NCBI GenBank assembly: GCA_031271905.1
Contig: JAISUT010000047.1
Span: forward strand, 90,350 to 141,434
Reading direction: 5' to 3'
DNA length: 51,085 nt
Source of the DNA: Acidobacteriota bacterium
GTDB lineage: Bacteria > Acidobacteriota > UBA6911
The translations under genes were made by a program, and so were the position numbers. Shown here one piece after another: positions 1-51,085 of this stretch (positions are counted from its first letter, which is position 1; every line of letters starts with the position of its first letter). The notes beneath the pieces are model-generated. The model ran no database searches and was not told where the DNA came from. It worked only from the letters and a program-made list of their open reading frames with translations.

Positions 1-12
1 GAAAAACTGCAT
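1..12 (-). CDS. Start of a gene cut by the window edge, probably the ABC permease
   Basis: Reading the minus strand past the lipoprotein stop there is a clean ribosome binding site (AAGGAG, complement of 21-26) eight bases before an ATG at 12-10, giving Met-Gln-Phe-Phe before the window ends. The ABC transporter next to it has an ATPase and a binding lipoprotein but no permease in this window. A membrane permease is therefore the likely identity. This is inferred from context only; four codons cannot identify a family. Confidence 0.4.
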
Positions 13-40
13 GGCCACTGCTCCTTATGCGAAATGCGAA

Positions 41-1108
41 CTACAGGTTGTTCTGCTCGAACGCCGCCCGCTTCTTCTTGAAGAACTCGCTGTCGGGGTA
101 GTCCGCGATCAGGGAGTCCAGCACCTTCCTGTAGATGGCGACGTTGATGTGGTCGTCGCAGTTGATGCTGTTGTTCGGCAGGTAGCCGAAGGCGCCCATC
201 TTGTCCCACATCTTGAGCACGCTGTTCCGGAAGGGGTCGGTGTCGTATTTCATGTGGGGGCTCAGGATGAAGCTCGCAGCCGTGTCGCGGTCCAGGTCCA
301 GCTTCTCCACGACCAGGTCGATCAGGCGCTCCTTGTCCGATTCGGACTGGATGTACTCCTCCGCGCGCAGATAGGCGCGCAGCAGGCGGTAGACGGCCTC
401 CTGGCTCTCGGGCTTCGACAGCCACGGGCTGGTGGAGAGCATGCGGCAACAGGAGTGGTTCGGCCAATACTCGTCAGGCCACATCTTGACCTCCAGCCCC
501 AGCGCCTGCGCCTGGAGCTGGTAGCCGGTGGCGGTGGCGCCGAAGTCCGCCTGCCCGCTGGCGACGGCCTGCAGGGTCTCCTGGTTCTTCTTCATCTCGA
601 CGAAGGTCACGTCCTTCAGGATGCCCGCGTCGTGGAAGATGCCCTTCAGCACGATGTCCGGGGTGCCGCCCCGGGTGATGGCGACGGTCTTCCCCTTGAA
701 GCTGTCCAGCCCCGTCCACTTCGTCCCGGGCTTGCCGTACACCGGGGTCTCGCCGATGATCATGTAGCCGCCGAAGATGGTGAAGTCCTGCCCGTTGGCG
801 ATCTGGATGAGGGGGCCGCCCGTCCCGTAGGTGGACATGATGTCGATCTGCCCCGCCGCCATCGCGGTGAAGGCGTCCGTGGCGTTGTTGATGTACACCA
901 GCTCCGAATCGACCCCTTCCTCCTTCAGGAAGCCGCGCTCCTCCGCGACGAACTGGAACACCTGCCCCGAATTGTTCTGGGCGGCGACCCTGACGTGCAA
1001 CGCCGCCTTCGCGCCTTCGCCTTGGGAGGCGGGCTCCTTCGATCCGCAAGCCGACAACGCGACCATGGCGACCAACGCCGCCGCCGACAACAACACACGG
1101 TTTCTCAT
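41..1108 (-). CDS. ABC transporter substrate-binding lipoprotein (NitT/TauT/SsuA type)
   Basis: A 355-residue periplasmic binding protein of the nitrate/taurine/sulfonate/thiamine-precursor class. It begins with a lipoprotein signal peptide ending in the lipobox LSAC (lipid-bearing Cys about residue 21). The mature part starts with the typical 'VRVAAQNN' strand and has the two-lobe layout of SsuA/TauA/ThiY proteins, including a 'GKTVAITRGGTPD' segment. I chose the start at 1108 because the signal peptide begins there and AAAGGA lies upstream; the frame is open further back but without signal features. It follows the ATPase gene by 82 bases, and a further gene with its own ribosome binding site starts just before the window edge. 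The ligand cannot be told from sequence. The nearby methionine/cysteine genes make a sulfur compound possible, but that is only a guess. Confidence 0.85.
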   Translation of the reverse strand: MRNRVLLSAAALVAMVALSACGSKEPASQGEGAKAALHVRVAAQNNSGQVFQFVAEERGFLKEEGVDSELVYINNATDAFTAMAAGQIDIMSTYGTGGPLIQIANGQDFTIFGGYMIIGETPVYGKPGTKWTGLDSFKGKTVAITRGGTPDIVLKGIFHDAGILKDVTFVEMKKNQETLQAVASGQADFGATATGYQLQAQALGLEVKMWPDEYWPNHSCCRMLSTSPWLSKPESQEAVYRLLRAYLRAEEYIQSESDKERLIDLVVEKLDLDRDTAASFILSPHMKYDTDPFRNSVLKMWDKMGAFGYLPNNSINCDDHINVAIYRKVLDSLIADYPDSEFFKKKRAAFEQNNL

Positions 1109-1190
1109 GATTTTGATTCCTTTCGTGAAAATCCACGCGATTCGATTCATGGTTTCCTTATGCAATCCCCCGACTCCCGGCGCATCCCCC

Positions 1191-2012
1191 CTACGCTTTG
1201 CCCGCACCGCCTGCCGCGCCCAGCTTCTGCGACTTGACCTTCTGCTGGATATCCTCCTCGATCAAGCGGATCAGGTGGTTGCGCAGCTCCATGACCTTCG
1301 GGTCGGAATACATGGTGTCCCTGTGGGGCTTCTCCCCCGGCGCGAAGGCGTGCGTGTGGATGATGCGGCTGGGGGACTGCCCCATCAGGACGATGTGCGT
1401 CCCGAGTATAAGCGCCTCGTCCACGCTGTGGGTGACGAAGAACACGGTCTTCCGCCTCTCCCCCACCTTCTGCCACAGTTCGAGCACCGTGTCTTGCAAA
1501 AGGGACTTCGTCACGGCGTCCAGCGCGCCGAACGGCTCGTCCATCAGCAGGAGGGGCGGGTCGATGGCGAAGGCGCGGGCGATGGCGAAACGTTGCCGCT
1601 GCCCGCCCGACAGCTCCAACGGGAGCTTGTCGTAGAAGCCCTCGTCCAGCTCGATGTTCTTCATCCACTCGAGGGTGATCTTGCGCCGCTCCGCCTTCTC
1701 CATCCCCTTGAACTTCTGCCGCAGGGCGATGTCGATGTTGTCGCCGGCGCTCATCCACGGAAAGAGGCCGTAGTCCTGGAAGATCATGGCGCGATCCAGG
1801 CTGGGCCTCTCCACCGGCTTGCCGCCCACCAGGAGCTGGCCGGGGTCGGATCGCTCCAAGCCCGCGATCAGCCGCAGCAACGTGCTTTTGCCGCAGCCGG
1901 ACTGCCCTAGGAGGCAGACGAAGTCGCCCGCCCGCGTTTCGAGGTTGATGTCGCCCAAGACCAGCTCCTTGTCGTAGGCGAACCGCAAATGGCGCAAAGA
2001 CACGTCAAACAA
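1191..2012 (-). CDS. ABC transporter ATP-binding protein (SsuB/TauB type)
   Basis: A 273-residue cytoplasmic ATPase that powers the importer whose binding protein lies downstream. Walker A is GQSGCGKST (about residues 37-45), the signature is LSGGQRQR, Walker B is LLLMDEPFGALD and the switch histidine is in FVTHSVDEA; all are intact. The order and spacing match the NitT/TauT ATPase family, with a short C-terminal extension of about 40 residues rich in charged residues. The start appears to be TTG at 2012, preceded by GAGAAGGA; no ATG fits the family N-terminus better. It is the first gene of the minus-strand transporter operon. It is separated from metY by about 350 bases that hold two strong hairpins. 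Confidence 0.9.
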   Translation of the reverse strand: MFDVSLRHLRFAYDKELVLGDINLETRAGDFVCLLGQSGCGKSTLLRLIAGLERSDPGQLLVGGKPVERPSLDRAMIFQDYGLFPWMSAGDNIDIALRQKFKGMEKAERRKITLEWMKNIELDEGFYDKLPLELSGGQRQRFAIARAFAIDPPLLLMDEPFGALDAVTKSLLQDTVLELWQKVGERRKTVFFVTHSVDEALILGTHIVLMGQSPSRIIHTHAFAPGEKPHRDTMYSDPKVMELRNHLIRLIEEDIQQKVKSQKLGAAGGAGKA

Positions 2013-2185
2013 AACGGATGGTCCTTCTCCCGGCGGAGCCGCCGAGGCGGCAAGGCCGAAACGGCTTGCGCCCGCCCGGACAGGCGGTCACAAACACATG
2101 TCAACTATGAGATATGGGCGTGATGAAGAAATAACGGCGCACCGACGCTATCGCTATCGGCGCCGGGCTCAGGTGAACCCAAGGT

Positions 2186-2230
2186 GGTGGTAGACCGACA
2201 ACTCATTCATAAGTTGGCGAGTCTACCACC
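2186..2230. promoter_or_regulatory. Long imperfect palindrome upstream of the ABC operon
   Basis: Perfect 10-base arms GGTGGTAGAC (2186-2195) and GTCTACCACC (2221-2230) enclose a second stem of about eight pairs with one mismatch, a bulged A at 2220 and a loop at 2204-2211. There is no T-run on either side, so a simple intrinsic terminator is unlikely. It sits about 170 bases upstream of the TTG start of the ATPase gene. It could be an operator, an mRNA leader structure or a REP-like repeat; which one is not known. The rest of the 2013-2359 gap holds no convincing gene. Confidence 0.55.
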
Positions 2231-2302
2231 ATTCGGAGATGCGGCAAAGGAAAATTTTCTCTCTTTCTGGGTCTCTTTCGGGCTGCGGGAGGCGGGTTGA
2301 CC

Positions 2303-2333
2303 TGTAGGGACGACTGTCCGAGCCGTCCCTACA
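2303..2333 (-). terminator. Hairpin 27 bases after metY
   Basis: Perfect 10-base arms TGTAGGGACG (2303-2312) and CGTCCCTACA (2324-2333) with an 11-base loop lie just downstream of the metY stop codon. The position suits a terminator or mRNA 3'-end stabiliser for metY. No T-run follows on the minus strand, so termination is inferred from position. Confidence 0.5.
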
Positions 2334-2359
2334 AGCGATACGGCGGTTTGTCGCGCGGG

Positions 2360-3652
2360 CTAGACCAGCGTCAGCGCGTCATCGAGCGCGCCGACGATGT
2401 CGTCGATGTGCTCCAGGCCGATGGAGAGCCGGATGAGGTCGTCGCCCAGGCCGCCCTTCTTCTGGTCTTCCTCGCTCAACTGCGAGTGGGTGGTGCTGGC
2501 CGAGTGGATGATCAGGCTCTTGGCGTCGCCGACGTTCGCGAGCAGGCTGAACAGCTTGATGTTGTCCACCAGCTTGATCGCCGCGTCGCTCCCCCCTTTG
2601 ACCCCGAACACCACCATGCCGCCCGCCCCCTCGGGCAGGTACTTCTTCGCCAAGGCATTGGACGGGTCGCCCTCGAGGCCGGGGTAGCGCACCCAGGCCA
2701 CCTTGGGGTGCTTGGAAAGGTGTTGCGCGACCTTCAGCGCGTTCTCGCTGTGCTTGCGCGCCCGCAACGGCAGCGACTCGACCCCTTGCAGGAAGATCCA
2801 CGCCGCGTCGGGGGCGAGCGTCGGCCCTTGGTTGCGCAACCCCACCGTGCGCAGGCGCAGGGTGAACGCTATGGGGGCGAGCGGGCCGAGGTCGTGCGCG
2901 AAGCGCAGGCCGTGGTAGCCACGGTCGGGCTCGTTGTAGAGGGCGAACTTCGGGTCGGTCCAGTCGAACTTGCCGTCGTCGATGACGACGCCGCCGATGC
3001 CCGTCCCGTGCCCGCCGATCCACTTGGAGAGCGAGTGGATGACGATGTTCGCGCCATGCTCTATCGGGCGCAGCAGCACGGGCGGCGTGAAGGTGGCGTC
3101 GACGATCAGCGGCAGGCGGTGCGCCTGGGCGATCTTCGCGTACCCCTCGATGTCGGCCACGTCCAGCACCGGGTTGCCGATGGTCTCGATGAAGATGGCG
3201 CGGGTCTTCTCGTTGATCGCAGCCTCGACCGCCGCGAAGTCGTTGACCGGCGTGAAGCGGACGGTGATCCCCTGGTTCGGCAGGATGGCGTCGAACTGCG
3301 TGAACGTCCCGCCGTAGAGGTTCGAGGCGGAGACCAGCTCGTCACCCTGCCGCAGGATGTTGGTGACGGTGAAATAGACGGCCGCCGTGCCGCTGGACAG
3401 CGTCAGCCCCGCCGCGCCGCCGTCCAAGGCCGCCAGGCGCTTTTCCAGCACGTCGTTGGTCGGGTTCATCAGCCGCGCGTAGATGTTGCCCAGCTCCCTC
3501 AGGGCGAACAGGTCGGCGCCGTGCTTCGAGTTCTTGAAGTTGAACGCCGTCGTCCGGTAGACCGGCACCGCGCGGGCCCGCGTCGTCGGCTCGATCTCCT
3601 GTCCGGCATGGATGGCAAGGGTGTCAAGGTGGTACGTTCTTTCTTCGCTCAT
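2360..3652 (-). CDS. metY: O-acetylhomoserine sulfhydrylase (aminocarboxypropyltransferase)
   Basis: A 430-residue PLP enzyme of the Cys/Met metabolism family. It is expected to make homocysteine from O-acetylhomoserine and sulfide, the direct sulfhydrylation route to methionine. Visible hallmarks are YARLMNPTND near residue 58, SSGTAA at about 87, the cofactor aspartate in VDATFTP (about D185) and the PLP lysine in HSLSKWIGGHG (K210). The length matches MetY rather than the shorter MetB/MetC proteins (about 380-390). The start at 3652 gives the usual MetY N-terminus and has AAAGGAGAGG upstream; the open frame continues 36 codons further but with no family match. It is transcribed divergently from the PatB-type lyase. 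Substrate preference (acetyl versus succinyl) is inferred from family. Confidence 0.93.
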   Translation of the reverse strand: MSEERTYHLDTLAIHAGQEIEPTTRARAVPVYRTTAFNFKNSKHGADLFALRELGNIYARLMNPTNDVLEKRLAALDGGAAGLTLSSGTAAVYFTVTNILRQGDELVSASNLYGGTFTQFDAILPNQGITVRFTPVNDFAAVEAAINEKTRAIFIETIGNPVLDVADIEGYAKIAQAHRLPLIVDATFTPPVLLRPIEHGANIVIHSLSKWIGGHGTGIGGVVIDDGKFDWTDPKFALYNEPDRGYHGLRFAHDLGPLAPIAFTLRLRTVGLRNQGPTLAPDAAWIFLQGVESLPLRARKHSENALKVAQHLSKHPKVAWVRYPGLEGDPSNALAKKYLPEGAGGMVVFGVKGGSDAAIKLVDNIKLFSLLANVGDAKSLIIHSASTTHSQLSEEDQKKGGLGDDLIRLSIGLEHIDDIVGALDDALTLV

Positions 3653-3737
3653 CTTTTTTCGTCCTCTCCTTTGTGAACTATCCTTCTTTCCAAGGTCTAG
3701 CCATGACTGCGCTTCAAATACTGCATAAAGCCCATGG

Positions 3738-3765
3738 AGTTTATCTTGATTACGATTCAAGTCAA
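3738..3765 (-). promoter_or_regulatory. Candidate sigma-70 promoter for metY
   Basis: On the minus strand TTGACT (complement of 3760-3765) and TAAACT (complement of 3738-3743) are separated by 16 bases, about 90 bases upstream of the metY start. The metY-patB gap (3653-3853) is AT-rich compared with its surroundings, as expected for a divergent promoter region. A TAATAT at 3791-3796 could be the -10 element for the plus-strand genes, but no clear -35 was seen. Confidence 0.4.
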
Positions 3766-3853
3766 CTCGAAAACGACCGAAAACGAAAAATAATATATGA
3801 TACGGCGGTTTCCGGGCGGCATATTATATTCGCGTTCACGGGAGGGATTGCGA

Positions 3854-5065
3854 ATGCGCTACGACTTCACCACGCGGCTGGATCGGCGCGGCAGCGGCTC
3901 GTCGAAATGGGACATGATGCTCGCCAAGAAGCCCGACGTCTCCCCGGGAGTGATCCCGCTCTCGGTCGCGGACATGGAGCTGCCGAACCCGCCGGAGGTG
4001 GTCGAGGGGTTGCGCGAGTTCCTGAAGACCGCCGTGTTGGGCTACACGTCGCCCACCGGCGCCTATTTCGACGCGGTCGCCCACTGGATGCGGACGCGGC
4101 ACGGCTGGGAGGTGCGGCGGGAGTGGATAGTCCCCGCCCCCGGCGTCGTCCCCGCGTTTTTCGCGGCGGTGCGCGCCTTCACCGAACCGGGCGAAGGCGT
4201 CATCACCATGCCCCCGGTCTACTACCCCTTCGCGATGGCCGCCACCGCCTGCGGACGGACGCTGGTGGCGAACCCGCTCGCCTATCGGGACGGCGACGGC
4301 GGCGACGGGCGCTACCACATCGACTTCGACGACCTTGAGGCGAAGGCGCGCGAGCCGCGCAACAAGCTGCTCCTCCTTTGCAGCCCCCACAACCCCGTGG
4401 GGCGGGTCTGGTCGCGCGAGGAGCTTGCGCGGGTCGCCGACATCTGCGGGCGCAACGGCGTCCTGGTGGTGTCCGACGAGATCCATTTCGACCTCCTCAT
4501 GCCTGGAGTCGAGCATACCGTCTACGCGACGCTCTCCGCGGAAGCGGAGCAGAACTGCGTCGTCTGCACCGCGCCGAGCAAGACATTCAACCTGGCGGGG
4601 ATGCAGGCCAGCAACATCGTCGTCCCGAATCCGGGGCTGCGCCAGCGGCTCAAGGACCAGTTCATGAAAAACGCGCAGTTCACGTTGAACATCCTCGGGC
4701 AGAAGGCGTGCGAGATCGCCTACACCCGCTGCGCCCCCTGGCTGGATGCGTTCTTGGAGCTGTTGCGGGCCAACCACGGGCTGGTCCGGGACTTCTTCGC
4801 CGCGCACATCCCGCAGGTGAAGGCCGTCCCGCTGGAGGGGACGTATCTCCAGTGGCTGGACTTCCGCGCACTGGGCTTGGACGCGGCGGAACTGGAGCGG
4901 TTCATGGTCGGCGAGGCGGAGTGGTTCACGGACGAGGGGCCGATGTTCGGCGCGGAGGGGGGCGGTTTCGAGCGCATCAACCTGGCGTGCCCCACGGCGG
5001 CGCTGCAAGAGGCGCTGGAACGCCTGCGCAAGGCGTTGCGCCGCCGCAGCCTCCTTCCGAGGTGA
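3854..5065 (+). CDS. PatB/MalY-type aminotransferase (cystathionine beta-lyase / C-S lyase)
   Basis: A 403-residue fold-type I PLP enzyme. Members of this family cleave cystathionine or other cysteine S-conjugates to pyruvate, ammonia and a thiol. Evidence: an N-terminal block ending in VIPLSVADMELP, the GYTSPTGAY substrate loop, CSPHNPVGRVW (Asn180), SDEIHFDL (Asp208) and the PLP lysine in APSKTFNLAG (K243). SDEIHFDL and SKTFN are characteristic of PatB/MalY as opposed to AspC-type enzymes. The start at 3854 has GGAGGG eight bases upstream. The next gene, an APC permease, starts four bases after the stop, so the two are probably co-transcribed and translationally coupled. With metY opposite, the locus links cystathionine/cysteine breakdown to homocysteine synthesis. 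The exact substrate is unknown. Confidence 0.88.
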   Translation: MRYDFTTRLDRRGSGSSKWDMMLAKKPDVSPGVIPLSVADMELPNPPEVVEGLREFLKTAVLGYTSPTGAYFDAVAHWMRTRHGWEVRREWIVPAPGVVPAFFAAVRAFTEPGEGVITMPPVYYPFAMAATACGRTLVANPLAYRDGDGGDGRYHIDFDDLEAKAREPRNKLLLLCSPHNPVGRVWSREELARVADICGRNGVLVVSDEIHFDLLMPGVEHTVYATLSAEAEQNCVVCTAPSKTFNLAGMQASNIVVPNPGLRQRLKDQFMKNAQFTLNILGQKACEIAYTRCAPWLDAFLELLRANHGLVRDFFAAHIPQVKAVPLEGTYLQWLDFRALGLDAAELERFMVGEAEWFTDEGPMFGAEGGGFERINLACPTAALQEALERLRKALRRRSLLPR

Positions 5066-5069
5066 CGCG

Positions 5070-6473
5070 ATGCGCGATGAGACGAGCGGCGCGATGCGTG
5101 ACGCGATGGCGGGGGGCGGCGCGCATCCGCATCCCCCCGGCACCCCCGCCAGCACCAGGGATCTCAAGCGCGTCCTAGGCTTCGGCAGCCTGATGGGCAT
5201 CGCCGTGGGGCAGATCGTCGGCGCGGGCATCATGTCCCTCATGGGGGTCGCCATCGCCATGACCGGCCGCTCGGCGGCGTTCTCCTTCATGGTCGCGGCG
5301 GCGCTGGTCGTCGTCACATCCCTGCCGCAAGTCATCGTCTGCGGCACCATCCGGCTGCGCGGCGGCGGCTACACCCAGGGAGTCCTCCTCGGCGGGCGGA
5401 TCTACGGCGGCGTCACCATGATCCTCGGCTTCCTCATGAACCTGTCGCTGGCGATGTACGCATTGTCGTTCGCCGACTATTTCGCCCACTTCGCCCCCGG
5501 CGCCCCCCCGAGGCTCACCGCCGTCGCCATCCTGACGCTCTTCTTCCTGCTCAACTGCGTCGGCATCGACTGGACGGCGCGCATACAAAACATCATCGTC
5601 GTCGCCATGTGCGCGGGGCTGGGGCTGCTCGCCGCCTTCGGCATCGGCGAGGTGCGGTGGGACGGCTTCTTCGGCGAGGGGTTCATGCTCGGCGGCTTCC
5701 TCGCCCTGTTCCAGGCGGGGACGCTGCTGACCTCGGCGACCGCCGGCGCGACTGCGGTGGTGAACCTGGGCGCCGAGGCGAAGAACCCCACGCGCGACAT
5801 CCCCCTGGTCATCATCGTCGCCACCTCGGCGGTGGCGTTGCTGTACGGCTTCATCGGCTTCGTCGCCGCAGGCGTCCTGCCGCTCGGGGAGGTGGCGGGA
5901 AAACCCCTCACCGGCGTGGCGGAGGCGGTGCTGCCCAAGCCCCTGTTCGTCTTCTTCATGGTGGCGGGGGCGATGGGCGCGCTCGCCACCACGCTCAACG
6001 CCCAGTTCTCCGCCGTCACCAAGCCCATGCTGCAAGCGTCCATAGACGGCTGGCTCCCCAAGGGGCTGGGCAGGATCAGCCGGTTCAAGACGCCGGTCGC
6101 CTGGCTCGCCATCCTCTACGCCGTCGGCATGGTGCCGATCCTCACGGGCCTGGACATCGGCGAGGTGGCGGGCATGGTGATCGCCGTCAGTTCGGTCGTG
6201 GGGGTGGCGGGCAACCTGCTCCTGGTCCGGCTGCCCAAGGTGGTGCCGGACCAGTGGCGCAAGTCGAGGTGCCGCATACCGGCGTGGGCGCTCTGGGCGG
6301 TGGCGCTCCTCTCCTCGCTCACGAGCCTGGCGCAGTTCTTCCTGATCGCCCCGAGTCTGACGCCGAACTTGCTGGCGCTGAACCTGGCGGCGGCGGCGGC
6401 GGTGGTCGGCTACTGCTGGTGGCGGGTCAGGTCGGGCAAGGTCGAGATGGAGGTCAGCCACGAGGACGGGTGA
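5070..6473 (+). CDS. APC-family amino acid permease
   Basis: A 467-residue inner-membrane transporter with about 12 hydrophobic segments. After a hydrophilic N-terminus of about 30 residues comes GFGSLMGIAVGQIVGAGIMSLMG, the glycine-rich TM1 loop (GxGI type) that binds substrate in amino acid-polyamine-organocation carriers. Further APC-like features are the NLGAEAKNPTRDIP loop (compare 'EExKNPxRxIP') near residue 233 and the conserved TM8 region. It follows the PatB lyase by four bases, so its substrate may be the amino acid or S-conjugate used by that enzyme; this is inferred from the operon only. Substrate specificity cannot be read from the sequence. Confidence 0.88.
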   Translation: MRDETSGAMRDAMAGGGAHPHPPGTPASTRDLKRVLGFGSLMGIAVGQIVGAGIMSLMGVAIAMTGRSAAFSFMVAAALVVVTSLPQVIVCGTIRLRGGGYTQGVLLGGRIYGGVTMILGFLMNLSLAMYALSFADYFAHFAPGAPPRLTAVAILTLFFLLNCVGIDWTARIQNIIVVAMCAGLGLLAAFGIGEVRWDGFFGEGFMLGGFLALFQAGTLLTSATAGATAVVNLGAEAKNPTRDIPLVIIVATSAVALLYGFIGFVAAGVLPLGEVAGKPLTGVAEAVLPKPLFVFFMVAGAMGALATTLNAQFSAVTKPMLQASIDGWLPKGLGRISRFKTPVAWLAILYAVGMVPILTGLDIGEVAGMVIAVSSVVGVAGNLLLVRLPKVVPDQWRKSRCRIPAWALWAVALLSSLTSLAQFFLIAPSLTPNLLALNLAAAAAVVGYCWWRVRSGKVEMEVSHEDG

Positions 6474-6739
6474 TCGCGTAAAAATCGCCCACCCGCCGGG
6501 CAAAACCTTCCCGTCAAGCCTCACTTCCAATATCTCGACGCTTTAAAACCAACGACTTGCGAATCTCCATTTCCTATGCGCCCGCGCGCACGGGCCTGGC
6601 ATTTGTTGCCCAGCCGCGACGCCGCCACGACAGCGGTCGCCAGCGCTCCGCACGACGCCTTCGCCATTGCGATTAAAACTTAAGTTTCCGTTGCTACTAA
6701 GCGATAAATAGAGCCGTGAGTCTTATTGGGATCGCGCAC

Positions 6740-9058
6740 ATGGATGCAAGAAGGATGGCAAGGATGGCGAGGACGGCATTGAAGACGCGCTATCTGGCGG
6801 CCGTTTGCGGATTCCTGTTGTTGACGCCCCCCCAGACGCCCCTGGGCGACGCCAGGGCTTCCGGGGGGGCGGGGGAGAACCCGCCGTTGCCGACGCTGGA
6901 GGTGCTGGAGTCCATGGTCGGGGAGAGCCCCGAGGTGCTCACGGCGCTGGCGGTGCTGGCACGCGACAGGTACGCGCTGGAACTGGAGGCGGGGCGGCTC
7001 TCCCCCTCGCTCGTCGGCGGCTTGGGGGGCGGCTTCTTCAACGAACCCGAGGACGTGACATCCCACGACATGAAGACCTACGGCCAGCTCACCGGCTCGG
7101 TCGGGGTCTCCTTCCCGCTGCTCGGCTCCTGGTCGCAGAAGAAGATCGCGAGGCTGCGGGCGGAGATACAGGCGTCGGCGGACTACCAGAAGACCCGCCT
7201 GGTCAGGCTCAGGAACCTCACCGCCCTGCGCAAGGCGTATTTCGCGCTCTGGTCGGAGCAACGGAAGCTGCCAATCCTCCAAGATTTCCTCGACGACGAG
7301 ACTCACGTCATGACGGTCCTGCGGGAGCGCATGGGGAAGAACCTGCTGCTGGAGTCCGACTACCTCGAGTTCGGAACCGCATTCGACGCGGTGCGCCGCG
7401 AGGTCGTGGAGTCGCGCATCAACAGCGCCCGCGCCCTGAACGTCATCGACCTGGCCACCGGCAGGAACTGGTCGATCCCCGCCAAAATCGAGACCCCGGA
7501 GATCCCCGGAGTCAAAAGCCTCCTCGCCGACATCTCGACGCACCCCGCCCTGCTGGAGAAGCAGGAGGCGGAGAAGCTTTACGAAGACATCCGGCGCAAC
7601 TCCCGCAACTCCGAGCGCAGCGCGAGCCTGGACGTCACCGTCCCCTTCACGCTGGACATCCCCGGCTCCCGGGGCGTGGGGATCGCCATCGGCTTCACCA
7701 TCCGCGAGCCCTTCGGCGCGCTCACGGCGGGCAAGGACGTCGCACAACTGGCGGCGAGCGCCGACGCCATCCGCGCCCGGCATGAGACGCGCTTCGCGCG
7801 CATGCGTCTGGAGGGCGAGTTCGCCGAGCAGGTCATGCTCCACGACTACGCCCGGGAGTCGTTGGACGCGCAGGTGAACCGCCTTTTGAGCGCGCGCCGG
7901 AGCGTCTTCGAGAAAATCGAGCGCTATGCGGCGCTCCCGGGCGACACCTTCGAACAACTCCAGCAGAGCCGCTACGCGCTCGTCCGCGTGGCGATGGACT
8001 TGTGCAACTCCGAGCTGCTCTACGCCGAGACCGCCGTGGAGATGACCGGCTACGTCGAGGAGCGGCAACAGACCGCGAGGACCAACCCCGTCCCCGACGC
8101 GGTGGAAAACGCGCGCCTGCTCAAGCTCCCCGGCTTCAAGCGGGAATCCGAGCCGGAGCTGGTCGCTTCGGCAGCCGGGGGCGCCGCCTCCGTCACCGCA
8201 TCCAGGGGCGCCTCGCCACGGGTCGCAGGAGAAGCGGCGGCGCGCGCCGCGACTGCAAGCGGATGGAGGCCCCTGCACCGGGGCGTCTTCGTATGGGACT
8301 CCAGCCTGCTCTCGGACGGGGAGGCGGCGTGGGGGGAGCTCAGGCGGCGCGGGATCACGCGCCTCCTCGTCTCCTTCTCCGCCAAGGAGATCGACCGGCT
8401 GATCGAGGACGACGGCGCATTGGACCGCTTCAACGAGATGTTCGCGGACGCGCGCGCCACCGGCGTGACGCTAGACCTCCTGCTCGGCGACCCGCACTGG
8501 CTGTTGGAGAAGCACAGGGAGCACCTGTACGACCTCATACGCTTCTTCTCCCCGTTCCCGTTCCGGCGCATCGTCCTGGACATCGAGCCGGATCAGCTCG
8601 GGGTGCCGGAGGAGCGGCGCGGCGAGCTGTTGGAGGCGCTGATAGGCACCGTGGCGGGGGTCGCGGAGGTCACAGACCTCCCGGTGGCGCTGACCCTGCA
8701 CCCGCGCTACCTCGAAGGCGACCTGGGGCGGCGCGCCATCCCGGCGTTCCGCGAACTGGGCGTGTCCGAGGTGATCCTGATGATCTACTCGACCAACGCC
8801 GAGAACGTCGCCTCGCGCTTCGCCGCGATCTGCGCCTCGGGCGGCGGGGTGCGGTTCTCGCTGGCGCAGAGCGTCGAGGCGGAGCTGCCCGACGAGGAGA
8901 GCTACCACCGGCGCGGCGCAGAAGCGCTGGAGGCGGCGATCTCCCGCACGGCATCCAAGGTGGACGAGTCGAAGCGGGCGGGCGCGTGCGCCGCCGAGGA
9001 CGTCGTGCTCCAGGACTGGAAGGGCTACAGGGCGATGGCGGGCGGAGGCGGGCGATGA
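6740..9058 (+). CDS. TolC-like outer-membrane channel fused to a C-terminal TIM-barrel hydrolase-like domain
   Basis: A 772-residue two-domain protein, first gene of the putative exopolysaccharide operon. An Arg-rich signal peptide (about residues 1-38) is followed by an outer-membrane efflux protein region (about 45-450) with long helices, TolC-like beta-strand stretches (LDVTVPFTLDI; GVGIAIGFTIREPFG) and heptad-like coiled-coil segments. An Ala/Ser-rich linker (about 455-510) leads to a region of about 250 residues that reads as a (beta/alpha)8 barrel: GVFVWDSSLL, RRGITRLLVSF, GVTLDLLLGD, RIVLDIEPDQLG and VSEVILMIYS. The acidic pair in LDIEPD sits where glycosidase barrels carry catalytic residues. 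TolC termini are periplasmic, so the barrel should face the periplasm, like the hydrolases of Pel, alginate or cellulose systems. ATG 6740 is chosen; GTG 6716 or ATG 6755/6764 are possible, the last having the best ribosome site. Overlaps the next gene (ATGA). Confidence 0.72.
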   Translation: MDARRMARMARTALKTRYLAAVCGFLLLTPPQTPLGDARASGGAGENPPLPTLEVLESMVGESPEVLTALAVLARDRYALELEAGRLSPSLVGGLGGGFFNEPEDVTSHDMKTYGQLTGSVGVSFPLLGSWSQKKIARLRAEIQASADYQKTRLVRLRNLTALRKAYFALWSEQRKLPILQDFLDDETHVMTVLRERMGKNLLLESDYLEFGTAFDAVRREVVESRINSARALNVIDLATGRNWSIPAKIETPEIPGVKSLLADISTHPALLEKQEAEKLYEDIRRNSRNSERSASLDVTVPFTLDIPGSRGVGIAIGFTIREPFGALTAGKDVAQLAASADAIRARHETRFARMRLEGEFAEQVMLHDYARESLDAQVNRLLSARRSVFEKIERYAALPGDTFEQLQQSRYALVRVAMDLCNSELLYAETAVEMTGYVEERQQTARTNPVPDAVENARLLKLPGFKRESEPELVASAAGGAASVTASRGASPRVAGEAAARAATASGWRPLHRGVFVWDSSLLSDGEAAWGELRRRGITRLLVSFSAKEIDRLIEDDGALDRFNEMFADARATGVTLDLLLGDPHWLLEKHREHLYDLIRFFSPFPFRRIVLDIEPDQLGVPEERRGELLEALIGTVAGVAEVTDLPVALTLHPRYLEGDLGRRAIPAFRELGVSEVILMIYSTNAENVASRFAAICASGGGVRFSLAQSVEAELPDEESYHRRGAEALEAAISRTASKVDESKRAGACAAEDVVLQDWKGYRAMAGGGGR

Positions 9059-10236
9059 AGGTGGTGCTGGACAAGCAACGCGCCTTGCAGGACGTCGCCG
9101 TGAGAGACGGCGTGGCGGTGAGCTACGCCCCGTCCAAGCGGGCGTTTCCGTGGATACGCTGGTGCCTGGTGGTCTTGTTGGTGACCAGCCCCCTGCTGTA
9201 CATACTCTACCGGCTCGCCAGCGACTGGCTCCTCGTGACCTCGCCGGCGGTCGTCGTCCTGGAGCGCGCGACGGTCTCCATGCCGGTGTCAGGGAAGATC
9301 GAAGGCCTCGCCGTGGCGCTAGACGACGAGGTGCGCCGGGGCGAGGTGCTGATGCGCGTGACCCCGGCGACGTACGACGACGACCTGCGCAACCTGGACT
9401 TGCTGCGGGCGCGGGTGGACGACTACGGCCGCGTGCCGAAGCTGGTGCAGGCCGCCGCCGCGCCCCAACCCCAGCCGCGCGCCAAGGTCTCCGAGGAGGC
9501 GTTGGCGATAGCCGCCCGCACCCTCGAATACTGGAGGGGGAACCGGCTGGCGTTCGAAGACCTGCAACGCAAGGGCGCGGCGACCGAGGCGGAGTACCGC
9601 GAGGCGCTCGAACGGGAGCAGGAGGCGCGCTCGGCGCTGATCCAGCTCCAAGAGGCGCATGCCGCGGCGGCGGCGCCCCAACAGCAGTCGCCCCTTCCGA
9701 CGCCGACGGAAAGCAGGGCGGACCTGCTCGAGCGGATGAACATCGACAACGAGATCGCCCTGCTTGAGAAACGGCTCGCCCCGCACGTGGTGACCAGCCC
9801 CGTCACCGGCAAGGTCGCAAAGGTCCTCGCAGGCGCCGGGCAGTCCCTGCCGCTGGGCGCGAACGTGCTGGAGATCGTCGGCGAGGACGGCGCGGAGATA
9901 CGGGTGTTCGCCGACGAGCGGGCGATGGGCTACTTCCGCTACGGCTCCGCGATCACGGTGGAGCTGCCGGGGGACGTGAAGATCCGCTGCGAGCTGCCCG
10001 ACAGGCCCATCCAGACGAGCGCCCCGCCCGCCGCGCCGGACAGGCCGTTCGCGGAAGGGAACGCCATCATGCTCCATCTGAGGCCGCTCGCCCCCCTGCC
10101 GGACCAGTACAGGGTGGACGGCCTGCCGGTCACGGTGCGTTGGGGCGTGTGGAAACCGAGTCTGCTGCGCCGCCTGCTGCCCGCAAGCGACACCGGGGAC
10201 GGCCAGACGGCATTCAAGGGGAAGAAGGGACGATGA
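9055..10236 (+). CDS. HlyD-like membrane-fusion (periplasmic adaptor) protein
   Basis: A 393-residue protein anchored by one N-terminal transmembrane helix (about 33-55, WIRWCLVVLLV...) with the rest periplasmic. The first half-lipoyl motif (VSMPVSGKIEGLAVALDDEVRRGEVLMRV, split by context at about 75-103) is followed by a helical hairpin of about 130 residues. The second half-lipoyl motif (VTSPVTGKVAKVLAGAGQ) lies near 245, then a beta-barrel-like region. This is the layout of HlyD/EmrA adaptors and of the periplasmic part of Alg44. It starts inside the stop of the TolC-TIM gene and its own stop overlaps the next start, which implies coupled translation. It probably connects the inner-membrane glycosyltransferase to the TolC-like channel. 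No PilZ domain is visible; c-di-GMP sensing seems to be handed to the next protein. Confidence 0.82.
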   Translation: MKVVLDKQRALQDVAVRDGVAVSYAPSKRAFPWIRWCLVVLLVTSPLLYILYRLASDWLLVTSPAVVVLERATVSMPVSGKIEGLAVALDDEVRRGEVLMRVTPATYDDDLRNLDLLRARVDDYGRVPKLVQAAAAPQPQPRAKVSEEALAIAARTLEYWRGNRLAFEDLQRKGAATEAEYREALEREQEARSALIQLQEAHAAAAAPQQQSPLPTPTESRADLLERMNIDNEIALLEKRLAPHVVTSPVTGKVAKVLAGAGQSLPLGANVLEIVGEDGAEIRVFADERAMGYFRYGSAITVELPGDVKIRCELPDRPIQTSAPPAAPDRPFAEGNAIMLHLRPLAPLPDQYRVDGLPVTVRWGVWKPSLLRRLLPASDTGDGQTAFKGKKGR

Positions 10237-11735
10237 GCGTCTTCGAGGACAGCGGAAAAAAACGGACGGAGGCGGCGGACTTCGACCATATGGTCGAGGA
10301 GGCGATGGCAGCCGACGCCATCCCCGCAACCAGGGAGGACGCCGGCCAGCCGTTGCGCATGGCGCGCTTCGCCCCGTCCCCCTTGCTCTTCACGGACTAC
10401 GGGGACAAGGTGCGCGACTTCAAGGAGATTTGGGAGCTGCTGGCGTCGGGCTGCAACGCCTTCTTCATCGACACGGAGGACGAGGAGGACGCGCTCATGG
10501 CGGCGGAGAGCATCCGCAGGAACCCGCCGTCGGCATACGCCCCGGTCTTCTCCTCGGCGCCGCACGGGCGCAGGTTCGAGGCGTTGGTGGACGGCGTGTC
10601 CGTGCGCATCGACGAGGCGCTGGGGAAGTCCGAGCCCCTGTTGCGGGCGCTGCGGGAGGTGAACAAGGAAGCGGTCGCGAAAAACAGCGACTTCCGGCTC
10701 CTCGCCTGGTTTTACATGCGGCAGGGGGTGGAGCTGAAACCCCTGGCCGCGCCCAAGACGGACGACATCTACGGATACCCCGTCGCCGAGTGCCTCGCCG
10801 CCGTCGGCGTGGATCACAAGCAGTGGCTCGACGGCCTGCGGGTCAGGGGCCAGCTCGCGCAAAAACGCCTGGTGGACAGGGTGAGGGTCTGCCCGAAATG
10901 CTCCTCGCCGCACCTGAACTTCATCGACGTCTGCCCGAACTGCCGGAGCATCGACATCTCGAAGAAGGAGCTGATCCACTGCTTCACCTGCGGCCGGGTC
11001 GGCGTCGCCGACCTGTTCGTCAGGGACAACTCGATGACCTGCCCCTTCTGCCGGGCGGCGCTGCGGCACATCGGGAGCGACTACGACCATCCTTTGGAAA
11101 GCTTCGTCTGCGAGGACTGCGCGGAGAGCTTCACCGAATCGCAGGTCTTGACGGTCTGCCACGACTGCGGCGCCCGCAACGCCCCGGACGAGCTGGACGT
11201 CCGCACCTATTTCACATACGCCCTGACCGAGAAGGGGCAGGTCTCGACCCGCATCGGCGAGATCGAGAACGCCTACGCGCTCTTCGACCGGCTCGGGGTC
11301 ATGAGCTACGCCTACTTCGAGCAGATGCTGGACTGGAACATCGGCATGTTGCGGCGCTACAAGAACGACCCGCCGTTCACGCTGATCGCGCTCCGGTTCG
11401 TCAACATCGACGAGATCGGCGACGTGGTGGGCAACGCCCGCACGGCGCAGATGATCGACGCGCTCACGGTGCGGCTCAAGAACATCATCCGCACCACGGA
11501 CATGGTCATGCGCCCGTCGATGGACACGCTCTGCTTCTTCCTGCCCCACACGGACGGCGAGCAGAGCCGCATCGTGACGGGGCGCATGGAGGCGTTGCGC
11601 GACGACGTGGTGCTCAAGGACGCGCCCAAGCTGCGGCTGTCGATAAACACGCGCACACTGCCGGAAAGCCCCAAGGAGGTGTGCGGGGAGGGGAGCGCCA
11701 AGATGCTCTTGCTGGGGATGACGGCGAACATCTAG
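10233..11735 (+). CDS. Multi-zinc-ribbon (TackOD1-like) protein with degenerate GGDEF domain; putative c-di-GMP receptor
   Basis: A 500-residue soluble protein. Residues about 45-145 resemble a degenerate receiver-like domain. Residues 220-312 hold six CxxC pairs (C220/223, 234/237, 250/253, 270/273, 293/296, 309/312), enough for three zinc ribbons, in the style of the TackOD1 output domain. Residues about 365-500 are a GGDEF-fold domain whose signature is lost (PSMDT at 428-432), while the inhibitory-site motif RxxD is kept as R420-T-T-D423 at the correct spacing upstream. This is the same logic as PelD, whose inactive GGDEF domain binds c-di-GMP through RxxD and switches polymer export on. 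I infer a cytoplasmic regulator of the GT2 synthase encoded next door, with no cyclase activity. It overlaps the adaptor gene (ATGA) and is followed 22 bases later by the GT2 gene. Confidence 0.75.
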   Translation: MSVFEDSGKKRTEAADFDHMVEEAMAADAIPATREDAGQPLRMARFAPSPLLFTDYGDKVRDFKEIWELLASGCNAFFIDTEDEEDALMAAESIRRNPPSAYAPVFSSAPHGRRFEALVDGVSVRIDEALGKSEPLLRALREVNKEAVAKNSDFRLLAWFYMRQGVELKPLAAPKTDDIYGYPVAECLAAVGVDHKQWLDGLRVRGQLAQKRLVDRVRVCPKCSSPHLNFIDVCPNCRSIDISKKELIHCFTCGRVGVADLFVRDNSMTCPFCRAALRHIGSDYDHPLESFVCEDCAESFTESQVLTVCHDCGARNAPDELDVRTYFTYALTEKGQVSTRIGEIENAYALFDRLGVMSYAYFEQMLDWNIGMLRRYKNDPPFTLIALRFVNIDEIGDVVGNARTAQMIDALTVRLKNIIRTTDMVMRPSMDTLCFFLPHTDGEQSRIVTGRMEALRDDVVLKDAPKLRLSINTRTLPESPKEVCGEGSAKMLLLGMTANI

Positions 11736-11757
11736 CCGGACAAGGAGGTCGTCGGGG

Positions 11758-13107
11758 ATGTACGAGGCATTCCTGTGGTTAGTCCGATTCACCTATGAGA
11801 GGTTCTTCGCCGGACAAGACCTGGTGCGCACACTGGTCGCCGTCTGCCCGTTCGTCGTCTTCATGGAGCTGCCCGTCTACGCGGTCGTCCTCCTCGGGTT
11901 GGTTCGGGGGCGTCTGCGCGCCGACGTCCGCGCCCACGGTCGGCGGAAAGCCGCAGCGCCCCGCAGGTACTTCCCCCCCGTCTCCTGCATCATCTCCTGC
12001 TACTCCGAGGGTCGCGACGTCGTCAAGACCATCCGGTCGGTCATGGGGCAGATGTATCCGGGGCGGATACAGATCCTCGCCGTGATCGACGGCGCGGCCG
12101 CCAACCGCGAGACCCGCGAGGCGGCGCTCTCCATGGTCGCGACCGTCAACCGGACGCCCAAGCGCGAGCTGAAGGTCGTCCCCAAGTGGCAGCGCGGGGG
12201 GCGGGTCTCCTCGCTCAACGCTGGCATGCTTTTCGCCGACGGCGAGATCGTCATCGCGATGGACGGCGACACCTCCTTCGACAACAACATGGTGTGGAAC
12301 GTCACGCGCCATTTCGAGGACGGGAACGTCTTCGCGGTGGCGGGCGGCCTGCGGGTGCGCAACGCATTCAGGACGATCGTCACGCGCCTGCAGGCGGTGG
12401 AATACTTCCTGTCGATCAACGCCACCAAGCTGGGGCTGTCGGAGTTCAACATGGTCAACAACATCTCCGGCGCCTTCGGCGCCTTCCGCCGCTCCGTGCT
12501 GGACGCGGTCATGGGTTGGGACGCCGGCACCGCCGAGGACCTGGACATGACGTTGCGCATCAAGAGCTACATGGGCAGGCACAAGGGGATGCGCATCGTA
12601 TATGACAAGGAGGCGATGGGGCACACCGACGTGCCGGAGACGCTGCGGGGCATCCTCAAGCAGAGGCAGCGCTGGGACGGCGACCTCGCCTACCTCTATT
12701 GCAGGAAGCACCCGCTCAGCATCTCCCCGAAGCTCGTCGGCTGGAAAAACTTCACCTACCTGCTGGTGAACGGGCTGGTCATCCAGGTGGTCATGCCGTT
12801 TCTGATCATCCTGTACATGCTCGTCGCCTACCTGACCTTCCCCGCGCACATGTGGTTCGCGCTGGCGTTGCTGACCTACGGCTTCTACGCCGCGATCACG
12901 CTCGGCATGCTGCTGTTTTCCATCCCCTTCGCCTCGGAGCGGCCGCTGTACGACATCAAGCTGGCGCCGTGGGCGCTCCTCGCGCCGCTGTACGGATTCG
13001 CCATCCGGCTCAACTGCGCGCTGGCCATCCTGTGGGAGTTCGTGGGGAGGGGCCACGACGACTCGTCCATGGCCCCCTGGTGGACGCTCAAGAAAAGCAA
13101 GTTCTAA
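11758..13107 (+). CDS. Family 2 processive glycosyltransferase (polysaccharide synthase)
   Basis: A 449-residue inner-membrane GT2 enzyme of the cellulose/hyaluronan/PNAG synthase class. It has a transmembrane segment at about 25-50, a cytoplasmic GT-A domain and several C-terminal transmembrane helices (about 325-435). The catalytic signature is complete: first Asp in AVIDG (D111), the DxD in AMDGDTS (D169/D171), the TED motif (AED, about 259-261) with the catalytic base, and QRQRW (302-306), the QxxRW motif of processive synthases. It has a good ribosome site (AGGAGG) and is last in the operon with the TolC-TIM, HlyD-like and zinc/GGDEF genes. It likely polymerises and extrudes a polysaccharide across the inner membrane. 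The sugar is unknown; no dedicated sugar-nucleotide genes lie beside it. Confidence 0.9.
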   Translation: MYEAFLWLVRFTYERFFAGQDLVRTLVAVCPFVVFMELPVYAVVLLGLVRGRLRADVRAHGRRKAAAPRRYFPPVSCIISCYSEGRDVVKTIRSVMGQMYPGRIQILAVIDGAAANRETREAALSMVATVNRTPKRELKVVPKWQRGGRVSSLNAGMLFADGEIVIAMDGDTSFDNNMVWNVTRHFEDGNVFAVAGGLRVRNAFRTIVTRLQAVEYFLSINATKLGLSEFNMVNNISGAFGAFRRSVLDAVMGWDAGTAEDLDMTLRIKSYMGRHKGMRIVYDKEAMGHTDVPETLRGILKQRQRWDGDLAYLYCRKHPLSISPKLVGWKNFTYLLVNGLVIQVVMPFLIILYMLVAYLTFPAHMWFALALLTYGFYAAITLGMLLFSIPFASERPLYDIKLAPWALLAPLYGFAIRLNCALAILWEFVGRGHDDSSMAPWWTLKKSKF

Positions 13108-13119
13108 CCTGCGGCGGCG

Positions 13120-14163
13120 CTACCTCCCCGAACCGGGGGTCCAGCCGTTGCCCAAGCCGTAGGGCAGGGTCACGAACGGGAACGCCTCCACATGGCGGAT
13201 GAGCCCGCCCCGGATGGCGAAGGTCTCCATCGTCACCAGGTTTTGCAACATCCCCGGCGGGTCGTCCGGCTTCGCCCCCCGGCGCGTGCCGTCGTGGACG
13301 AAGAGCGGGAAGGTGGCGACCAGCCCCTTCTGCTCGTCGATGACCAGCGCCCGGCGCGGCCTGATGCGCTTCATGTAGGCGAAGGTCTTCGAGTCGATCT
13401 GCTGGGCGCAAGTCAACATGCTGAACCGGAGCATCTCCCGGCCCTCGGGGGTCGAGGCGTCGGGCAAAAACGGCGCAGGCATCATCCGCCCACCGGGAGG
13501 CGGGTTGTTCACCGTCTGATAGCCGTTCTCGTGCCGGACGCAGTCGTCGCCGAACGCGCCGATCTTCCCGTCGTCCCCCTCCAGCGCGTCGAAGTAGGAG
13601 TTGGCGGCGCGAAAGAGCAGGTCGCGCGACGCCCGCTCCGCCGGCGGCACGTCCGTCGTCAGGACGGGTGCCGGCACCGCCAGCAGCTCCAAGGCGGCCT
13701 TGTCGATGTTGGTGTCGTAGAGCTGCTCGATCTCCTGGATCTTGCCGCGGTCCACCTTCAGCCGCACCGCGACCAGCGCGTCCTTCCCCCCGACCTTGAG
13801 CAACGCCTGCAAGGCGACCTGCCCGGAGACAGGGTCGGCGACGTGGATGGCGAAACCGGTCGGCGCCACTTTCGAACGCCACAACAACCCTTCGCCGACG
13901 TCCATCGCCCCGGTGTTCTCGGTCATCCGCACGTCGATGGCGAGGGGCGGCGTCGCCCCCGGGTCGTGCTTGAACATGGCGTCCATGTACCCGTCCATGA
14001 TCCCGACCAGGCAGCCCCGGTCGCAGGCCTTGACGGTGGACGGGTCCCATGCGGGTTCTCCGGCGTCCAGCGCCGGCGGGCCCGCCAGCGTCAACGACAC
14101 CACCAATGCGAAGGCGGCCGCCAGGGGGCGGGCGGGAAAAGACTCCTTTGGTGCAAACGGCAT
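13120..14163 (-). CDS. Secreted DUF8021-like (SnoaL/NTF2-type) protein
   Basis: A 347-residue exported protein with a signal peptide of about 30-35 residues. The mature part opens with CDRGCLVGIMDGYMDAM and then a 'LAIDVRMTENTG' segment. That is the pattern I associate with DUF8021/NTF2-like proteins, whose function is unknown. The C-terminal half looks like a second alpha+beta unit of similar size (EGDDGKIGAFGDDCVRHENG onward). The start at 14163 has GAGGAG eight bases upstream and gives a standard signal peptide. It is convergent with the exopolysaccharide operon, with only 12 bases between the stops, so it is not part of it. Family assignment is by memory of the motif and should be treated as moderate. 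Confidence 0.65.
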   Translation of the reverse strand: MPFAPKESFPARPLAAAFALVVSLTLAGPPALDAGEPAWDPSTVKACDRGCLVGIMDGYMDAMFKHDPGATPPLAIDVRMTENTGAMDVGEGLLWRSKVAPTGFAIHVADPVSGQVALQALLKVGGKDALVAVRLKVDRGKIQEIEQLYDTNIDKAALELLAVPAPVLTTDVPPAERASRDLLFRAANSYFDALEGDDGKIGAFGDDCVRHENGYQTVNNPPPGGRMMPAPFLPDASTPEGREMLRFSMLTCAQQIDSKTFAYMKRIRPRRALVIDEQKGLVATFPLFVHDGTRRGAKPDDPPGMLQNLVTMETFAIRGGLIRHVEAFPFVTLPYGLGNGWTPGSGR

Positions 14164-14272
14164 GGCGCGTCTCCTCATGCAATCGTGCAAAGCTCGTGCA
14201 ACAGGTTTCCGGACGAAGTCCGGACGCGCCGATCTTACTGCAAAACCGGGCGGCGGCGCGAGCGGAAATTTC

Positions 14273-14302
14273 GATCAAGACGGATCAAGACGGATCAAGA
14301 CG
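14273..14302. repeat. Three tandem copies of a 10-mer
   Basis: GATCAAGACG occurs three times head to tail just upstream of the DUF8021-like gene. The rest of the 14164-14346 gap shows no gene. Role unknown; it may be slippage or a small operator array. Confidence 0.6.
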
Positions 14303-14346
14303 GGGCGGACCGGACTCCGCATGGAGCGCGCGCAGGCGCCGCGACG

Positions 14347-14553
14347 CTACTTGTCCTCCAACATGGTCTCGACTTCGGCGATGCGGCCCAAGGTGAGCTC
14401 CTCGGAGATGTAGACCTGCCCGCACTGCGGGCAGCGGGGGACCGGGTGGGTCAGCTCGTGGTTGAGGTAGTAGAATTTCGTCGCGCCTTTCTCAAGCGGC
14501 ACGCCGCATTTCGCACACACCAGCCGTCTCTCGTTCTCAGGGTCCACGGTCAT
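14347..14553 (-). CDS. Small two-CxxC redox/zinc protein (DVU_1557 family)
   Basis: A 68-residue cytoplasmic protein with CAKC (C13/C16) and CPQC (C41/C44), enough for one zinc or iron site. It ends in a short helix. It matches the 'DVU_1557 family redox protein' type that accompanies MOP-type aldehyde oxidoreductases in sulfate reducers. Its ATG overlaps the stop of the upstream flavoprotein gene (ATGA), so it is translationally coupled and belongs to the same operon. The frame is open further upstream, but that stretch is inside the flavoprotein gene. Role in the pathway is unknown; an electron-transfer or assembly function is inferred from context. Confidence 0.75.
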   Translation of the reverse strand: MTVDPENERRLVCAKCGVPLEKGATKFYYLNHELTHPVPRCPQCGQVYISEELTLGRIAEVETMLEDK

Positions 14554-16955
14554 CCTACGATCTTCATGCGGTGGGAGTAGACGTTGTAAACCTGCACCCG
14601 GCGCGTCCCCGGCTCGACCCCGTACTCCACCCAGACGGTGACGACCCGCCCGCGACGGCTGCCGACGCGACGGCCGTTGGCGGCATCCACCATGTACGCG
14701 CCTTCCCGCTCGCAATGGGCGACCGCCGCCTCGACATCCTCGCGCAACAGCAGCAACCGGTCCATCTTCGCCTCGATTCCCGGGGCGATCTGCAAATCAA
14801 ATCCCTCGTCCGTCGCCATGCCCTCCTTCGCCCTCCCCGCGTCCACGCCCCCCGCAGCCTCCGCGCCAACGCCGCCGACGTACCTCGCCTTGAGCAGCCG
14901 CCGGTTCTCCCGTCGCCCGGTCAGGCCGGGCAACCGCCGCGCGGACACGGCATCGAACCCGGCCCCCGCCCCCGGCTCGGGCGCGGACTCCGTCTCAGGC
15001 TCCGGCGGGAAGAGGATTTCGAGGATGTGCCAACTCTCTTTCCCCTGGGACAGGAAAAGGTCGCGGCAATTGGCGCAGTAGGCGACGTAGGGGGGCTGCG
15101 CCCCGGCAGTCCGCCGGCGCACGATCTTTTCCAGAAGGCCGGAGTCCACCGCGTAGATCTGCCCGCCGAAGCCGCAACAGGCGGCATGCGCACCGCCCGC
15201 CGCCGCGTCCTCTTCGACGGCGAACCCGGCGCCACGCGCCAACATGCGCACCGCCGCCTGACCCGCCGCATCGTCGCGGCTGGCGCACGGATCGTAGACG
15301 CGAACCCGCGCCTCGGGGTCGCGCGCGACGGCGGGTGCCGCCAGACGTTCCCGCCTCGCGGCAAGCCATTCATAGACGAGCGCTCCCCTGGCGTCCGGCA
15401 GGTGGCGCTCGAAGGTCTTCTTGCAGGTGCTGCACGCATAGAGGAGCCCCGGACGCCCCAGGCGCTCCCAGTCCGCACGCACCGAGTCGATGACCCGTCC
15501 CAGCGCCGCCGCCTCCCCCGCCCAGTCGGCGGGGACGCCGCAGCAGGAGAGGAGCATCGCCGCCGCAGGCTCCTCGCGCCGGATGAAATCGAACGTCCGC
15601 GCCACCGCCTGCGGCAAGGACGCCGCCAACTGGCAACCGGGGAAAAAGAGCAGGCGGGCGCGCCCGTCCGGGGGCGCGACGAGGGCGCGCGCCTCGTCCG
15701 ACTGGGAGAACTCCATGTCCGCCATCCAGAAATCGTGATAGGCGGCGGGCAGGTGGCCGTTCTCCTTCAGGATGCGCCGGCTCGCATGCATGGCCGCGCA
15801 GGTGTCCACCCCGACCGGGCAGACCGCCGTGCAGAGCCCGCAGAGGTTGCAACTGTTCAGCATCCGCGAGGCGACATGCCTGATCTTCTCATCCACGGGC
15901 AGCACCGAGACGCCCAGGTCGGCGGCGATGCGCTTGGGGTTCTGCTTGTAATGGCGGATGAGCTCGCAGGCGTCGATGCACAGGGAGCAATTGCAGCCGG
16001 GGCAGCGCGCCGCCTCGGCGGCACAGGCGTCCGGCGGTTCCGCACCCGGCGCGCCCCCCCCCGCGTCGAAGCCATACCCGAGCGCGTAGAACCGCTCGTT
16101 GACGCGGGGGCGGTTGAAGAGGGGTCCCACGCCTTCGTTGCGCCCGGTCTTCAGGAACTCTTCGATGGCGCTCGCCGCGCGCAGGCCGTTCTCGACGGCT
16201 GCGGCGACATCCGGCGTCGCCGCGAGCGCGCCTGCGCCCACATTCGGAACCGCCGCCGCCACCGCCGATGTCAACGCCCCACCCATGAAGACGCCGGACG
16301 CGGCGGTGGCCAGCATCCGGCGATCCCATCCCCCCAGCAGCCCGAAATCGTCACCGCCCGCGCCCGTGGCGACGTAGGCGGCGGCGTTCTCCCCCATCAA
16401 AGCCCCCATGTCCGCGACCCGTCCGCCCAGGCGCAGGTCGCAGTCGATGACCCGGAACATGCCGTCGATGTCGGCGTCGATGGTTTCGTCCGGGAGCAGG
16501 CCGCGCACGCTGCCGCCGACGCGGTCGGACGCCTCGTGCAGCGTCACGCGGTAGCCCTTCGAACCGAGCCGCCAGGCGCAGGCGAGGCCGGACAACCCCG
16601 CGCCGACGACGGCGACCCGTTCGCTTTTTTGGGGGATGGCGTATCTGACGGGGGGGCGGCGTTCCGCCTTGGCGACGACACCCTGCTCGATCGACTTCAG
16701 ATCGACCGCGCCGCCGCCGCCCTGGACCACAGCGCGGACGCAGACCGCGCGGCAGGGCGCGGCGCAGAGCGCGCTGACGACGCCGGGGAACAGCACCGCA
16801 TCGCGGTAGGCGCGCCAAGCGTTGCCATAGCGCCCCTTGCGCACCTTGGCGACGAGGTCGCGCACGTCCAAGCCGAGCGGACAGCCGCAAGCGCAGGGTG
16901 GCGGGGCGTCTCTAAGGCAACCCGCCGCGTAAGTGGCGATCTCCTGAAAATTCAT
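14550..16955 (-). CDS. Pyridine nucleotide-disulfide oxidoreductase / dicluster-binding protein (MOP partner)
   Basis: An 801-residue flavo-iron-sulfur protein. Order: an N-terminal cysteine block typical of the GltD-type dicluster domain (C..CACGCPLG; CAAPCRAVC), a dinucleotide-binding Rossmann motif VAVVGAGLSGLACAW near residue 112, a second Fe-S region (CPGCNCSLCIDAC), then a CNLCGLCTAVCPVGVDTC cluster motif. This is followed by two CCG-type segments as in heterodisulfide reductase HdrB/GlpC (FFPGCQLA...CCGVP; DPCASRD...CCGFGG), and a C-terminal domain of about 80 residues ending in VYSHRMKIVG. The CCG domains suggest a thiol/disulfide or cubane site. It lies downstream of the aldehyde oxidoreductase and overlaps the small redox gene, so it probably passes MOP electrons to a cellular carrier. 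The direction is inferred. Confidence 0.82.
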   Translation of the reverse strand: MNFQEIATYAAGCLRDAPPPCACGCPLGLDVRDLVAKVRKGRYGNAWRAYRDAVLFPGVVSALCAAPCRAVCVRAVVQGGGGAVDLKSIEQGVVAKAERRPPVRYAIPQKSERVAVVGAGLSGLACAWRLGSKGYRVTLHEASDRVGGSVRGLLPDETIDADIDGMFRVIDCDLRLGGRVADMGALMGENAAAYVATGAGGDDFGLLGGWDRRMLATAASGVFMGGALTSAVAAAVPNVGAGALAATPDVAAAVENGLRAASAIEEFLKTGRNEGVGPLFNRPRVNERFYALGYGFDAGGGAPGAEPPDACAAEAARCPGCNCSLCIDACELIRHYKQNPKRIAADLGVSVLPVDEKIRHVASRMLNSCNLCGLCTAVCPVGVDTCAAMHASRRILKENGHLPAAYHDFWMADMEFSQSDEARALVAPPDGRARLLFFPGCQLAASLPQAVARTFDFIRREEPAAAMLLSCCGVPADWAGEAAALGRVIDSVRADWERLGRPGLLYACSTCKKTFERHLPDARGALVYEWLAARRERLAAPAVARDPEARVRVYDPCASRDDAAGQAAVRMLARGAGFAVEEDAAAGGAHAACCGFGGQIYAVDSGLLEKIVRRRTAGAQPPYVAYCANCRDLFLSQGKESWHILEILFPPEPETESAPEPGAGAGFDAVSARRLPGLTGRRENRRLLKARYVGGVGAEAAGGVDAGRAKEGMATDEGFDLQIAPGIEAKMDRLLLLREDVEAAVAHCEREGAYMVDAANGRRVGSRRGRVVTVWVEYGVEPGTRRVQVYNVYSHRMKIVG

Positions 16956-16995
16956 CTTCCGTCAACGCGCGCGGCACCTTCGGGCTACGCGACAA

Positions 16996-17139
16996 GAAAT
17001 CATCATCAACGAAGCCTCGGCGATGGAGCACGCCAAGCGCGAGGAACGCAAAAAGTGGCAGGGCGTGGTCGCAGACAAGGACGCGGAGATGGCGAGACAA
17101 CGCGCGGGAATCGCCCGCCTGCGCACACAACTCAAAAAT
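16996..17139 (+). pseudogene. C-terminal remnant of an Rpn/PD-(D/E)XK-type transposase nuclease
   Basis: A plus-strand frame reads EIIINEASAMEHAKREERKK followed by a charged coiled-coil of the form VADKDAEMARQRAGIARLR and then runs into unrelated sequence without the usual stop. This is the tail pattern I associate with Rpn family recombination-promoting nuclease/putative transposase genes. No catalytic PD-(D/E)XK core is present upstream; that DNA is already the flavoprotein gene. It is therefore a fragment lodged in the 317-base gap between mop and its partner gene. The rest of the gap (17140-17272) shows a G/C-rich inverted repeat region but no gene. Confidence 0.5.
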
Positions 17140-17272
17140 AGGCGGGGCGCCCGTGACGCGAGCTCCACGGACGACCGACTCCCTCCTGGAAGTTGCCCCG
17201 CAAAACCTTGGGCGAGGGCGACCTGCCTGACTGGGCAGACCGCCCCCGCGCCTCGAAGCCAGACCCCGGAGG

Positions 17273-20116
17273 CTACACCGGGTTGTTCTTCAGGTCTTCC
17301 AGGACGTCGTACATGTCCGGGCCCAGCCACCACTTCTCCACGACCTCGGGCTTGCCTGCCTGCACGCGGTCGATGACCGCCTTCACCTTCTGCGGCGACG
17401 CCGGGAGCGTGTAGACGCGCCCCCCGATGGCGTCGTCGATGGCGTTCAGCACCGCCACGTGCCCGCCCGACTGGTACAGCTCCGAGCAGCCGGTCGAGCC
17501 GTGGACGCCGTGCTCGCGGTCGCGGTCGAGGAACAGCAGCTCGATGTCGTCGGGGATGTCCTTGATCGTCGGCACCCCGGCGCCCGCGAACGTGCCGTGC
17601 TTCTTCACGTCGTCGTAGTTCTCCGTCAGCGCGAAGCCGATGGTGTGCGAGATGCCGCCGTAAGCCTGCCCCTCGACCGCCAGCACGTTGCCCAGCTTGC
17701 CCACGTCGCCGGCGAACACGATGCGTTTCACCTGCACCTTCCCCGTCTTCTTCTCCACCGCCACCTCCGCCAGTTGCACGCCGTAGGTCGTCGTCAACAC
17801 CGGGTCGGCCTCGCCCGTGTTCGGGTCGAGATCCACCGCGCCGCCGTAGCTGGTGATGTCAAAGGAGCCGATGTACTTGGTCGGAATGCCTTCGGCGACC
17901 ATCTCTGCATGGGTGCGGAACGTGCCGTCGGGCTTTTTCATCGCCGCGATCAGCTTTTCGGCGGCGTCCTTGGTCGCGTGTCCCACCATGAAGTGGCAAC
18001 GGCTCGCCGCCGAGATGCCCGAGTTCGGACAGCGGTGGCTGTCGTTGATGTGGAGCCTGATCTGCTCCGGCTCCAAGCCCAGCGGTTTCAGGCATTCGTG
18101 CGCATGGGCGAGCGTCCCGATGTCGCCCCCCTGCCCCGGATCCTGCCAAGTGTTGTACGCCGTCACCGAGCCGTCGGGTTGGAGCTCCAGCGCGATGTCC
18201 GCGTGGTCGTTCGCCCCGACGGAGACGTTGAAACCGCAACTGGCGATGCCGAGGCCGTAGTAATAGTCGTCATCCTCCTTCTTCGCCGCGATGCGCGCCT
18301 TCGCCTCGTCGTAGACCGGCTTCAGCTTGTCGTACAGCTCCACGATGGACGGGTCGCGGTAGGGGTAGCCGTTGATCGTCAGGTCGCCCTTGCGCGCCAG
18401 GTTCTTGTAGCGGAACTCGAACGGATCGATGCCCGCCTTCTTCGCCAGCATATCGACCAGCGACTCGGAGCAGGTGTAGGTCTGGGGCGAGCCGAAGCCG
18501 CGGTAGGAGGTGCCGAAGCCGTGGTTGGTCACCGCCATGCGCACCAGACCCCGCACGTTCGGTATCACGTAGGGGTAGCCGCAGTAGCGCGCGAAGCTCG
18601 CCACCAGGTTCATCGAGATGTCGTCGTACGCCCCGTGGTCCACGCCGAAGTCGAACTCGATCGCCGTCAGCTTGCCGTCCTTGTCGCACGCCAAGCGCCC
18701 GTTGGAGTGCGACGGGGTGCGCTTGCCGCTGTAGGCCTGGTGCTCCACGTAGGACATCGTGAGCGTGAGCTTGGCGTTCGGGTCGTCCAGAGCCAGCAGG
18801 CAGACGCCCATCACCGCGAAGCTCCCCGCGCAGGTGGACCAACCGAAGCTGCCGCCCGTCGGGTTCTCGATGAAGCGCAGCTTGTCAAGCGGCCAGCCGA
18901 TGCCGTCGGCTATCGACTCGCGGTTCCACTGGATCGATTGCGACTTGTTGGCGATGGTCAGGTTGCCGTCCTCGTCCCAGAACGCCTGCTGCGTGTCGCC
19001 CTCGACCGACAGGTGCGGCTCGCGCGTGGAGTAGAAGCTCCCCTCGACCGAATAGGCGCTGTCGTCGATGACCTCGCGCGCGTCCTCGCCCTTGAACACC
19101 GGCTGGAGCAGGTAGGTGTTGGGCGACTTGTCGTGGATGCGGATGGCGTCCGGCGCCGCGGCGTCGAGGAAGTTGGTGTACTCCGGCAGCTTCTCCAGCT
19201 CGACCTTGACCGCCGCCGCCGCCGCGCGGGCGTGCGCCTCGGTGTCGGCGACGACCGCCCCCACCAGGTCGCCGTAGAAGAATATCTTCTTGTCGTTGAA
19301 AATCGGCCGTATGTCGCCTTTGAGGATCGACCGCCGGTTGAAGTTCGGCTCGAAGATGATGTTGTTGCCGCGCACGTCCTTCGCCGTGACGACCTTGACC
19401 ACGCCCGGCATCTTCTCCGCCTCGGACGTGTCCACCTTCTTGATGAGCGCGTGCGAGGCCAGGCGCGGCTGCACCACCGCCACATGGAGCGTCCCCTCCG
19501 GCATCTTGTGCTTGATGTCGTCGCCGTAGTCGGTCAGGCCCAGCACCTTGCCGAGCGCCGCCGGGCGCGGGTACCTCGTGCCGTAGACGCTCGCCCCCTT
19601 CTCGTGCTTGTAGGTGATGTCGGCCATCGTCTTTTCGCCGCGCAACACCTCGGCCGCCGCCATGACCGAATCGACCAGGGGCTTGTAGCCCGTGCAGCGG
19701 CAGATGTTCCGGTGCTTGAAGAACCACTCCCGCACGTCTTGGCGCGTGGGCGACGGGTTCTGGTCCAGCAGGGCCTTGGCGCTCATGATGAAGCCGGGCG
19801 AGCAGAAGCCGCACTGCACGCCGCCGTAGGTGATCCACGCCTGTTGCAGGGGGTGGAGGTTGCTGGCCGTGCCCAAGCCCTCGATGGTCTCGATCACGCT
19901 GCCGTCCGTCACATCCTTCATCTTCTTCATGCAAGACCGCACCACGGCCCCGTTGACGATTATCGAACAGGCGCCGCACTGCCCCGCGTTGCAGCCGACC
20001 TTGACCCCCGTAAGCCCGTAACGCCGCAGCGTCTCCGCCAGCGTGTCCTGCGTGGGGTCGAAGAAGAACGTCCTCTCGACCCCGTTGACGATGTGCATCA
20101 CCTTTCGTAGCGCCAT
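17273..20116 (-). CDS. mop: Molybdenum aldehyde oxidoreductase (MOP, xanthine oxidase family)
   Basis: A 947-residue enzyme, close to the 907 residues of the Desulfovibrio gigas protein. It oxidises aldehydes to carboxylic acids using a molybdopterin cytosine dinucleotide cofactor. Two [2Fe-2S] domains come first: a plant-type cluster C42-x4-C47-x2-C50...C62, and a helical cluster C102-x2-C105...C139-x-C141 (CRCTGY). The Mo-binding part follows, with TGGSFGW, FGTSYRGFGSPQ, QDPGQGGDIGT and a C-terminal TGCSE whose glutamate sits where the catalytic Glu is expected. There is no FAD domain, as in MOP, so electrons must leave through the clusters; the downstream dicluster flavoprotein is a natural acceptor. 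The start at 20116 has GGAGGTGA upstream. It is probably controlled by the MerR-type gene immediately upstream. Confidence 0.93.
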   Translation of the reverse strand: MALRKVMHIVNGVERTFFFDPTQDTLAETLRRYGLTGVKVGCNAGQCGACSIIVNGAVVRSCMKKMKDVTDGSVIETIEGLGTASNLHPLQQAWITYGGVQCGFCSPGFIMSAKALLDQNPSPTRQDVREWFFKHRNICRCTGYKPLVDSVMAAAEVLRGEKTMADITYKHEKGASVYGTRYPRPAALGKVLGLTDYGDDIKHKMPEGTLHVAVVQPRLASHALIKKVDTSEAEKMPGVVKVVTAKDVRGNNIIFEPNFNRRSILKGDIRPIFNDKKIFFYGDLVGAVVADTEAHARAAAAAVKVELEKLPEYTNFLDAAAPDAIRIHDKSPNTYLLQPVFKGEDAREVIDDSAYSVEGSFYSTREPHLSVEGDTQQAFWDEDGNLTIANKSQSIQWNRESIADGIGWPLDKLRFIENPTGGSFGWSTCAGSFAVMGVCLLALDDPNAKLTLTMSYVEHQAYSGKRTPSHSNGRLACDKDGKLTAIEFDFGVDHGAYDDISMNLVASFARYCGYPYVIPNVRGLVRMAVTNHGFGTSYRGFGSPQTYTCSESLVDMLAKKAGIDPFEFRYKNLARKGDLTINGYPYRDPSIVELYDKLKPVYDEAKARIAAKKEDDDYYYGLGIASCGFNVSVGANDHADIALELQPDGSVTAYNTWQDPGQGGDIGTLAHAHECLKPLGLEPEQIRLHINDSHRCPNSGISAASRCHFMVGHATKDAAEKLIAAMKKPDGTFRTHAEMVAEGIPTKYIGSFDITSYGGAVDLDPNTGEADPVLTTTYGVQLAEVAVEKKTGKVQVKRIVFAGDVGKLGNVLAVEGQAYGGISHTIGFALTENYDDVKKHGTFAGAGVPTIKDIPDDIELLFLDRDREHGVHGSTGCSELYQSGGHVAVLNAIDDAIGGRVYTLPASPQKVKAVIDRVQAGKPEVVEKWWLGPDMYDVLEDLKNNPV

Positions 20117-20231
20117 CCCGTCACCTCCGAAAATCATTAAAAAATGCCTGCTTCCAGCCTTCCCCTTCTTCAATGCACTCACGCACCCGCGTATTTTACT
20201 TGACTCGGCAAGTTGCCGCAAACGGCAAGTG

Positions 20232-20274
20232 GATCGCTTCGGCCGCTTCGGGATCGCTTCGGGATCGCTTCGGG
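20232..20274. repeat. Short tandem repeat upstream of mop
   Basis: The 11-mer GATCGCTTCGG occurs at 20232, 20252 and 20263, the last two head to tail, with a partial copy between the first two. It lies between the MerR-type gene and mop, where a mop promoter or operator would be expected. Regulatory meaning is unproven. Confidence 0.5.
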
Positions 20275-20317
20275 ACGGCCTCGGGTTGCAACAGGCGATG
20301 CACGGGGGGCGCGGAGG

Positions 20318-21166
20318 TCAGATCTGCGCCTTGACGACGGGGACGGAAGCCTGCATGAGGTATCTGTCCGGATCCTTGACGCTGATCTCGCTTTGCACGT
20401 AGATGTTGTACACCGGCCCGCAGAACTCCCAACGGTGCATCTTGGCGTATGCCGCCATCCGCTCCGGCAGGTCGTCCGTCTGCCCGTAATACCCCCGTAT
20501 GTACCCGACAAGGTAAGTCCCGGCGGGCTTTTCGTCTTTCCCCTCGGGATCGATCGAGAAAAAATGCGAGGGTTGGGAGGATGCCGAGCGCCAACGCGCC
20601 ATGTCGGTGAAAAGGCCGCCGACCGGATAGCTGAAATTGACCTGGGGCGTCTCTTGGAGGAAACGGATGTACTCCCTGTAGAACAAATAGTCGTCGGCTT
20701 TGAAATCGTTCGCCACGCCGACGCGGATAGGCATGGCAGGCATCTGCTCGACCGTTATGGCATCCTCGTCCGCCACCAGCCCCACGGTCAAGAGGTTCAG
20801 GACGACGTCCATCACGGCGCGATCCCCCAATATCCGCTTCATCTCCCTGTCCATCTGCAACCGCTGGTTGTGCAGGAACAGCGCCAGGCTCTTGGGGGTG
20901 CGGTTCGCCTCGAACTCGCTGATCGTCTTGAGCGGCAGGCCGCAGTCTATCAGGACGAGGATGAACTTCACGGCGACGATCTGGTGGGGCGCGTAGTACC
21001 TGTACCCGTTCTCCGCGCGCAGCACCGGGACGAGCAATCCGATGTCGTCATAATAGCGCAGGGTGGAGATCGGGATGTTCGTTATCCGGGAGAACTCCCG
21101 CGCCGGGAGCAGGCTCCTGGCGCTCGTGCCGCCCCCACGCGAATCGTCCGCCTTCGCCCCGCCCAT
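20318..21166 (-). CDS. MerR-family transcriptional regulator with GyrI-like effector domain
   Basis: A 282-residue regulator. Residues about 20-90 hold the MerR winged helix: SLLPAREFSRITNIPISTLR, then YYDDIGLLVP and NGYRYYAPHQI. A helical dimerisation segment (about 95-135) is followed by an effector-binding region (about 140-282) of the GyrI/BmrR type, with an alternating beta pattern near AGTYLVGYIRGYYGQTDDLP. The start at 21166 is preceded by GGGAGG six bases away. It is transcribed in the same direction as mop, about 200 bases upstream of it. Control of mop by an aldehyde or other small organic ligand is plausible, but inferred from adjacency only. Confidence 0.85.
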   Translation of the reverse strand: MGGAKADDSRGGGTSARSLLPAREFSRITNIPISTLRYYDDIGLLVPVLRAENGYRYYAPHQIVAVKFILVLIDCGLPLKTISEFEANRTPKSLALFLHNQRLQMDREMKRILGDRAVMDVVLNLLTVGLVADEDAITVEQMPAMPIRVGVANDFKADDYLFYREYIRFLQETPQVNFSYPVGGLFTDMARWRSASSQPSHFFSIDPEGKDEKPAGTYLVGYIRGYYGQTDDLPERMAAYAKMHRWEFCGPVYNIYVQSEISVKDPDRYLMQASVPVVKAQI

Positions 21167-21208
21167 GTACGCCCTCCCTTTTTCCGCCACTCGCATAACC
21201 CTCCCATG

Positions 21209-21276
21209 AAGGAAACCCTGAAAACCCCGGAGACTGCGTTGCGCCTTGGTCGAAAATGCTCATTCGGCGCGGTTAC
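21209..21276 (-). repeat. Dispersed palindromic repeat, copy D (long form, truncated)
   Basis: Read on the minus strand this matches the right half of the long-form copy at 33794-33914, including GAATGAGCATTTTCG, then CCAAGGCGCAACGCAG and CCGGGGTTTTCAGGGTTTCC. The left half is missing or diverged. It lies between the MerR gene and the PEP-CTERM gene. Confidence 0.7.
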
Positions 21277-21711
21277 GACGGGTGCCGGGGGATGAAGATG
21301 GGGAGACTGCGGCCATGGGCTCCGAACACGTCCAGCGACCGCAAGGGGCGACGGCCCCGTATCATCGCCGCTTGCCACATTATAATACCCTCCGGGGCGG
21401 CCGAAAAGCCTGCGACGCCCCCTCCACGCCACCGCCGCATCCTTCCGCGCCATCGGCATCACCCACCCCGCCGCAGCGGTCAAACCCTCAAGCTGCTTCA
21501 TACTTTTTCCGGGGGAATCCCCCCGAAAACGCAGGCGCGCGCCGGAAACCCTCCACCCCCGCGCCGCTTGCGCCCCCGAAAATTATCCGGTCACCCCCGG
21601 TTGACTCTAAAGTCGCTTCACCCCGTATCATTCACTCGATGATAAAAACTGCGGCGAGCGATGGGCGCCGGAAGGTGTCGCGTCCCGCTTCGCGGCAAAA
21701 GGAGAATTGCA
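21277..21711. other. Intergenic region ahead of the PEP-CTERM gene
   Basis: No convincing gene is present. A palindrome TTTTTCC-GGGGGAATCCCCCC-GAAAA lies at about 21505-21529, with no T-run downstream on either strand. A TTGACT at about 21601 followed by TATCAT about 19 bases later is a weak promoter candidate for the PEP-CTERM gene. The spacing is longer than ideal. Confidence 0.4.
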
Positions 21712-22614
21712 ATGAAAAAACATATGCGGTGGATGCAATGGGCGGTTGTCCTGGTCTTATGCCTGTACATCATCCGGCCCGGACAGGCGCTGGCGGGAAC
21801 GGTCGTGATCAACGACACCGTCTCCCAATTCGGCTGGAGCCAGACGGGCAACACCGCCGATGTCAACGGCAACAATCCCGACATACGGAGCATCGCCGTC
21901 ACTTGGGATGACAACACCGGCCAGTTGCAGAAGATCGTCGTCACGGCGGCCAATGATAAGTTTTTTTATCCCAACAGCTTGTTCATCAACAGCAACTACA
22001 GTGGTTCGGCGTCGGACAACGTGAATAACAACGCCAATTTCGCGGCGTTGCAGAAATGGGACTGGTACGTCCAGAAGAATGGCACCCCCCAGCTCAGCGC
22101 GAGCAACCTCGCAAACTACGTGGATGCGTCCGGCAGGGGCGGCACCATCGTCCCCGGCAACGGGGTCTTCTCGGTGAACGACGGCTTCAACCCGGCGACC
22201 GATTACACGTACGCCGCCGGCAACAGCACCCGCGTCGGCCACGTCAACGGCATCAACGCGGGCGTCCTGACGCTCGAGTCCCTGGAGTCGCAAAACATGG
22301 GGAACTCCTCCGCCAGGTACTCCGACGGGTACTGGGCGGGGATCGGCGACGATCCCACGACCTATGTCTACGATTTCACCAGACTCACCGACGTCGATAT
22401 CTTCCTAGGGGAGAATTTCGTCATCGGCTACGACGAATGGTGCGCCAACGACGTGGTGTTGGGGATCGGCAACAGGGGCGACCTGACCCCGAATTACCCG
22501 CAGCCGCCCACGCCGCCCACGCCGGCGGCGGTTCCTGAACCGACCACGCTGTCGCTATGCGGCATAGGGTTGCTCGGTCTCGCAGGGTGGAGGTTCCGCT
22601 CCACCAAGAAGTAG
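21712..22614 (+). CDS. PEP-CTERM sorting-domain protein
   Basis: A 300-residue exported protein. An N-terminal signal peptide (hydrophobic about 9-22, cleavage near ALA-GT) is followed by an Asn/Thr-rich, acidic beta-type region of about 230 residues. A proline-rich spacer (PQPPTPPTPAA) leads to a textbook PEP-CTERM tail: VPEPTTLSLCGIGLLGLAGW then RFRSTKK (PEP motif, hydrophobic helix, basic end). Such tails are recognised by exosortase (EpsH) in Gram-negative bacteria that make exopolysaccharide. No exosortase lies in the window. AAAGGAG sits seven bases before the chosen ATG. The middle region has no motif I recognise. The presence of a polysaccharide operon about 9 kb away fits the known genomic pairing but does not prove a link. 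Confidence 0.9.
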   Translation: MKKHMRWMQWAVVLVLCLYIIRPGQALAGTVVINDTVSQFGWSQTGNTADVNGNNPDIRSIAVTWDDNTGQLQKIVVTAANDKFFYPNSLFINSNYSGSASDNVNNNANFAALQKWDWYVQKNGTPQLSASNLANYVDASGRGGTIVPGNGVFSVNDGFNPATDYTYAAGNSTRVGHVNGINAGVLTLESLESQNMGNSSARYSDGYWAGIGDDPTTYVYDFTRLTDVDIFLGENFVIGYDEWCANDVVLGIGNRGDLTPNYPQPPTPPTPAAVPEPTTLSLCGIGLLGLAGWRFRSTKK

Positions 22615-22659
22615 TCAAACAACAAATGGCGGCGGCGGGCATCGCCGTCGCCATCGCGG

Positions 22660-22706
22660 CGTCCCCTTCCGGTTCTCCTTCTGACGGAAGGGGGCGTTGT
22701 TATTTT
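22660..22706 (+). terminator. Rho-independent terminator after the PEP-CTERM gene
   Basis: A 12-pair stem (left arm 22660-22671 CGTCCCCTTCCG, right arm 22685-22696 CGGAAGGGGGCG) with a 13-base loop is followed by TTGTTATTTT. It lies 45 bases after the stop codon of the PEP-CTERM gene. Confidence 0.8.
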
Positions 22707-22837
22707 GCAAGCCTTTTTCCCGACCCCGTCCCTGCCGGCCCGTCCCCGCCATCGGCGCATCGGGGTGCGTCTCAGGCACGCATCAGAAAACCCGCAGAAG
22801 AGGCGTCGTCGCGGCGACCGACATGGCGAGGGCGTCC

Positions 22838-25282
22838 TTACAAGTCGTGCTCGCTCCTGTTGATGACGTCGTCCTGGATGTCGGGGGAGAGTTGCGTGAA
22901 GTAGGCGCTGAACCCCCCGATGCGGACGATCAGGTCGCGGTGCCCTTCGGGGTGCGCCTTCGCGTCGCGCAACTCCTCCGTGTCCACCATGTTGTACTGG
23001 ATGTGCGAGCCGCCGCCGGACATGAAGGCGTTGGTGTAGGCCGCCAGCTTGCCGACGCTCTCGCCGCTGCGCAGGATGCCCGTCGAGAACTTCTGGTTCA
23101 GCACCGAGGCGTATGAATCGTCGAACCCGGCCTTGAGCGCGGAGCGGAGCACCGCCGTGGGCCCGCGCCTGTCCGCGCCCCGCATCGGGGAGATCGAGCC
23201 GTCGTTCAGCGGCTCGAACGCCTTGCGGCCGTTGGGGAGCGCCCCGACGCCCAGCCCGCCGAAATAGTGCCAAGCCAGCCCTTCGCGCGCGATCATGTAG
23301 TTGCGGAACGGCGCGTTGTCGTAGGAGCGGATGATGCGGGCGGAGTCCTCGCTGAGTTTGCGCGCCAGCAGATCCACCTCTTCGACGTCGTTGCCGAATT
23401 TGGGCTGGGCGAGGCACATGAGCCGGATCTCCTCGCCGCGCTCCCCGGCGAAATCGCCATCGAGCGCGTCCAGCAGCTCCGCCATCGTCAGCCGCTTCTC
23501 ATCGAACACCAGCTTCTTCACCGCCATCAGCGAGTCCGCGACGTCGATGATGGCACGGTCGGAGATGCCGAACATAGTCGTCTCCGGGTCGGGGATTAAA
23601 AGATCCTGCCCCAAGTCCATGCACCGCTGTATGCCCACGGTGGAGAGGAAGGGCATCCGCACATGCTTCGGCTGCTCGCCGCGCGCGATGGCGGCGAGCC
23701 AGAAGACGCGGTGCGTCAAGAAACGCTCCTGCGCGAGCAACGCGCCGTACAGCTCGTCGAAGCCCTTGAAGCGGCGCGGGTCGCCCGTCGCCAGCCCCGT
23801 GCGCCTGCCGTTGACGTCCACGCCGTCGTGCAACGCCAGGTGCAGCAGCGCGGCCAGGTTGCAGGCGGCCACGCCCTCGGCGCCGTAGTGCTCCGCGCGC
23901 GAAGGCAGGCAGGGGTAGACGCAGCCGAGGCCGCACCATTCCGCCGCCTCTTCCATCGGGATGCCGTCCTGGAGGAAGCGCGACACGACCACCTCGTCGT
24001 TCTCAAAGAGCGGGATGCCCCCCTTGGTCGCCATGTTCGTGCGGATGGCCTTGGTCATCAGCCATTCGGGGGTGTTCTTGTTCCAGCGCAACCCCAAGGT
24101 CGGCGAGGAGAGCTGCAACAGGCCGACGACGTGCAGGAAGAGGTAGCTCAACTCGTTCGAACAGTCGTCACCCTTGGCGTCCACGCCGCCGATCATGGCG
24201 TTGTTGATGCCGAAGTTGATCTGGTGCGACTCCATGGAGCTGGTCGAGGAAACGAACGTCTGCGTCCCCCAGCGGCCGATCAGCTCCGCGAGCAGGTCGG
24301 CGGCGTCTTGCAGGGCGAGAGCGCCGCTTTCGACGTCGGCCTTGAAATAAGGGTAGAGGTACTGGTCGCCGCGCCCCCACTGCGGATGGTTGTGCATCGG
24401 GTGCTCGTAGTTCTTACAGACGCCGACCAGCGCCATCGACTGCAACGCCTCGCGAAAGTTGCGCGCCGGATGTTCAGGCACGCGCTCGCAGGCGTCGGCG
24501 ATCTGCCCAAGTTCGGCCTTGCGCCCCGGGCGCGTCTCCGCCGCAGCCATCTCCCGCGCCAAGGCGGCGTAGCGGCGGGCGTGGGCGATGGCCGCCTCGC
24601 AGACGATGATGGACGACTTCCAGAAGTAGAGCCGGTCGATCTCCTTGTCGCGGTTCTCGACAAAGAAGGCGATATGCGCCTCGGCCTCCTCGATGAAGCT
24701 CCGCAGGCCGCGTCGCAGTATCTTGTCCCACATCAGGACCGAGGTGGTCTGGCCGAAGATGCCGCTGTCGAGCGACGGATCCTTGAGCTTGGCGGCCTCG
24801 ACCTCATGTATCCAATTTCCTACAACCGCCTCCCACGCCTTGTAGGTCATCTCGGGGGCGGTCTTGCCCCGGAAGGTGCGGGCGCTCTCGCGCAACAGCC
24901 CGACGCTCTCGCCGTCCATGCCGACGTTGGCGTCCATCGTGATCTTCAGCGTGTCGGAGTCCTGCCAGATGCCGGGGATGTAGTCGCCGCAAACGTCGAT
25001 GGAGGTCATGCAGCCGATCACCTCGGGGGTCAGGCGACCGGCGATGCGGTCGAAGTCGTGGATGCGCAGGGGGACGTTTTCGACGACCTTCTGGAAAAGG
25101 CGGGCGCGGCGGAGCTGGATGTCTTGCCCTTCGGTCTCCCGCCACGACGCCACCGTCCACCGTTCGCGCTCGGCGAAGAGTTTCCATCCGGCGGCTTTCA
25201 TAGCGCCCTTCCACGCCTTGACGTTCTCGCCGAGTTCCAGCGCGTCGATCTTCTCCAGCAGCTCCCTGTTCACCTCAGCCAT
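22838..25282 (-). CDS. Glycyl radical enzyme of the pyruvate formate-lyase family, substrate unknown
   Basis: An 814-residue protein with a full PFL-like barrel. The radical glycine is G790 in the C-terminal motif RIGGFSAYF (normally RVSGYSA or similar), 24 residues from the end. The active-site cysteine loop is GLGCVYPC (C454). The position two after the Cys, a catalytic Glu in choline lyase, glycerol and hydroxyproline dehydratases and isethionate lyase (GCxE), is Tyr456 here. It is also not the CCVS of true pyruvate formate-lyase. This argues against those activities; an aryl-acid decarboxylase or new type remains open. The start at 25282 has AAAGGGGGGGAG upstream. No radical-SAM activase is in the window, though one must exist for activity. 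The DNA upstream is the start of a lower-GC accessory island. Confidence 0.85.
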   Translation of the reverse strand: MAEVNRELLEKIDALELGENVKAWKGAMKAAGWKLFAERERWTVASWRETEGQDIQLRRARLFQKVVENVPLRIHDFDRIAGRLTPEVIGCMTSIDVCGDYIPGIWQDSDTLKITMDANVGMDGESVGLLRESARTFRGKTAPEMTYKAWEAVVGNWIHEVEAAKLKDPSLDSGIFGQTTSVLMWDKILRRGLRSFIEEAEAHIAFFVENRDKEIDRLYFWKSSIIVCEAAIAHARRYAALAREMAAAETRPGRKAELGQIADACERVPEHPARNFREALQSMALVGVCKNYEHPMHNHPQWGRGDQYLYPYFKADVESGALALQDAADLLAELIGRWGTQTFVSSTSSMESHQINFGINNAMIGGVDAKGDDCSNELSYLFLHVVGLLQLSSPTLGLRWNKNTPEWLMTKAIRTNMATKGGIPLFENDEVVVSRFLQDGIPMEEAAEWCGLGCVYPCLPSRAEHYGAEGVAACNLAALLHLALHDGVDVNGRRTGLATGDPRRFKGFDELYGALLAQERFLTHRVFWLAAIARGEQPKHVRMPFLSTVGIQRCMDLGQDLLIPDPETTMFGISDRAIIDVADSLMAVKKLVFDEKRLTMAELLDALDGDFAGERGEEIRLMCLAQPKFGNDVEEVDLLARKLSEDSARIIRSYDNAPFRNYMIAREGLAWHYFGGLGVGALPNGRKAFEPLNDGSISPMRGADRRGPTAVLRSALKAGFDDSYASVLNQKFSTGILRSGESVGKLAAYTNAFMSGGGSHIQYNMVDTEELRDAKAHPEGHRDLIVRIGGFSAYFTQLSPDIQDDVINRSEHDL

Positions 25283-25859
25283 CTCCCCCCCTTTATTTCT
25301 TCTAAAACCGCCAAAACCGTGACGCCATTCTATCAAAAAACGGGGTCGATCTTTCAAAACATCTTGTAGGGCAGACCAGGCATCTCGCCCGGGTCGGGGC
25401 GCCCGCCCGTCCGGGAGCCGCGAAGAGGGTCGCGACTACTTGGCAAAAATCGTAGAAACCGTGACGAGGCGCCCGCCCGGCAGTATTGGGCGATGCAACG
25501 CGCCGAACTGGAGGCTCAAGGAGTGAAGTTCGTTGACGAACCACCCGCCGACCGCCGACGGACGCCAGTCACCGACAACGTTGTGACCGGTGTTGAAGGA
25601 TTCTCCTTTTGAATAGGATGGGCGCGAAATTCGGCGGAGGCAGGGGTTGGTTCCGTGCCATAATGTCGGGGATTGAACGAGGGTGTTGCCATGTGCCGGT
25701 TGATGTTTGTCGTTGCGGCGTGCCTGTCTTGGAAAACTCCGCGGCGCTTTTAGCCGTGTCGCAAATATGAACATTGCAATAGAGCCCGACGACGGCGTGA
25801 AGAAAACTATGGAATTTTCGCCGACGTATTGGCGAAGATAGGTTAAGGGGGTGGGTGAG
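25283..25859. other. Gene-poor junction at the edge of the accessory island
   Basis: This 577-base stretch has no intact gene. It contains an exact copy of 38 bases from the fic gene (25433-25470). It also has a short plus-strand frame (about 25492-25611) coding for QRAELEAQGVKFVDEP-type sequence that ends in TGA and may be the tail of a degraded gene. I cannot name that family with confidence; a DJ-1/PfpI-like tail is one guess. The mixture suggests rearrangement scars. Confidence 0.5.
25433..25470 (+). repeat. 38-bp exact duplicate of a fic segment
   Basis: The 38 bases from CGACTACTTGG to GTGACGAGGC are identical to 25901-25938 inside the fic coding region (codons about 15-26). The flanks differ on both sides, so this is a small displaced duplicate, not a second gene. 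Confidence 0.9.
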
Positions 25860-26900
25860 ATGGCTAACAAACCGCCGTATACCATAACGGAAAAGGCCGC
25901 CGACTACTTGGCAAAAATCGTAGAAACCGTGACGAGGCTCGAATACGGCACAGGCTTCAAGCGGGACATCAGGCTGCATAGGGAGAACCGTGTGCGGACG
26001 ATCCACTCATCGCTCGCCATCGAGGGCAACTCTCTTACGCTGGGCGAAGTGACCGCCATCATTGAGGGCAGGATAGTCGCGGGCAAGCAGACGGAAGTTA
26101 AGGAAGTCAAGAACGCCTACGAAGCCTACGACAAGATAATGACCTTTGACCCTTACGCCGTGAAGGATTTCCTGAACGCCCACAAACTGATGATGCAAGG
26201 GCTTGTCGCCGAAGCGGGCAAGTTCCGCAGCGGCGATGTCGGCGTGTTCGACGGTGACGTTGCGGCGCATATCGGTGCGAGACCGCAGTTTGTTCCTGGC
26301 CTCATCCGTGACTTGTTCGATTGGGCAAAGGAATCCGAGCTTCACCCTTGCCTGAAAAGCGCAATCTTGCATTATGAAATTGAAACGATTCACCCGTTTG
26401 CCGATGGCAACGGTAGAATGGGACGGCTTTGGCAAACGCTACTTCTCGCAAAATGGAATTCCATTTTTGCATGGATTCCGATGGAGTCCGTCATGTATGA
26501 AAAGCGACCGCAATACTATCAGGCAATCGAGGCTGCGAGAAACGCAAACGATTCCGGCGTGTTTATCGAGTTTACGTTTTCGGCGGTTTTGGACACCATC
26601 ACCGACCAAGAAAAGCACCAAGTTGAGCACGAAGATAAGCACCAAGTCGAACTCAGCGACACGCAAATTGACGTGCTGAAGTCGCTCGAAGGTAAAACAT
26701 TGTCACGCAAAGAGGTTTTTTCAACGATTGGACTGAACGGCGATTCTCGCGCATTCAAACGTCACATAGAACCGCTCATTGAAGCGGAACTCGTAGAGAT
26801 GACCGTGCCGGACAAGCCGAACAGCCGACTGCAAAGGTATAGGTTGACAGAAAGTTGCAAGGCGGCACTGATAAAAAAACGCCGCGATATTACTGTGTGA
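25860..26900 (+). CDS. Class II Fic-domain protein (probable AMP transferase)
   Basis: A 346-residue protein. An N-terminal Fic/DOC-type helical region carries the autoinhibitory motif (S/T)xxxE(G/N) as S51-L-A-I-E55-G56, marking class II Fic proteins that are held inactive by their own N-terminal helix. The catalytic loop HPFADGNGRMGR (178-189) is complete, with the His and both Arg residues. A C-terminal winged-helix region (about 270-340, SDTQIDVLKSLEGKTLSRKEVF) follows. It should transfer AMP or a related group to a protein target. Start codon ATG 25860 is preferred over GTG 25851; AAGGGGG lies upstream. GC content is visibly lower than that of neighbours outside the island. Fic proteins of this type often sit in defence islands, and a BREX gene fragment lies 350 bases downstream. 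Confidence 0.9.
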   Translation: MANKPPYTITEKAADYLAKIVETVTRLEYGTGFKRDIRLHRENRVRTIHSSLAIEGNSLTLGEVTAIIEGRIVAGKQTEVKEVKNAYEAYDKIMTFDPYAVKDFLNAHKLMMQGLVAEAGKFRSGDVGVFDGDVAAHIGARPQFVPGLIRDLFDWAKESELHPCLKSAILHYEIETIHPFADGNGRMGRLWQTLLLAKWNSIFAWIPMESVMYEKRPQYYQAIEAARNANDSGVFIEFTFSAVLDTITDQEKHQVEHEDKHQVELSDTQIDVLKSLEGKTLSRKEVFSTIGLNGDSRAFKRHIEPLIEAELVEMTVPDKPNSRLQRYRLTESCKAALIKKRRDITV

Positions 26901-27000
26901 CGGTACTGAGCCATATATTTTCGTTACGTCAAAATATGATGATGTCGTAGTAAATGCGCCTGGTGTCGTAACAAATGTCGTAAGAAATGATGGTAGTGTC

Positions 27001-27258
27001 GTGGAAAATGACACGACAAATAGCGGCGATGTCGCAAGAAATGGCGATATTCACTCTGATGCTGGCAACATACAGAATGAAATACTAAGAATTATCCGCA
27101 GCCAGCCGACCATTACATCTCAAAAGTTGGCCGGTTTGCTTAAAATCTCTCCGCGAACCGCCCAGAGGTATCTGAAAATATTATTAAAGAGCTCAGGTAT
27201 TATTCAGCGTTTGGGTGCGTCAAAAAATGGCGAATGGATTGTTTCGGAGAACCAATAA
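27001..27258 (+). CDS. Small winged-helix DNA-binding protein, possibly the tail of a larger lost gene
   Basis: Eighty-five residues with a clear winged helix: NEILRIIRSQPTITSQKLAG, LLKISPRTAQRYLKIL and a wing at IIQRLGASKNGEW. The GTG start at 27001 is uncertain. The same frame is open back to 26875 and reads an Asn/Val-rich low-complexity stretch (VVVNAPGVVTNVVRNDG), which looks like the linker before the HTH in AlbA_2/ATP-binding-type regulators. No good ribosome site is seen, so this may be a 3' remnant whose N-terminal domain was replaced by fic. Its TAA overlaps the ATG of the pglZ fragment by one base, so the two were once coupled. Ancillary winged-helix regulators of this sort are common beside BREX genes. 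Confidence 0.55.
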   Translation: MENDTTNSGDVARNGDIHSDAGNIQNEILRIIRSQPTITSQKLAGLLKISPRTAQRYLKILLKSSGIIQRLGASKNGEWIVSENQ

Positions 27259-27581
27259 TGTTGAATTCCAGTATACAACAACGATTATCTGAGAGATTTT
27301 CTGCGCCGTTGCCGGAATTTCACAAACGACGCATCGTCTTCTGGCACAACGAGTTTGGCGAGTTCGGCGAGGCGGTCGATGAACCGGCTCTTGATGGCGT
27401 GACTCTCGTGAAACGCACGGGCAAGAGCAACTTTGCTGTCAAGAAACTGCTCTCCGCAGACGACCTGACGAACGGCTACCTTGTCTACGCCCTACCGACC
27501 TACGATAAGGAAAGCAAGGACGACCGGCTTCTTGACATGCGCCTGTACGGCGAGGAGTTCCGCACCGGCCCCGTGTCGTGA
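27258..27581 (+). pseudogene. pglZ: 5' fragment of BREX-1 pglZ (alkaline-phosphatase-superfamily protein)
   Basis: The frame encodes 107 residues that match the N-terminus of type A PglZ: an RRIVFWHNEFGEFGEAVDE block followed by LDGVTLVKR, NFAVKKLL, GYLVYALP and DDRLLDMRLYGEEF, then it stops after ...TGPVS. Full PglZ proteins exceed 800 residues, so about 87% of the protein, including the phosphatase domain, is missing. No brxC, pglX or brxL lies nearby. The cut is followed 62 bases later by an 85-bp MITE-like element, which may mark the deletion. I read this as a relic of a BREX phage-defence locus; the fragment itself should be non-functional. Confidence 0.8.
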
Positions 27582-27642
27582 ACCGCACCCTATTGCCTAG
27601 ACCAGATTTTCTGAAAAATAAAGTGTATTACCGCTATAGGTT

Positions 27643-27727
27643 GAGACTGTAAAATGAACTGTGTAACCGATAACAAATAAGAGTAAAAAGACAAAAGAAG
27701 CGGTTGCGTAGTTCATTATACAGTCTC
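27643..27727. mobile_element. MITE-like element with about 27-bp inverted ends (IS256-like)
   Basis: The left end begins GAGACTGTAAAATGAACT (27643-27660) and the right end, read in reverse complement, begins GAGACTGTATAATGAACT. The match continues through (A/G)(C/T)G(T/C)AACCG, giving about 27 bp of inverted repeat with roughly five mismatches around a centre of about 30 bp. These ends resemble those of IS256-family insertion sequences. There is no transposase inside and no clear target-site duplication. It may also act as a hairpin between the convergent genes on either side. Confidence 0.65.
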
Positions 27728-27732
27728 TTTTT

Positions 27733-28479
27733 CTATTTGAACTCGGCAATTTTGGCCATCGTTGCGCGGTTGTATATCGTCAATTCCAGCAGGTCACCAG
27801 ATAACGTCACCTTTCCTTCTCCGTACATGCGAACCATGCCGCCTAGCATGTTTCTCCCACCGAAGTCTGTCTTTACAAGCACATATCCGTCTGTTTGTGT
27901 GCGGTCTGCAAACGTTGTCTTGTAATGCGCGTAACTTCCGGGGTCGTTGAGCCATTCTTTTATCGTCTTCTCGACGATGCGGCACGAACCGTCCCATGCA
28001 CTGAAAAGCCGTTCGACTTCTTCTTTATGGATCTCCTCGGCTGTCTTTTCCGGCTGCTTTTCGGTTGTCTTTTTCTTCTCCCCTGTGTTGCACATGTGGA
28101 AAAACATCACCCCCAAAAGAAAGACGGCTATCACTCCGGCGCAACTCGTCATCATTTTTTTAATTTGCCCTTCTGAAGACGGTTTGCCCTTGGCGGCGGC
28201 AACCTCTTTGTTTTCCAGTTCGCGCCCGCAGTAGCGGCAGACGACGGCGGCGGCTTTTATCTTCTCGGCGCAGTAAGGGCACGTCTTTTCACCGTCATCC
28301 GACGGGATGCCGGAGGCGGCGTTGCCCGACGGATTGTTTTCCCTGCGCTTAGCTTCGTCTCGGATGACGGCTTGGGCCTCTGCTGAATAGTCTCCCATGT
28401 GGTCAAGGGCTTCAACAAGTTCCTCGTCTGTTTTCCCCCGCCAAAGCTCTGTCAGACGTTGCCTCATTGTTGTCGTCAT
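27733..28479 (-). CDS. Zinc-ribbon membrane protein of unknown function
   Basis: A 248-residue protein. The N-terminal 55 residues are charged and helical. A zinc ribbon follows: CPYCAEKIKAAAVVCRYCGR (two CxxC pairs, about 67-86). One transmembrane helix lies at about 111-130 (CAGVIAVFLLGVMFF), then a Lys/Glu-rich linker and a C-terminal domain of about 95 residues. The C-terminal part has the look of small periplasmic domains that measure or bind something (DGYVLVKTDFGGRN...), but I do not recognise a family. It starts seven bases after the DUF2846-like gene and is probably co-transcribed with it. Codon use is less GC-biased than in the core genes, which fits an acquired island. Confidence 0.7.
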   Translation of the reverse strand: MTTTMRQRLTELWRGKTDEELVEALDHMGDYSAEAQAVIRDEAKRRENNPSGNAASGIPSDDGEKTCPYCAEKIKAAAVVCRYCGRELENKEVAAAKGKPSSEGQIKKMMTSCAGVIAVFLLGVMFFHMCNTGEKKKTTEKQPEKTAEEIHKEEVERLFSAWDGSCRIVEKTIKEWLNDPGSYAHYKTTFADRTQTDGYVLVKTDFGGRNMLGGMVRMYGEGKVTLSGDLLELTIYNRATMAKIAEFK

Positions 28480-28485
28480 CTGTTT

Positions 28486-29277
28486 TTACCTTTTGGATGC
28501 CGAAGGTTTGCGCGCGGAAACCATGTTGGGGACAAGTATGTTTTTTTTGTTTTCCGGCTTAAATTTCCTCATTTCGTCTTTTGCATCTTCAACGCTTACG
28601 GTTTTTAGGCGCGGGCCATCGAAACCGCGACTGTATTTTATATAGGATTCCTTCCCGTCGGTTGCGTTAAAGTCGAGGTCGTATAGCACGCCAAGACTTG
28701 TAAATGTTAATGTATGAGGCCCCGGAGCGATGTCTATCGCCAAATATTTTTTATTTGATAATTGAACCAAGTCCGTTCCGTCGATTTGAATAGTCGGGCT
28801 GGCATATTGTCCGTTCATAACTCCGGCGTCGCGATAAATAACCACCACTGCGCTTTTTGATTCGCTATCCCCAAGAAAACTATGCGCTCCGTCCTTTGTC
28901 CAGTGTTTTTTGATGACATTCACTGCGTCTTTAATAGAATTGTTGAATACAATAGTCTTCCCATTTTCTAATAACATCCCGTCTTTGTTTTCGTATACAG
29001 TCCAGACCCATTGCGCACCTTCACCGGACTGTTCGGTTGCAAAAACAACGACGTAATCTGCTTGATCTTTCTTTATAGTGACTCCGCAAGCACGGCAAAT
29101 TATTGAAAACCTGTTTGCTATCTCCGGAGCCGAAACAATGGATGCGCCGCTGTACTTCCCTTGGATATAGGGGACGGATTCGATGAATACTTTCGGGCCT
29201 TTGGGCGTTTCTTGTCCAAATGCGGATAACTGCGCCGCCATAATCAATACCAGTGCCGACAATGCCGTATTCTTCAT
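28486..29277 (-). CDS. Exported protein with a DUF2846-like domain
   Basis: A 263-residue protein with a short signal peptide (about 1-22, ending near AFGQ). The first half (about 28-130) contains a pair of cysteines (CRAC) and a predicted alpha/beta domain that I do not recognise. The second half has the DUF2846-like pattern SAVVVIYRD...SPTIQIDGTDLVQLSNKKYLAIDIAPGPH (given in parts; about 146-195), typical of envelope lipoproteins with a carboxypeptidase-regulatory-like fold. There is no lipobox, so it is probably periplasmic. It overlaps closely with the zinc-ribbon membrane gene downstream, suggesting a two-gene envelope unit. AAAGGGGCGGGA precedes the ATG. Confidence 0.7.
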   Translation of the reverse strand: MKNTALSALVLIMAAQLSAFGQETPKGPKVFIESVPYIQGKYSGASIVSAPEIANRFSIICRACGVTIKKDQADYVVVFATEQSGEGAQWVWTVYENKDGMLLENGKTIVFNNSIKDAVNVIKKHWTKDGAHSFLGDSESKSAVVVIYRDAGVMNGQYASPTIQIDGTDLVQLSNKKYLAIDIAPGPHTLTFTSLGVLYDLDFNATDGKESYIKYSRGFDGPRLKTVSVEDAKDEMRKFKPENKKNILVPNMVSARKPSASKR

Positions 29278-29343
29278 TCCCGCCCCTTTTTTATTGCCAT
29301 GCTACAGCTTTGTATCTTTACGTTTTATGGCGTTTCCCACATC

Positions 29344-29373
29344 GGCAGGGGGGGCGTCCCGCACCCCCCTGCC
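29344..29373. terminator. Strong hairpin after the pyruvate oxidoreductase gene
   Basis: GGCAGGGGGG (29344-29353) pairs with CCCCCCTGCC (29364-29373) around a 10-base loop, eleven bases beyond the stop codon of the minus-strand nifJ-type gene. The T-run (TTTT) follows on the plus strand rather than the minus. Its value as a terminator for nifJ is therefore inferred from position and stem strength. Confidence 0.55.
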
Positions 29374-29383
29374 TTTTGCAATG

Positions 29384-32300
29384 CTAGGCGCTGTAATCCA
29401 GGCCGGCGAGCTGCTTGTATAAGCGGTGGCGCGCGTTGACGTCCTCCTGCGCCTCCTCAAGCAACTTCTTCGCATCCTCCGGGTCGCTCAAGGTCAGCAT
29501 CTTGTAGCGCGTCTCCGAATAGATGTAGTCCTTCACGGGGATGGTCGGCTCCCCGGAGTCCAAGACCAGCGGGTTCAGCCCCTCGGCCGCGCGGCGCGGG
29601 TCGTACCGGTACAGTATCCAGTGCCCGCTCGCCACCGCCGCCTGCTGCTGGCGCATCCCCTTGGTCATGTTGATCCCGTGCGCGATGCAGTGGCTGTAGG
29701 CGATGATGATCGACACCCCCTCGTAGGACTCCGCCTCCAGGAACGCCTTCGCCACCTGCGCGTCGTTCGCCCCCATCGACACCGCCGCCACGTACACGTT
29801 GCCGTAGTTCATCGCGTGCATCCCGAGGTCCTTCTTCCCTAGCGGCTTGCCCGCCGCCGCGAACTTCGCCACCGCCGCGCGCGGCGTGGACTTGGACATC
29901 TGCCCGCCCGTGTTGGAGTAGACCTCCGTGTCCAGCACCAGGATGTTGATGTTCTTCCCCGACGCCAAGACGTGGTCCAGCCCGCCGTAGCCGATGTCGT
30001 ACGCCCAGCCGTCGCCGCCCACTATCCACACGCTCTTTTTCACAAGGTAGTCCGCAAGGGTCAGCAGGCTCTTCGCCTCCGGCGAGCCGACGCCCGCCAG
30101 CTTCCCCTTCAGCTCCGCCACCCGCGCGCGCTGCGCCTCGATGCCCGCCTCGCCCTCCTGGGCGGCCTCCAGCAGCGCCGCCGCCAGCTCCACGCCCACC
30201 TGCGGCGCAAGCTGCCGCACCAGGTCGCGCGCCACGTCGGTGTGCTTGTCCACCGTCAGCCGGAAGCCCAGCCCGAACTCCGCGTTGTCCTCGAACAGCG
30301 AGTTGCTCCACGCCGGGCCGCGCCCGTCCCCGTTGAACGTGTAGGGCGTCGTCGGCAGGTTGCCGCCGTATATCGACGAGCAGCCCGTGGCGTTCGCTAT
30401 CAGCGCACGGTCGCCGAAAAGCTGCGTCATCATCTTGATGTAGGGCGTCTCGCCGCACCCCGAACACGCGCCCGAGAACTCGAACAGCGGCCGCAGGAGC
30501 TGGTTGCCCTTCACCTGGTCGAGCTTGACCAGCTTCCGGTCGTAGTCGGGAAGGCCGAGGAAGAACTTGAAGTTGTCCCGCTCGCTGAAGCGCACCGGCG
30601 GCTGGGCCGTCATGTTGATCGCCTTGCGGTTCGCGTTCTTCTTGTTGCGCGCCGGGCACATCTCCACGCAAGCGCCGCAGCCCGTGCAGTCCTCCGGCGC
30701 CACCTGGACGGTGAGGAGCGTGCCGGGCGCGGCCCCCTCCCCCTTGAACGGCATCGACTTGAACGTCGCGGGCGCGCCCTCGAGCAGCTTCCCGTCGTAT
30801 GCCTTGACGCGGATGGCGGCGTGGGGGCAGGCCGCCGAGCACTTGCCGCACTGGATGCACGTGTTCGGATCCCACGCGGGGATCTCCAGCGCGATGTTGC
30901 GCTTCTCCCATTGCGCCGTCCCGGTCGGGAACGAGCCGTCGGGCGTGAAGGCGCTCACAGGCAGCGCGTCCCCTTCGTTCGCTATGATCTTCGCCGTGAA
31001 GTCCTGCACGTATTCGGGCGCTTCGGGCGGCACGGCGGGCGGCTTCCGGACGGAGCTTCCGGCGTCCTTCGGAACCTTCACCTCGTGCAGGTTGGCGAGC
31101 GTCTCATCGACCGCCTTGTAGTTCTTCTCGACGATCTCCGGGCCCTTCTTGCCGTAGGTCTTCTCGATGGATTTTTTGATGTGCTCTATCGCCTCGTCCT
31201 TGGGCAGGACGCCGGAGATGGCGAAGAAACAGGTCTGCATGATGGTGTTGACGCGGTTGCCCATCCCCGTGTCCTTGGCCACCTTGTAGCCGTCGATGAC
31301 GTAGAAGCGGATGTCCTTCGCGATGATCTGCTCCTGCACCTCCTTGGGCAGCTTGTCCCAGACCTCCTCCGGCCCGAAGGGGCTGTTGAGCAGGAAGGTC
31401 GCCCCCGGCACCGCGTCCTTGAGCATGTCGTACTTCTCTAGGAACACGAACTGGTGGCAGGCGATGAAGTTCGCCTTGTCCACGAGGTAGATCGAGTGGA
31501 TGGGTTTTGCGCCGAAGCGCAGGTGCGAGACCGTGACCGTGCCCGACTTGCGCGAGTCGTAGGAGAAGTAGCCTTGGGCGTTGTTCGGCGTGTCCTCGCC
31601 GATGATCTTGATCGAGTTCTTGTTCGCGCCGACCGTGCCGTCCGCGCCCAGGCCGTAGAACAGGCAGCGCGACATGTCGCCCGGTATCTCGAACTTGGGG
31701 TCGTACTCGATGGAGTTGTTCGTCACGTCGTCGTTGATGCCGACGCTGAAGTAGTTCTTCGGCACCTCCTTCTTCAGCTCGTCGTAGACCCCCTTGATCA
31801 TCGCGGGGGTGAACTCCTTCGAGGAAAGGCCGTAGCGCCCGCCGACGATCTTGGGGAACGCCTTGAAGGGGAGCGCGCCCGCGGCGAACGACTCGGCCAC
31901 CGACGTCACCACGTCCTTGTACAGCGGCTCGCCGCCCGCGCCCGGCTCCTTCGTGCGGTCCAGCACCGCGATGGCCTTGGTGCTCCGGGGCAGCGCCTTC
32001 ACCATGTCCTCGCCTGAGAAGGGGCGGTAGAGGCGCACCTTCAACACGCCGATGTCGTCCCCCTTGCCGTTGAGGTATTCGACGGTCTCTTGGGCGGTCT
32101 CCGCGCCCGACCCCATCAGGACGATGACGCGCTCGGCGTCCGGCGCGCCGTAGTAGTCGAACAGGTGGTACTGCCGCCCCACGACCTTGGCGAACTTGTC
32201 CATCGCCTTCTGCACGATGCCGGGCACGGCCAGGTAGTAGGGGTTGCACGCCTCGCGCGCCTGGAAGAACACGTCCGGGTTCTGCGCCGTCCCCTTGATG

Positions 32301-32941
32301 GAGGGCTTGTCGGGCGACAGGCGGCGGTTGCGGTGCGCGTAGACGAACTCGTCGTCGATCATGGCGCGGATGTCCTCGACCGCGAGCTGCTCGATCTTCA
32401 TCACCTCGTGCGAGGTGCGGAAGCCGTCGAAGAAATGCACGAACGGCACGCGCGCTTCGAGGGTCGCCGCCTGCGCGATCAGCGCCGTGTCCATCACCTC
32501 CTGCACCGAGTTGGAACAGAGCATCGCCCAGCCGGTGGAGCGCACGGCCATCACGTCGCTGTGGTCGCCGTAAATCGACAGGGCGTGCGTGGCGATGGTG
32601 CGCGCCGTGACGTTGAAGACCGTCGGGATCAGCTCGCCGGCGATCTTGAACATGTTGGGGATCATCAGCAGGAGCCCTTGCGAGGCGGTGAAGGTCGTGG
32701 TGAGCGCCCCGGCCTGGAGTGCGCCGTGAACCGCGCCGACCGCCCCCCCTTCGCTCTGCATCTCGGTGACGGACGGCACCATCCCCCAAATGTTCTTCAT
32801 CTTCTTCGCCGTCCAGGCGTCGGCGTGCTCCGCCATCGGCGAGGAAGGCGTGATCGGGTAGATCGCGATCACCTCGTTGGTGTGGTAGGCAATATAGGCG
32901 GCGGCCTCGCAGCCGTCCACGGTCACCATCTTTCTTTCCAT
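29384..32941 (-). CDS. nifJ: Pyruvate:ferredoxin (flavodoxin) oxidoreductase, single-chain
   Basis: A 1185-residue homodimeric-type enzyme that converts pyruvate and CoA to acetyl-CoA, CO2 and reduced ferredoxin. All domains are in the usual order: the N-terminal pyrimidine-binding domain with YPITPSSPMAEH, the CoA-binding region, the gamma domain (RFGAKPIHSIYLV), and a two-[4Fe-4S] ferredoxin domain (CIQCGKCSAACP near 694 and CTGCGACVEMCP near 750). The C-terminal TPP domain has CSGCGETPY (near 825) and GDGWAYDIGYGGLDH...NTGGQ. The length is typical for Desulfovibrio/Clostridium enzymes. GAGGGA lies upstream of the ATG. It is monocistronic, divergent from superoxide reductase. It is a central source of low-potential electrons for the other ferredoxin-linked enzymes here. 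Confidence 0.97.
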   Translation of the reverse strand: MERKMVTVDGCEAAAYIAYHTNEVIAIYPITPSSPMAEHADAWTAKKMKNIWGMVPSVTEMQSEGGAVGAVHGALQAGALTTTFTASQGLLLMIPNMFKIAGELIPTVFNVTARTIATHALSIYGDHSDVMAVRSTGWAMLCSNSVQEVMDTALIAQAATLEARVPFVHFFDGFRTSHEVMKIEQLAVEDIRAMIDDEFVYAHRNRRLSPDKPSIKGTAQNPDVFFQAREACNPYYLAVPGIVQKAMDKFAKVVGRQYHLFDYYGAPDAERVIVLMGSGAETAQETVEYLNGKGDDIGVLKVRLYRPFSGEDMVKALPRSTKAIAVLDRTKEPGAGGEPLYKDVVTSVAESFAAGALPFKAFPKIVGGRYGLSSKEFTPAMIKGVYDELKKEVPKNYFSVGINDDVTNNSIEYDPKFEIPGDMSRCLFYGLGADGTVGANKNSIKIIGEDTPNNAQGYFSYDSRKSGTVTVSHLRFGAKPIHSIYLVDKANFIACHQFVFLEKYDMLKDAVPGATFLLNSPFGPEEVWDKLPKEVQEQIIAKDIRFYVIDGYKVAKDTGMGNRVNTIMQTCFFAISGVLPKDEAIEHIKKSIEKTYGKKGPEIVEKNYKAVDETLANLHEVKVPKDAGSSVRKPPAVPPEAPEYVQDFTAKIIANEGDALPVSAFTPDGSFPTGTAQWEKRNIALEIPAWDPNTCIQCGKCSAACPHAAIRVKAYDGKLLEGAPATFKSMPFKGEGAAPGTLLTVQVAPEDCTGCGACVEMCPARNKKNANRKAINMTAQPPVRFSERDNFKFFLGLPDYDRKLVKLDQVKGNQLLRPLFEFSGACSGCGETPYIKMMTQLFGDRALIANATGCSSIYGGNLPTTPYTFNGDGRGPAWSNSLFEDNAEFGLGFRLTVDKHTDVARDLVRQLAPQVGVELAAALLEAAQEGEAGIEAQRARVAELKGKLAGVGSPEAKSLLTLADYLVKKSVWIVGGDGWAYDIGYGGLDHVLASGKNINILVLDTEVYSNTGGQMSKSTPRAAVAKFAAAGKPLGKKDLGMHAMNYGNVYVAAVSMGANDAQVAKAFLEAESYEGVSIIIAYSHCIAHGINMTKGMRQQQAAVASGHWILYRYDPRRAAEGLNPLVLDSGEPTIPVKDYIYSETRYKMLTLSDPEDAKKLLEEAQEDVNARHRLYKQLAGLDYSA

Positions 32942-33345
32942 GCTTGTCCCTCTGTGCTATGTGGCGTTGTGTGAGCCGGATGTCCTACAAACAAGTAACA
33001 TGACGCAATCACCGATGCAATCATGTCATGCTTGTTCGCCAGCCGTTCCGGCATCCCACACGGGGTTTTCATTGGTAAACGGTAGATCGAGCAAAACAAT
33101 TGATTCTAGAGCAAACCTCCCGCCAATACCAGACCGCATTCGTGTAGATTTTTGTAGATTTTTGATTTTCCAGGGGCTTCCGAGGCGGTTGGCGCCAACA
33201 GCCGGACACGCCTCGCCGGAATCTTCGCGGACGCGAAGTCCAGTCTTCCTAGGAACGCGTTTATCGGATACAGTATTCACATGGTTCGCTTGACCACCGT
33301 GCGACAACCACAGTGGGCCACAGCATTATGAAGGAGGTTTCGGTT
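32942..33345. promoter_or_regulatory. Divergent promoter region between nifJ and the superoxide reductase gene
   Basis: This stretch of about 400 bases has no gene. It is less GC-rich than its flanks and contains a direct repeat TGTAGATTTT/TGTAGATTTT at about 33136-33160 and a palindrome TTCCTAGGAA near 33246-33255. Promoters for both oxygen-sensitive pyruvate metabolism and superoxide defence must lie here. No single -35/-10 pair stands out. Confidence 0.4.
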
Positions 33346-33729
33346 ATGCTGGAAAAGAAATTCTACAGATGCAACACCTGCGGCAACATCTTCGGCGCGA
33401 TCCACGATTCGGGCGTCACCCCGTCCTGTTGCGGCCAGCGGATGGAACTGCTGGAGGCGAACACCACGGACGCCGCGACCGAGAAACACGTCCCCGTCAT
33501 CACGCGCGAGGGGACCAAGGTCACGGTCAAAGTCGGTTCCGTCGCGCACCCGATGCTCGCCGAGCATTTCATCCAATGGGTGGTCTTGACGCAGGGGAAC
33601 GCCACCGAGCGCGCAGCGCTCAAACCGGGCGACGCCCCCGAAGCCGTTTTCACGGTCTCGGACGCCGCAGCCCCGGTGCGCGCCTATGAGTATTGCAACC
33701 TTCACGGCCTCTGGACTGCCGAAGGGTAG
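33346..33729 (+). CDS. dfx: Desulfoferrodoxin (2Fe-superoxide reductase)
   Basis: A 127-residue enzyme that reduces superoxide to hydrogen peroxide without making oxygen, an anaerobe defence. The N-terminal desulforedoxin-like centre I is complete (C9, C12, C28, C29). The catalytic centre II ligands are all present at the same positions as in characterised proteins: H48 (within EKH, with E46 and K47), H68 (SVAHP), H74 (EHFIQW), C117 and H120 (CNLHGLW). The start at 33346 has AAGGAGGT seven bases upstream; the upstream open frame has no family match. It is monocistronic, divergent from nifJ, and followed by a dispersed repeat. It protects oxygen-sensitive enzymes such as those encoded around it. 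Confidence 0.96.
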   Translation: MLEKKFYRCNTCGNIFGAIHDSGVTPSCCGQRMELLEANTTDAATEKHVPVITREGTKVTVKVGSVAHPMLAEHFIQWVVLTQGNATERAALKPGDAPEAVFTVSDAAAPVRAYEYCNLHGLWTAEG

Positions 33730-33793
33730 TCGGCCGTCCCCAAAGGGGTTGCCGATGGATGATGGATGCCCCCATGCATCGACAACCCCTGAA

Positions 33794-33914
33794 GGGAACC
33801 TCTAAAAAGCCCGTAGACAAGGCGTCGCCGCAGATCGAAAAGCGGAGTTCGCCGAGGCGAATGAGCATTTTCGCCCAAGGCGCAACGCAGCGTCCGGGTT
33901 TTTTAGAGGTCTCC
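33794..33914. repeat. Dispersed palindromic repeat, copy A (long form)
   Basis: It opens GGGAACCTCTAAAAAGCCCG and closes CCGGGTTTTTTAGAGGTCTCC, so the ends form an inverted repeat. Between them is an insert of about 55 bases (including GAATGAGCATTTTCGCCCAAGG) not found in the short copies at 46637 and 49793 but shared with the copy at 21209. Confidence 0.8.
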
Positions 33915-34174
33915 TGAAAGCAGCGCGGACGCCTTGACGCCGGACATGCCCGCCCCACCGCCCCTTTTCAAATTCCCGAGAATGCCTCTGGCGGCGCGAC
34001 GAATTCGTAGTAGAATGCAACGAATCAAGTAGAAGTTCCTATGCGCAGGATGGTCGTCCACCGTGTGCGCCGAAGGGCATCGTGGCACGAAGCCATGGGG
34101 GATGCCGCCACGGCACATGAAGGCGACTTGGACGGCCGCCCGGTCGATGCGCGCGGGGACGGCGGAGTTGACGC

Positions 34175-37100
34175 ATGGACGCACGGAACAACATCTTCAA
34201 CATCAAAACCTTCGTACAGAAATACATCCTTTCGGACGACCTGCCCCTGGAGACGCGGATACTTAACATGGTCGCCAGCATGGGGCTGGCGACGGCGCTG
34301 GTGACCACCCTGGTGCGCATCGCCGAAGGGTTGCCCCTGGTCGCCTTTACCGCCTTGGCGGTGTTGCTGGCGATGATCGTCGCGCTGATCATCGTCAACA
34401 ACTGGTCGCCCTTCGGCCGCATCGCCCTGCTGACGACGTTGCTCGTGATCTGCCAAGTCCTGTTCCCGATCATCTTCTTCACCAACGGCGGGATGGACAC
34501 CGGCCTGTCGTCCTTCTTCGTGCTGTCGGTCATGCTCCTGTTCCTGATGATCGAGGGGAAGACCCGCGTCATCATGCTCTGCGTCCACTTCGCCATCATC
34601 GCGGCGAGCTACTACCTGAACTACCGCTATCCGCAACTGACGATCCCGCTCACCCCGTGGCAGCGCCTGCTGGACAACGTCCATTCCATCATGACGGCGG
34701 GCTTGTTCATCGGCTTCGTCATCATATTCCAGAACATCATCTACCTGCGGGAGAAGGACAAGGTGGTGGCGGCGCTGACAAGCCTGGCGCAGGAGAGCCA
34801 GACGGCGGCAACCATCTTCAGGGGCAACCCCCACATCACCATCCTGTTCGACAGCGACTACAACGTCATCGACGTCAACCAGGCGATGGTGGACTTCCTG
34901 GGCATCCCCGACAAGGACGGGCTGGTCGGGCGGCCGCCCGAATTCGCATCCACGATGATACCGCCGACGCAAAAGAACGGCAGGCCGTCCGTCAGCTTGC
35001 GAACCAGGCTGGAACAGGTCGTGGCGCAGGGGAAGGTGCAGTTCGAGTCGGATCTCACCGTGGACGGGCGGACGGCCACCTTCAACGTGACCATGCGCAC
35101 CATCCCCTTCCGGGGGGGCTTCGCCATCGTCGCCTACCTGGTGGATTTGACCGACCTTTACGCAGTCCGCGACCAGTTGCTCTACCGGGAACGGCTGCTG
35201 TCCGCAGTCAACACGATGTCGGAGCGGCTGCTGAGCTTCGGCTCCCCAGACCCGGAGGCGTCCATCGCATCCAGCATCGCGGTCATCGCCCAATGCCTCG
35301 AAGTGGATCGCATCTACATCTGGAGGAACATGGAGGTTGACGGCCGGCTCCACTACACGCAGGAGTTCGGCTGGGTGGCGGACGACGCCGACGCGAACGC
35401 CGTGCGCAAGAAGACCGGCTACTCCTACATCGACAGCATCCCGGAATGGGAGGAGCGCTTCCGGAGCGGACAGGCGACCAACGGCCCCTTGAGCCGGCTC
35501 TCGCAGCGGGAGCGGGAACGGCTCGGCAAATACGGCATCAAATCCATACTGGTGCTGCCCGTCTTCCAACAGGGCGCGTTCTGGGGCATCGTCAGCTTCG
35601 ACGACTGCCGGCGGGAGCGGTTCTTCACCGCGGAGGAGGAGACCATCTTGCGCTCCGCCAGCCTCCTGGTCGTCAACGCCCTGCAACGGAACGAGATCAC
35701 CGCCAGCCTGGTCAAGGCGCGGGAGGACGCCCTCGCCAGCGCGAACGCGAAGAGCACGTTCCTCGCCAACATGAGCCACGAGATGCGCACGCCGCTCAAC
35801 GCGGTGGTGGGGATGACCGCCATCGGGAAAAGCGCGGCCGACGCCGAGAGGAAGGACTACTGCTTCGAGAAGATCGAGGACGCCTCGCGCCACCTCCTGG
35901 GGATCATCAACGACGTGCTGGACATGTCCAAGATCGACGCCAACAAGCTGGAGCTGTCCCTGGTGGACTTCAACTTCGAGAAGATGCTCCAGCGCGTGGT
36001 GACCGTCGTCAACTTCCGCGTGGAGCAGAAGCAGCAGAAATTCCTCGCGCACATCGACCGGCGCATCCCGGAGGTCGTCCGGGGCGACGACCAACGCCTC
36101 GCGCAGGTGATCACCAACCTGTTGAGCAACGCCGTGAAGTTCACCCCCGACGAGGGCACCGTCTCCTTGGACGCCAAGCTGGTCAAAGAGGATGAGGGGC
36201 GGTGCGTCGTCCAAGTCAGCGTGAGCGACACCGGCATCGGCATCGCCCCGGAGCAGCAGGCGCTCCTGTTCCAGTCCTTCCAGCAGGCCGACAGCAACAC
36301 CACCCGCAAATACGGCGGCACGGGCCTGGGCCTGGTCATCTCCAAGCGCATCGTGGAGAAGATGGGCGGGGACATCTGGATAGACTCCACGCCCGGCAAG
36401 GGCTCCACCTTCGCGTTCACCGTGGCGCTGGAGAGGGTCTCGACCCGGAACCTGCGCCTGCACCTGGGGCCGGAGGTCAACCGCGAGAACATACGCATCA
36501 TGGCGGTGGACGACGACCCCGACATGCTGGGCCACTTCCGGGAGATCATGGAGCGCTTCGAGCTGCCTTGCGACCTGGCGTCCGGCGGCGAGGAGGCGCT
36601 GGCGCTCCGCAGGAAAAACGGGCCGTATAACATCTATTTCGTGGATTGGCGCATGCCCGGCATGGACGGGCTGGAGGTCTCGCGGCGCATCCGCGAGATG
36701 GACGCGGGAGGGTCGAACAGCATCATCGTCATGATCTCCGCGGTGGAATGGGAGGTCATCGCCGAGCAGGCGCGGGGCATCGGCGTGGACAGGTACATCG
36801 CCAAGCCCCTGTTCCCCTCCGCCATCGCAGACTGCGTCATCGAATGCCTGGGCCCCCGCCCACTGGCCTCAGAGGAAAACGAGAAGCCGGAGGTCGGCAT
36901 CTTCCGCGGCAAGCGCATCCTGTTGGCGGAGGATGTGGAGATCAACCGCGAGATCGTGCTCACGCTCCTTAAGAACAGCGGCATAGGGATAGACGTGGCG
37001 TTCGACGGCGAGGAGGCGGTGCGGATGTTCTGCGACCATCCCGGGCGTTATGACCTGGTCTTCATGGACATGCAGATGCCCCGGATGGACGGTTGCGAGG

Positions 37101-37303
37101 CGGCGCGGCAGATACGGGCATTCGAGGCGAAGCGCCGCCAAGAAGCCCCGGACGCCGCCCAGAAAGCGGTGCCTATCATCTCCATGACCGCCAACGTGTT
37201 CCAAGAGGACATCGAGAAGTGCCTGGCCGCAGGCATGGACGGCCATGTGGGCAAGCCCTTGGATTTCTCCGAGGTGATGCATATATTAAAGAATCATCTA
37301 TAG
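34175..37303 (+). CDS. Hybrid sensor histidine kinase with two receiver domains
   Basis: A 1042-residue membrane kinase. Six or so transmembrane helices fill about 25-205. They are followed by a PAS domain (about 212-330), a GAF domain (about 345-510), the dimerisation/phosphoacceptor domain with NMSHEMRTPLN (H535), and an ATPase domain (NAVKFTPDEG, DTGIGIAPEQ, GTGLGLVISKRI; about 640-765). Two receiver domains have phosphoacceptor aspartates at D824 (VDWRMPGMDG) and D965 (MDMQMPRMDG). All catalytic motifs are intact. No phosphotransfer domain or DNA-binding partner is in the window, so the output is unknown. Two small genes follow with gaps of 10 and 3 bases, which implies a three-gene operon. 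The PAS-GAF pair suggests a small-molecule or redox input. Confidence 0.93.
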   Translation: MDARNNIFNIKTFVQKYILSDDLPLETRILNMVASMGLATALVTTLVRIAEGLPLVAFTALAVLLAMIVALIIVNNWSPFGRIALLTTLLVICQVLFPIIFFTNGGMDTGLSSFFVLSVMLLFLMIEGKTRVIMLCVHFAIIAASYYLNYRYPQLTIPLTPWQRLLDNVHSIMTAGLFIGFVIIFQNIIYLREKDKVVAALTSLAQESQTAATIFRGNPHITILFDSDYNVIDVNQAMVDFLGIPDKDGLVGRPPEFASTMIPPTQKNGRPSVSLRTRLEQVVAQGKVQFESDLTVDGRTATFNVTMRTIPFRGGFAIVAYLVDLTDLYAVRDQLLYRERLLSAVNTMSERLLSFGSPDPEASIASSIAVIAQCLEVDRIYIWRNMEVDGRLHYTQEFGWVADDADANAVRKKTGYSYIDSIPEWEERFRSGQATNGPLSRLSQRERERLGKYGIKSILVLPVFQQGAFWGIVSFDDCRRERFFTAEEETILRSASLLVVNALQRNEITASLVKAREDALASANAKSTFLANMSHEMRTPLNAVVGMTAIGKSAADAERKDYCFEKIEDASRHLLGIINDVLDMSKIDANKLELSLVDFNFEKMLQRVVTVVNFRVEQKQQKFLAHIDRRIPEVVRGDDQRLAQVITNLLSNAVKFTPDEGTVSLDAKLVKEDEGRCVVQVSVSDTGIGIAPEQQALLFQSFQQADSNTTRKYGGTGLGLVISKRIVEKMGGDIWIDSTPGKGSTFAFTVALERVSTRNLRLHLGPEVNRENIRIMAVDDDPDMLGHFREIMERFELPCDLASGGEEALALRRKNGPYNIYFVDWRMPGMDGLEVSRRIREMDAGGSNSIIVMISAVEWEVIAEQARGIGVDRYIAKPLFPSAIADCVIECLGPRPLASEENEKPEVGIFRGKRILLAEDVEINREIVLTLLKNSGIGIDVAFDGEEAVRMFCDHPGRYDLVFMDMQMPRMDGCEAARQIRAFEAKRRQEAPDAAQKAVPIISMTANVFQEDIEKCLAAGMDGHVGKPLDFSEVMHILKNHL

Positions 37304-37313
37304 GGGTGGACGC

Positions 37314-37496
37314 ATGCCGGAGAAGATGTTGTCGATCACCTGCCCGATCTGCGGGCGCAAATATGAAAAACCCGTGGGGGAGCTGGCCGAAGGCGCCGAC
37401 CTGACCTGCCCTCGCTGCGGCGTCAAGCTGAACCTGCACGGCCACATGTGGAAGGATTTGCAGAACGAGATCGCGGCGCTGGGGGGAGGCGACTGA
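37314..37496 (+). CDS. Small zinc-ribbon protein (MJ0042-like)
   Basis: Sixty residues with two CxxC pairs (C10/C13 in CPICGRKYE and C32/C35 in CPRCGVKLN) that form one zinc ribbon, ending in a short helix. It lies 10 bases after the histidine kinase and three bases before the nucleotidyltransferase-like gene, so it is surely in the same operon. Function unknown. Its size and position suggest a small adaptor for the kinase or for the downstream protein, but that is inference. Confidence 0.75.
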   Translation: MPEKMLSITCPICGRKYEKPVGELAEGADLTCPRCGVKLNLHGHMWKDLQNEIAALGGGD

Positions 37497-37499
37497 CGC

Positions 37500-38408
37500 A
37501 TGGGACCTGGAGAGCTGCTGGAGCTGTTGGGAAAGCGAGGCCCGCAAACCGGGGCGGAGCTGTTGGAGGCGACGTGCATCGACGTGCTCCAACTTTGGCT
37601 GCTCTGCAAAAGGACCCCCGGCGTCAAAAGCAAGTGCGTCGGGACCCGGTACATCAGGCTGGACAGGAACGTGGACGGGTACGCGCGCCTGTCGCCGTCG
37701 ATCCGACGGGAGTTCCTGACATATACGGTCTTGGGGCTGGACGGGCAAGACGGCGCGGTCGAGGCGAAGGCGGCGGCCCTGCAAAGGGAGATCCGCCGCA
37801 TCAGCCGCGCCAAGATGGACCTGGCGCGCGAGTCGATGGAGGCGGTGACCCAGGCGTTACACGAGTGGCGGGAGATGGCGGAGCGGCTTTGCTTCATCAT
37901 CGCGGGGGACATCGCCTACGAGATGGGGCACGCGGTACCGCGCCCGGAAGCCAGCACCGGCAGGATGGTGCGGGGATCGGACTTAGACATCATCGCCATC
38001 GCCGAGGACGGCGTCCCCAAGAAGATGCTGAAAGCCCTAGACGACGCCATCCTGAAGAAGAAGTATTACCTGCTCACGCAGCCGACCTATCAAGAGGAGA
38101 TCGACTACATCATAAAGGACATTGCAAAAGTCCGGGAACAGCTCGCCTTCGACACCTTCCCGCACATGATCGCCGGGAAGATCCTGCACGAGTCGGCGTT
38201 CCTCCACGGCAGCGAGAAGGTCTTTGAGAAAGTGAAAGGGCTGGTGGCGGACTTCGGCGTAGACCGGAAGCTCGACGCCCTGCGGGAGCAGGCGGAAAAA
38301 TACCGCCAAGACGCGGAACAGGGCTTGCTCGGCTCGGACGCGGCGCATCCCGGCGACGCCGTCATGCACCTGTTCTACACCAGCGAAGAAGGCGACGAAA
38401 TCTACTAG
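37500..38408 (+). CDS. Nucleotidyltransferase-fold protein with N-terminal winged helix
   Basis: A 302-residue protein of unrecognised family. Residues 1-80 look like a winged helix (LLELLGKRGPQTGAELLEAT...). A helical linker (about 85-130) follows. Near 159-165 is GSDLDII, the GS-x-DxD active-site signature of polymerase-beta-type nucleotidyltransferases (S160, D161, D163). This is preceded by a helix and followed by the third-strand region (PKKMLKALDDAI). The C-terminal 100 residues are helical and charged. It could modify a protein or RNA with a nucleotide, as in MNT/HEPN or GlnD-like enzymes, but there is no HEPN partner. It is co-transcribed with the hybrid kinase and zinc-ribbon gene, so it may be an output of that signalling unit. 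That link is inferred. Confidence 0.6.
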   Translation: MGPGELLELLGKRGPQTGAELLEATCIDVLQLWLLCKRTPGVKSKCVGTRYIRLDRNVDGYARLSPSIRREFLTYTVLGLDGQDGAVEAKAAALQREIRRISRAKMDLARESMEAVTQALHEWREMAERLCFIIAGDIAYEMGHAVPRPEASTGRMVRGSDLDIIAIAEDGVPKKMLKALDDAILKKKYYLLTQPTYQEEIDYIIKDIAKVREQLAFDTFPHMIAGKILHESAFLHGSEKVFEKVKGLVADFGVDRKLDALREQAEKYRQDAEQGLLGSDAAHPGDAVMHLFYTSEEGDEIY

Positions 38409-38469
38409 CCGGGACGCCCCGCCGTTGCGACCGCGGCTCCGACCGCCGCCAGTCATTTGAAACCAAGGG

Positions 38470-39612
38470 TTACCGCGACTGGTTCACATGCACGACCTTC
38501 GCCGGAGGGAAGCCGTTGAACCAGGTCGATGAGGCGTGGGTGTAGGCGCCGATGTTCTCGCTGTAGACCAGGTCGCCCAGCTTGAGTTCGGGCAGGTCCT
38601 CCGCTTGCGAGATCGTGTCCAAGGCGTCGCAGGTGGGGCCGAACACCGAGGAGATGCGCGTCGGGCCCTTCTTGAACGCCTTGATGTGGTATTGGCAGTG
38701 GTCGAACAGGATGCCCGAAAAAGTGTGGTAGATGCCGTCGTTGATGTAGTAGCAGGGCTTGCCGTCGCGCTCGGACTTGCCGATGACCTCCGCGACCAGC
38801 GCCGCCGCCGTCCCCGCGATGAAGCGCCCCGGTTCGGCCAGTATCTCGATGTCGCGGGGGAACAGGCGGTCGAGCTCTGCCGTGAGGATCTTCGCCAGCT
38901 CGCGGAAGGGGCGCACCTGCTTGTCGTAGCGCGCCGGGAAGCCGCCGCCGATGTCCAGCAGCTTCAGGGCGACGCCGCGCGTGGCGGCCTCGTCCATGAT
39001 GCCGGAGGCGATGCCCAGCGCCTGCACGTAGTTTTCAAAGTTCGTACACTGGCTGCCGACGTGGAACGCCAGCCCCTCCACCTCCAGCCCCGCGTCGATG
39101 GCGCGCTCGATGAGAGCGACCGCCTCGCCCGGCGCAGCCCCGAACTTGCTCGACAGCTCCACCATCGAGCCGGTGTTGGGAACCCAGACGCGCAGCACCA
39201 GCCCCGCGTGCGGCGCGTGTTTGCGGATTTTGCCGATCTCCTCGGCGTTGTCGAACGCCACCAAGGGCTTGTACCTGTCAAGCTCCTCCAGCGTCAGCTT
39301 GTCCTTGATGGGGTTGGAGTAGATGATCTTGTCCCAGATGAACGCCTGGCGCTCCTTCGCCGGAAGGCGCCGGATGTTCTCGTAGACCAGGTTGAACTCG
39401 GCGATGGACGCCACGTCGAAGCTCGCGCCGATGTCGTAGAGCGTCTTGAGCACCTCCGGGTCGGAGTTGGCCTTGATGGCGTAGTAGCCCTGCACACGCG
39501 GCAGATAGCGCTTGAACTCGGCGTAGTTGCCGCGCACGGCGGCGTGGTCGATGACAAACAAGGGGGTGCCGTGCTTGCGCGCCAGCTCTTTCAGGGTCGC
39601 TTGAGAAACCAT
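38470..39612 (-). CDS. Ornithine decarboxylase-like fold-type III PLP enzyme
   Basis: A 380-residue alanine-racemase-fold decarboxylase. The PLP lysine is in YYAIKANSDP (about K48). Further motifs are ASIAEF, HVGSQC, a glycine-rich phosphate loop LDIGGGFPA, EPGRFI, and CDALDTI near 335, which corresponds to the CDxLD of eukaryotic-type ornithine decarboxylases. YTHASSTWFNGF closes the active site. This pattern favours ornithine (or lysine/ornithine) over the related carboxynorspermidine decarboxylase, which lacks the CD motif. Expected product: putrescine. It is the last gene of the ilvC - homospermidine synthase - decarboxylase cluster, 102 bases after the previous stop with a stable hairpin between. 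Together they predict putrescine to homospermidine. Confidence 0.85.
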   Translation of the reverse strand: MVSQATLKELARKHGTPLFVIDHAAVRGNYAEFKRYLPRVQGYYAIKANSDPEVLKTLYDIGASFDVASIAEFNLVYENIRRLPAKERQAFIWDKIIYSNPIKDKLTLEELDRYKPLVAFDNAEEIGKIRKHAPHAGLVLRVWVPNTGSMVELSSKFGAAPGEAVALIERAIDAGLEVEGLAFHVGSQCTNFENYVQALGIASGIMDEAATRGVALKLLDIGGGFPARYDKQVRPFRELAKILTAELDRLFPRDIEILAEPGRFIAGTAAALVAEVIGKSERDGKPCYYINDGIYHTFSGILFDHCQYHIKAFKKGPTRISSVFGPTCDALDTISQAEDLPELKLGDLVYSENIGAYTHASSTWFNGFPPAKVVHVNQSR

Positions 39613-39668
39613 ATGCCGCCTGTGCCGTTGCTTTAACCAATCCGCCGTCTTTCGCGGAGGCGTCGCGG

Positions 39669-39692
39669 GGCGCGGGGCTTCGTCCCCGCGCC
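39669..39692 (-). terminator. GC-rich hairpin between the two polyamine genes
   Basis: GGCGCGGGG (39669-39677) and CCCCGCGCC (39684-39692) form a perfect nine-pair stem with a six-base loop. There is no T-run on the minus strand. It may modulate readthrough into the decarboxylase gene or protect the upstream mRNA. Confidence 0.45.
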
Positions 39693-39714
39693 TCGCGTCC
39701 GTGCGCCTGTGCCG

Positions 39715-40872
39715 CTACAGCGTCTTGTTGTGCTTCCAGTACTCGTCCTCGACCAGCTCCATGATCTTCGGCAGCCTGTCGTACAGGCGTTTGAGCTTGC
39801 GCGGCTTGCACTTGGCCATCGCGTAATGCACCAGGAGCGGGAACGCCACCGTCGAATCGACGTAGCAGACCGCCGTGTCGGGCAGTTGCGTGGGATCGAC
39901 CTTGCCCCAGGTCACCGCCTCCTGCGGCGTCGCGCCGGAAAGGCCGCCCGTGTCAGGGCGCGCGTCGGTGAACTGGATGAAGTAGTCGTGCCCCTCCTCC
40001 TTGACCCGCAGCACCTCCTGGATCTGCGGCTCGGTCTGGAGCGTGAAGTTCTTGGGCGAGCCGCCGCCGATAAGGAGCACGCCCGTCTTGTTGCCCGCGC
40101 GCTTGGCGTCCAGCACGATGCCGGTGGTCTCGTTGACGTCGCGCGAGGAGTTGATGCGCAGGGCGTTTTTGCGCAACTCCAAACCCGCGATGTTCATGCC
40201 GATGGTGGAGTCGCCCGGCGACGGGCAATAGCAGGGGACGCCCGCACGGTAGGCGGCGGCGAGCACCGAGCTGTCCTTGCGCCCGGTCTGCTCCTCGAAC
40301 TCCGCGCAATACTTGCCGAGCAGGTGGTGCAGCTCCGCCGTCCCCATCTCCTTCTGGAACTCGGGCTGCATCAGGATCTGGCGCAGGACGTGGTCGGTCG
40401 CCATCAGCACGTCGTTGTATTCGAGCAGGATGTCGTAGATGCGCACCACCCCCAGCTTGCGCAGGGTGGGGTCGGGGGTGAACGGCGTGCCCCGGTACAG
40501 CGGCAGGTTCATGGCGTGGTGCATGTCGTGGTAGAGGTTCGCGCCGGTGGCGACGATCCAGTCCACGAAGCCCGCCTTGATCAGCGGGATCACCGCCGCC
40601 GAGCCGATGCCCGCCGGGGTCAGCGCCCCCGCCAGGCTCATGCCGACCGTCACGCCCGGCTTCAGCATCTTCTGCGCGAACAGCCCGCACGCCTCTTGCA
40701 GACGCCCGCCGTTGTACGCCAAGAACGTGTTGTCGATCAGATCCTCGATCGATTCCTTGCCGGAGATGGGGGCGGGGATGATGCGCTTCCCCCGCAAGAA
40801 CTGCTGCTTCCCCTTGGAGAATTTGTGGGGGTACTTGCTCACGAAGTTTTTAGGAAGTTTGACCTCACCCAT
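39715..40872 (-). CDS. speY: Deoxyhypusine synthase-like protein, probable homospermidine synthase
   Basis: A 385-residue NAD-dependent enzyme of the deoxyhypusine synthase superfamily. Visible family blocks are VGMSLAGALTPAG, DWIVATGANLYHDMHHA (active-site region), YCPSPGDSTIGMN, LLIGGGSPKNF (the lysine aligns with the catalytic Lys of eukaryotic enzymes) and QFTDARPDTGGLSGATPQEAV. Bacteria lack eIF5A. Characterised bacterial members of this group make sym-homospermidine from putrescine or spermidine, so that activity is preferred. The ornithine decarboxylase gene next to it would supply putrescine. It lies 97 bases downstream of ilvC with a palindromic hairpin in the gap. Substrate details need biochemistry. 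Confidence 0.85.
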   Translation of the reverse strand: MGEVKLPKNFVSKYPHKFSKGKQQFLRGKRIIPAPISGKESIEDLIDNTFLAYNGGRLQEACGLFAQKMLKPGVTVGMSLAGALTPAGIGSAAVIPLIKAGFVDWIVATGANLYHDMHHAMNLPLYRGTPFTPDPTLRKLGVVRIYDILLEYNDVLMATDHVLRQILMQPEFQKEMGTAELHHLLGKYCAEFEEQTGRKDSSVLAAAYRAGVPCYCPSPGDSTIGMNIAGLELRKNALRINSSRDVNETTGIVLDAKRAGNKTGVLLIGGGSPKNFTLQTEPQIQEVLRVKEEGHDYFIQFTDARPDTGGLSGATPQEAVTWGKVDPTQLPDTAVCYVDSTVAFPLLVHYAMAKCKPRKLKRLYDRLPKIMELVEDEYWKHNKTL

Positions 40873-40920
40873 CTTGGGGATCTCCTTGTCGATGATACGG
40901 CGGTACAGGGATGAAAGACG

Positions 40921-40944
40921 GGGCGCGCCCGCCGGGGCGCGCCC
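40921..40944 (-). terminator. Palindromic hairpin between ilvC and speY
   Basis: GGGCGCGCCC occurs twice (40921-40930 and 40935-40944) separated by GCCG. Each copy is itself a palindrome, so they pair as arms of a 10-bp stem. On the minus strand GTCTTTC follows, a weak T-rich tail. It may be an attenuator or partial terminator separating ilvC expression from the polyamine genes. Confidence 0.5.
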
Positions 40945-40969
40945 ATCGTCCGAGGCGGGGACGGCGCGG

Positions 40970-42070
40970 CTAGTTGGAGGCGCGCCCCTTCACGCCCTTC
41001 GCGGTCGCGGCGTTCTTCTTGGCGGCCTCTTTGGGGCGCAGCGTGCGGGTTGCCTTGCCCGCCTGCCACATCTCGGAGTCGCCGATCGCCTTCAACTCCT
41101 TGGCGAGTTGCACCTGGTAGTCGGCCTTTCCGGTGGAACTCAGCACGCGCTTGGTCTCCGAACCGTCGGCGACGCGCTTGTACAGCTCCTTGAACACAGG
41201 CTCGACCGCCTTCTTGAACTTGGGCCTCCAGTCGAGCGCGCCGCGTTGCGCCGTCGCCGAGCAGTTGGAGTACATCCAGTCCATGCCGTTTTCCGAGACC
41301 AGCCGGATGAGGCTTTCCGTCAACTCCTCGACCGTCTCGTTGAACGCCTCGCTGGGACTGTGGCCGTTCTTGCGCAACACGTCGTACTGCGCCTCCATCA
41401 CCCCCGCCAGCGCGCCCATGAGGATGCCGCGCTCCCCGGTCAGGTCGCTGTAGACCTCCTTCTGGAAGGTCGTCTCGAACAGGTAGCCGGAGCCGACCGC
41501 GATGCCGAGCGCCAGGCACTTCTCGCGCGCCTTGCCCGTGGCGTCCTGCCCCACGGCGAAGCTGGAGTTGATGCCCGCGCCGGACAGGAAGTTGCGCCGG
41601 AGCGAGGTCCCGGATCCCTTGGGCGCCACCATGACCACGTCCACGTCCTCCGGGGGGACGACCTTGGTCTGATCCTTGTAGACGATGGAGAAGCCGTGGG
41701 AGAAATAGAGCGTCTTGCCCTTGGAGAGGTGTTTCTTCACCGACGGCCAGATGGCGCGCTGCGCCGCGTCGGAGACGAGCATCTCGATGACGGTCCCCTT
41801 CTCGCACGCCTCCTCGATCTCGAAGAGCGTCTTGCCGGGAACCCAGCCGTCCTTCTTCGCCCGCTCCCAGTCCTTGGGATATTTCTTGGACTGGCCGATG
41901 ATGACGTTGAAGCCGTTGTCCTTCATGTTCAGCGCCTGCGCGGGCCCTTGGACGCCGTAACCGATCACGGCGACGGTCTCCTTCTTGAGCACCTGGCGGG
42001 CCTTCGCCATGGTGAACTCCTTACGTGTTACGACTTGCTCCTTAACGCCTCCAAAATCGATCAACGCCAT
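40970..42070 (-). CDS. ilvC: Ketol-acid reductoisomerase
   Basis: A 366-residue NAD(P)H enzyme of valine, leucine and isoleucine synthesis. The Rossmann motif is VIGYGVQGPAQALNMKDNG, with the cofactor-selecting loop at about GQSKKYPKDW. The knotted C-terminal domain carries SDLTGERGILMGALAGVMEAQYD, with the catalytic Asp and Glu, and VEELTESLIRLVSENGM. The first 30 residues (MALIDFGGVKEQVVTRKEF) and the charged C-terminal tail resemble the slightly long class I enzymes rather than the 330-residue standard form. No other ilv gene lies in the window. It is the first gene of the minus-strand cluster with a good promoter. The Lys-rich tail (about 345-366) is unusual. Confidence 0.95.
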   Translation of the reverse strand: MALIDFGGVKEQVVTRKEFTMAKARQVLKKETVAVIGYGVQGPAQALNMKDNGFNVIIGQSKKYPKDWERAKKDGWVPGKTLFEIEEACEKGTVIEMLVSDAAQRAIWPSVKKHLSKGKTLYFSHGFSIVYKDQTKVVPPEDVDVVMVAPKGSGTSLRRNFLSGAGINSSFAVGQDATGKAREKCLALGIAVGSGYLFETTFQKEVYSDLTGERGILMGALAGVMEAQYDVLRKNGHSPSEAFNETVEELTESLIRLVSENGMDWMYSNCSATAQRGALDWRPKFKKAVEPVFKELYKRVADGSETKRVLSSTGKADYQVQLAKELKAIGDSEMWQAGKATRTLRPKEAAKKNAATAKGVKGRASN

Positions 42071-42136
42071 CTTTGGCTCCCTCCTTCAAGGATTGTCCCC
42101 CCGGCGCCGACAAAGGCTCCGGGAAATAAGTGAGCA

Positions 42137-42165
42137 TTTATAATTTATTTAAACGTAAGGTTCAA
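42137..42165 (-). promoter_or_regulatory. Strong sigma-70-like promoter for ilvC
   Basis: On the minus strand TTGAAC (complement of 42160-42165) and TATAAA (complement of 42137-42142) are separated by exactly 17 bases in a locally AT-rich patch. This places a transcript start near 42130, about 60 bases before the ilvC ATG. Confidence 0.65.
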
Positions 42166-42339
42166 GATGCAGCTTGCTTGAAACGCCAGAAAGCGCGAAA
42201 ACCGCGAGCGCCGCCCCGGAGGCGCCCGCCAGACCCCGCCAGACCGCATGCGCCGGGATGCGCCAAAGTTCCACGGGCGCGTTTCGTGGGCGTGACGACG
42301 GACATTTTCCGCTATACTTGCGTCGTGAAGGACGTGGGC

Positions 42340-43479
42340 ATGCTAAAGTATCTTTCGATGTTTCTCCTGATTTTCGGGCTTATCAATTTCTACGTGTTCC
42401 TCCGGGGATGGCAAGTCCTTCCCGCCAAGGGGTTGCTTCGGCCTTCTTACGCCGCAGCCTACTGGCTGGTGGCGCTGGCGTTCATCTGGGGGCGGCTATT
42501 GGAGGGCAGGGCGCCCTCGGCCGTGACGGACGCCTTCACCTGGGCCGGCTCGTTCTGGATAGCCGCGCTCCTGTACCTGTTCATCGCCCTCGTCGCCGTG
42601 GATGCGTTGCGCGTCGCGAACCACTTCCTCCCCTTCTTCCCCGCCGCAGTCACGGGCAACCCGGCGCGGGCGAGACAAGTCGCCGCCTGCGCCATCTTGG
42701 CGGCGACGGCGACGACGATCGTCTGCGGCTACGTCAACGCCCGCCATCCGCGCGTCCGGGAGCTGGAGATCGCCGTGGACAAGCGGGCGGGGGGCGTCAA
42801 GTCGCTCGACATCGCCATGGTCTCCGACATCCACCTGGGGACGATCATAGGCAGGGCGCGGCTCGCCGGCGTCGTAGACCAGATCAACGCGCTCGAACCC
42901 GACATCGTGCTGATGCCGGGCGACGTCGTGGACGGGGAGATCGGCGCGGTCGCCCGGGCGGGCATGGGGGAGGAGTTCCGGCGCATACGCGCCAAATACG
43001 GCGTGTTCGCATCCACGGGCAACCACGAATACATCGGCGGCGTCGATGAGGCGAGCGCCTACCTGACCGCGCACGGCGTCACCATGCTGCGCGACGAGGT
43101 GGCCGAGGTCGCCGACGCCTTCTCCGTGATCGGGCGCGAAGACCGCTCCAAGCTCCGGCGCGACGGGCGGCGGAAGGAGCTGGCGGAACTGGCAGGCGCG
43201 GCGAACCGCGACCTGCCCGTCATCCTGCTCGACCACCAGCCCTTCGACCTCGGGGAGGCGGCGCAGGAGGGCATAGACCTCCAGTTGTCGGGGCACACTC
43301 ACTACGGCCAGTTGTGGCCGGTCAACTACGTCGTGGAGGCGATCTACGAACTCGCGTGGGGATACAAGCGCGTCGGCGCGACGCATTACTACGTGTCCAA
43401 CGGCGTCGGGACCTGGGGGCCGCCCGTGCGCGTCGGCAACCGCCCCGAGATCGTCCACATCAAACTGCGTTTCAACTGA
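42340..43479 (+). CDS. Membrane-anchored metallophosphoesterase
   Basis: A 379-residue protein of the YaeI/YkuE-like calcineurin superfamily. Four or so transmembrane helices (about 3-20, 38-52, 68-88, 114-132) precede a catalytic domain with the full metal-binding set: SDIHLG (D163, H165), MPGDVVDGE (D195), STGNHEY (N228, H229), LLDHQP and SGHTHYGQ. Relatives cleave phosphoester or pyrophosphate bonds in lipids such as UDP-diacylglucosamine, but the substrate here is unknown. ATG 42340 is chosen because it starts the first helix and has GAAGGA upstream; the open frame before it is Arg/Pro-rich and lacks a ribosome site. A TATACT lies at 42313-42318 as a possible -10 element. A methyltransferase gene follows 50 bases later. 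Confidence 0.87.
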   Translation: MLKYLSMFLLIFGLINFYVFLRGWQVLPAKGLLRPSYAAAYWLVALAFIWGRLLEGRAPSAVTDAFTWAGSFWIAALLYLFIALVAVDALRVANHFLPFFPAAVTGNPARARQVAACAILAATATTIVCGYVNARHPRVRELEIAVDKRAGGVKSLDIAMVSDIHLGTIIGRARLAGVVDQINALEPDIVLMPGDVVDGEIGAVARAGMGEEFRRIRAKYGVFASTGNHEYIGGVDEASAYLTAHGVTMLRDEVAEVADAFSVIGREDRSKLRRDGRRKELAELAGAANRDLPVILLDHQPFDLGEAAQEGIDLQLSGHTHYGQLWPVNYVVEAIYELAWGYKRVGATHYYVSNGVGTWGPPVRVGNRPEIVHIKLRFN

Positions 43480-43529
43480 GGGGCGCATCCACGTTATCGA
43501 CGGTTCACATGCCTTGGGGGAGGGGTCGG

Positions 43530-44165
43530 ATGACGCCGATTGCGGCAAAGATCAAAAACGGGGTGCGGATGGCGGAGGAGTGGTGGTTCGACCGAACCCG
43601 TTCGGTCAAGACCGCCGGCTACGGCGCCTCCCCGACGGCACGGCAAGTGGTGGGGGTGCTCGGGGACGGGCAGGTCTACGTCCCGGTGCGCGTCGCCGGC
43701 GCGCATGTGGCTTTGCGCGACCTGCCGATCAAGGACATGTCGGGCTACCTGTTCCTCGACATGGGTTCGGGCAAGGGGAGGATGCTGTTCGTCGCGGCGG
43801 AATACCCTTTCCGCAAAGTACAAGGCGTGGAGTACGAGACGGAGTTGCACGAGCTGGCGAAGGCCAACATCAGGACTTACCGCCACAAAAGGCGCCGGTG
43901 CGGGGGGATAGAGTCGGTGCTGGCGAATGCGGCGGAGTTCGACTTCCCCGACGGCGACTTGGTGGTGTACCTCTTCAATCCCTTCGGGGAGCAGGTCATG
44001 GCGAAAATGTTGGCCAACCTGAAAGCGGCGATCCAACGGACGCCGCGCCACGTCGTGGTCCTCCTGATGTATCCAGAGCTGTCGTACATGTTCGAACGGA
44101 TGCCGGAACTGCATCTTTACCGTAAGACCCGGCGATACCACATATACCAGACGATGTCTTCTTAG
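43530..44165 (+). CDS. Class I SAM-dependent methyltransferase-like protein
   Basis: A 211-residue cytoplasmic protein. Motif I is FLDMGSGKGRMLFVAAEY (about 74-90), motif II is VQGVEYETELHELAKANI, and a DLVVYLFNPFGEQ strand corresponds to the motif IV region. The N-terminal 65 residues are an unassigned helical cap. The shape resembles histone-methyltransferase DOT1-like or small rRNA/protein methyltransferase proteins, but the substrate is unknown. GGGGGAGGGG lies seven or more bases before ATG 43530, which I prefer over ATG 43509. It may be co-transcribed with the metallophosphoesterase. Confidence 0.75.
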   Translation: MTPIAAKIKNGVRMAEEWWFDRTRSVKTAGYGASPTARQVVGVLGDGQVYVPVRVAGAHVALRDLPIKDMSGYLFLDMGSGKGRMLFVAAEYPFRKVQGVEYETELHELAKANIRTYRHKRRRCGGIESVLANAAEFDFPDGDLVVYLFNPFGEQVMAKMLANLKAAIQRTPRHVVVLLMYPELSYMFERMPELHLYRKTRRYHIYQTMSS

Positions 44166-44524
44166 AAATCTTCAATCCGCCCGCCGCCGTCCCCGCGGCC
44201 ATCGGACGCCGGCGGGACGCCCCGCCCCCCACATGTCGCCGCATCACCGCATTGGGAAAATTCGCTATGCTCCCTAGGAGTTATGACGATATGCCTATCG
44301 GTGTCCCCGTGATAGCGCGTTTTGGATCTGACCGGGCTTAATCCGACAGCGCGCCGACGCCGGACATCGGCAGCGCCGCCAGCGAAGGGATGGGCGGCGT
44401 AGTTTTTTGGAATTCAACCAAGCGGTCCCGCGTCGGCCGCCCAAGCCTGAAAAGACGCCCTTGGGGAAACGTCGAAGCCGGTCGCAACCCGTTCCCGGGC
44501 TTGCGCAGGCATTGCAAGCGCAAA
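44166..44524. other. Intergenic region, no clear gene
   Basis: A possible 16-codon frame (ATG at about 44291, with TAGGAG upstream) is too short to call. The first half is GC-rich; the second half is in frame with the next gene but reads as low-complexity Arg/Pro-rich sequence. No terminator or RNA structure stands out. Confidence 0.4.
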
Positions 44525-45733
44525 ATGGAAGACATGTCTCCGATCACAGGCAACCGGAACCCCGACCAAGGCGGTTCCGTCGAATTCGCGACATGGGCAT
44601 CCCTGCGGCCGGAGCATCATGCGGTCTGGCGGGAACTGCATTTGACCCATGACGGGCACCAGTTCGTATACACCGGCCCCGTTTTCTTCGAAACGCTCGT
44701 CGAAACAGAGCCGGCGGACAACCTGCGCCTCGCGGTCAGGCGCGCCCCCTCCATCTTCGCCGCATTGCGGATGCGGCGGAAATTGCTCGATCCTCATGGC
44801 ATGGCGGGCCTCCTGTTGCGGTGGCGCATACGGATGTGGACGGTGTTGGGCAGCGAACCCCTGTTCGCGCCGGGGGCTGCGGACTCCGCCTGCGTCGCAT
44901 CTTTCCTTTGCGACATGGCGGCGGTGCCGGGACGTTATGACGCCCTCGAGTTGCAATCGGTCGAAGTCGGCAGCGTGGCCTGGGACGCCGTGACCGCATC
45001 CCGCGACCTCAAAGAGAAGTTCCTGGTGTACATGCCCAACGGCGTCCGCCTGTGCCACACGACGCAGTTGCCGGATTCCCACGACGCCTATCTCGCGCAA
45101 TTCCCGCGCAAAAAAAGGTACAACTTGGCGCGCCAGCTCAGACAGATCGCCGAGAAGCTGGGGGGGGAGGCGCACGTCGTCCCGCTCGACACCGCAGAGG
45201 CGATCCCGGAGTTGACGGAGGCGATCCGCTCGCTCGGCCAAGAGGGGTCGGCATCGCTGTTGCAGCAAAAGGAATATGTCGCACTTGCACGGCGGGGGTT
45301 GTTTTTAAACTTCATCGTGCGCGCCGGAAGCCATACGGTCGCAGTGATCCTCGGCATCCCGTCCGGGGCGACGTACTACCTCCACAAGATCATGTACTCC
45401 CACCGCCTGGTGCAGTATTCGCCCGGCACCTCGGCGATGCACCTGATGAACGAGTGGTTCATCGCCGACGGGCGGTTCAAGCGACTCGACTTCGGATTCG
45501 GCGACCCGGAAAGGAAGTTCAGCTCGACGAACACGACCGTGGAACGCGCCCGCATTTTACTGCTGCGCCGGACGTGGCCCAACCACGCCTTGGTGGTGGC
45601 GCACCGGACGGTCGTATCCGCCGAAAGGCTGGCTCGCAAAGGCCTCCGCGCCCTAAGGGCGCCCCGGCCCTTGGTCGAGGCGATGCGCGGGCGGTTGAAA
45701 CGGCTTTCCGCCCAAGCCGCAGCCCACACGTAG
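44525..45733 (+). CDS. FemAB/GNAT-like acyl- or aminoacyl-transferase (BioF2-like domain)
   Basis: A 402-residue protein of the FemAB/CelD-type double-GNAT fold, often found with cell-envelope or exopolysaccharide genes. Signs are FPRKKRYNLARQLRQ (the K-x-R-x-N motif of the family), a long helix, then VAVILGIPSGATYYLHKIMY, HLMNEWFIADGRFKRLDFGFGD (the substrate-contact loop) and a closing basic helix. The N-terminal start is uncertain; ATG 44525 or 44534 are both possible and neither has a strong ribosome site. The frame is open back to 44390. The gene may be the third in a loose plus-strand group with the phosphoesterase and methyltransferase. The donor and acceptor are unknown. Confidence 0.65.
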   Translation: MEDMSPITGNRNPDQGGSVEFATWASLRPEHHAVWRELHLTHDGHQFVYTGPVFFETLVETEPADNLRLAVRRAPSIFAALRMRRKLLDPHGMAGLLLRWRIRMWTVLGSEPLFAPGAADSACVASFLCDMAAVPGRYDALELQSVEVGSVAWDAVTASRDLKEKFLVYMPNGVRLCHTTQLPDSHDAYLAQFPRKKRYNLARQLRQIAEKLGGEAHVVPLDTAEAIPELTEAIRSLGQEGSASLLQQKEYVALARRGLFLNFIVRAGSHTVAVILGIPSGATYYLHKIMYSHRLVQYSPGTSAMHLMNEWFIADGRFKRLDFGFGDPERKFSSTNTTVERARILLLRRTWPNHALVVAHRTVVSAERLARKGLRALRAPRPLVEAMRGRLKRLSAQAAAHT

Positions 45734-45835
45734 GTAAATTTATTGCAACTCCGCGACCTTCGTGATATGAGAATCCCCTATGGCACCTTCGGCGACGCAT
45801 CGAACTGCGCCGTCCATGGAGGGGAAAGGGGAATC

Positions 45836-46627
45836 ATGGGAAAGCATCATCTGCCGGTCGTCATGTTTTTGGGGTTGTCGGGGGTTCTACTGGTCGGCGC
45901 CGACTTGCGGGCGCAGACCTTCGGCGACATTCTGGATAAGGTGGGCAAAGCCGCAGGCATCGGCACCACGGGGACGGCATCCGGTTCATCGTCCTCCGAC
46001 GCCGACTTGTCGGGGTTGAGCTCGTCCAAGGTGTCCACGGCGTTGAAACAGGCTCTCAGCATCGGCGTCGAGGAAGGGGTCGAAAAGCTCTCCGCCGAAG
46101 ACGGCTTCTTCAAGAACGAGCTGGTGAAAATCCTGATGCCGGAAGAGTTGAGGAGGGTGGAGGCGACCCTGCGGACCATCGGGCTGGGCAGCCTGGCGGA
46201 CGAAGGCGTGAAACTGTTCAACCGGGCGGCGGAGGACGCGGTCTCCGAAAGCGCCCCCATCTTCGCCGACGCCATCAAGTCCATCTCTTTCGACGACGCG
46301 AAGCACATCTTGCTGGGCGGGGACAACGCGGCGACCGACTACCTGGAGGCGAAGACGTCGGAAAGGCTTTACGACGCCTTCGAACCCAAGGTGAAAAACT
46401 CGCTGGGGAAGGTGGGCGCCGACAGCGTCTGGAAAAGGCTCACCACCACCTACAATTCTTTCACGGGCAAGAAGGTCACCACCGACCTCAACCGATATGT
46501 GACCGAGCAGACCATCAAAGGCGTGTTCAAGATGGTCGCGGAGAAAGAGGCCGGGATCAGGAACAACCCCGTCTTCCGCACGACGTCCGTTTTACGCGAC
46601 GTGTTCGGGGTCTTGGACAACCGGTAG
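45836..46627 (+). CDS. DUF4197 domain-containing exported protein
   Basis: A 263-residue exported protein. The signal peptide (about 1-25, ending near LRAQT) is followed by a Gly/Ser/Thr-rich stretch and then a domain of about 210 residues that matches DUF4197: VSTALKQALSIGVEEGVEKLS, GFFKNELVKILMPEELR, NRAAEDAVSESAPIFADAI, GGDNAATDYLE and a C-terminal segment with VFKMVAEKEAGIR. The function of the family is unknown; it is all-helical and periplasmic. GGAAAGGGGAA precedes ATG 45836. A dispersed repeat copy lies 10 bases after the stop and may help end the transcript. Confidence 0.88.
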   Translation: MGKHHLPVVMFLGLSGVLLVGADLRAQTFGDILDKVGKAAGIGTTGTASGSSSSDADLSGLSSSKVSTALKQALSIGVEEGVEKLSAEDGFFKNELVKILMPEELRRVEATLRTIGLGSLADEGVKLFNRAAEDAVSESAPIFADAIKSISFDDAKHILLGGDNAATDYLEAKTSERLYDAFEPKVKNSLGKVGADSVWKRLTTTYNSFTGKKVTTDLNRYVTEQTIKGVFKMVAEKEAGIRNNPVFRTTSVLRDVFGVLDNR

Positions 46628-46636
46628 GACGCATCC

Positions 46637-46700
46637 GGGAACCTCTAAAAAAACCTCGCAGACAGGGCGCAACGCAGCGTCCGGGGTTTTTAGAGGTCCC
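46637..46700. repeat. Dispersed palindromic repeat, copy B (short form)
   Basis: 64 bases beginning GGGAACCTCTAAAAAAACC and ending GGGGTTTTTAGAGGTCCC, so the ends form an inverted repeat. It is nearly identical to the reverse complement of 49793-49856. Its position just after a stop codon fits a transcript-end role. Confidence 0.85.
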
Positions 46701-46709
46701 CACCCGCCG

Positions 46710-46748
46710 TTTCGCGTGGTGCGGAGTGGGGTTCCGCACCACGCGAAA
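46710..46748. terminator. Perfect 16-bp hairpin
   Basis: TTTCGCGTGGTGCGGA (46710-46725) and TCCGCACCACGCGAAA (46733-46748) are exact inverted copies with a seven-base loop. Part of the arm (CCACGCGAAATG) is repeated once more immediately after. It lies between the DUF4197 gene and the convergent AOR gene and could serve either transcript. Confidence 0.6.
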
Positions 46749-46770
46749 CCACGCGAAATGGAAATCGGCG

Positions 46771-46800
46771 GGCTCCCCGCGCTTGGAGGCGCGGAGAGCC
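46771..46800 (-). terminator. Hairpin 10 bases after the AOR gene
   Basis: GGCTCCCCGCGC (46771-46782) and GCGCGGAGAGCC (46789-46800) form a stem with one mismatch and a six-base loop. On the minus strand CGCCGATTTCCATTT follows, a loose T-rich tail. Confidence 0.55.
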
Positions 46801-46810
46801 GCAGCCTGCC

Positions 46811-48829
46811 TTACGCCTTGCCGAGACGGTTCTTGCCCGCCATGACGTCGGCGACCTTGCCCAGCCCCAGACCTTCCAAGGTCTCGCGGGTCGGCCAGCC
46901 GTTGGACGTGTCCCAGCCTTCCAATGCGTAGAAGTGGGTCTTGAACTCCTCGACGCCTTCCCGGTCGAGGTACAGGTCGCTCTGGTTCTCGAAATCCCAC
47001 TTGCCGTCCTGGTACACGGGCTTGGAGCCGCTCATGTTGAACGTGGCGCCGGGCATGAACATGAACGGCGCGAACTTCTCGTCGTCGCGGTGCCGCCCCG
47101 CCATCACGCGGATGGCCCGCTCCATGTTCCATATCTTGCGCCCGATCTCGATGGCGTCGGCGACCGTGTTCTTGGTGCCGGTGACCGCCTGGTAGTAGCG
47201 GTGCTCCATGTCCGGGCTGATGCCGCCGAAGTTGGGCAGCAGCATCTCGCAGAGCGCCAGCGACTCGTTGTAGAACCCGTGGTAGTGCCGCGCCCATGCC
47301 ACCATCTTCGCCTTGTGGGCGGAGTAGATGCCGGTCTTCCTGGCCTCCTCGCCCTTCCAGCAGTTGCTGAGCATCAACGGGTCGTCGTCGTAAGGCGGCA
47401 TCTTGGCGGCGATCTTGTTGACCTGTTGCTCGGCGGTCTCCTTGGATCCGCCGCCGAAACCGCCGCCGCCGGACAAGGCGGTGAAGAACCCGTGCCACAT
47501 CGGGTCGCCCGACATGAGGATGTAGGCGTACGCCCAGTCCACGCCGGGCAGCGTATGGTGCCAGATCGCGCCGTAGGCGGGCACGCGCAGGGCGCCGGAG
47601 TTCAAGTCCTCCTCCAGTCGGCCCCACTTTTTCACCGCCTCCAGGAAGCCTTCCGCGATGTCGGCGCCGATGCCGATCTTGTGCGCGACGGCGTCGCAGA
47701 AGATCTCGCGGAACGTCAACGTGTTCCACTGCTCCATCGGCAGCGGGTAGGATTCGATCTTCTTGCCCGGCCCGAGGACGCCGAGGTCGTACAGGTACTT
47801 GATGTACCAGCCGATGCCGGGCTCCATCGGCACACTCCCCTTGAAGAGCGCTGGCGCGCCTTTCACGTCCATGTCCAGCGCGCCGCCGAACTTGGTCGCC
47901 CAGGTGCAGATGCCCCATTTGATGGCGATGTCCGCGCCCTTCATGCCGTTCGCACGCGACCAGTATTCGTCCGCGCACATCGCCTCGCCGCCGTAATAGG
48001 AGTTGCGCTTGCGGTCGGAGTTGATGCAAGGCATGCAGGACGCCGCGCCCGGTTGCGCGCCCATCCGAAATGAGCCCGCCATGTGCGCCAGACGCGCGTC
48101 CACCAACCCCTTGGGGTCCGCGGGCTGGACGGCGCCGGTGCCGATGACGCTGATGGCCTTCAGGTTCTTCGAGCCGAAGACGCCGCCGAAGCCGCCGGTG
48201 CGCGCGCTGACGCCGCTACCGTGGATGAGCGCCGCGACGCGCGTCACCCCCTCGCCCACCGGGCCGATGCAGACGATCTGCGGCCGCATGGTCGTGAAGT
48301 CGTCCCCGACCTTCAGCCACTCCTCACCGAAGCGGTAGGTGCGCCCCTCGACTATGTTGGTGATCTGCCCCTGCGTCTCGAAGGTGTTCAGCCCCCAGAG
48401 CGACTTGCCGTCCTCGATGGTCACCTTGTCGTTGACGATGTTGATCCAGACCGGCCCGTCGGCCTTCCCTTGGACGGTGACGCCGTCCCAGCCCGCCAGC
48501 TTCAACATGGAGGCGAAGCGCCCCCCCATGCTGGTCCGGTGGAACAAGGGCGTGGGGAAGGGTTCGGGGGCGATGCCGCAGATGCTGGTCCTGCCCCCGC
48601 CGGGGACGCCCGTGCCGGCGAACGGCCCCGCCATCAGGGAGACCACGTTGCGCGGGTCGAAGGCGTCTTGCAAATCCCAGTCGCCGGGGGCGACCGCGAA
48701 CTCCCAGAAAAGCGCCGCGCCCATGCCGATGCCGCCGACGAACTCCTCGTACTTGGCGGTGTCGAGCGTGGTCACCTCTTTGGTGCTCAGGTTGATCCTC
48801 AGTATCTTGCCTGCATATCCGTTAGCCAT
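46811..48829 (-). CDS. Aldehyde:ferredoxin oxidoreductase family enzyme (tungsten type)
   Basis: A 672-residue protein of the AOR family, which uses a bis-tungstopterin (or Mo) cofactor and one [4Fe-4S] cluster. The N-terminal domain starts GYAGKILRINLSTKE and has the cofactor-binding stretch FAGTGVPGGGRTSICG and MGGRFASMLKLAGWDGV. Domains 2-3 follow with GSKNLKAISV. The cluster cysteines are partly unusual: C265-x2-C268 is present, but the third Cys of the usual CxxCxxxC is replaced by Asp272. Another Cys lies at 285, and a further one near 490 (LMLSNCWKG). It starts three bases after the stop of a Tat ferredoxin gene, as in ydhV/ydhY-like pairs. The substrate is unknown; aldehyde oxidation is inferred from family only. 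Confidence 0.88.
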   Translation of the reverse strand: MANGYAGKILRINLSTKEVTTLDTAKYEEFVGGIGMGAALFWEFAVAPGDWDLQDAFDPRNVVSLMAGPFAGTGVPGGGRTSICGIAPEPFPTPLFHRTSMGGRFASMLKLAGWDGVTVQGKADGPVWINIVNDKVTIEDGKSLWGLNTFETQGQITNIVEGRTYRFGEEWLKVGDDFTTMRPQIVCIGPVGEGVTRVAALIHGSGVSARTGGFGGVFGSKNLKAISVIGTGAVQPADPKGLVDARLAHMAGSFRMGAQPGAASCMPCINSDRKRNSYYGGEAMCADEYWSRANGMKGADIAIKWGICTWATKFGGALDMDVKGAPALFKGSVPMEPGIGWYIKYLYDLGVLGPGKKIESYPLPMEQWNTLTFREIFCDAVAHKIGIGADIAEGFLEAVKKWGRLEEDLNSGALRVPAYGAIWHHTLPGVDWAYAYILMSGDPMWHGFFTALSGGGGFGGGSKETAEQQVNKIAAKMPPYDDDPLMLSNCWKGEEARKTGIYSAHKAKMVAWARHYHGFYNESLALCEMLLPNFGGISPDMEHRYYQAVTGTKNTVADAIEIGRKIWNMERAIRVMAGRHRDDEKFAPFMFMPGATFNMSGSKPVYQDGKWDFENQSDLYLDREGVEEFKTHFYALEGWDTSNGWPTRETLEGLGLGKVADVMAGKNRLGKA

Positions 48830-48832
48830 GCG

Positions 48833-49573
48833 TCACGCTCCTTCCTGCTTCGCGGCCGGCTGCTTGGGCGACGCCCCCATCTTGGGGAACGTCTTGGGCT
48901 TGGGCTCGGGCGCCAGGTTCACGTCGTACCCGGAGACGTCCTGCTGCGAGGGCGCCTCGTGAACCAGCTTCAATGCCTTGGCGGCGCACCCTTCGACGCA
49001 TGCCTGCTTGCCGTCCGGCCCGCCCTTCTCGCTCCAGTACGGGGCGTCGGCGCAAAGGTCGCACTTCGTCGATCTCTTCTTCGCCGGGTTCCAGATGGTG
49101 CGGTGCGGGCGCTGCGGGCACATCTTGATACAGGTCTGGCAGCCGATGCACTTTTCCTGGTTGATGCGGCGGATGTTGCCGTTGGCCGTGTCTATGTAGG
49201 CGGCGCCCACGGGGCAGTTCTGCACGCAGAGCGGGGTGACGCACTGGCGGCACGCCGAGATGACCACGTCCAGGGGGTACTTGGTGAACGACGGCGCGTC
49301 GCGGACGATCTGTATGCGCGACAGCGACGGGTTGGCGACGCCTTCGTGCGTCAGGGAACAGTTGTACATGCAGCTCTGGCAGCCGAAACAGAGGCGGCTG
49401 TCATAGACGATGTAGCCTTGCGACTTGGGGACGGTCTCCGCCGCTTGCGACGCGACCGCTCCGCCGGCGGTGGCGGCCAGCGCCCCTGCGGCCACTGCGG
49501 CGGCACCGCCCGTGAGGAAGTCGCGGCGGGCGACGGCTTTGGTTTTATTTTCTGCTTTAATGGGTTCTGCCAT
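48833..49573 (-). CDS. Tat-exported polyferredoxin (four [4Fe-4S]), AOR partner
   Basis: A 246-residue electron-transfer subunit of the DmsB/HybA/YdhY type. The N-terminus has a twin-arginine signal (ARRDFLTGGAAAV...) and then four cysteine groups: CFGCQSCMYNC, CRQCVTPLCVQNC, CIGCQTCIKMC, and CDLC...CVEGC. ATG 49573 has AGGAG nine bases upstream. The AOR protein has no signal of its own. Such pairs may be exported together, or the Tat signal may serve the ferredoxin alone. No membrane quinone subunit is in the window, so the electron acceptor is unknown. It is the first gene of the pair. Confidence 0.88.
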   Translation of the reverse strand: MAEPIKAENKTKAVARRDFLTGGAAAVAAGALAATAGGAVASQAAETVPKSQGYIVYDSRLCFGCQSCMYNCSLTHEGVANPSLSRIQIVRDAPSFTKYPLDVVISACRQCVTPLCVQNCPVGAAYIDTANGNIRRINQEKCIGCQTCIKMCPQRPHRTIWNPAKKRSTKCDLCADAPYWSEKGGPDGKQACVEGCAAKALKLVHEAPSQQDVSGYDVNLAPEPKPKTFPKMGASPKQPAAKQEGA

Positions 49574-49747
49574 AAAGCGGTCTCCTTCCAGTGAACGATT
49601 GACCCACGCTAACCGCATGGGATGGGATTACTCCTTTGTAAAAAAGGGCGTAACAGTCGCCTACAATAACAAATCGACCGGCGTTTTCTCCACAAAAATA
49701 TGATTACGCCCGCGTCCGGGGATTTGTGACGGGCTCCAGGCGGGATT

Positions 49748-49783
49748 CCCCGCGCGCCCAAAGGCTGCGTCAGGCGCGCGGGG
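49748..49783. terminator. GC-rich hairpin with short T-rich tail
   Basis: CCCCGCGCGCC (49748-49758) and GGCGCGCGGGG (49773-49783) are exact inverted copies with a 14-base loop. ACTTCTTT follows on the plus strand. It lies between two minus-strand genes, so its role is unclear; it directly precedes repeat copy C. Confidence 0.5.
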
Positions 49784-49792
49784 ACTTCTTTA

Positions 49793-49856
49793 GGGAAACC
49801 TCTGAAAACCCCGGACGCTGCGCCGCGCCTCGTCTGCGAGGTTTTTAGGGGCTCCC
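49793..49856 (-). repeat. Dispersed palindromic repeat, copy C (short form, inverted)
   Basis: The reverse complement begins GGGAGCCCCTAAAAACCTCG and ends CCGGGGTTTTCAGAGGTTTCCC. It aligns along its full 64 bases with copy B at 46637. It lies between the TPR gene and the ferredoxin gene, downstream of the former. Confidence 0.85.
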
Positions 49857-49935
49857 TTCAAGGCTTGCCCGCAAGCCCCTGGGCGAGACCGCGTCCCAAG
49901 GGCTTTGCGGGGCGGTGCGTTTGCAGCGGAGGGCG

Positions 49936-50769
49936 TCAGCGGGGGCACCACAACGTGAAGCTTTCGTTCAGTATCTCGTGCAGGTGCTCCTTCGCCAGCG
50001 CATCGTCAGGATTGATTTTAAGCGCCATCAACAGGTCTTCTATCGTGGCGACGTAATTCCCCTGCTGGGAATGCGCCACACCCCGGCAATAATAGAACTC
50101 CGCGTCAGGCTCGAGGTTTATCGCCTGGGAGAGGTCTGCTATCGCGGCGGAGGAATTCCCCAGTTGGAAGTACGCCACCCCGCGATAGCGGTAGGACACG
50201 GCGTCGGGTTCGAGGCGTATCGCCTCGGAGAGGTCTGCTATCGCGGCGGCGTGGTTCCCCTTGTGGAAGTACGCCACCCCGCGGTAGAAATAGGACACGG
50301 CGTCGGGTTCGAGGCGTATCGCCATCGTGAGGTCCCTGATCGCGGCGGCGTAGTTCCCCTGCTGGGAGTACGCCATCCCCCGGCAACGGTAGGACACGGC
50401 GTCGGGCGCGATGTTTATCGCCTTGGAGAAGTCCCTGATCGCGGCGGCGTAGTTCCCCTGCTCGGCATACGCCCCGCCTCGGCAGCGGTAGGACACGGCG
50501 TCGGGCGCGAGGCGTATCGCCTCGGAGAGGTCTGCTATCGCGGCGGCGTAATCCCCTTGATGGAAACATGTCACCCCCCGGTCGAAGCAAGCCGCAGCCT
50601 CGCCATTGACAACCCCTCCGGCTTCCCCCACCTTTCCCACGCCCCGACCGCGTTCAGGGCAGGATTTCGCCCCCGCCGCCAACGGAGAGTCGCAACCAAG
50701 GCAGACCTTCGCCCCATGTTCGGGGGAGGACCCGATCCTCAATTCCTGTTTTTGGTTCACGCAAGCCAT
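49936..50769 (-). CDS. TPR-repeat protein with N-terminal zinc-ribbon-like segment
   Basis: A 277-residue protein. Residues about 23-38 hold CLGC...CPER, a zinc-ribbon-like segment in which the fourth Cys is replaced. Six tetratricopeptide repeats of about 33 residues follow (about 60-260). Each has the form VSYRCRG-AY--QGNYAAAI-D---AI-L-PDA and is so similar that the DNA itself shows a tandem pattern with a period of about 99 bases. No signal peptide or membrane helix is visible, so it is probably cytoplasmic. A GGGGTGAGG precedes the ATG. TPR proteins are protein-binding scaffolds; its partner is unknown. The near-identity of the repeats suggests recent expansion. Confidence 0.8.
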   Translation of the reverse strand: MACVNQKQELRIGSSPEHGAKVCLGCDSPLAAGAKSCPERGRGVGKVGEAGGVVNGEAAACFDRGVTCFHQGDYAAAIADLSEAIRLAPDAVSYRCRGGAYAEQGNYAAAIRDFSKAINIAPDAVSYRCRGMAYSQQGNYAAAIRDLTMAIRLEPDAVSYFYRGVAYFHKGNHAAAIADLSEAIRLEPDAVSYRYRGVAYFQLGNSSAAIADLSQAINLEPDAEFYYCRGVAHSQQGNYVATIEDLLMALKINPDDALAKEHLHEILNESFTLWCPR

Positions 50770-51085
50770 ACCTCACCCCTAATGAAAATGGAAAAGACGG
50801 ACGAGTCGATCGAGTCGATGGAGCCCATGGCGGAAACAAGTCCGCCGAACCAACCGCAAGGTTCCGGGAAAAGCGCTGGCGCCGACCAGATGGGGCGGAT
50901 AAGCCGAACGGCATCGAACCGGTGCGAAGGCGCCAGCCGTCGCCTCAAGGCGCGCCCAAGAAAAGAAACGGTGTGGGGACGGCAGGGCTGTTACTGCAAG
51001 TCGCGTTAAATATTGAAGTTGCTGGGGGGGGGGGGGGGGGGGGGCCCCCTGGCCCCCCACCCCCCGTACCGCCCCCCCCGCCCAC
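50770..51085. other. Window end with homopolymer G/C run
   Basis: No gene is supported. Bases 51024-51044 are 21 consecutive G, followed by C-rich blocks. This is typical of a sequencing or assembly artefact at a contig end, so sequence beyond about 51020 should not be trusted. Confidence 0.7.

Follow-up and report, generated by a model that had tools for sequence, protein, structure and literature searches.

A conserved four-gene operon of predicted c-di-GMP-gated exopolysaccharide synthesis whose outer-membrane channel carries a glycosidase-like domain

The window analysed here, a 51,085-nucleotide stretch of an Acidobacteriota genome, carries four co-oriented genes that form a real, conserved unit: an outer-membrane channel of predicted TolC type with a glycosidase-like barrel at its C terminus, an HlyD-type adaptor, a soluble c-di-GMP receptor candidate and a GT2 synthase. 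From the sequences and structural models, we consider it likely that these genes encode a c-di-GMP-gated, synthase-dependent exopolysaccharide system, similar to Mxd, that exports its product through a conduit of HlyD adaptor and outer-membrane factor (OMF). What is new is that a channel and a glycosidase-like domain are fused, and that this fusion is widely conserved. The predicted features are as follows, with the evidence in parentheses.

ORF1, 6740..9058, forward strand: outer-membrane factor (TolC/OprM-type) fused to a C-terminal TIM-barrel glycosidase-like domain (Pfam OEP, AlphaFold, Foldseek)
TIM-barrel domain of ORF1, 8240..9055, forward strand (47-sequence alignment, AlphaFold model, structural matches)
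ORF2, 9055..10236, forward strand: HlyD/EmrA-type periplasmic adaptor with one N-terminal transmembrane segment (HlyD_3, TIGR00998, hydropathy)
ORF3, 10233..11735, forward strand: MxdA-like soluble protein with an N-terminal region, a TackOD1 zinc ribbon and a degenerate GGDEF domain with I-site RTTD (PF18551, PF00990, motif statistics)
ORF4, 11758..13107, forward strand: processive GT2 synthase, PgaC/NodC/hyaluronan-synthase-like and MxdB-like (Pfam GT2 families, PgaC_IcaA, motifs)

ORF1 begins at the ATG at 6740, with an in-frame GTG at 6716 as an alternative start. ATGA overlaps join ORF1 to ORF2 (at 9055) and ORF2 to ORF3 (at 10233), and a gap of 22 bases (11736-11757) separates ORF3 from ORF4. 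No sigma-70-like -35/-10 promoter was seen upstream of the operon, an absence that proves little. The original prediction had drawn the operon from 6740 to 13107 with these overlaps and this gap, and its borders were recovered exactly; it had also named a TolC-like channel with a barrel domain, an HlyD-like adaptor, a zinc-ribbon protein with a degenerate GGDEF domain and a processive GT2 with its motifs intact, and each of these assignments held on the evidence below. Its description of an operon lacking a TPR scaffold, a PilZ domain and a typical porin agrees with a Pfam scan of all four proteins, which returned no TPR, PilZ or porin-type domain. The outer-membrane parts of the Pel and alginate systems are TPR/porin-type proteins and not OMFs. 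By Pfam and hydropathy, the GT2 is the sole polytopic inner-membrane protein of the operon and no ABC, RND or MFS energiser is encoded with the adaptor, on which ground we rejected membership of the tripartite efflux and type I secretion systems.

The 772-aa ORF1 protein has a Pfam OEP match that is weak (23.4 bits) but above the cut-off of 22. A full-length AlphaFold model, computed with 30 sequences from the window and the genome collection as input, reached a mean pLDDT of 86 and displays a helix-strand-strand-helix arrangement twice within residues 53-436, which is the two-repeat topology of OMFs; its top Foldseek matches are CusC, TolC and OprM (E 1e-16 to 1e-14), and a linker at ~454-509 is of low confidence. 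By its OEP repeats and modelled OMF fold, ORF1 is a predicted member of the OMF (TolC) family. The last ~260 residues (~510-770), modelled as a domain alone, form an eight-stranded TIM barrel (pLDDT 93); both this model and the invariance counts that follow are based on 47 sequences. The best structural matches by VIA-align were a GH18 chitinase (6k7z; Z 18.6 over 231 residues at 3.6 A) and Cwp19 (Z 18.0); behind them many glycosidases are tied, among them PgaB glycosidase domains (Z 15.6-15.8). A sequence search of the PDB with the barrel profile gave weak matches only, and a Pfam scan gave the barrel no match to a GH family.

Four barrel residues, D114, E116, M181 and Y183 in domain numbering, are invariant in 47/47 sequences, and from their position and spacing we match them to the DxE and MxY elements of the GH18 motif. 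The first two Asp of the complete DxxDxDxE motif are missing, and we therefore did not assign the domain to GH18. Fusion of a hydrolase-like barrel to the channel, as originally proposed, is borne out by the model, and hydrolase activity of the barrel family is plausible. Such activity is less sure for the window copy because the motif His, near-invariant among barrel relatives (45/47), is replaced there by Val, and this copy may be inactive. TolC termini lie on the periplasmic side of the outer membrane, and it is this topology, and not the model, that would place the barrel in the periplasm.

ORF2 carries HlyD_3 (36 bits) and Biotin_lipoyl (23.5 bits) domains by Pfam and a single N-terminal transmembrane segment by hydropathy, a combination by which it classifies as an HlyD/MFP adaptor at the sequence level. 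Its profile matches are EmrA/MdtN-like, and TIGR00998 scores 51.9 bits, under the cut-off of that model.

ORF3 combines a strong match to TackOD1 (PF18551, 211 bits) with one to GGDEF (PF00990, 29.6 bits), and its lack of a transmembrane segment by hydropathy indicates a soluble protein. The active-site motif reads SMDTL in the window and none of 90 ORF3 relatives has a canonical GG[DE]EF, so we rejected an active diguanylate cyclase. The I-site (RTTD in the window) is kept as RxxD in 85 of these 90 relatives, exactly five residues before the catalytic motif, and of the twelve paired zinc-ribbon Cys, eleven are present in 90/90 relatives and the twelfth in 85. Loss of the catalytic motif with retention of the I-site is a receptor signature, similar to that of PelD and BcsE, whose role as c-di-GMP receptors is established and which have an I-site and a degenerate GGDEF domain (PMC8461298). 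The receptor-type domain lies, as had been claimed, in a soluble protein with its own gene, separate from the synthase, and by its signature it would bind c-di-GMP. An alternative is that the TackOD1/GGDEF protein does not sense c-di-GMP and is a scaffold, with gating by partners such as CheY. The function of TackOD1 has been called obscure, and in the open-access literature we found the domain in one study only, which deals with archaea, where it occurs in thaumarchaeal pilus loci and also with receiver domains (PMC5847659); in addition, MxdA binds CheY3 too (PMC7666153), and alphaproteobacterial relatives of ORF3 lack RxxD, one of them having a true receiver domain. Against these points stand the retention of RxxD in most of a set of relatives that have all lost the catalytic motif, and the c-di-GMP binding reported for MxdA (PMC11395469), and we regard the scaffold as quite unlikely.

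ORF4 has transmembrane segments by hydropathy, and its processive-synthase motifs (D111, D169xD171, E260-D261 and Q302xxRW306) are all invariant in the eight sequences aligned. By profile it is closest to PgaC and NodC, and among solved structures to hyaluronan synthases; the scores against PgaC_IcaA (TIGR03937; 131.7 bits, cut-off 422.3), NodC (85.9 bits) and other GT2 families are all under cut-off, as is that against the CelA model (27.5 bits, cut-off 699). These NodC and other GT2 scores would also suit a synthase that makes a short oligosaccharide or glycolipid (NodC-/HpnI-like) that leaves the cell as a small molecule through the HlyD/OMF pair, and such pairs normally transport small molecules or proteins. 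A short product is nevertheless unlikely, given the invariance of all processive motifs including QxxRW, the hyaluronan synthases as nearest solved structures, and the presence of a barrel domain and a c-di-GMP-type receptor, which are typical of matrix systems (PMC8461298). From the sequence we infer that the operon produces a polysaccharide.

To assess conservation, we scanned genome contigs and found at least 570 receptor relatives, of which the 80 best by score, from Pseudomonadota, Thermodesulfobacteriota, Synergistota and others, were read by running profiles of the four proteins over all ORFs of their loci. Because the loci read are those that score highest against the window protein, the frequencies below are not those of all the relatives. 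In the 71 of these 80 neighbourhoods that were complete (uncut by a contig end), receptor, GT2 and HlyD occurred together without exception (71/71) and the barrel domain was found in 70, which rules out chance clustering; the original prediction had named conserved co-occurrence in other genomes as its test, with failure to co-occur as its refutation, and it withstood that test. The barrel sits on a long, channel-sized protein in 60 of these 70 best-scoring cases and on a ~300-aa protein without a channel in the other 10 (nine Pseudomonas and one MAG labelled Synechococcus), leaving one of the 71 with no barrel. Six of seven long barrel proteins scanned exceed the Pfam OEP cut-off.

Two gene orders recur within the same best-scoring set: receptor-GT2-channel/barrel-HlyD in 52/71 and the order of the window, channel/barrel-HlyD-receptor-GT2, in 8/71 (five Synergistota and three MAGs labelled Bacillota). 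Genes overlap or lie at most 30 bases apart in 86/87 receptor-GT2 pairs and 73/73 barrel-HlyD pairs, although the mechanically called ORF starts behind these counts may be over-extended. Plasmid-borne receptor-GT2-HlyD cassettes were found in Plesiomonas, Photobacterium, Rhodobacteraceae, Roseibium, Phyllobacterium, Aminobacter and Methylocystis; on several plasmids of alpha- and gammaproteobacteria these three genes stand alone. Together with the channel-less relatives, these plasmids indicate that the core can do without an encoded channel. It is very improbable that HlyD and channel work on their own as a type I or efflux pump, with receptor and GT2 as mere neighbours: HlyD and OMF do suit ordinary tripartite systems, as do the EmrA/MdtN-like matches of ORF2, but the operon has no ABC, RND or MFS partner, the four genes remain linked in many phyla, in one or other of two orders, and receptor, GT2 and HlyD also travel without the channel. 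The claim that an OMF/HlyD conduit replaces the TPR porin gains support from the OMF model, Foldseek and the conserved neighbourhoods, with export itself predicted. On the side of dimensions, a polymer using the encoded conduit would have to pass a TolC-width channel, which counts against it.

The window genome holds a single copy of TackOD1, and a search of 14 other members of its genus and family gave no full-length match to the receptor gene. Across the phylum (396 genomes), TackOD1 scored above cut-off in one other only; its operon has the window gene order and a weak deacetylase-like neighbour, but its GT2 is very distant in the tree. The domain is present in 32/188 Synergistota genomes, among whose listed TackOD1 carriers the window genome does not appear. 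Gene order in the window equals that of Synergistota, and ORF4 is 58% identical to one Synergistota copy. In the GT2 tree, the window sequence falls, on a long branch, inside a clade of Synergistota and Bacillota that share its gene order (support 99/94). The simplest reading is that the operon probably came by horizontal transfer from a Synergistota-like donor, because the window GT2 lies within this clade, yet the set is missing in relatives of the genome.

The closest described system is Mxd of Shewanella oneidensis (mxdABCD), whose operon encodes a c-di-GMP-binding effector (MxdA), a GT2 (MxdB) and an efflux-type protein (MxdC); aggregation and biofilm are lost in mxdA and mxdB mutants, and mxdB mutants form no three-dimensional biofilm (PMC3691769, PMC7666153, PMC11395469). 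Receptor, GT2 and HlyD match the MxdA-B-C composition, a comparison made from published gene composition, and the gammaproteobacterial plasmid cassettes follow the A-B-C order; by analogy, the two systems may be homologous. Published Mxd differs in having no channel-glycosidase protein, its mxdD encoding an uncharacterised protein. A second relative in design is the cyanobacterial cellulose system XcsA-XcsB(HlyD-like)-TolC, for which tripartite export was proposed without experimental proof (Maeda 2018, via PMC12430437). It shares a GT2/HlyD-like/TolC path, c-di-GMP control and a nearby glucanase (PMC12430437) and differs in a PilZ on the synthase, a TolC outside the operon, a separate glucanase and a cellulose-type GT2. 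With no PilZ and a CelA score far under cut-off, the window operon was not assigned to the Xcs type. In Rhizobiales, BgsA/BgsB make a mixed-linkage glucan with a c-di-GMP-activated GT2 and an HlyD-like partner, but c-di-GMP binds the GT2 C terminus and the bicistronic operon has no separate receptor, channel or hydrolase (PMC9495663).

Further likenesses are partial. PelD is a degenerate GGDEF protein with an RxxD I-site, and Alg44 joins a periplasmic membrane-fusion domain to a c-di-GMP receptor and works with the GT2 Alg8 (PMC8461298), whereas Pel uses a GT4 and the receptor on Alg44 is a PilZ. The PNAG system (PgaABCD) has a PgaC-like GT2 and, in PgaB, a TIM-barrel hydrolase domain that resembles the window barrel in fold; we rejected membership because ORF4 falls short of the PgaC equivalog and the window operon has no PgaA-type porin, deacetylase or PgaD. 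The label of an undescribed system therefore stands in part: receptor-GT2-HlyD is the published Mxd composition, GT2/HlyD/TolC export had been proposed for cyanobacteria and BgsA/BgsB were known, while in the literature searched we found no precedent for an OMF-glycosidase fusion or for an operon that unites channel, adaptor, receptor and synthase.

Under the Mxd-like reading that we favour, rising c-di-GMP would bind the I-site of ORF3, which would then dock on the GT2 and activate it. The synthase would polymerise a UDP-sugar, most likely of GlcNAc type by resemblance to PgaC/NodC, and push the chain through its own transmembrane pore, with the HlyD adaptor linking it to the outer-membrane channel. 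On the periplasmic side, the barrel domain could trim or edit the chain before release, and the polymer may serve in aggregation or biofilm formation. A broader proposal, which we offer tentatively and hold to be somewhat less probable than an even chance, is that these operons represent a widespread, unnamed exporter class in which a c-di-GMP-activated processive synthase replaces the ABC or RND pump of a TolC/HlyD machine, with a glycosidase in the channel subunit that would edit the polymer at the channel mouth.

The receptor relatives are numerous when set against the one open-access study of TackOD1 that we found, which concerns archaea. If the favoured reading is true, the poorly understood Mxd machinery would become part of a family, with a signature for its receptor, a predicted path of export and a candidate enzyme for polymer editing, and single, testable operons would hold the GT2/HlyD/TolC route that has been proposed for cyanobacteria.

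Convergent with the four-gene operon of the window lies a gene whose product matched nothing in searches of Pfam and NCBIfam, and further downstream G+C falls to 0.49 at 26001-28000, against about 0.65 in the surroundings, possibly marking a recent insertion:
13123-14190, minus strand: 356-aa protein with a signal-like N-terminus
25851-26900: Fic/DOC protein, adjoining the low-G+C patch

In G131, the only other genome among 396 of the phylum with a TackOD1 domain above the cut-off, the distant operon copy (locus L050) is followed by:
L050 6580-8670: deacetylase-like protein, 696 aa, with a weak polysaccharide-deacetylase match
The profile score of this neighbour (13 bits) is under the cut-off; its presence hints at an N-acetylated polymer for the G131 copy.

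Channel-type (OMF) operons were also found on three contigs (L077, L095 and L130), each from a MAG labelled Bacillota. Their GT2s form a long branch within the Synergistota clade of the GT2 tree, and the contigs come either from a diderm lineage or from misbinning of Synergistota-like sequence.

On a Roseibium plasmid (L046), the receptor (8038-9948) carries a true receiver domain N-terminal to TackOD1 and is surrounded by Hpt and response-regulator genes; this copy of the system may be phospho-gated. A receptor-GT2 pair (L042 9848-12217), extending up to the end of the record, is carried by a mobilizable 29-kb plasmid of Aeromonas caviae; the cassette can thus lie on mobile DNA.
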